A stretch of 64,000 bases of DNA from Centroberyx gerrardi (lineage: Eukaryota > Chordata > Actinopteri > Beryciformes > Berycidae), in assembly GCF_048128805.1 (NCBI RefSeq), contig NC_135999.1:20064449-20128448 (forward strand), read 5' to 3'. Below the pieces are notes generated by a model. That model ran no database searches. It had not been told where the DNA came from and saw only the letters and a list, made by a program, of their open reading frames with translations. Shown here piece by piece: positions 1 to 64,000 of this stretch. The position numbers and the translations under genes are program-made. Each line of letters starts with the position of its first letter. The stretch's first letter is position 1.

Positions 1-215
1 CGGTTTGAGCCCCGGCCCTTTCTGTGTGGACTCTGCATTTCTCCCCGCGTTCATGTGTTTTTCCTCCCACATTCCTACAACATGCAAGTCAGGTGGATTG
101 ATGGATCTAAATTGTGTATCTGTATTTATGGATTACTTACTTTTTACTTACTGTGTCCATATACTCGCCATTCTGAGAGATGTGATGTGAGATGTCAGAC
201 TCATCTATTTATAGT

Positions 216-247
<32 letters not shown>

Positions 248-250
248 TCT
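216..250. repeat. (CT)n microsatellite
   Basis: Nearly pure CT dinucleotide run, interrupted once by CC near its end. No gene-related role visible. Confidence 0.9.
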
Positions 251-1169
251 TCAACTGCAGCAGCGCTATGCATCATTTCAAGTTATGAAGTACTGCGCTT
301 GAAAATTCTAGAGCGCTAAACGGCCAACAAAGTTTTGTCGCAACACTCATGTGCACCACAAAGCAGGCCATGATAAAAATATGACATCATGCTCAAAGTC
401 ATATTACACTATTGGGGATTGGGCCAGTCAGGCTGTCGCCATAGTTACAGCTACAGTGGGCAACTTTGCACAGTGGCGGCTCCAAATGGCAGTGAGAGGC
501 AACCGTTTGGAAACTGAACTTCAATACCCAGAAATCATGTAAGATAATATTAAAGGAAACCAAAGAGGCAAAAGATCTAACGCTGGTGAGGCCAGCTGTC
601 TCTGAGCAGAGCGCTCGCTTACTGCTGTTTAGGAGACACTTTTGGATTTCACACTTAATTTTCCATTTGTCACGTCCCATGTCCACCCTCAGGAAGTGAC
701 AAATTAGTAGTTTTCCCACTAGCGACCACACCCAACACCACAAATTAATTTGGGCAAATATAGTGAATGTACTGTGTCTCAATTAGAGGGGATGGGATGA
801 TTTAGGCTGATAGGTTTAGGTGTATTTTTACATAATAATCCTGCCTAGAGCAGCTTTATTTCTTCTGACTGACGGTTTATTGAAGTCCTCATTTGTTACA
901 TTGTCACATTAGACTGCGAGGAGCGTGAAAATAAAGGAAAGAGAGACAGGAAACTGTCTTCATGCTGCCGTATCTATGCCTACAGACTATTGTGTAAGCA
1001 TTGTAATGAAGTGCTTAATGGAGGCAGGTAAGAACAGCAAATAACTTGAAGCCCTGGTGTCTGCGGCTCGGCCGACTGTGAGGTTACAGCAGACTGTGGG
1101 GAGAGGAGAGCGGAGTAGAGCTGGCTAATTGGTGCCCTGTAGGCTGATCATGCCTTAGGGGCTGTGTGT

Positions 1170-1371
1170 ACGTAAGTGTGTGTGTGTGTGTGTGTGTCTG
1201 GGTGTGTGCGAGTGTGTGTGTATATGTGTGTGTGTGGGGGGCCTTTAAGTCCCTCCTTCTCTGCAGTTGTTTTGGCCTTGTGATCTCAGTTCTACTTTAT
1301 CACTGCCTCCAATCGAGGGACACAGACAGACACACATGGACATCAAAAGGCAAGCATGCACACACACACAC

Positions 1372-1422
<51 letters not shown>
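1170..1422. repeat. (GT)n and (CA)n microsatellite pair
   Basis: GT-rich tract at about 1177-1240 followed by a CA tract at about 1358-1422. The two tracts are mutually complementary and about 120 bp apart, so the single strand could fold back, but the arms are interrupted and I attach no function to it. Confidence 0.85.
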
Positions 1423-1424
<2 letters not shown>

Positions 1425-1908
1425 TGTAGACATCACATTTTGTGTAAAGACATGTTCAAAGCTTCTGCCTGCTGGATGGGCATTGAAATCCTGAAATCCT
1501 TGTTCCTTAATGTATGATTCAGAGATCGACCGGTTCTGTGGGGAAAATCAAATTGACACAAAAGAGATAAACTCAGTAGGAAAAAACAGAATAGTGTCAG
1601 ACAGAATTCAAGAGAAGCCAGTGCTGTCACAACATCAGCAACTCTTCTTTTTTATGTTGCCTTTGTCTCCTGTTTTCAAGGCCTACATCGCCCCCCTCAT
1701 TCTACAAGGGCCCCATTCCTTCTCAATTGTTCTGGGACGGCATGCATCCTGCTACGACTCTCAACGGTAAATTAAATATTTAAGCGCACATTTGCAAGAT
1801 AAACTGCTGTTGTCCTATTTCAGAAGCAAACATGTCACCACCCATCACTCCTCAGTGCTAATTAATAATATAAAAGGTAGGACATGGCGTGTGGAAGATG
1901 GTGGGGTG

Positions 1909-1910
<2 letters not shown>

Positions 1911-1945
<35 letters not shown>
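1911..1945. repeat. (GT)n microsatellite
   Basis: About 17 uninterrupted GT units. Confidence 0.9.
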
Positions 1946-1946
<1 letters not shown>

Positions 1947-4900
1947 TTGAGAGGGGAGTAAGAGTATATATTGGTAACTTCCCCAATTGTGAATGATGGT
2001 ACCTTCGTTCCAAGCATCCCAGAATCCTTTGCCGCCTTCCTAGCACCAAGGGTCCGTATTTAATGAGTTCTGTCTCCACAAGTCCCACAAGCCTTTGGAC
2101 TTATTGACCCACGTCCTCGGGCTGCAAATTGTTTACACTTTCTTACAGTATTTTGTCTCGCCCTCCCTCAGGAAAACGAGTGCAATCCTTTGGTAGTTGT
2201 ATCACGTTAAAAATTCTCTTGTCTTTAGATAGAAGCAATAGAGGATGTGAAAGAGCAGAGAACAATGTCTTGCATCAGATATGAAAAACAGTTGAGGCAA
2301 TTTGCTTCAGCACAGTGCAATGAAATACTGAATTCAGGGATCAGTTCTTCAAATTAAGCCTGACATATGTGTTGATATCATAGCATTAACACTGGCATAC
2401 TGTATGGAGTAGAATTTACAGTATATTGCTCTGTTCTTAAAATACATGTCTCACATATGTTGTTCATCAACGACAGCTCTTCTCACACCAAGCAGTGAAA
2501 ATGAGATTTTAACATGCCTACTGCAGCATGAGAGACAAGAAGAGAACACCACATAAATTAAAGTAATTATGGGCAGAATCCTATAAAATGTCAGTATAGA
2601 GCTGTAGTCCTTTTTAGTAGTCCTTTTTCAAAAAAACTCACCAGCCTACATTTAGAGAAACTATTAACAAAGTAACCTACCAGAACAGAAAATTACAACC
2701 GTTGATTTTAGCTCAAAGTAACCCAAGAATTCTCTCAATTACGTTTCACCTGCAGCTAAAGCTTTCACAAAGCGGCACGAAAAAGGTAATTAAATGTTCC
2801 TTTTTCTGTAACAGTAAAAGAAATGAGCAACTCAGTCTCAAGCAATGGGGGGTAATGAGATTGGATTCAATATCGCCGAGCTGCTCTATGATGACGGTGT
2901 TTTTCATCAAGGGGAAAGAAAATCTCACAGCCCAGAAGACGTCACTGAAAGAGAACTAGACATTGATATCAATATAATGACATTGGTGCCAATCATTTCA
3001 TGTAGGTAAGGTCAGTCAATCCCTGGTAATGGGAGCTGCACACATGCCTTGCTGTCATTTCATCGAGAGAAAGCATTACATCAGAACAGCATAATGCATA
3101 TGCGCAGTGTAGGCAGGAGGTAAATGTGTGCAGGAAATGGATAACTACATTCTCATGGGCGTTTTGAAGGGGAGGGGTAATAATGCTGTCAGCGGCGATG
3201 GTTTTGGCATGCTATGTTATCTTCATGATATCAACACTTCCCATCCCTGCTTTAACAGACGGTGGACTGTCTGTCTCTGTAAAACCAGCTCACAGTGATC
3301 GCAGCAACGAAGCAGCTCATCACTGCTACTTGACCAATGCTGAAACTGGAGTGGGTCCAGTACACAATCGTCAAGATAGCTTAGCATTCAGTTGCAGAAA
3401 AGTCAGGTAACTTGAAGATATCAATATGCCTTCCTATTACTGTACTAATATTCCTTGGTAATGTCACCCACGTGGAATAAAGTATAGCACATTCATTTAT
3501 ATTAAGTCAGGAAGCTCATGCAGGATACATTTCATTTAATGACAACAATCGATCTGTATGACTGAGAAAACGAAATCAATTCCTACTAGTCACAAAGTAA
3601 GGTAGCCCCAAGCTGCCAAACATCCAGCCTAATACCTATCCAGGCCTGCATATGTGCACACAGCCTGTTCAGCTTCACACCTCTGCTGTCGTCCCTATCA
3701 CCTGACAGCAGCAGCCTCACATTGCTACCCCTCAAAAGCCTGGCCGACAGCTACAGCCGAAGCAAACGTAACATGGCTAAATGTGGTCACTGGTGGTGAC
3801 TTTGGGACTGACAGAGCTCCCCTCAGGCCCAGTCCTGCCCTCTTACATGGCAGCCACTCAACTTCCAGTTAATTACCTGGCCTAGCAAGCTAATTTCCTC
3901 TCAGCTCACTGGGCCGCTCCCCATTGGCACACCGTAAGAGGACAAAGACCGTTCTCCGTTCCACTGGGTTTGCGTGTCTACCGGATGACTGGGGCTACTC
4001 CGGAACATTTGTCACATTCCTCTGGGCTTTGGGCTGCAGCTACGCTAGTACGAGCCAAGCAGTCTCCTTCATAACTCACTCAGCTACTTAGGAGCCGCTG
4101 GTGGAGGAAACTGCTTGGGAGCCAGGATAGCATCCTACAATGATAGTGAGTTTTTACTTGGTCAGGATCAAGTAATGTTAATAAATTCTGACTGAATCAT
4201 CTGACTGAAACTGTTGTTGCCTTTTTACACTTGAAGACGCATCATGACATTTACATATCAACGTGCCAACATGCTACACACATACAGCCTCAGAATTATT
4301 GGAATTGTTCATCTTGGCTATATCTGTAGTAGGTAATCATTCTCCCTGCCTCTTCCTGATTTATAATTTAGCTTGCCAAAAAAAAAATTTGTTCTCATGT
4401 TAGAGACATTTCACACTCCCATTTCCCATCGACATTACTGTTGTCATGAGTGTACTTAACTGAAGCAATTACCAGTGTAAGACCAAAAAATAGTTTGCAT
4501 TGTTTCAGTATTACACGGCAAGGATGCAATATATGGCTGTTTGCAATCAGGAGGAACAAGCATTAAAGAGATGAAGCTGACAGCACCTTGATTAAAAATG
4601 ACAATGATATGCACCAGAGGCAGATAAACAAAATACCTAATCATGCACTCCCTGCTTAATGGCTGCTCTGATGGCCTATAGGCAGGGGTGTTTGGGATGC
4701 TTAATTGGTCTCAGGTGTGATTACAAAATCAAATGCCATGATAGCATCTAGAAGTAATATCACATTTTCCCGGAGACGGGGTCGTGATACAGACTTCCAT
4801 CTCATGTCCCTGCTGGCCTTGGTATCAATCTGACTTTCTCTTGAGCGTTTCATCTGCTTTATGTCTCTTGTTCCTCTACTGTTTCAGATTAAAAAAAATG

Positions 4901-5390
4901 TTTGAGCAGGGAACGACTACCGGCTGTCACAAAAAATTAACAAATTGAACCTTCAACATGCTTGATATACCATGCTTACTTGCAGCAAGCTGTGTTGTCA
5001 GTTAACTTTTTAAAAACAGACTTAGATGACAGCGGCACAGGATTATGGGCATGAACAAGTCAATCTGCCCCAATCTATCAACTAAACAAAATTACACAAC
5101 ATTATGCAACTTTAACAAGTTGATGAAGTAATGAAAGGTAAAGCGAGGATACGAGCAGCACAGCTGATGCTGTCTGGTAATAATACTAATCCACTGGAGT
5201 AACAGCAGCCTAATGCTCCCCCAAATCCTTTCATGCCAAGCAGCTGTGACAAACATTTGAGTTTCTTCATGCAGCTTAGTCTGTAAGACTTGACATTTCG
5301 TCTGGAGCTGGGGAGGCTTGCCATCCATCGCCTTGGCAGATGAGTGAGGAAGAAGAGGATAGAGTGAAGAGAGAGGAAGAGAAGAGTGTG

Positions 5391-5632
5391 TGAGACAGAG
5401 AGGAAGAGAGAGAGAGAGAGAGAGGGGAAAAACACCCAGTAATCCACTCAAAGACTTCCTCACCCCGCTTTCCTCAGCTCAGCCTGGCAAACAGTACATC
5501 CCGTCTCCTCCAGAAACAAGGCCTTGTAATCAGAGTTTTCTCTCTGTCCGACAGCTGGTTGTTCACACCGGCAGCCAATTAGGAGAGAGAGAGACAGAGA
5601 CAGAGACAGAGACAGAGAGAGAGAGAGAGAGA
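5391..5632. repeat. Two purine-rich (GA)n tracts
   Basis: GA-rich runs at about 5391-5426 and 5581-5632; the second grades from GACA(GA) units into pure GA. They create the long RERERE/SLSLSL frames on the two strands, which I do not regard as genes. Confidence 0.85.
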
Positions 5633-6082
5633 CAGCCTGGCATTTCTCACTGGCAGTGGAGAGGGAGAGCATTATCTGAGGCCAAAGCTACAGTGATCAT
5701 TTCCTGTTTCACTGTCACTGCAGCAGCACTTCTAAACAACAGCCAGAGGAGCTGAATAGTCCGCATTGATGCTACAATTATAAAGACCAATAGAATCAAT
5801 GAGAGGTAGCAGAATGATCTATGCTAACTCCATCTGGGATGATATGCACAAGAATGGACCACGCTTCCAGGTTCAATCATGCTGAGAGTGTTTGTCAGTC
5901 GTCATTAAATATGAAGAAATCAAATCAAAACATAGCAAATGGAAATAGACATGAATAAATTTCATCGCAGGGAAAAAGTGGTACAAAGCTACAGCACCCA
6001 ATCCATTACAGTTGGGGGAGATTCAGTTTCTCTTAAAGAAACAACATATCATTTTTCTGTGACTGACAAGTGATGGTTTTAG

Positions 6083-6085
<3 letters not shown>

Positions 6086-6124
<39 letters not shown>

Positions 6125-6281
6125 TGTGTGTGTGTGTTGCTACTATAGGTATCATGGGGTAAACCCGAGAGAGGCTACTGGTTTGTTGCTAAATTTAGAA
6201 ACAAAGGGAGTCAAAGGGGAGTATTTCCCAAGGTCACTCACACCCACACACTCACATTCACACTCACACTCACCCACACAA

Positions 6282-6312
<31 letters not shown>
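6086..6312. repeat. (TG)n and (CA)n microsatellites
   Basis: TG run at 6086-6137 with a few interruptions, and a CA-rich stretch at 6240-6312 in the opposite phase about 100 bp further on. Confidence 0.85.
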
Positions 6313-6314
<2 letters not shown>

Positions 6315-6594
6315 AGTGGGAGGATGGATAATGGCAGAGGGAGTGAAGCAGATAGGATAATCAGAGAAGACTGAGTAGTAAACGAGAAATGGATGGAGGG
6401 AGAGGGGAAGGATGAGAGAAGAGAAGAAAGAAGAAGGATGAGAGGGAAGTTTCTCGCAGAATGACATGGAGAAAGTGAGAGGAGAAAGTGAGAGGATCAG
6501 AAATGCAAAACATGCACAGTTCGATTTCCTGAGTATTCTCGGGACTCCTAAATCCCCACTTCGAGAACTATGTGAGTTTAGGAACTGCTAGACA

Positions 6595-6715
6595 GTGTGT
6601 GTGTATGTGCATGTGTTGAGGCGTGTGTTTCTAGGTTTGTGTGTGTTTCTGGGGGGGGTGTGTGTGCGTGTTCACATGTGTGTCTTGTGTGTGTGTGTAT
6701 GTGTGCGCATGTGTG
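6595..6715. repeat. Degenerate TG-rich low-complexity tract
   Basis: Imperfect TG repeats interrupted by short unique pieces and a run of eight G residues near 6650. Confidence 0.75.
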
Positions 6716-9197
6716 GCATTCATTGGCATTACAAGGGCAGAGGCTCTCACATACTGTTGTGTCTTTTCTCCCCTGTGGCCTTTTTTCTTTTTTTGCTCCC
6801 GATCATCTGAGCAGCTTAAGCTAATATGCAGAACATGTGATTGCTAAAGCAGAAAACATGATTAAGGCTCTCCTCTTTCTGAAAAAAGACCCTCTGCAGT
6901 GCAGCAACCCTATAGGCTTAGTGAACAGTCACCCATCCAGTCTGGGTCAGGAGACTACGGTGTTGCATGGCTGATTATCTGTCCCAAATTGGTAATCTAC
7001 CACATGATCAAGTTAGATGCACTGGCTCTGGGCTACAACTGAAATGAAGGTGCTGTCATACAACACCTTACAAAATGCCACAGATTCTCCATATCCCATG
7101 CACTTTCCCCATATACTAGTAGTTATATCTGATTTTCTGATGCCAGTTTTATCTGGATGAGTGGTTATGCAAGAGAAAAGGTTTCATATTATGCTTCTTT
7201 GCTTTTGCCAGGAAACAAAACATTAGTCGCATGTTTCAGCATGTTTCAGAAGCAGAATTGGGAGTGCTTTTGTTTGTCATGAGATACCTTTTTCCCCTGG
7301 CTGGTAAAAATAACAGCGGCTGTGACATATAAGCTTCCTAAAAGAAGCAAGCGATAAACGTATTAAAAGAGCGAAGAGGTCAGCGCCCTGTTTTGTTTTC
7401 GTTTTGGATTTTGCCAGGAATTTAAATGGATTGAGCTTCCGTGCTGTTGAGTGGCACGTGTAACCTGAGACTTTCATTTATCTGAATTGTGTTTACGAAA
7501 ACCAACAGTGCTACAATGACCCAGGACAACACTCATACACACACACACACATACACACACAAGTCCAAAAAAATGAAATAATACTGTGCAAAGGGCTTAT
7601 AGGATAATCCAACAGACTGGAGTGTACTACATCGTCACAGGAATTAAATTCCCTCCTAGTCCAAAAAGGGACAGGGCTTGTTCCTGTGTTTCTGGTGGCA
7701 GCAGGGACGGGTTAGCGGCTGACATACACAGACTCAGCATATTGGAGAGTGGAGACACAAAACTGCTCTCTTTTCTTTTCCTATCTCATACGGGCCTTTC
7801 TCTATATCTATTTTGTGGACCTTTTCTATACTTTCCTTCTCCCTTCGACTGCGGGGAGTTAAAGAGGTGTTTTGGTGTACTTTAATCTGTTAGTGTTACC
7901 ATTATACGACATTTCAAGACTATCAGGAAGGCATTCTTATTGGTATATAAGTGGCTGAATTAAATGTTCACTTGCTCCACCCATTACTCCATGCCAAACA
8001 AAATTCTGAGACAATTAATTCACTATCTGCAGTGATTGCAAAAGGAAATCTCACTCCCTCAGCCAAAGTATTATTGCAGGTCTCGGTCCATACTGTACAT
8101 ACAATGTTGTGACACTTGAAGTGAGTGTCCTTGTCAGGTCAGTGGAGACATGGTGGCCCTGTGGGGACTTGTTCTTGATAGTGATAAACGGCCGTTCTGA
8201 CAGACAACTAGCTATGATGTTCCAATATGAACCAACTGACTCCTCCCTGATCCCTGTGGCAACACACACACTCTCAAACAGTTCTCACACAGATGCTTAA
8301 TGAAGTCTTTATGGACCTGGTTAAAGGCTACTTGCATTTCGCTGCAAGCTAAGTTCACAGCAGTTATGCCACAGTTGGCAAACCACCAGGCTGAAGGGCC
8401 AGTGAGTGCACTGTGCACTCACAACATTTTCCAATTAAGGATTTGTCAGGCATTAATGTGGCATGGCCTTTCACAGACATCATATGGGTTTCAGGTTACT
8501 TCAAGATGGAAATCTCTTATATAGCTACAGAGCGCACAAGATAGAGATAAAAACAAAGCAAAATGATGATCGAAATCAAAGTTGTGCTTTTACGATAATC
8601 CGGTACAATCCGTAGAGATTGCAAAATGGCTAGAGAGAGGATGTTTACTACTAGATTGCCCTGTCTGGGGCTACAGGAAGTTAAGGCCACACAATGAGCA
8701 ATAACAGTACGCTCGCCTGTAACCCAGCAATTTAGGTAATTGCTTTGTAATTACATGTTTTCGATGGAATCCCTCAACCCAATTATCAATTAATGACTCA
8801 TCATTCAATAACACAATAGCACATATTCTCTGAAATCACAGCTGACATTGCTTAATGATGCATATAGGTGAAATCCTTTCTGTAAAGTGTTGAGTCTACC
8901 TCATTCTGTGTAGATTGTTTCTGTTTCTCCTGTATTTTCAGCTCCATATTGCAAAGTCAGGCAGATATTTCACCTTGAGGAATATGTCCTTTAGCTTCTG
9001 CCAGCTCTGTGCCACTCAGCACTTTTTTTTCCTGGGCTCCAGAAATCATTATCAGCCACTGTGGGGTATTTAAACAGCAGCCAAGTCACTACTTTGATAT
9101 TCCTCCTTCTCTCTGACACCCTTAACTCCCACTGATCTCACTGAGATGGGCATGACCGGAGCAAAGATTTGGGGGTAATTCAGCATCCAGGAAGTGT

Positions 9198-9199
<2 letters not shown>

Positions 9200-9250
<51 letters not shown>
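9200..9250. repeat. (GT)n microsatellite
   Basis: About 25 uninterrupted GT units, among the longest pure dinucleotide arrays in the window and therefore probably length-polymorphic. Confidence 0.9.
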
Positions 9251-9253
<3 letters not shown>

Positions 9254-9689
9254 GCATGCGAGCATAGGCGTGGGTGCTGACAGTTTCAACATTACACCAC
9301 TAAGTGAAATTTTAAGCTTTTTATGTTTGATTTGAGCTGGAACTATTTGACTTAGACAGCATGTAAAATTAATCTTTTTGAACCTCCTCTTTTCTCCCTC
9401 ATCCACCAAACCCCCCACATCTCTTTTGAGACAGGGTTATAAAAAAATCAATAATGCTGTGCAACTTTCGTATCAGTCAGTATGTGGCTAAGAGGTTTTT
9501 CTCTCTATTTTCTCAATAAAATAAGTGGACTCTCGCATACCAACAAGCAATACTGCTCTTTAAATCTTTAGAGTTTTCCCATATTGCTCTCTCCATCTCA
9601 TCATCTTTTACTTTTACAGGGAGAGAAAAAACAACAAATGAGAGAAAAATTGGAGAGGGTTTTGTGTTAACTTGTAGTGTTCCAGTGCA

Positions 9690-9745
9690 TGCGTGTGTGT
9701 GTGAGTGTGTGTGTGTGTCTGTGTGAATCTGTGTGAGTGTGTGCA
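9690..9745. repeat. (GT)n microsatellite
   Basis: Imperfect GT repeat with GTGA and CTGTGTG interruptions. Confidence 0.8.
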
Positions 9746-9834
9746 AAAGGTGCTTCATAGGGTCATCCACTGTGTATAAGAGGTTAGGTGCATGGGTGAG
9801 AAGTTAGACGATTTCATTATCTGTGTTGGGATTA

Positions 9835-12501
<2,667 letters not shown>

Positions 12502-12879
12502 TTAGGGTCGAAAATGATTACCGTTTGAAAATCAGTCGCATAGTTTGGCCTTTTTCTGCTGCTCCCGACACTTCCCTTCTCTCCTAAAGCAACAGCTGAC
12601 GATGCCGGCTGGGTGCGAGATAGCGCTGGAAAGCCGCTTTATCTCTCACTGCAACATCCTCAACACGCCGGGATGGACTGTGTGCAGCCTAGTTAATGGG
12701 AGTTATCGTCTCGCTTTAGCATCCAAATTCAGTCCCAAATGCAGTCAAAGTGGGGAAAGCTCCGGCGGGCAGCGGGCAGTTGGTGCACACTCCTCCCGCC
12801 TGTGGGTCCGGCACACTCCGAGGCAGAGGAGAGGGTCCGCCGGGCGGTCGCATCGCCAGCCAGCAGGAGCAAGCACGGT

Positions 12880-12883
<4 letters not shown>

Positions 12884-12955
<72 letters not shown>

Positions 12956-12972
12956 AGTACAGTATCCGCAGT

Positions 12973-13019
<47 letters not shown>
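12884..13019. repeat. Inverted GA/CT microsatellite with a perfect 8-bp stem and 10-nt loop
   Basis: A (GA)n tract at 12884-12951 is followed by AGAAGTAC (12953-12960), a 10-nt spacer, the exact reverse complement GTACTTCT (12971-12978), and a (CT)n tract to 13019. A long hairpin or cruciform of roughly 45-50 paired bases is possible on either strand. It lies about 0.45-0.57 kb upstream of the ccdc85a start codon. Confidence 0.9.
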
Positions 13020-13021
<2 letters not shown>

Positions 13022-14022
13022 CAAGGGTTTTTGCCTCACCAAAGAATAGCTTTGTATGCAGCGCCATCTAATGATGACGAGCATTTTAACTTGTCATTAA
13101 ACTAGCTGGGTGAAATGCTGCGTTCAAGTCATGTCCGATTTACCGTAAATACGAGCTGCCCAATGGGGAAAAAACGTTCAGTTTTTCCTAGTGGTAATTG
13201 CAGGTAGGACTCTCTCGATATCTCCCACTTGGCGTCACGCATTGTGGAAGTGTGTTAACACAGCTGGCACACAGAGAATCAATATCGGCATTCAAAGGTA
13301 GCCTAATTAAAATCAAAATTAAAAGTATTAGTTACATTCACATAAGGCTACTGTAATCCAGCTCTGCTTAAGAAAAGCGAGCAGTATCGGCTACATTTCA
13401 TTTATGGTTGCTTTTAAATGCAGAAATAAAATGAAATGCAGAAATAAAAAAAAATTGGATGTGGGCGTTCGTGGACGCTTCAAAGTAAGCAACCGATGAG
13501 GTTTTTTCCCGTTCTCCCGCTTCTTCCAATATGACCTGAACGCATCAAAAGCATAGACAGCAAATTTTACTCCAGCACCATGGACAGCTGCAAATGGGGA
13601 ACACACTAGTCGTCTGACCAATGTTGGGCTCGTTACTCATTTCAAAAGTAATTCCATTACTTTACTTAGCCTTTTATTCCCTGGGAGCAGTAGCCTAATT
13701 CATTATGCAAGTAGTTGTAGTAGCCAACTTTTTCAGTAGGCTACAACCGGATACAACCCAACAAGAATCACTCATGTCCATAAAGCCATTCCATTTGTCA
13801 GGCTATGTAAAATAATAAGAGACGAATAGAGCAAAACAGAGCAGAACAGAACAGTTGGCCAACAGAATCGGAAAGAAGACAGGAGAATCGAAGAGCATAA
13901 ACTCGAATATTTGTCTTTTTATATTGTAGAATTTTAGTATAGGATATATTTTTTTTTTTTAAATAGTCGTCTAGGCCATACCAGGGAACATGTTTGTGGT
14001 TAGATATGATTTAGTAGAGATG

Positions 14023-14090
14023 CTGTGGGGAGATAGCAGTTGAGAGTGATAGTAGCCTGTGGGGAGATAGCAGTTGAGAGTGATAGTAGC
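14023..14090. repeat. Perfect 34-bp tandem duplication
   Basis: Two identical adjacent copies (14023-14056 and 14057-14090) of a unit beginning CTGTGGGGAGATAG and ending GATAGTAGC. Identity of the copies suggests a recent duplication. It sits about 0.2 kb upstream of the sec23b promoter. Confidence 0.9.
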
Positions 14091-14194
14091 CTATACTATC
14101 AAAACAGCCAAATCTATACGTCATCGCATTGTAAAACTTGAAACTCGAAAATAGTAGTGAAATTAAGAGAAGATTAACCTGTTTTTCATGATGT

Positions 14195-14250
14195 TGCCCT
14201 CAATGACCACTGGGGGTCCCAGGATTCCACTTTGGGAACCGCTGCTCTAA
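14195..14250. repeat. Probable fragment of a dispersed fish repeat
   Basis: The stretch ending 'CCACTTTGGGAACCGCTGCTCTA' in parts resembles the end of a common fish interspersed element seen as 'GGTTCCCAAAGTGG'. Recognised from memory only; no boundaries or target duplication are visible. Confidence 0.35.
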
Positions 14251-14299
14251 GCAAACTCAATTTCCCATGGATACCCTCTCCCTGTGCGTGCGTCGAGCG

Positions 14300-14515
14300 T
14301 GCCCTGACGTCACGGAAAGAAGAACCAATAGGAACCGGTTGCACTTAGAGTAACACGTCATTCTAGTAAAGTACAGGAACCGGTTGACTGGGAGAGTGAT
14401 CACGGTGTTCTGTCTCTTGTCCCGTACGGTTTTCACCTCCAAATGTTGTGATTTGTTCTAAATAGTATATCATCTGTAGCCTCTGTCTGGGCCCGAAGCC
14501 AACCTGATATACAAG
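14300..14515 (+). promoter_or_regulatory. Probable sec23b promoter and non-coding first exon
   Basis: A perfect palindromic CRE, TGACGTCA, lies at 14305-14312, followed by a CCAAT box at 14325-14329. No TATA box is evident. A plausible non-coding exon ends at 14515 with the donor CAAG/GTAAGA. CRE-like elements bound by ER-stress bZIP factors (the CREB3 and ATF6 groups) control COPII genes in vertebrates, so the site suits sec23b. The transcription start itself cannot be placed from sequence alone. Confidence 0.6.
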
Positions 14516-15757
14516 GTAAGAGCTCGAATCTATCCGCCATCATAATTTTCGAAAGTAGGCCGCCCGTTTTTCGCTTCCTTCCTCTTGCCGAACAGCAGGG
14601 GGAAAGACGCTTTGCCACACAAGTAGATTAACGTTACAGTCCGCTATTCGACATGAATAAAATCTAGCGTTAGCTGTCCGAGATAGGTGTGTTAGAGCGA
14701 CGTTTGGCATCGATGTGCCAAACGAAATGCCCTAACGGTTTTTCCTACAAGCGCCGGACTGCCGACCAGTAACGTTAGCCGATTACTGTCGATGACTTCT
14801 TTACATGCGGCTATTTAAACAGTCTTTTACTACAGGCAATTCCCCCGTATCTGATTAATGTTAAGAGTCTTTTATGTATGTGACGACAGTTGAAAATAAG
14901 ACACACTGTGTAGCTTTATCGGTATTTCATTTGGCTAACTTAATGCCTCCGTTTCTCCCTAATCAGAGCAGACAATGGCGCCTATTCAGTTTTAAATTGT
15001 GTGGATGTGTCTCATATTATCAGTTGACAAATAACTAAAAATGTAGACACTTATGTTAATATGTTTCAGCCTATCTGTGCAAGTAGAAACCATTTCTAGT
15101 ATCTGTATTACAGGCATTTAGTTGTTATCTCCAATGTTTGTCTGAGAAAACCCACATACAGAATGTGTGCTTGTGTATTCACTCTCCATAGTGCTAGCTG
15201 ATACTCTGAACTCTTACGTCAAACACATAGTTACTCTGATAACAGTGAGAAAGAGGGGGAGTATACTACAGGATCCCTGACGGATGTTTCACAAAGCCTG
15301 GTCTCCAAAAGCTTATATTGGCTTCTGCTTACTTTGCATCAGCAAAAGTAAACAGTGTGCGTGAGTGATATTTCAGTGACACACCAGCAAAGGTGGAGCC
15401 TATAAATATCCTTGGGATTCCTCTGCACTTCTGTATTGAAACAAGCTGATCAGGTTTCTGATGACACACTTGTGCGTCATCCTTTCTTGTATCTTATGTA
15501 TTATTTTACCAATACACAGAGAGAAAAGAATGCCTGTATAAAGAGCAGGCAGTGCGAAGACTACTTGGAGTAGGAACGAGCAGTTAGACTGAGAAGAGAT
15601 GAAGAGATGAGAACAGACAGGCTAACTAAAGTTTAACGTCACATGAAAATAGACTACCAGTGTCACCTTGGACTATATCTAGTTATTCCTTCAAAAACAT
15701 TCTCCTCTGCTGCATCGGACTAACTCGTTATCGTCCATTGGGCTCTTTCTCCACTGA

Positions 15758-25950
<10,193 letters not shown>

Positions 25951-26495
25951 ACGGCTCTGTCCCGGGACAAAAGGGAAGGATGCAAGAGAAGGAGTGATAA
26001 AGAGACATTCTTAAACTAATATAGGGATCCTCTAACGTTTCCCCTGTTTCAGTGATGGACCCAAGCCCAGAGAGTTTATGTTCTTTCTTGATTTACTCTT
26101 TCTTGAGTCTCACTGTAACACTTCCATGATGCAAAAGGAAAAGGACAGAAAAACGGCACATTGCTGTATTTCCAAAGGAACCTAGTGGCATTTCCACTCA
26201 TTCACCTTATTTATGATAAAACGGGGCCAATATTCCACAGTCACTGTTCTTCACCTTGGCAATCTGTCAAATTCTCTGACTCTTTCTATTTCTATTGGCA
26301 TTCCCTCTGACATGCAGGATGATTAGACTAATAATTGAATTTGTTTATTTTCTTTGTTTCTGTTTGTCATTCTAAAATGTGCATCTACTGCACAGACATG
26401 GTAAAAGGTGCTGTTTAATAGGAGCCTCGAAATATACTACTGTATTTGCTGACTTTGTCTATAGCTAAAGATGCTGCGTCTAGAATTTTCTCATT

Positions 26496-26501
26496 AATAA
26501 A
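26496..26501 (+). terminator. Polyadenylation signal AATAAA for sec23b
   Basis: Canonical hexamer 546 nt after the stop codon, the first strong candidate on this strand, giving a 3' UTR of roughly 0.57 kb. A variant ATTAAA in 'GTAATTAAACC' near 26900 could be used instead. Confidence 0.6.
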
Positions 26502-26519
26502 TTGCTGTGGAATGTATTG

Positions 26520-29273
26520 TGATTGCACATTCTAATGCTAGAAAACAAATGTTCACAGGGCTGTAGAGCGTAGCACCGATGGCTTTTTAATCACAATTTA
26601 TTTCACTGACGTACTTAGAGAAAATCCTACACGGCTTACCTTAAGTGTTTTCCAAGAAAATTCCCACTGAATAATTAAGATTAATGTTCTGATGAATGGA
26701 AGTCTATTACAGTACTACTGTGGATAACTGTTAATTGAGACTGACTCTGTTTTCAGTGACGAACATTGAAATTGTACAATGTGCCCTTTTTTATTTTGAA
26801 CAGACTTTATAGTGTGCTGTATAGTTTAGTCCACTGATACTCATCACATCTCATTCGCCATCTGGTATTTTGCACCCAATGACTGCCCAAGTCTCTTTGT
26901 AATTAAACCTTAATATACTAGACCACTGTATAAAAGAGAGTTATTTGACTCAGATCCTGACTGGATTCTTAATGCTATCCATATGAAAGCCTGTCAACAG
27001 AAACTGTATTAATTCTGTCTGTGTTGTCTCTTCTCACACCAGCATGAGCATCCCACCTTCACAAGCTACTTTTTGGCAGGTGCACATACAATTCATTTGA
27101 ATCCATCTTGACCTACAGTATATAGGAGTCTACAGTCCATTCTGTTGTAATATAACAAGTGTTTAGGGTCAAGCAGTGAGAGGGCTTGATCAGAGTGTGT
27201 TATGTAGTGAGAAAACAAAATCAAACTTCTGTCTCCCATTTGCTGCCGCGCTAAGGGGTAGAGCAAGGATTTAGGATCGAAAAAGGAGGGTTAGGATTAT
27301 TCCCATGGCAGTCACAGAGGGGACCAGAGAGGCTGGGTTCACACACCAGGCATCTGGATGGTTCTGCTGTAATACACTGTCTGCTGCAGGAGGAAGGGGC
27401 TCGCCATCTAGTTTGGCGGGACTGTAAGATTGTGTGTGTGTGTGGGCAGATGTGGATGTGCACAGCATGTTGCTACATTGGAAGGTGAGAGAACCACTGT
27501 ACAGATTGGAAACTAAACTATTCCTCAACAATTGTCTTTTTCTCATTCAGAGCTACTGTACATAAAGCCTGCATGCAATCCCAATCATAAAACCACTCAC
27601 ACACCATCTACTGTCACTGTAAGCTGATTTCAGAGCAGCCAGACAGTATGATTTCGAGGATCAGTGAACGGCAGATTATGAAGACTAATCCTTAGGGGCT
27701 ATCTGTTTAGAGACAAATTCTACTCTTAGCAGCTTTAAGCGGAAGTTGCCAGTGAAATACAAATGAAGTCTCTGTCTATCTATCAAGAGCTTAGGCCTTA
27801 CAATGCTGCACTCTGAAGCCACATATGCTCCAAAGGCATTCAAGGCCAAATAAAAAACTTCAGTGCCATGACATTTAATCTCTTTTGACATGGATATTCT
27901 TGCACAGTACTAAAAGCTCCTTTTTGATCCATTCATTTGTCAGCTATAATAACATAGGTACAGTATTACATGTGCTTTGAGGGTTGATATCCTGATATGA
28001 AATGATCTTAAAAAGGGAAAATAATCACCCGGCTATCTTCACATTAATCTTTTGTGTTTCCATGTGCTCGCCTATCTCACTCATGTGAAGGCTGCAGCTT
28101 TGCTGTGCGATGATTGACGCCCGGAGGAACAAAAGAATATTAAATTTCCTGTCAACTGCCATAAACTATTAATTTATTTTTTCCTACAGAGATCATTCAT
28201 GACGCTCATGTCCATGTGAATCCCAGGCTTAGGCAAAGCTGTAAGGAAATGTGTTGTCTTATTATCTTCTATCAAATCCTAACGGATCAGTTCTAGTCCA
28301 TCAGCTGGAGAAATCCATTCTGGCTGCAGGCCTAGACAACTTATATAAGAATTCTATATAGAATATGTCACACTATGGTTATATAACTATGATTGGCACA
28401 ATACTGTAGTCGAATGAAAGGCATACTGTAAATGTTATAGTCTTGTTACTCGGCAGGTTGGAGAATGGGGACTGAAACCAAAGTGATCATTGAATATGTA
28501 ATAAAACTTTCTTTTTCCATTTATTATTTTATATGTATGAATGAATGAATGATACTGTTTTGATCTCCAAATGACCATTTTCTTTTCACTTGTTGGAATA
28601 TTGCTGACATGCTGTCTTATAATGTCAACAGAATTCCAAGCTTTGGTTTTGTCTGTGAGCACCCACAGTCAAATATGGCTTCCAGATTCTCACAAATAGC
28701 CTGTTGAAGTTCATACAAAATTTATCATCATGTAGTTTGTGCTGTGTATGCAGCACAACTTCCTCTGTTGAAACATGATACGCCCAATTATTCTCCTATT
28801 ATATTATTCTGCTAGGCTCTGCTGGATTTTTGTTTGGCTGAATATGTGATTCCCCATATTAGAACATAGGATTTGAAATTCATTAAACTGAGACCAGGGT
28901 TTGGTGACTGTTGTTTATACTTAAGAAATGGCTTCTTGTTTTGACCACTAACTCCGGAGATGGCCTGTCACCAGCTGCATGGTTCATCAGCAGTGTTTAG
29001 CAGATTTTAGTCAAAGGTTCAGACTTGCATTATGTTGCTAATATTCAATCAGAGTCTCGTTGAGTATTGGATTCATTGGGTGATTTAAGGACATAGAGCT
29101 CTTGTTGAAGCTTTAAGGTCACACAAGTTCATAGAGGGGTATATCAGTAGAGACTGATGACTTACAGTATTTGAGTGGGTCTTCCTCTGGAATCTTTATT
29201 GCTCCTTACAAAAACTGTTCATATAACATGGGTCACACATGCATCAAATTACATTTTTGTAATTTGTAATTTA

Positions 29274-29316
<43 letters not shown>

Positions 29317-30900
29317 ATTTGCTTGCAACCTCTTAATCACCTTTGTACACACAAACCATGCCAAAGGTGGCAATTAACTGGAGTATCACCAACAGCTTAT
29401 TCAACAGTATTTGGGGCATTTTGGTGGAGAGCCTTGGCCTGGTTTGTTAGTTTTCAGTTTTCATGTTCAAACACGGCTAAGCCTCCGGGGCTGAAGATGA
29501 AGGCATGCTGCTGAGGTAACAGAGATGTTGTTGTTGTTGGACATATCTGGCCTCGTTTACTGCAAGGTTGTAAACACTGCTTTTGCAATGGCTGGAACAA
29601 TTTATGTTTTTAGCCCATTCTAATGCGAAAAACATCATACTCAAGGGAAAAGTCTTTGAATTCCAGCAGTTGTGTTGTCTCTATGCTCAGAGTAGAGAAC
29701 ATTCACTGCAGCCTCCCAGAGCCTAATGGCAGCCGTTTGCCACAGCTTCATTGTGAATCAATGGAGTAAAGTTGGAAATGGTGATAATGACAATACCTAG
29801 CATAGTACTGAGGAGATAACCATACTTTTTACAGTTCTCAGTGCACAGAAAACAATATGCACCAGACTGATCGTCCACTCCATGACCTCCTCCCTCCAAA
29901 CAAGGGTAAGAGGACTGTCCGGTTTCTCTGCAAACAGAATCTACTGCCAGAGATGAAGGCAAAGACTGATAGACTGAAAAACTCCACCATACCAATTGCC
30001 ATTAGGGTTTTTAGCAGTGAATAATTGTACTATTTGGTTTTATTGGTTTAACTGACTATTAACTGACCTGTTATTTTTGTTTTGGGGTTTAAAGCTGTAC
30101 ATTCTGCACTATTCAATCTTTATAACTCAAGATCAGAATAGTAAAAAAAGCTATTCACCTTTCTAAACTAAAAACAAAAAATGTATAGCCTCAGACACTC
30201 TCCCATTTGCTTGTGCAGTGTCTTGTCTCTCCTGTTTCAAGCTTTGGGTAACACTTATATTCATAAATCTAGACCAAACTTTCCAAGGACATCAGGACAA
30301 TGTTAACCCTTGCATGGAAGTATTATATTATCGTGTTAACCCGACAAGTATGACTACTAGTGGGATTCTGCTGGAACTCCGTCACTTAACACACAATTTC
30401 AAATGAAACAGGCCCTTTTACACAAACTAACCACAGTCTACATTGTACGACATGACTTTACAGTTAGCATAGATATTTTTACAAGTACAGCTTTGTTCTT
30501 GGGAATTGAATCCTTTTGAAACATTTCCTCACCATTTCTATAAATAAATAAGGAGAGGAAGGCAAGAAGAGTGAAGTAATTAAATGTAGGCCTACTGGGC
30601 AGAATCCACAATTAGTAGGGTAATTAATATAGTGGCTGGACACATTACCTATCTTTGAATTGATTATGAAGTTGTTTTGTTTGATTTTTCTGCAACTTTT
30701 ATTTTTCTTTACACAACCGGTGTTATAAAGCTCTAAAATCTGCAGTGAAGTCTGGCTGCAGACAGCCTTGACAAGCTCATATGTGATCATATTTAACTTG
30801 AGTGGTAAATATATTCTCAGCATGATAATCACCCTGTAGTTGGATAAGTTGATCTTTTTTTTTTGCTTTTGTTTTTTACACATTTTGTAAGAGATGGGTG
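26520..30900. other. Intergenic DNA between sec23b and gsg1l
   Basis: AT-rich sequence without a supportable exon on either strand; all open frames are short and lack recognisable motifs. It holds a (GT)n run at 29278-29312, several short CA/GT pieces and a CTCF-like core (minus orientation) near 27402. I see no tRNA or other structural RNA. Confidence 0.6.
29278..29312. repeat. (GT)n microsatellite
   Basis: About 17 uninterrupted GT units in intergenic DNA. Confidence 0.9.
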
Positions 30901-30920
30901 CAGAGGTGGGGTGGGGGAGT

Positions 30921-30939
30921 GGGGGGGGGGGGGGGGGGG
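30921..30939 (+). repeat. (G)19 homopolymer upstream of gsg1l
   Basis: Nineteen consecutive G residues, preceded by other G clusters (GGGG, GGGGG) within 20 bp. This can form a G-quadruplex on the gsg1l coding strand, about 0.4 kb upstream of the start codon. Confidence 0.9.
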
Positions 30940-30947
30940 ACATAACC

Positions 30948-30951
<4 letters not shown>

Positions 30952-30994
<43 letters not shown>

Positions 30995-31007
30995 GAGAGA
31001 GAGAGAG
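30952..31007 (+). repeat. (GA)n microsatellite upstream of gsg1l
   Basis: GA tract with a single GGGA interruption, 12 bp after the G homopolymer. Such purine mirror repeats can adopt triplex (H-DNA) forms. Confidence 0.9.
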
Positions 31008-31332
31008 CATCATAACAGCAAGCCAACACTTAATGCAAGCAAGCGTCAAATCCTGTGACAACGTGACAATCCTATAGGCTGGACGAGTGCGCTCGTGGGC
31101 CACCTCGTGTGAAAAAGTCTAATGAGGGGCCGCGAGACACGGTGGCACAAAGCTGAGCTCAGTCTGGGATATCTGCACACCAATGGAGACTTCTGGAGAA
31201 CTTGGGAGTGCCAAATGGGAATTTTACCCGACTTGGTGTACTTGAAAACCACCCTTGGGTTGTGTTCATATTCCAGTTTGCACCCATGAACTTTTTGGTC
31301 ATATATGCGCTCGTGTATCCTTTTCATGGACA

Positions 31333-37571
<6,239 letters not shown>

Positions 37572-38373
37572 ACGGGACAGAGCGGAGGATGGTGGTGTTT
37601 CTCTTCGTGTGGGAACTTGATGGATGTGTTCAGCTTGGGATGAATGCCTCAAGGGATTTCAGGCCACATCAGCAGCTCCATCTGATTTCCATTTCTACAC
37701 TGCCTTAATGGAAGAAGGAAATCCACTCCCTGTGGGTGTGTTTGTGGCATTGGTAGTCATGGAGCTTCAAGTCCCATAGGGTTTTAGCTGGTCAGCCCAA
37801 CCAACTGAGAGCTGGAACAGTGGACTTGATCTAATTTGAGGAATGGTTGCAAAGAATTAAGGCATTCTCTCCATTTGTATAACTTACAGCAATGTAAAGA
37901 TTTAAAAGAAAATGTTGTAAGTGTACCCCTATAAATATAGAGTGAGGGACTTTTGCATGCTAATAGCCTTATTAAACAGGAAATTTCGGTATTTAATGCA
38001 ATGCAAATTATGTCTATTTACAAAGACAGGGTGACAATTATAACTGGTATTCATGAATTGCAAAATAAAGTCACAAGTACTTGCTGTGAATTCTGTGCCT
38101 ACATGTATCATACTTATATTGATGAATTCAATGTTGTAAATAAGTTGTGGAGTGTAAGTGTGCAGTATTTTTGTACATCGAATGGCTGTTACGCATCTAA
38201 CTGTTACTTTTGTTGTCTCACAATTTGCATTTGCAACTTCACACACTTCATATAACACAGAGCTTAAACTTCATATGAACACAAGCAATAGGTGGATATG
38301 GATGGTCTACAGTCAGTATCACGTTTCTACTATGTGCAGAGTTTAAATTTTTCTTTTGTAATTTTCATTTGAC

Positions 38374-38379
38374 AATAAA
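38374..38379 (+). terminator. Polyadenylation signal AATAAA for gsg1l
   Basis: Canonical hexamer about 0.8 kb after the gsg1l stop codon; the sequence between reads as ordinary AT-rich 3' UTR. Transcription converges with the minus-strand tmc5 beyond this point. Confidence 0.7.
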
Positions 38380-38399
38380 TATTCGGTCCCGTCCAAGCG

Positions 38400-39140
38400 T
38401 CTCTGTTGACACTGTTTCAGATAAATCTACTGAATACTAAAATTACTGAATAACTACTAAATAGGAGAAAACTATGAGCAGAAAATATCTAATAAACACT
38501 ACTGTATGCCTACTCTGTGGCATTGGATACATAATCCCTACAGAGGGCAGTGTTGTATCTTGACAGATAGACCATGATTGCAAAACATTAGATCGCGTTG
38601 CATTAATGATGGTTATTGGTTATTTACTGTTATATACTGGTGACAGTAACCAATGCATAGATTCTTGCCTTTTATTTGGTTTATGTCCAGTGTGGCATTC
38701 ATCTACATTTCATAAAGATGATATACAATATTAACAAGCTACATATTGGCTACAATTTCAAGTACAAATGTGTTTCTGATACACAGATTACATTAGATAT
38801 AGCACAACATCAGGTCTTGTGCTAATTTGTTTATTTGTAATAGTAGTTATTTATTTAATGTACAAAGGCATATACACTGTCTTAGAAATATACAGTTAAT
38901 GTACAGTTGTAAACAAAGAGCATGAAGAGGTGGGCCTGCACTCTCTTGATGCCCAGCTAGACATCTAAATACTTTGTTCTTTTCCATGTACAGGAGGATT
39001 GAATGAATTGCAAATTCTGGACTGATCACCCCAGTTCTGAACCTTTCACTAATGCAAAATCAGTTATGGACTACAACACAAATCAAGATGTGAGACGACT
39101 CATCAAGGTCATCTGGGAGCAAACCATTATTTTCCAATTT
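38400..39140. other. Gap between the convergent 3' ends of gsg1l and tmc5
   Basis: AT-rich sequence of about 0.7 kb. It may include extra tmc5 3' UTR, since TTTATT (AATAAA on the minus strand) occurs more than once between about 38828 and 38856. A CTCF-like match with two mismatches lies at 38537-38550. No exon seen. Confidence 0.6.
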
Positions 39141-39145
39141 CCAAT

Positions 39146-39151
39146 TTTATT
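39146..39151 (-). terminator. Possible polyadenylation signal for tmc5
   Basis: AATAAA on the minus strand, 38 nt beyond the tmc5 stop codon. If used, the 3' UTR would be unusually short (about 60 nt). Further hexamers occur near 38830-38855, so this choice is tentative. Confidence 0.4.
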
Positions 39152-39188
39152 CCTTTCCCCACGCTGTGATAAAGTTACTCCCCTTAGT

Positions 39189-40345
39189 TCAGTAGCCGTC
39201 GTCATACTCATTCTGGGCCTGCTGTCGGGCCAGCATGGCCTGTATGAGCGCACTGGACCCCGGGGGAGCTGAGTTCTGCGGAGGAGCGGCCACTCTGTGA
39301 ATGCTGTCCTCTTCTTCTGCTCTCTGCCTGGCTTGCATGACCTGCATCATAACACTTGACGTTGAAGATGCCAGGTCGTGTGTATTATCTGCTGGCCTGT
39401 AGTAATCTTCCTCTGCTCTTTGTCTGGCTTGCATCACCTGCACCATAGTGCTGGAGCTGCTTAGGGGGTTTTCTGAAAAACCTGCTGTCCTGTAGTGCTC
39501 ATCCCTCTCTTGATCCTCGGCCCTCTGTCTGGCTTGCATGGCCTGTGTGAGGGCATTGGAGGACGACAGGTGTTCTGAGGGCAAGGGCATCCTGTCAAAA
39601 TCTTCACCCTGTTCGTCAGCCCTCTGACGGGCTAACATGGCCTGCACCAGAGCGCTAGAGGTGTTGGAGGGGGAGGTGTCAACGGGAACGGGCACCCCGC
39701 GAGAGATCCCCCTCTCCTGCTCCTCCAGCCGCTGGCGAGCCAGCAAAGCCTGAACCATGACGTTGGAGTTGGACTGAGCACCGGAGGAGGAGCGGTCGTC
39801 TGAGCGTCGTTTGGTCTGCTGTAGGAACACAGAGATGAGGTTGAAAATGAACTAACTAATCTCAGGAACAAAGGCACTTAGGGTGAATGTACTTTGACCA
39901 CAAACCACAAACCTTTTTGTGATTCTTCTGTTTGGGCTTTTTATTAGGCTTGGATTTCTGGAGGTTCTGGAGCTTGTCCAGCAAGAAGGACTTGTCTTTC
40001 CCCTCCTAGTGAGAGGATCGAAGAGAAAATAAGGCCAAATAAGCAAATTCAGTTGTAACATGGCTGAAAAAGGAATGAATAGGTATAGACAGGTATACTT
40101 ATTCACAAAGTCACATAAGGAGGGTATTGCCCACTCACATTAACAATCTGCTGTCTTAGTAGAACAATAAGCAGCTTGCGCCCCTGAGTGACTTGCCAGA
40201 AGATGTATATGATGACCCTGTGTGAGTGAGCAGAAAAAAAGACAGTCCACATAAGACCAGGTAAAGGCAGACAGACATTGATATTGATACTATAGCTACA
40301 GATGCAGATACAGACATACAGACAGACAGACTGAAAGTCACACAC

Positions 40346-40393
<48 letters not shown>

Positions 40394-41896
40394 CACTTGC
40401 ACGCACACAAGCACATACTATATAAACAGTGTTACAGTCTCTGTCAGTCTCTGTCTCTATAAAGTCAGAAAATGTCAACAAATTTACCACAACATTATGA
40501 CTGCTTGATAGTTACCTTGGTTACCATCCTTGACTAATTTGCTGATATACAGATGGCTTTACGTCTGAACAAGCTACATGTTTTAAATCGCTGATCTCAA
40601 AGGTTTACAGCGTTGGACATGACAGGTTTATCACAATATTACATCTCCAATACACGCAGTTATCCATTGTGTTGACATCATTGCCAGTTAATTGGTTTCA
40701 TTTCATCACAGAGCCTCCTTCAAGCCAAGTAAGATTACAATAAAGAAAACAACTATAAAAAGATTAAAATTGTTCCAAGTAAAAACAATGGGTAGGTGTT
40801 CCCACTACATCACATATACACATATAAACACACAACTTTGGGATTGCTCTCAGAGCTTTCTTTTTAATGCAATCACAACAAAGAGCGCTTATCATTGGAA
40901 TGAAAAGGTGCACCACTACTATTTAGAGCAATACATTATAGAGTGTTACCATTCATATATAATGTTAGACATGAAGGTAGCTTAATTCAAGAAACAGCTT
41001 TTGCTTGACTAGGAGCTTCTGGTTCATTCAGACCAAACTGATCCTAAATTGACATTCCAACTCCAACATGTTTGTCAAATGTATGACCAGGCATAAATTC
41101 TTCCTAGTCAGGAACACACACACCCATGCACACACACATATGAACACACACACACATACTGATATACTCATACTTACGTTTTAATCAGTTAGCTGTTGAA
41201 TTTATCAATTAGTTGATGCTCTTATCTAGTGTGACTTACAATTAAATTAAGTTGATTTGATGCAATACACTACATGCAGTACACACACACACATGCACAC
41301 ACACTAAGACAACTATGTATACTTACAGGATAATGAGTGTGATAAGGAAGTAGAAGATTTCGCTCCTGATGACCTTCTGGTAGATCCAGATGACCCATTC
41401 AGAGCCGGGGATGTCCTCCAGATGGTCGATCCACACAGCAACAACACTGAAGGTATTGTTGAGGCCCCGGAAAGGACCGCACTGCTCCGAGGGAGTCAGG
41501 CTGCAGCGCAGGACAGGGGGAAACAAAACAGGTTTGAAATAGTTTTGAAAACAGTGAAATAAAATTCTAGTCTAGTAGTGTCAAGGTCTGTTCATGCATC
41601 TTGCTGACAAGGGAGGTGTGGTATTGTTGGGGTGTAGTTGTGTTTTTTTCCCCTAAATTAGTTATGTTGTAAAATGATATTTTTTAATACAAGCTGTTGA
41701 CATGACGTAAAAGTTGTATTGTGATTCGGTCACAATAGGCCACGTCCTGCTCCCGTACCTCCAGGCGGTGTATGCAACCATGGAGAGTGCGCCCACAAAG
41801 AAAGGGAAGAAGAGGAGGGCGATGAAGATGGTTTGCATCTGAGCTGCCCTGCCTGACCGCCGCGGAGGCTGGCAGTTCTGGGTCAGGCTCACCTGG

Positions 41897-41931
<35 letters not shown>

Positions 41932-44900
41932 AACAAACAAACACAAACAAACACATGCAAATACACATCATACACACCATAAACAAGCCATTAATCATCA
42001 AAAGTAAACAACTGTGAGTGTGTGTGTGTGTGTGTGTGTGTGAACAGTGTCACTTTGCATGTTAGAAAAGACAAAAACCTAATCATTGACCATTCCATCA
42101 TTGTAGATATTAAACCAGGATTATAGAATGTTTTGGATTCCCTGTCTAAGGCAATCCGTCATCATCCATCATTCTTCATTAATTATTCTTGCAGCACCTT
42201 ATGTAATGCTGTTAGAGTATAAAAAGCCCTCAGCTCATTTCAACTTAAACATCGTATCTGTTTCACCCTGTAGTGGAAAACATGAACATCTTCTTAGAGC
42301 TTTGAATAGCACAGCCTTGAAGATCGTTCAACATGTTCATAAAACATTCAGCAGCCCTTCACACCGGAGCCAACCTGGGTCAAATTACTATTTGTATTGA
42401 ATTCAGTTTCCTTTCTGGGATTGATTGATCTTCACTGGTACAATGCAACCGACAGGGTTGCCCCAAAAATCCAAAACCCAGCCCATCTTTCCTTTAACAC
42501 AAAATGACGCAAACCGTCAATGTAATGAAAGGATTTTAATTAATTATTGACCCAGGTGTGCAAACAGAGTAACATGAGCTTTGAAGACTAAGGAGAGGCC
42601 TGGGCAGCTATGGCATTGTATCTGACTATGGCAGTGTGTCACCATGCCAGTTCAGCTTACAGTCACCTGGGGCCCCTACTCTAGTGAACCTCAATTTACC
42701 TTCTTCAGGTAAAACAAGACGAAAAATTTGATGATCTGGATGAGAGGCAGCAGAGGAGAGAAGTAGATTCCGATCCTAAGGGGAGAAAATAATAGGTACA
42801 ATAAATGTTAACTGGAAATTAGCACTGAGGCTGTTTTCCCTGACAAGGAGAACAAAACGAGTCCTGGTTACAAATCCACTGTATGAGCCAGTGTCAGATA
42901 CTGTTACTAATTATTTGAATTGGGAGTATTTAACGTATTGTTCTTCTTACCAGGCCAGAGTCTGTGCGTAGATGAGCTCGAGGACATTCCTGGCGACGTC
43001 AAACTCTGGAACCCCTAGACTTTGAATTAATCTGGTCCCAATCACACTGGAACAGAGTCAAAGTCCAAGTCAAAAATCTGATTTACATTTGAGGCTTACA
43101 TTTGATGAAAATAATGCACATTTCAAAAAAACTGAAATCTTCTAACTCACTTGCTGAGAAACTCTCCAAAGAAGGATCCCAACATGAGAAAGAGGAAGTC
43201 AACAATGACCAGGCGGTACAAAGCCTGTCCTACCATGGGCTCCCAACACTATAGTGGACACATGAAAGTGGGTGAATGAATAGGCTATACCTCATGTATG
43301 AATGTCTACTGATGAAACCAATATTGGTGTATTTGAAAAGGGCAACACAATTCCTGTGAAACGCACCGAAAACTTATTAGCCACCTCGTTCATCCAGTAG
43401 TAACACAGGATACCCAGAATGGACACCTTAAGGATGACATTTCTATAAGTGGGAGGAGAGAAAATGCTTTATTAACATCTCTGTCTATGCCTTAAGCACT
43501 GTTGCATAGCATTTAGGGTCTATAGCAGGCATATTGATGTTATTAGAGATTCTATTTCTTGATTCTTTTTTTATGTATGTACTTTCTTTGAGTGGAGGAG
43601 TGGATATACATGTCTAGGCCTATATGTATACAAGGTGTGGCATTCATGATGATATCCAGCTGCCTGACCTGACAACAAGAGCGTAGATCTGTCTGCGCTG
43701 GTTGGAGTAGTGCTCAAACTTGTTGAAGAGGGAGTAGAAGAGTGGGATGACCAGGTTGATCAGAGACACCACAAAGGGAACCAGGAGAGTCTCTGCCTCT
43801 TGAAGCAGAGACCAGCTGGCAGTATCTGTCGTCCGCTGTAAAGATAACAGATGGAGGTCAGACCGAGATAACGCTGCAAAAATAACGCGATGTGCAATGA
43901 GACAAATTAAACCCTGCATTGTCTGTAAATGACCTGACGCATTACAGTCAGTAAGTCATAAACTCAAGTATTTCACGGATCTATGACGCGTCTTGATATG
44001 GACTTTACTGTAATGTATGACTCAACACTTTGCCATGCCATTAAGTAATATCTCTATCTCTATACTCTGAAAACTCTCCATACCTACACATACAAAGAAT
44101 GCTGCTACTGTGCGCAAGCAAGGCAAGGGTAATTTTCCTTTTCAGTAATGATTTTGAGGGAAAAATCAGGGCCATTCTAGACACAGAGGAACTCTTGTAA
44201 TCCTTTAAATCTCTTCTCATCTTCACACAGAAGTCCTTATGGAGGTCCTTATTTAGAGAGATCTACCAGACCCTTGGGTAAAAAGGGTATTACTATTTCA
44301 TTTCCCTATGTCTGCTTCTCTGTGTATCCATGAACAAAACAATTATGCCTATTTTTGATACTGTGCCTATTTATTTTATGTTGACTTTAATCCGTGTACC
44401 TGCTGTTCATATTGGCAGAGATAGTAGATGGTCGCTCCGCAGCCGACAGCCAGGCCGGTGGAGAGGAGCCAGGAGCCCAGGTGAACCCCGAACTGCTTCA
44501 GCTTCTCAGAGAGAGTAAGCAGTTCCCCCTGGTCCTTTTCTGACAGAGACTCCTGGAAACACAGCCAGAAGACAGAGATGGGGTTGAGAAAAGAAAAATA
44601 AGCCTTGAAATGAGAGGTGTGTCCATGCATGTAAGACTCTCTGGTGAATGTTTTGCTAAAAGCTTTTTGTGATGATATTATATGCAGCCACAGATGATTT
44701 TGAAAGCAAAACTCCAAACCAGAACTCTCATGAATGTTTAGGGGTGATGATATTATTAGACTGTAACGACTTGATTAATGATTAATTGATGACTAATGAT
44801 CATATAATAAAACACCTCGCAGCAGAGCTACTTCCTCTATCAAGATCTCAAGTCAGTCTCTCTCTCTCTCTCTCTATAGCTTGCTGTCTTGATTTCACAA

Positions 44901-47900
44901 GAGTAGGATTCTAACACAGTAACCGACCTTGAGTTGGACACGGAGGTTGTTCTTGCGCTGTCTCACAGCCCTCTCATTGGTTACGCTGAAGTCCCAGCTA
45001 CACAGAAGCTGCCATGCGCCTCCTGAAGCTGGGTCTGACAGTACATAGTTTCTCCTGAATGAGCTTGCCATGCTGCATGGGGACAGGGACAGATTGGGGA
45101 AAAACATCCATTTATTTTTTTGTAATCAAACTACTATTAACTTGCAAGACAAAGAGTTGGACAAATATAAAGGAATCTATAAACACAAGCAGCAACGGGC
45201 CTGTGTACTAATCATTCAACGGTATGTCATCAGATCTATTACTTATGGTTTACAAGCCAGTGAGCCAAGGTAAATAGGAGAGTGGACTGACCTGTAGATA
45301 AGTGAGACTCCACACAGCACCATGTAGGCTGCTATGGTGAAGAAGTAGGCCAGCTGCATGTTGTACTCCAGCAGACCTGTGATGGTTTCATTGCTGTAGC
45401 CACCATAGTACATGACTGTGTAGTTAAAATAACCCTGGGGAAATCATATAAGCAAATTTACTACGCAGTGAAAAACATCATCATTATCATCCTGCCGTCA
45501 TTCACGGTCTGTATAGAGAAGAGTTCAAGAGTAATAAAATATTACATTAAAGTTATCTAACTTGAATGTGTTGCATTTAGGCTGAGAATTACAGAATGAT
45601 AAAATAATCCTTAAATAGATATTCATCAGGTGTGATTTCTGATCATTTTGACTGTTCTAGCTTTAAAAAAAAGCTAAAGGTATGTGCTTAGATAAGAGCG
45701 TCCACTCACAGCCCCAGTCAGTATCTCCAGGCCCCTGAAGGTCACGCTGGGCGGTATGTTCGGCGTGTGGTCATAGGTAAGCAGCGGGATGGTGATGAAC
45801 CCAAAGTTGACCAGGAAGGAGAAAATGTTGAACATGAGCAACCACTTGAGGAACAGGAAGTAGGAGAGGACGCTGGTGCCAAACTTGCCACCGATCTCCT
45901 TCATGATGCCCTGCCACAGTTCCAGGGTCTGCCTGGCTGACGTCACGTTGTAGCCGCACCTGCGGAAAGACTGGGTGGGCAGCCGGTGTGTTAACAGCCG
46001 TAAATTACTTGTGAGATGTAATAGCATACACCATGTTATCAGGTAGGACACATTTTGTGAATATGGAATCGGATGGCTCAATACAGAAAGAGCTGTTTAA
46101 GTAGACAACTATGATTGATGAAAGGCAGTAGATGTAGAAGAAGACTGTGATAGAGTTCAGATGCTCACCAGGGAGACGTTCTCAGAACAGTCTGCGAAAC
46201 ATGTGAACTGGCGAGATTGCTTGGAGGACTTGAATGCCAGTACTTGGCTCCTAGGAAGATAAGCCGGAAACATAAAGCTTATAACACGGTATGATAATGT
46301 CATCATGTGCACTATCTCCTGATGAATTACATGACTTGTCAAAGTGATACAGTGCTTTCGCATTAATAGCTTCTTGTGTATTGTAACTTGAAAAATAACA
46401 GAGCAGGGTGTGTATATGTGCATGTGTACATATGTCTGTGCATTTGTTCATGTGACTCCATGTGTCTCCATTGATCTAACATTGCAAAACCACTTCACAG
46501 CACACTCCACACCCCCTATCTTTGTGCACACAGAATACGTATTTTACAGCTTTTAATAGGGTGTAATGTTTAACTCTGTGTCCGTTATGACACTGACAAG
46601 AAAACTTTAACTGCTTGTGACACAAGACCTACCTGATATGTTTCTTCTCCTCAAAGCTCATTGGAAGGTCCCGGATGGCCCGAATTCGGTCCCGTGTTGA
46701 CAGGGCAACAAGTTCTTTGACCAAGTTCTGTTCCTCTGTCGCAAGAGGGATGACAAGACAAGCGCAGATATCAGATTGATATGATTATAACAAAGAGTAA
46801 TAAACTGATGGAAGTATTCTGTGCATTTAGAAATAGTCCAAACGGTGCCAGTATCTTCAGCCTGTTGAACACATATCCACATATCCACAGGAATGATCAG
46901 TTTTATCCCAACACCCTTCACACGCTCTTACCATTCTCCATCTCATTCCTGATGGCATCCTCTGTGAATGCTAGATGGGCAGTGTCACTGTTAACGAACA
47001 TGCTCATCCTTCTCACCGTCATTCCCCTCCACCGCATCGTCATGTTACCTGGATGAACACAAGAAGAGAAGAGAATTATGCTGTTTGCTATTCGGCAGTG
47101 AGCATTTAAGGGATTTTTCTACTTTATGTTTAAAGGTAAACTCAAGGAGCAGGTAGGAAAAAAGGAGCAAGGTGACAATCATTATCAAAAGAATTTGTGG
47201 TGTTTTTAAATGTTGTAACGCCTGTAGTTATTCATTTCAATTTCCATTTGTTTCATAACTTAATACAGATAGCCTATGCAAGTTTCATATCTTTGAACTT
47301 TGAATTCTTACTTTGTTACTTACTTTCATTTACCTGATTAACCACTTAATTTTGAGACGCTAGCATTACTTAAATACACAGATTGAGAGAACAGCTGATA
47401 CCAGTGCAATAAATGGGGTAATGTGTGTGCTATATAGTTCTGATTAATTTCAGTTGTCCTATAGCACTGTGATATCTGTTGACACAGTAGGCTAGTCCAG
47501 CACAGGTGGTGTTAGAGTTAAATGGCACAAACACGTTCCAATAAAAGTTGCAAACCTAGATGGTCAATGATTGTACAAGGAAGTAGCAATGGCACAAAAC
47601 AAAAATGCTGAGTTACAAATGCCTGGCAACATTAAAGGTACGATCGGGTTCCATATCTAATCATTATATCCCACTTGTTTGAGCAGTAGATTGAGATGTA
47701 TGCATGTATTGTTTGTCACAGAATATCAATTAAGACTTGGTTTCTTTATCTTGGCCAGCTTTTTACAGATGCATGTACACAGCCTGTCAGATAAGATTAT
47801 GTCCCTCAGATACGGATACCTTTTTTCCAAACAATCCCATTCTCTTTGTTTGATTTTCTATGCCAACTTCCTTGTAGTTAATGATTGTGTGCAATTTCTA

Positions 47901-49399
47901 ATAGCAATCCATTAGGATTTTATATGACAGTGTTTTGATAGACATAGCAAGTCAAAGCCAATGGGTTATCATAACAAATGTCATTTTTAATTACTGTCTT
48001 TTGAAGGGCTTTTAAACATTGTGTGTGTTTAGTGATGCCATAGCAACACTCACCTGAAAATGCAGATGGAAGTCGCACAGATGTTGATGCATCATACCGA
48101 GCTGCAGGTCCGATTTGGAACGTACTGTGATCTAAATAAAAGAGGGAGAGGGGAAGAGCAATGTCACATAGCAACACACAGAGGGACAAACAGAACTACT
48201 GAGCCAAATTACATTGTCCTGGATACAAGGCAACATTGGATGGCCGTTCACAATGCAGACAAGATTTAGCTCTAAACTGGTTTAGTCATCAAATCCAGCT
48301 TTGTCACATAGAGATGATTCACTCACTGAGTTCATGCTGCCATGCAGGACTCCTAGGGCGTGTTGAGAGGAGTCCCATGGGGATGCTGTCTCTCCCCCTC
48401 CAGCTCCCCTCCTGCCAGCCCCCCCATGGCACTCTCCCAAGGGCGTCATCACTGCTGGTCTGGCCCATCGATGGGTGATGCAGCTCTGCCCTCTCTCCCT
48501 GCCAGGCCGGGTCTTCCCTGGCATAGGGGTTACTGTGATGGGGCTTGCTGGAAGACCTTGAGACCACATACAAGACTTAATGCAATGTAAAAGATGAAAT
48601 GCTCATGTTTGAAGTACTTTGCGATTATAATGCTTACTTTGTGAAAAAAGTGAACTAAAATTTCAAGTCATGATTATGGTTTTATTATCATCCATATTGA
48701 AACCAGAGCCATAAATATGACTACTGTGTGGGAGATTTTTTTTTTTCCCATGGGTAATCTTAGGGATATGATGTCATACCAGGAACTGAGGATGAATTGC
48801 TTCTAAGGGGTAAAAAAGGTTGTAGGCAACTGTAGAAACAGAAATGACATTGCCCCATTTATTCTGTCATGATATTGTTTTTTTAGAAACTTGCCAAATT
48901 GACATGTTTCAAAATTATAATATGATTATCTATGATAGTGTCATAGCACTTATTTGGACAGTGACATCATATCCCTTAATCCCAGAGACTTTAAAGTAAA
49001 GTTCTACCATATGAGAGAAAATTGAATTGAGCCACACTTAAGACCCGGGATAAAGCAGGACTAACACAAACATCACCTCCATCTGGCTGCCTGTTCCTTG
49101 CGGACTTCCTGCTCATTCATGAACAGTACAGTATATGCTCTCTGATTACAAGTGCAAACAATCTCTACTCACTCAAAGCACTCACTTAAGTATATTCTTT
49201 GATAAACGGCAAAGCAATATAAGGGAAACACGTTTATCAGGATATGATGCACTGATATACACTTTAGGCATTTAGACTACACAAGCCACATTTTACGTCA
49301 TTATATCACCATAAAAGAACCAAACCTCCTATCAATTTCCAGCGTATCACTCTCATGGTAGGCAGGGTTGAAAAATCCTCCGTTGCTGTAACGTGACAT
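39189..49399 (-). CDS. tmc5: Transmembrane channel-like protein 5 (20 coding exons, about 999 aa)
   Basis: Exons 5' to 3': 49326-49399, 48327-48547, 48054-48131, 46932-47048, 46633-46735, 46169-46250, 45710-45970, 45292-45434, 44928-45072, 44400-44552, 43669-43835, 43367-43442, 43151-43248, 42951-43046, 42700-42775, 41759-41892, 41327-41500, 40139-40217, 39913-40005, 39189-39818; phases all agree. TMC proteins are about ten-span membrane proteins, and TMC1/2 form the hair-cell transduction channel; the role of TMC5 is unknown. Seen: a disordered N terminus, KFGTSVLSYFLFLKWLL before span 1, the TMC signature CWEPMVGQALYRL at about residue 541, NVLELIYAQTLAWIGIYFSP and CGPFRG. Similarity to human TMC5 (KFGTSVLSYF, CGYNVT-like lead-in, YNMQLAY) decides the name. 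The last exon adds about 200 residues with six copies of a VQAMxARQRAEEQ-like unit. The ATG at 49399 is the least certain part: context is poor, the frame is open to about 49516, and an upstream first exon is possible. The donor of exon 1 (GTTTGG) is weak. Confidence 0.93.
40340..40387. repeat. (CA)n microsatellite in tmc5 intron
   Basis: About 22 CA units with one interruption (GC), between the exons at 40139-40217 and 41327-41500. Confidence 0.88.
41898..41927 (-). repeat. UG tract at the acceptor of tmc5 exon 16
   Basis: (CA)15 on the plus strand, so (TG)15 in the tmc5 transcript, separated from the exon starting at 41892 only by CCCAG. Confidence 0.92.
42017..42042. repeat. (GT)n microsatellite in tmc5 intron 15
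   Basis: About 13 GT units on the plus strand, in the same intron as the acceptor UG tract and complementary to it at about 90 bp distance, so the two could pair in the transcript. Confidence 0.88.
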
Positions 49400-51426
49400 G
49401 AAATTAAAATCGATCCTTTCCTTCTTCTTTGGAGACAACGATGATCCTTCAGCTGCCCCTGTTTCCGTCCCTCTTCGGTGTCCTGATGTCTGTGCAGTCC
49501 AGCTCCAACTATACACACCATAAAAACTGCTGTAGATATTTGCTGGCTCAGTTTACTCAAAATAAATGCTAACTACAATAGTAATGTATAAAGTTAACAT
49601 AGGAAAAAACAAGAGCATTTGCCATCGTGACTTATTGTGTTCAGGCTTCTGTTGCCACCTAAGTCATGACAACTTTAATAGGCAACATCACGTTAAGGTC
49701 GAGTGGCTTTCCCGGCACAGAGTGATAGCTACATTGTCAAGGGGAAGCCTGTGTAACTCAATCTGTTGGTCCCATCCTCATCTGTTCATCATTAATTCAT
49801 ACAGTGGGTATGGTTTCTACCACCATCGAGTGGTGATATGGTTCTCACTCAGAGCCACTGAAGGATGGGAAGAGGAGGAGAAAATCTGAATAACAAATGT
49901 AATACAGAAAACTACACTGACTCCCAAATCAGCATAGAAGTTGGAAAGAAAATCCTGGCCATACACTATCACTACAAGTATGTGTAAACTTCTGTGATTG
50001 TTGGCTATCTATAGTCAATAATCAAAGAATCCTGGCCTACATTCTACTCTATTCCCAAACATTGCTTACCTGGTTATTGTGCTGTGATGAAAGAATAAAC
50101 AAAACCAAGACCAAGACCAAGCGTGAGGAGTGACCTGTGAAACAGCCTGAGAACCACTGAGAGTGAGATCAACTGAAGGACTGTCTGGCTACCAGGAAGT
50201 GTGCACTGAAAACATAAAGGTAAAAGTCCATTGACTTTGAATAGGCTATGCAAATCCCATGTGGCCCCTTTGCATTATGAGAAATATAATGAATCCCTGA
50301 GGCTAAAACTTAATTGGCATGAATTTAACACTCAACTACATGTGTATCTAGGTTGGCCTGTGCTGGAAATGAACTGACTGACAGTCTGAGTTGCCTGAAA
50401 AAACATATATTTTGTGTGTCAGTGTGGCTCAGTTTTTCAGCTGTGACCAGTGCTTACGTGTAACCCCATGCTTGTTGCAAACTAGACTTGGAACTTGATT
50501 TCCCACACGGGAAACAAAATATCTGCAAGCCAGCTACAGAATAGGGAAGGTCTGTTGTAAAGGAGGAAGTTCTGAGAAATTGTGTTCTTGTGCATGATTG
50601 CTGCTATACTCACTAACTTCCCTCAGTGGATAAAACATATTCCCCACTATAACCATGTGGAAAATCATCTACAAGTCAGTCAAAGGGAAAACCCCTTGGC
50701 AGATAGTTACAAAGTCCAAGGATGGGAAAGTATGCATACAACATTAGATTTTATACAGTTCAAGCTGGGGTTTCACTGTTTTGCACTAATTTGGATTAAT
50801 TGCACTCTCATTAATTGCTCTCCAGCTATCAGAATCTCCCTTGACTGTGCCTTCGATGGAAAAAAGTAAGTGATTATATTCAGATAATGAATGCATTCAT
50901 GGTCTTTACTACTTGGTATAATTACATGCAGAACTCCCTGCTTTGTCTGATTTGATTTAATACAGCATTCCCTATCTACAGTGTGCTTACAGTTTAAACA
51001 ACACATTTTCTGTAGATATTGAATGTATTGTTTTTGCTTTATCTCTTGAGTTCTTTTTTCCTTCTTCTTAGCCTACTCTTAATTCAATTTAACTAAATTC
51101 TATTCTATTCTATTCTATTCTATTGACTGACTTATGAATCCTGGATTTTTTATTTTGACAAAACCTTTGACAAAAGTGATTACAGGTATAGAAAAAAATG
51201 ATATACCGAGTCAGAGAAGTTCTTCCCACACTGCTTGGAGCAACGAGGTTTGGAGGTTTGGAGTTGCATCCATATTCAGGAAGTTGTGTACGGACAAAAC
51301 TGTGTTGTCTTCCTGACAGCTGGGGAGTAAACTACAAGCCGACGAAGTTAGCTAATTGTTAACATATTAATATTATTATCCATCATCCAATAAAGAACAC
51401 TATTTATTTGATGAGGAAAAGGGAAA
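49400..51426. other. Divergent region between tmc5 and tmc7
   Basis: The two TMC genes are transcribed away from each other here. It probably holds both promoters and any non-coding tmc5 first exon. I recognise no TATA box or conserved exon. An (ATTCT)n run sits at 51099-51124. The stretch 50.0-51.1 kb is AT-rich and featureless to my reading. Confidence 0.6.
51099..51124. repeat. (ATTCT)5 pentanucleotide repeat
   Basis: Five near-perfect tandem ATTCT units about 0.3 kb upstream of the tmc7 start. Confidence 0.85.
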
Positions 51427-54400
51427 ATGGAGATCGACTCAGGTAAACTTGAAGTTAGCTCGATACGTGTGTTAACTGGATAAGTTAACTACCTAACTTA
51501 CTGTAACATTAGCTAACTGGCTAGCCAGCGTTAATAACTTGGGAAGCGTTGTGTTGTTAGCCTCGAATTCCGAACAGATATCGATGTGGTAACGTTAGCT
51601 AGCTGCTAACAACGGTAACCGAACAACTTTGACCTCCTAGTTTACGATTTGACAGAGAGTTAGCTTAGTTAGCCTACACTGCCACAATGTAAGTTTAGGG
51701 GGTTACGTTTTGGTTCAATTACTGAGTCTATGTCTTGGCTGGCTAATGTCAAGTATTTTAAGAACGGACAAATTCAATGTGTGTGTGTGTGTGTGTGTTT
51801 GCTGCTTAGAAAAGAAACCCCAAATCTGTATACCATACTTACTGTAGGGTGTCATAATTCTGCATTACATTTTAAACAGCCATATGGTGCTGTATAGACT
51901 CTGAAGTGACGATATGCATGAGTTAACTTGGTAGTCCATCTAAAAGTGTCCTTTTCCCAGGGTTACTAGCAATGTTTGGGAAGTCTGGAAAAGTATTTCC
52001 CAGGTCTTGAAAAGTTTGTAAATTGCTAAAAAGTCTGGAAAAGCATGAAGGATATTGTTGTCCAGTCTTACATGGTTACACATTTTATATAGTTATGACC
52101 CCACTGTCATTTAACTCATTGTGATATTTGTTGTTGTGAAGAAAAATGTTCAGCCACTGAGTGATATGGCTTAGTTGACATATTGCACAGAAACTATCAG
52201 CATACATCATATTGAGTTATGAAATGGAAATGTGTGGGGACCCTGTCATCTGAGTTTCCCCGACATTTGTTCTATTACAGTCTGTCATAGTGACACTCAG
52301 TTACACCCAAAACAAATTGAATATGCCATAATAGCCAGTTATTGACTTCAGGAAAATAAAATACTTGCCTCTGAACCTCAATATTTTTGACTGAGAAGGG
52401 TGAAGCAGTATATGTGCCATTGAAGTACACTTACTGTGGTAGCCCTAAATGGTCAACATTGAACATTTTCAGGCTATCAATCTATTAATTGAGTTGCATC
52501 TTAAAAGCAGTGAATATAAAATATCTTCATTGAAATCAGGGCCCCAAAGTACCTCCCTAACATGCCACAAGGCCTACATATTTCTCTTACACGTTTGCAT
52601 ACATTTGCACTGCAAAGGTGCAAGCTAGTTTGTATTAGGAAGGATATTTGTGAAATGTTCATGAAACATGAAATAATGTTACTGTAGAATTGTGCCTTAA
52701 CCCATCACAAGGCATGGGACTAGCTTTTGATAACACCCACTTGGGTTGGGGAATAATCAGTTGATTTAAAAACATGGATTATAAATAGGCCTATCCTGAT
52801 TTTAACTAAAATCGCTTCAGTGAGCATGTATTTTTATATTTAGAGGGATGTATTTCTCTTCAAAGTAACCCTCCCTCTATTCTCTTGTCCATTTTTGCCT
52901 GTCCTTGCCTAAACCATGTGGTGTTACTCAGCTTAATGTGATCTCTAGGAATGTCATGTCTAAACAGTTCCAACTGTGAGATGATTCTCAGATGTATTAA
53001 ACAAGGTATAACACAACCACATACAAACATTTTTCAGTCTTCTTCGAGGAACAATAGCAACTGTCACAAAAGAGCCTAATAAACATGCTGTTCGAGGTAT
53101 TCAGTCATTCACTGCAGTCCAGTGGTGGAAAATTGATAAATATAACAGTCTGTCACATTCAATAATATCAAAACTGTAATTGATTGAAAGTCAGGATGGC
53201 ATTGAACGGAGATCCCAAGTACCAAATTCTGAGACTCATCACTTGGCTGTCTAGGTCCTAATCGTATTTTTCCATCTTTTCAGTGTTCTACACTGATCGT
53301 AGTGGACGAGCCACCAGTAACCCGCTGCTGGATCAGCTCCCCAGCTACCAGTCTCTGCTGTACCGCAGGAAGCCCTCGGCTAGCACCAAGCGAAGAGGCA
53401 GCTCTCGAACACGGCTCGGCTCCTCTGGCAGTGGGAAGTGGGGCCTGACAACAGTCACCAGACATGAGGAGAAGCAGAGGAGTGAGACGCTGCAGAGACC
53501 CGTCAGAGAACTACCCAAGAGCATGGCTGAGAAACGTAGAGACGAGTAGGAAAGACTTCTCTTGTCATAAAGATCATGTCAAATGTCAACCTAACAAAAT
53601 TAATGTTCGTGATTAGTGGTGATCAGCTGTCATCAATAATTACCTTATAGTTAGCATCTGTCCTACCAGCCTAAGATTTTAATTAGGTCTATTCCATTTT
53701 GAAGGTGTTTGACAATGTACAATCTTCTTGCATGTTTCATTGACATTAGAGCTGCAACGATTAATCGATTAATCGATTAGTTGTCAACTATTAAATTAAT
53801 CGCCAACTATTTTGATAATCGATTAATCGGTTTGAGTAATTTTTTAAGAAAAATAAGTCAAAATTCTCTGATTCCAGCTTCTTAAATGTGAATATTTTCT
53901 GGTTTCTTTACTCCTCTATGACAGTAAACTGAATATCTTTGGGTTGTGGACAAAACAAGACATTTGAGGACGTCATCTTGGGCTTTGGGAAACACTGATC
54001 GACATTTTTCACCATTTTCTGACATTTTATAGACCAAACAACTAATCGATTAATCGAGAAAATAATCGACAGATTAATCGACAATGAAAATAATCGTTAG
54101 TTGCAGCCCTAATTGACATCGATTCAGAGTCCAGTTGGAGATTGCACATAGTAGCCTAAATACTCAGCAATCAATGTATTTGACCGTTGGTCTTGTTAGG
54201 GCGCGCCGCCTGGAGCAGGATCAAGAGCTTAGCAACTGGAGACAGTGGAGGCAAAGCACCCGCAGAAATCTGAGGAGGCTGAGAGAGGATGCCCAGGAAC
54301 GGCTGAGCTCCCTGAAGCTCTGGAGGGGAGACATCCACCTCATAGAGGGTGAGACATGGGTAATGGGATACCATGGGAAGCCAACTTTTTAAATATACAT

Positions 54401-57400
54401 TCGCTGTAACAGACATGTAGAAATTTGTTGTACAAACTATGCTGATGTTGTACAGACTTAAGGTCTCCCTCTCTGTTTCATTTAACAGGGATGTTTGGTA
54501 CAGGGATCCTGTCTTACTTCTCATTCCTGCGCTTCCTGGTCATGCTCAACTTGGTCATCTTCCTGCTCATGTTCAGCTTCGTCATGTTGCCCATCATCAT
54601 TGCCCCCTACGCTTCAGGGAATGCCACCTACAACCAGGCTGATGGTCAGAAGAAGCTTGTTTGTTTCAACTTTGATTCCTGTTGTGTATCTTAGCCAGCT
54701 TTCACAGCCTGTATTCACAAAGTATATCGGTCAGAGTTCTGTTGATCAGGGACAGGTGATCCCTGATCCAGTGGTCTTCCTGTCCATCTGATCTCTTATG
54801 ATTTAAATTGTGAAGCTGCTCCTAGATCAGCATTCTTAACTGTTCACATAGAGAATATAGTCCCAGGACTTTCATATTTAAAGGTTCTTAGAGTAGAGGA
54901 TAAAACATGGAAGAGGGAAAGATTCAAGCACATTAAAAGTAGTTCAGTTCAGTAGTTCATTTCAGTAGTTCAGTTCAGATTTTTAATAAAAACTATACTA
55001 CCTTGTTAAAACAGGTTGTGGGGTAAGTAAAAGTATTGATCCACAGGTATGCCAAAAAAACAGCAATAATTTAGGAATCGGACATTACCTTTTTAGATTA
55101 ACACAAGAGAGTACACAGAAGACCAGGCTTTGAACCTTGCCAGTTAAAATGGATTTCATAAGGCTATTATTTCATATTGTGCTTTTATTTCATACAGAAC
55201 TCTATTTTCTGTATTCTAAGATCTCTCTGTCTAGCATTTCCACACATCTCCTTTCCCTATAATCACACACAAACTCTAGATAATTGGATTAGTAGAATTG
55301 TAGCTTTCAGTTTAGCTATGTAGGTTTAAAATCGATTTTGACTTGAATAAGCTATTTATAAATACTAGGTAATTAGCAACAGTATTGATTAGATGGATCT
55401 GTAATGTGCGCCATGGTGAAATAAGGTAATTGCAGCAGCAAATGATAGGTTACAACAAAGGAATAATACGATATAAACAAGAATAGAGTTAATGGGGGGA
55501 TATTAAAGGTAATGCAGCTGACAATATAGGACAAAATATAGGACAACATAGGACAATCATTGAGAGATGAGAAGAATTATAAGTTGAGGAATGTATATTC
55601 CATAAGTCTCTTAGGGGAAAATAGGTACTTTCTGATTTATTTGGGAAGACAATATGAACTCCAAATGTCCTAAATTTATATCCTAATGTGTTCCACCACA
55701 GGTAACATGTGCAGTTCGTACCACAGCAGCTCTCGTCAAGGTCTGGTCAACTTTCATGAGCACATTACAGACCTGCTGTCCGGTGGAGTAAGTCTTTATA
55801 CTTTACAGTTCATGGTCTCTGGAGAAACAGAGCTTTGCATCTGGATTTCTCACTTGCCCCTTGTGCTCAATCCGCAGGGCTTTCTGGAACAGACCTATCT
55901 TTTCTATGGCTACTACAAGGTGGACGGCATCCACTTCCCAAAGTTCACTTACAACCTGCCTCTGGCCTACCTGCTCGTCACTATAGCCTATCTCTTCCTC
56001 AGTCTCATCTGGATTGTTAAAAGGTACTGGAAAAGCAACACAATTTTTTTTTTCTTTGAAATGAAGAAAATCATGAAGACAAGGCTCCTTGTCAAGATTA
56101 TTTGAAGGATCAGTTTCTGAAAGTGTTCTTAAGTGTTGTTTGACAAGCACTGTAGAGGAAACCCTGTAAACTGTGGACCACTATTTCCTTCAAGGTCTGC
56201 CACAGGTTTCAAGCGTAACCTGGTTCAGGATGAGGATCGCTTTCAGAGTTTTTGCAACAAGATCTTTGCCGGCTGGGACTTCTGCATCACCAACGAGAAT
56301 GCTGCAAGGCTGAAGAGGAGCAGCCTGCTCTACGAGCTCAAGGTTAGTTGATCATTCTGTCGAAGGAACAAGATATTTTATAGGACAGGATTTGCCAGGA
56401 GCAATAGATAATATTAAGGCAACAGTAGCTATGTTTACATACACAGAGAATTCCGTTCTTAACCTGGATGGTGAAGTAACCTGGTTTTGTGTTGATGCAT
56501 GTAAACATCATCCGGTTAAAATACCCCAGGTACGCTCATACTCAGATTATGTGAAACCTGGTTAAAAGGCTTGCCATACTGATATTGCTGATATTTAACG
56601 GGTCAGTGTCGCATGTAAGGGTTAGGGTTAGTTTGCTGTCAACAAAAATATGTAATAAATATGGTGTTGAGCCGTACTTTCTATTGGGATCATCATTTCT
56701 TGCCCCTGTATTAGAGGTATATTACTATTGGTCAATGAAAGAGGGAGGGGGGCAGCTGGCGGCTGCACCGTTCATACTATTTTGCTTGCAGACTGTTTTG
56801 TCTGTGTGTGTGACATTACAGGTGAACAGGAATATTCTGTTAAATGGTTCATTTATGGCAAAAGAGATACTCAGTCACAGGCTATCAAAGGTTCAATGAA
56901 AACAGCTTAACCTGAATAAGACCTTAAGCAGAATATGCCCATTTGTCAGGTTAACATGCATGTAAACGTTGTACTGTTGAACAGTAGCAAGGAAGTCCAT
57001 TTCTGCAGTTAGAAACATTGGATTGATGTGAGTAACTAGGGGATCTGTTGAATTTGAAGATATAGAATTTGGAAAATATAGACCTACAATATTGAAGATA
57101 GGACGGGATAGGATAGAAAACTTGTTATCCACTGGCCACAGTGGCTGGTAGATAACAAAATTCACCAACCACTTTATTACCAGCCAACCAGATTTTTAGA
57201 ATAGAAGGATCTAAATGATGGTTGGTTAGCTGCTAAAGTGTCTGGCAAAGCAAGCAAATAGACATTGAAAAGCCTGTGGTTGTTGCCACCTCGATTGAAG
57301 ATATAGAATTTTTTATATGATTGAAATTCATGCCTCTCACTTTTATTTAAGATGTTTTATTTTTTCATAGCCTCTCAAAAAAACTGTTCAAGCACATTGG

Positions 57401-60400
57401 CTGATGTAACATTCTTTTTCATGTGGAAATAGGTTGCTTGTTCTCAATTTTTGATCAATGCTTCTATGGAAACCTGATCTGCTTTATTTTATAACTGCAC
57501 TTTTCTACTCCTAGACGGACCTGGAGGAGGAGAGGATCAAGCAGAAAATAGCGGATCGCACCCGCAAGGAGAAGTGTCGGATTTATGTCATCCGCCTCAT
57601 CCTCAACCTTTTTGTCATAGCGGTGCTGGCTGCTTGCTTCTACAGCATTTATAGAGCCACCGTCTTCTCCCAGAAAGCCCAGATGACAAAGGTAAAATCC
57701 CTAATCCGAGATGTTTTTGAGTATGTCAACATACGCACAGATTCCTAAATGGTAAAATCTTATCTTTTTTTGCAACATCCTCATTCCATCATAGTGCAGT
57801 GTAGAATGCCCTTAGGATTTCAGACTTTAGTTTCTGATGAGTGCAGCTGTCATTTTATACTTCTAAGACATTTTATATCAAACACTGGGTCTGTCAAGGC
57901 AGTACTTCAACTTGACAAGACTACATTTGAAGTACTTCATACTGCCCATGCAAGCACACATATTGTCTTTAGAAAATGTAGCTTTTCTAGTTTTGTTTGT
58001 AGTTACAAAAATAATTGTACAGGGTAATGTTTCAATGTTACTTTTTCTGGGTTACAGGAGAATTTCATTGTGGATCTCATCTACGAGTATCTGCCCTCAA
58101 TTGTTATCACGCTGGCCAACTTCATCACCCCCCTCCTGTTCTCTCTTATCATCAACTACGAGGACTACTCCCCCGCTTTCGAGATCCGCTTCACTCTCAT
58201 GAGGTACACAGGATTTCCATTCATTTGCTCTCTGAGTAACAACAAACTTAGTAAGCAATACACCAGGAGAGAAATGGAATCCACACACTATCAGCAAAAA
58301 AGGATGATGCCAAAAAGAGGAATAATACATAAATTGTAATAATAATAATACATAAATTAATACATAAATTGAGCAAAAAAGTGCAATAACAAAAAAAAAT
58401 GCAAAACAGAGAGAACAAAGACATTTCAGTTATACCATCATTAGTTTGTTCACGAGCCTGTTTGGATATTGTCCTTTTTTCCTAATAGTGTGCAGATTCC
58501 CTTTTTCTTACTGATATATTGCTTATCATTTGGGAATTCATGCACTTATAGTTGACCATTATATATAGACTTTTTCTTTTGTGAATCACTTCACCTAAAC
58601 AGTGGTACTGCTGAATGAATGGCCTTGCATCTTTAAAACGTGTGCTCTAATCATTGTTTTTTCTCTTTGTTTGTTTCTTTTCCTCCCTCCTTCCTTCCCT
58701 CCTTCCTTTCACAGGTGTGTGTTCATGCGGTTGACCAGTATTGGGGTTTTGCTCTTCTCTCTCTGGTCTCAGATCACGCAGTGTAAAGACGAGCCCTGCG
58801 CCTGTGGTTACAACCATAATCTGTACTCTGTAAGTCTGTCTCTTGTATTCTGATACAGTAGTGATCGACAACTAGCGGCCTGCTGCTGATACCTAAATGC
58901 TTTACATCTGATTCCTACATCAACTTCTTGTACTAATAGGTGGCAGCACCAAAACCAGTTTTAGCCCTATTTCTACACCACACAATTTATTTTTCACCTC
59001 TCTTCAGACACATTTGCTGAAATTATCTAAGGTGTTTTTGAAGGTGTTAAGGATTATTATTATAACTCCTGCATTTAGAGCATTTTGTCGTTTATGCCTC
59101 TTTTATTTTGTATAATTCGGTGTGCAACTGCAGTGCATCACTTTTATCACATGCAAGTGTCCTTAAAGACGTTGCTGCATACAAGCATCCATACAGGCAT
59201 TTTGTTTTTTATCTTTAGAAAAACGCTATTCCGTAGCAGGCGACCAGTACATTTATTCAGTCTTCCCTGTCATGGGTGGCAGCCTTTGTGACAGATGCAT
59301 TAATGCAGCAGATGCAAAATCTTCACATTATTTAGTACCAAATTTATGGATATTGTCCCTACATTAGATAGCTGTTGTCCTGGAATGGGTCTCAGAAATT
59401 CCAAAAACATTCTACAGGAAACACTGCTTATTAGACAGGTGAAATCAAACCTTGTGGTAACTACTTTTCATTTGTGCCACTCTGCCTCCTTGCTGTTGCC
59501 CACAGTGTTGGGAGACCCGTGTGGGCCAGGAGATGTACAAACTCACCATCTTTGACTTCATCATCATTGCCGCAGTCACCATCTTTGTGGAGTTTCCCAG
59601 AAAGTAAGACCTAATCTTCTCAATAGAAACTCCCATTAAAGACGGATCATTTTTAGTACTCTAACCGAGCCATCAGTGTGTACTCATGTGTGAGAGTTCG
59701 ACTATACGAACTCTCCAAGTAATCTCTCTGTTTATGACCATCTACACATATTGTACAGTATTTTTTTCAGCCTTGGTTGAGTAATGATAACGTTACATTT
59801 TATTCTGTTCTATCCCAGTCCACTTTCTTTGTCTCCTCGGGTGAAACATCTAGTTGGAAGTCATTCTCTTTCTGTTTGTTCCTAGTCATATCTAACAGTC
59901 CTTGCACTGCTCTGTCCTCCCCAGGCTGGTAGTGAACCATTGTAACTGTGGCCTTGCTAAGTGGTGGGGCCAGCAGGAGTTTGCAATCCCGCAGAATGTG
60001 CTGGAGATCGTCTATGGTCAGACCATCTGCTGGATCGGTACCTTCTACTGCCCCCTGCTGCCCGCCATCTGCACCATCAAATACTTCTTCATCTTCTACA
60101 TCAAAAAGGTGACACAAAAAGACGTCTAACTTAAATTGTTTTCCAGTGTTTGTAGTTTGGCTAGTTTATAATCTGATTTAATTTTGTGAAAAGATATTTA
60201 GTTTTGGTCATGAAAATCAAAAGTAATCCCTTGATAGCTATTATCTGCTTCTAGTTCCTACATCTTTCTCATCTAGTGACCATGTTGCATGGACCAGTTA
60301 AAGGAAATAATCATCCTGTTGTTCCATATATCAGTTACAACATTATGATAGTGATGTAAAATACAATGCATGTAGACTCAGCATTAAAAAAACACGTATG

Positions 60401-61761
60401 TACGGGGTGAGATGCTAATGCTTAGAATTTAGTCAGTTTAAAAAAAATGAACAATTTTCTCCAACATGCAACTTGTTTTTCTCGGAAAGGGATTCATAAT
60501 AGTGCCTTTCCCTCTTGGAGAGTAACCCTGCTACCTTTCTGATCCTTTGCCAGGTGTCGCTGATTAACAACTGCCGTCCAGCCACACGTCCGTTCCGAGC
60601 CTCCAGCTCCAACTTCTTCTTCCTGGTTGTGCTGCTGATCGGCCTCGCTCTGGCCTGTCTGCCTGTCACTGTCAGTGTAGCACAGTGAGTAATGTACTGT
60701 TAATGTTAGCAAAAACTCCAGTAGAAGTATTAACATCAGTGGTACATATTTGTCCGCTGCTGTTTTGCTGTTGAGTCCCACCATCCAACCATACACATGC
60801 AGAGAGGAGATGTCAGTTCCTATTCCTGTTTATAATTATAATTAACTAGAACTAAATGCAGGATCATTTATTATTACTAACGTCATTGCTACTGCTTACC
60901 TGTTCTTGGGTGTGTAAACTGATTCAGCCATCCCTACTCCACAGGATAAACAGTTCCCAGGCCTGTGGACCATTTGTTAATTACAACACCTCCTGGGAAG
61001 TGCTGCCAATCACGGTATCCCAGCTGCCCACTGGGATCCGTACCTTCCTCTTCGCCATCTCCTCAGAGGCCTTCGCTGTCTCCTTCTTTGTCATTACATG
61101 GTAAGTGTTTCAGGTCAATAATCGGCTTTGTATCACTGTTCTGTTTCTCAGCATTTATGTTGATTATAAGAAATTGGAATGTAAAGCATTTTGATAATTC
61201 AATAGGTCTTTGCTATATTTGGCTGTTTCTACTCATTGGTGCAGACAATTTTACCTTTCATGTCCATTGTCCTCCGCAGTTTGGCCATGTTTTATGTAAT
61301 TGCACTAGCTGGAGCCCACAAGAGAGTCATTAACCAACTCAGGGAGCAGCTAGCCATGGTGAGTTTACACAAGAGAAAATGTCCTCAGTAATTTTCCAAA
61401 GTTTTTTGTTGGTGTCACATCTATTCTACCTTTTACTAGTCTATCTATTTCCTATTTATACATTCATCATGTGTGATCTTCATTTGACTTATCGGCGAAG
61501 GCAATGTGTAAGTGGAATCTGTTCCCATCTATGTATGTCTGTGTTGCCCAGGAGGGGCGCGACAAGCGTTTCCTGATCCAGAAGCTGTGCCAGGCCCAGA
61601 GGCTGTCAGCGATCAGATCCCCTGGCCCCCAGTCCCAGTCCCAGTCCCAGCCACGCAGCAGCAGCAGAAGCAGCTCCAGCTACCATACCAGCTTCTCCAA
61701 CAACTACAATGAAGCGGTGTTCCTGGCACACCCGCCTCCAGACTCTTCCACACATGTATAA
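51427..61761 (+). CDS. tmc7: Transmembrane channel-like protein 7 (16 coding exons, 752 aa)
   Basis: Exons: 51427-51442, 53284-53545, 54200-54348, 54489-54644, 55702-55787, 55878-56023, 56195-56342, 57515-57691, 58058-58203, 58715-58829, 59506-59603, 59925-60108, 60554-60684, 60945-61100, 61280-61358, 61552-61761; every junction keeps frame. This is a multi-pass TMC-family membrane protein. Landmarks: [11 protein letters not shown] near the N terminus, [18 protein letters not shown] leading into span 1, [20 protein letters not shown], the TMC signature [13 protein letters not shown] starting at residue 468, [30 protein letters not shown], and [14 protein letters not shown] before a Ser/Gln-rich tail. 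These match human TMC7 (about 723 aa) closely. The first coding exon (ATGGAGATCGACTCAG, 16 nt) is inferred from its clean donor and phase and is the weakest part. The exon 2 donor (GA/GTAGGA) was chosen because it alone gives the correct phase and spacing. Confidence 0.93.
51779..51799. repeat. (GT)n microsatellite in tmc7 intron 1
   Basis: About ten GT units in the 1.8 kb first intron; otherwise that intron is AT-rich and shows no exon. Confidence 0.85.
53747..54111. mobile_element. hAT-like MITE (365 bp) in tmc7 intron 2
   Basis: Ends are TAGAGCTGCAAC and GTTGCAGCCCTA (12-bp inverted ends, one mismatch), flanked by identical 8-bp direct repeats ATTGACAT at 53739-53746 and 54112-54119. The interior near both ends is rich in ATTAATCGATTA palindromes. 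I recognise this family from other percomorph genomes. There is no coding capacity; an autonomous hAT must have moved it. Confidence 0.93.
54645..55701 (+). other. tmc7 intron 4
   Basis: AT-rich intron of about 1.06 kb. The segment 54935-54985 holds imperfect repeats of 'AGTTCAGTTCAGTAGTTCA'. No exon, RNA or clear transposon found. Confidence 0.7.
56430..56979. mobile_element. Candidate non-autonomous transposon in tmc7 intron 7
   Basis: A 550-bp segment is flanked by identical 9-bp direct repeats AACAGTAGC at 56421-56429 and 56980-56988. Near its ends are TGTTTACATACA and TGCATGTAAACG, an imperfect inverted pair. The ends do not align exactly at the direct repeats, so the class is open. Confidence 0.5.
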
Positions 61762-62566
61762 GATAAGGGCCTGATATCAAAGCCCAGTAAACGCACATAC
61801 TAAGGCTGCCTAATGCTTTACTGGACATCTGGACTGGAGATGAATGAAACCATGGTGTTTGAATGAATATCTTTAATGTATCCAAATGTTTTCTGTTTTT
61901 ATTGTGAAAACACTACAACTTGGAGAGTCTATGGACCCAGTGACATCAGACTGTCTGACTGGATGACAGTCAGATGAAAGCTTGCCTTATTTTGGTTACA
62001 ATCCAAATAGTATAAAACTAAGAAGACATGATGTTCAAGAATTTTGGGACCAAAATAACCATTGCTTGTCAAATGTTTTGTGGTCTTCTTTTCCTGCTGT
62101 ATGTACTATCATCTTTTCCTTCCAAGAAGGACTTGTATTATGATAACCACTGGAGTTGTTTGAAATACGTTTCTGAAAAGGATTCAGCTTTTCTGTACAC
62201 ACTGTCCATACATTTGTATGCACTTTAAATGTATTAACACTAGAGTTTTCTTACTTTTATAACTGCATTAATAACTTTGGTGTACAGTAGCCTCTATGTG
62301 CATTTGTTGTGTTATCTTTACACCAAGATATCATTTTGTATTATTCTCAGGTTGCATATGAGAAGAACTAATGCCTTTCACACTACCAAACTTTAACCAT
62401 ATTTCTCTTTCCACCACTACTACCACTCAGTTATACTAACTTATATTAGAATTACTTTAGGATGGTGTTACTTTATTGTCATGTTGTAATGTTAAAAGTT
62501 ATAGCTAGGGTTTGGGGTTTTTTTTTTCCACATGGTGTGCCTTAATGTTGAATTATTTGCATGAAA

Positions 62567-62572
62567 AATAAA
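62567..62572 (+). terminator. Polyadenylation signal AATAAA for tmc7
   Basis: Canonical hexamer about 0.8 kb after the tmc7 stop and the last one before nomo begins; a GT/T-rich stretch follows within 60 nt, as expected of a cleavage site. Confidence 0.75.
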
Positions 62573-62589
62573 TATAGAAACCTGTCACA

Positions 62590-62852
62590 GTGTTCCTTTT
62601 CCTTAGTTTTTATTTCATTTTATTTTGTTTTATTTTATGACGGAGCTCTTAGAATTAATTTATTTTCTAGAACGATTGAAACTTGACAAAACACTAGTGC
62701 TGATAGATTGACCAAAAGTTATGTCACCTCCCAGCCAGCAGAGGTCGCTGCTGCTGACAGACCGGTGAGGCCGGGCACGGGCTGCGGCTCAGCTGGTACG
62801 GAACCGGAGGCAGCGTGCACTTGCTCGGTTAATCAAGAAATCGGCAGCCAAA
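62590..62852 (+). promoter_or_regulatory. Compact tmc7-nomo interval with the probable nomo promoter and 5' UTR
   Basis: Fewer than 270 bp separate the probable tmc7 cleavage site from the nomo start codon. GC content rises sharply from about 62720. A CTCF-like match (CCAGCAGAGGTCGC, one mismatch) lies at 62735-62748. No TATA box is seen near a plausible start site. Confidence 0.6.
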
Positions 62853-63858
62853 ATGCTTGGAGTTACGGTCCGGGCAGACATGGGAGTGATCTGGTTCTTG
62901 TTCGGTGTCATCTGCTGCCAGTTCATGGTCGTGTCTTCGGATGACATAGTGGTGGCATGCGGAGGATTTGTGAAATCTGATGTTGAAATCAATTACTCTC
63001 TGATCGAGGTGAGAGTGCAAACGTCCCAGCTAGCTAGCTAACCGCTAACTAGCTAGTTTACCGTGGTAGGCGGAGATTGGTGGTCTGGCTGAATGACAGT
63101 TTGAATGAAATGACCACAGTAGCTAGCAAGCTAGCCGAAGCTAACGTTAGCCTTCTGCTGCTGGCTAATCTGATAAGTTAGGATGCTGTTTGAGCTAACA
63201 AATACTACATGACAGGGCAGTTGGCTCTGTGTCTGCCAGTTACATTAGTCTGAGGTTTCCCATAGCTATCTGTCAGTTGGCTAATTTGAATGTTCTCTGT
63301 GTGCAGTTAGGGGTAATTTAAGACCGTGTATAGTAGGGGGCTCCTCAATCCCTAAACCCGTCAATGCTGACGAGGAAAATGTTAACTGCTAGCCACTAAC
63401 GTTAGTCCTAATCTCCATTAATTCACACACCTAATGGGATTAGGCGTTTGGTCAATTAGCCGAATTTAAAACTCAGCGAGACTGCGTTGTTTCTTGATGG
63501 AAGTCTTACTCAACACATTTGGCACTTACCTCGTTAATCCGAGTACCAGAAACTGTCTGATCACACAGAAATGATGGTTTACCTGTCATTTATGAACTAC
63601 TAATATGCTTATGTTGTTAACTCTTTTATGCACAGATTAAATTGTACACCAAGCAAGGTTCCTTGAAATATCAGACAGATTGCGCTCCAATCAATGGCTA
63701 CTTCATGATCCCTCTATATGACAAGGTATGTGAATCACTAATTTGTATACTCTTAACTCTATATTATTCATTGACATTGATGGTAATCTACAGACTTGTC
63801 TCTTTAACACAGGGAGACTTTGTCTTGAAGATTGAGCCTCCACTTGGGTGGAGTTTTG
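62853..63858 (+). CDS. nomo: Nodal modulator (NOMO), N-terminal three exons (3' truncated by window end)
   Basis: Exons 62853-63008, 63636-63725 and 63813-63858 (donor GTAAGA) encode the first 97 codons plus 1 nt. An N-terminal hydrophobic signal (GVIWFLFGVICCQFMVV, about residues 11-27) precedes SDDIVVACGGFVKSDVEINY, then IKLYTKQGSLKYQTDCAP, INGYFMIPLYDK and GDFVLKIEPPLGWSF, which match the start of vertebrate NOMO almost residue for residue. NOMO is a large ER membrane glycoprotein with lumenal Ig-like domains that works with nicalin and TMEM147 beside the Sec61 translocon during multi-pass membrane protein insertion. The signal peptide diverges from the mammalian one, as usual. The rest of the gene lies beyond 64000. 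Confidence 0.93.
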
Positions 63859-64000
63859 GTAAGAGTATCTATCTTAACTGCTCTCACAATTTCCATGTAA
63901 CTAGTGACATTAGCTGTAGTGTGGCAGTCTGAGAAGTTGTCGAGAGCCAATCTGTTACTTGAGTATAGCAAATTGCATTAGCTACGTACTTGTTTATCTA

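Follow-up and report, generated by a model that had tools for sequence, protein, structure and literature searches.

The window, a 64,000-nucleotide stretch of contig C3 of Centroberyx gerrardi, contains two TMC genes lying head to head: one on the minus strand at 39-49.5 kb, which by synteny is putatively tmc5, and tmc7 on the plus strand at about 53-61.8 kb. A CCDC85 family gene occupies 9835-12501 on the minus strand, where two exon pieces match Pfam with E values of 3.9e-61 and 7.2e-25, and part of a NOMO-like gene lies downstream of tmc7 at 63621-63929 on the plus strand (Pfam NOMO1-like_1st, E 1.3e-19). Three exons of tmc5 exceed the 25-bit cut-off for the TMC domain, PF07810:

C3:20107583-20107696, PF07810 match in tmc5, 36.6 bits
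C3:20107142-20107228, PF07810 match in tmc5, 35.6 bits
C3:20107395-20107493, PF07810 match in tmc5, 27.3 bits

A phmmer search of the PDB with a rough concatenation of the tmc5 exons found C. elegans TMC-1 (7usw, E 7.6e-38) and TMC-2 (8tkp, E 7.5e-32) as the nearest entries to the gene body. The PF07810 domain and the resemblance of the membrane region to TMC proteins of solved structure together place the gene in the TMC channel-like family. The two C. elegans chains were, in contrast, not among the PDB matches of the search made with the C-terminal tail. The gene model below was drawn from the letters and their splice signals and covers the exons from 43248 downward:

40139..43248, minus strand, six upstream exons with the TMC domain, in one frame with the penultimate exon and with the tail
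39913..40005, minus strand, penultimate coding exon, EGKDKSFLLDKLQNLQ and a Lys-rich stretch, reading in frame into the tail
39819..39912, minus strand, predicted last intron, 94 bp, phase 0, donor AAG/GTTTGT, placed by its splice signals
39192..39818, minus strand, last coding exon of tmc5, a 209-residue C-terminal tail of six tandem units, placed by open frame, acceptor and phase 0
39146..39151, minus strand, AATAAA, a possible poly(A) signal 37 bases past the stop codon

The upstream exons are bounded at 43248-43151, 43046-42951, 42775-42700, 41892-41759, 41500-41327 and 40217-40139, and the seven exons from 43248 down to 39913 share one frame across their introns, with the tail exon entered in phase 0. 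The start of the penultimate exon resembles a segment found in other TMC genes of the same genome. With its TGA stop codon at 39189-39191, the tail exon runs from 39818 to 39189 on the minus strand behind the acceptor TTCCTACAG/CAG. The donor of the last intron carries 7 of 9 consensus letters; ten other donors checked carry 3 to 8, and the one with 3 is probably a misplaced exon boundary. The AATAAA is a weak signal, since the window holds 95 such hexamers against 56 expected. A tandem acceptor, CAGCAG, at 39816-39821 could add or drop one Gln. If the 94-bp intron were retained, the frame would read through 39865-39912 and end 16 residues past the penultimate exon, giving a much shorter tail, and such retention might switch the protein from a form with the tail to one lacking it.

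A six-unit array with conserved cores

The original prediction placed six tandem units at the C-terminal end of the last exon of the TMC gene, over 39204-39761 and spaced by 32-36 residues. All six can be seen in the translation of 39818..39189, with cores at 39207-39761 in agreement with that span and successive cores 36, 33, 35, 32 and 34 residues apart:

39717..39761, minus strand, core 1, VMVQALLARQRLEEQ, from the translation
39609..39653, minus strand, core 2, ALVQAMLARQRADEQ, from the translation
39510..39554, minus strand, core 3, ALTQAMQARQRAEDQ, from the translation
39405..39449, minus strand, core 4, TMVQVMQARQRAEED, from the translation
39309..39353, minus strand, core 5, VMMQVMQARQRAEEE, from the translation
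39207..39251, minus strand, core 6, ALIQAMLARQQAQNE, with YDDGY after it at the C-terminus, from the translation

The best set of six windows in the tail has a BLOSUM62 score of 243, whereas 1000 residue shuffles of the tail gave a mean of 81.7 (sd 7.2) and a maximum of 120. A profile built from the six units finds six domains in the tail frame, as it must for its own members, and the next best window frame has an E value of 0.38. The cores, about 15 residues long, follow the pattern [VAT][ML]xQ[AV][ML][LQ]ARQRAEE, and Q4, A8, R9 and Q10 are identical in all six. The linkers of units 1-5 can also be aligned, at 25.9% identity compared with 9.0% (sd 2.1, maximum 16.5) in 500 within-linker shuffles, and one Arg is common to 5/5. 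Because the linkers are homologous too, the duplicated unit is about 34 residues long and the core is its conserved part. The 15-residue element proposed at the outset thus holds as a conserved core but not as the repeat unit, which includes the degenerate linker.

Both silent and replacement changes among the units bear on their age and on selection. Over the 15 unit pairs, Nei-Gojobori counts for all cores give a pooled pS of 0.763, which is saturated, with single pairs from 0.45 to 1.12, and a pN of 0.233; counts on 15 codons are noisy. A very recent expansion at the DNA level was rejected because the pooled silent change is saturated and Tandem Repeats Finder, at a minimum score of 30, lists no array in the tail exon. 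The least silent divergence is found in 3 of the 15 pairs (2-5, 0.45; 3-6, 0.46; 4-5, 0.51), so that the copies need not share one age and part of the core similarity may be younger. For units 1-5, pN is 0.215 in cores and 0.535 in linkers, at pS of 0.795 and 0.748, respectively. In a free-block permutation, a 15-column block as conserved as the core arose anywhere in 33 of 20,000 trials; the plain permutation of core and linker columns gave 12 of 20,000, an optimistic figure because the core had been chosen by eye before testing, which makes the free-block version the fairer of the two. Both permutations assume that columns are independent, and neither includes unit 6, since it lacks a linker. 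Since the core and linker of each unit arose together, the lower change in cores indicates selection on them, and the difference argues that the tail exon is translated. The cores thus look translated and constrained, and the expectation that they are better conserved than the linkers holds within the array, as a measure among the units of one gene that cannot replace a comparison between species.

The cores favor helix by the Chou-Fasman scale, with means of 1.20-1.28 compared with 0.79-1.01 in the stretches after them. Ser stands at position -2 and Ser or Asn at -1 of all six cores, and these residues would make good helix N-caps. Of the conserved amphipathic helix originally predicted, the helical preference is borne out, whereas the amphipathicity is weak, with an Eisenberg moment of 0.01-0.29. 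On a helical wheel, positions 1, 5, 8 and 12, mostly Ala, form one stripe that is adjoined by the Leu/Met of positions 2 and 6, and the invariant Arg 9 falls on this Ala/Leu/Met side, between the Ala stripe and Leu/Met. Core net charge is 0 or -1, and the cores have no Lys and no aromatic residue. Such a helix would bind membrane poorly but would suit insertion into the groove of a protein, where a single salt bridge would be buried.

The composition of the tail is likewise distinctive. Residues outside the cores are 24% Ser and 9% Pro, in keeping with the Ser-rich linkers described originally, and the tail contains neither Trp nor Cys. Past its third residue (39192-39809), the tail comprises 206 residues with 0 Lys and 21 Arg, and a Lys-rich stretch lies just before it. 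The tail therefore has the long Lys-free stretch with Arg kept that defines a lysine desert, although the lack of Lys in units that arose by duplication should not be counted as six separate events, and a chance figure for it is not usable. It resembles the lysine deserts described in the available text of PMC10169902 in these counts and in being probably disordered, but differs from them in being a channel tail that is not known as a ubiquitin-proteasome protein.

Distribution of the array among TMC genes

Within the genome searched (779 Mb, 278 contigs), the repeat tail is found only in tmc5, where it is a real array constrained in its cores. The complete tail, at an E threshold of 0.001, matches only its own locus; because the query finds this one place, we rejected the idea that the exon came from a transposon or a multi-copy family. 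Back-translation of Q[AV]MxARQRA gave four matches genome-wide, all in the tail exon (cores 2 to 5), and none for the reversed control; the DNA pattern is strict and misses the array's own cores 1 and 6. An 87-residue native query, with five candidates scored, gave three matches at E <=10: itself, a second stretch of the same exon at E 3.4e-4, and a stretch on C5 at E 0.41 that contains an internal stop. With five candidates scored and the exon's own second stretch reaching only E 3.4e-4, a single diverged unit elsewhere could escape this search.

PF07810 has 22 matches in the genome, which group into 10 places. In the flanks of the eight places other than tmc5 and tmc7, the best match to the unit profile had an E value of 0.33, spanned 11 residues and lay on the opposite strand from the gene. 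Among these eight, the segment that follows the last membrane helix was recognized only in L024, L025 and L026, and no unit was found after the post-membrane segment of these three genes or of tmc7. For L027 to L031, whose tail exons could not be recognized in these flanks, the negative comes from the flank scan and the genome-wide searches.

Comparison of the CGPF exon among five genes places L024 and L025, which we take to be tmc6-like, nearest to tmc5, with scores of 110 and 102 (20/53 and 19/53 identical); tmc7 and L027 score 44 each and L026 scores 41. The short EGxDK segment gives the tmc6-like genes a small lead (54 and 52, compared with 50 for tmc7 and 45 for L026). Despite this closeness, no unit was found in the flank of L024 or L025, and the open frame of L025 stops 25 residues after the start of EGKDK. 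Since no second copy was found in the genome or in the TMC flanks, the array was either gained in the tmc5 line or lost in the paralogues; the simplest history would be a gain in the tmc5 line after its split from the tmc6-like genes, with loss in the paralogues as the alternative. Contig C3 carries another TMC pair of the same layout at a distance of about 0.86 Mb (C3:19248706-19249399, minus strand; C3:19268668-19269121, plus strand). The minus-strand members of the two pairs are alike (CGPF exon score 110), as are the plus-strand members (70), though for tmc7 the score with L026 on C12 is higher again (115). The two head-to-head pairs look like a duplicated gene pair, presumably tmc5/7 and tmc6/8. 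In this one exon, tmc5 lies nearest the tmc6-like pair rather than tmc7, which is consistent with the Tmc56 clade named in the available text of PMC7003098. The published mouse TMC5 antibody peptide, as given in the available text and compared by eye, is 9/20 identical to tmc5 and 9/20 to tmc7; because of this tie it does not decide tmc5 orthology, and its use as proof was set aside.

Outside the genome, relatives of the tail were likewise not found. Human TMC5 is not known to have such repeats, and a relic unit in its tail was rejected, since the presumed human tail scored -3.7 bits on the unit profile, in place 787 of 887 sequences scored (the tail itself and 886 of 999 shuffles). A Pfam scan of the tail gave two matches far below the cut-off (E 0.32 and 0.78), and the best PDB matches to the tail and to the unit profile (E 0.51 and 0.39) were taken as chance. 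Viral and prokaryotic contigs yielded 16 and 86 pattern stretches, respectively, none of which was confirmed by tblastn as a relative of the tail. Five core peptide strings had no match in the papers searched, and the available portions of work on TMC5 C-terminal repeats, teleost TMC5 and TMC evolution contain nothing recognizable on a repeat tail.

Possible roles of the tail

The best reading of these features, to which we give about an even chance, is that the tail serves as a multivalent docking array, so that the multivalent binding module suggested at the outset has partial support. The tail would be translated and would extend tmc5 into the cytosol, probably as a disordered segment that grew as the ~34-residue unit was duplicated in tandem, and each unit would consist of a Ser/Asn-capped, helix-prone core of ~15 residues and a spacer rich in Ser and Pro that carries the shared Arg. 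Each core may become a short helix as its Ala/Leu/Met face enters a cytosolic protein, the same kind for every unit, to which the invariant Gln, Ala, Arg and Gln would make specific contacts. Six copies would raise avidity and could hold the channel at the apical membrane or cluster it there. We counted in favor of this reading the repeats beyond chance, the constraint on cores, the helix caps, the helix propensity and the composition. Against it, we counted the weak Eisenberg moment, the lower silent divergence of three unit pairs, the confinement of the comparison to units of one gene, the lack of a significant match in Pfam or the PDB, and the absence of a recognized partner motif: 14 short-motif patterns, including IQ, UIM, PDZ and WH2, had no match in the tail. 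Among these, the IQ/calmodulin motif ([FILV]Qxxx[RK]Gxxx[RK] or a relaxed form) and the ubiquitin-interacting motif (acidic patch, LxxAxxxS core) each had 0 matches, and the C-terminus, DDGY, does not fit the class I PDZ ligand [ST]x[VILM]. The tail is similar to multivalent short-motif arrays in disordered tails in general in having repeated conserved cores and drifting linkers, but differs in that its core matches 0/14 patterns tried and was not found in another gene of the genome.

A worm TMC is reportedly tethered by ankyrin. In mouse intestine, a published study reports a position for TMC4 and TMC5 beyond that of MYO7B, harmonin A and ANKS4B, which gives a plausible place for tethering. 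If this tmc5 were located at such a site, its multivalent tail would be suited to tethering or clustering there. We speculate, tentatively and with considerable doubt, that the tmc5 of fish has a repeated docking helix of a type not yet described (Q-A-M-x-A-R-Q-R-A core), which multimerizes an adaptor of the cytosol where apical protrusions have their tips and so turns a TMC channel into a clustered, tethered scaffold by means of a module absent from mammalian TMCs.

The tail could instead be a tolerated disordered extension that was lengthened by duplication and has no partner of its own, any constraint on it being one of solubility or composition. Disordered tails that bear repeats are common, the linkers drift widely (26% identity), none of the 14 motifs tried is matched, and 3 of the 15 unit pairs are moderately young at pS 0.45-0.51; yet the retention of Q4, A8, R9 and Q10 in 6/6 cores and the lower change of cores than of their co-duplicated linkers speak against this explanation, which we regard as unlikely.

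TMC proteins form dimers, and clustering might therefore be achieved by the tails themselves, pairing via the Ala stripe (1, 5, 8, 12; at 340-40 degrees on the wheel) into helical bundles or condensates with no separate partner. The Lys-free tail with its 21 Arg after residue 3 would be in keeping with such homotypic association, and the available text of PMC10169902 offers a parallel in UBQLN1, in which Arg in a lysine-free region is needed for speckles. However, 15-residue cores that lack a Leu heptad appear short for coiled coils and the invariant Arg lies on the apolar side, making this route, in our estimate, quite unlikely. Docking of EF-hand proteins, in which the cores would bind CIB2/3 or calmodulin and extend the TMC-CIB contact, could draw on the hydrophobic half at the start of each helix and on the invariant Gln, which mostly follows an aliphatic residue; we consider it improbable given that neither form of the IQ consensus occurs, that core net charge is 0 or -1 and not basic, and that the published TMC-CIB contact, in the available text, is in the first intracellular loop and not in the tail. 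That the cores lie on the membrane as amphipathic helices sensing or fixing the inner leaflet, for which their hydrophobic N-terminal halves might serve, is highly improbable at a hydrophobic moment of 0.01-0.29 and a net charge of 0 or -1 with neither Lys nor aromatic residues in the cores.

To our knowledge, the anchoring and gating of TMC channels beyond TMC1/2 are still little understood, and it is in this respect that the docking array would matter. Were it to engage a single partner six-fold, the tail would provide a soluble peptide bait for the tether of an epithelial TMC. Six-fold binding, if true, would also supply a ready-made comparison of TMC5 that has a multivalent tail with TMC5 that lacks one.
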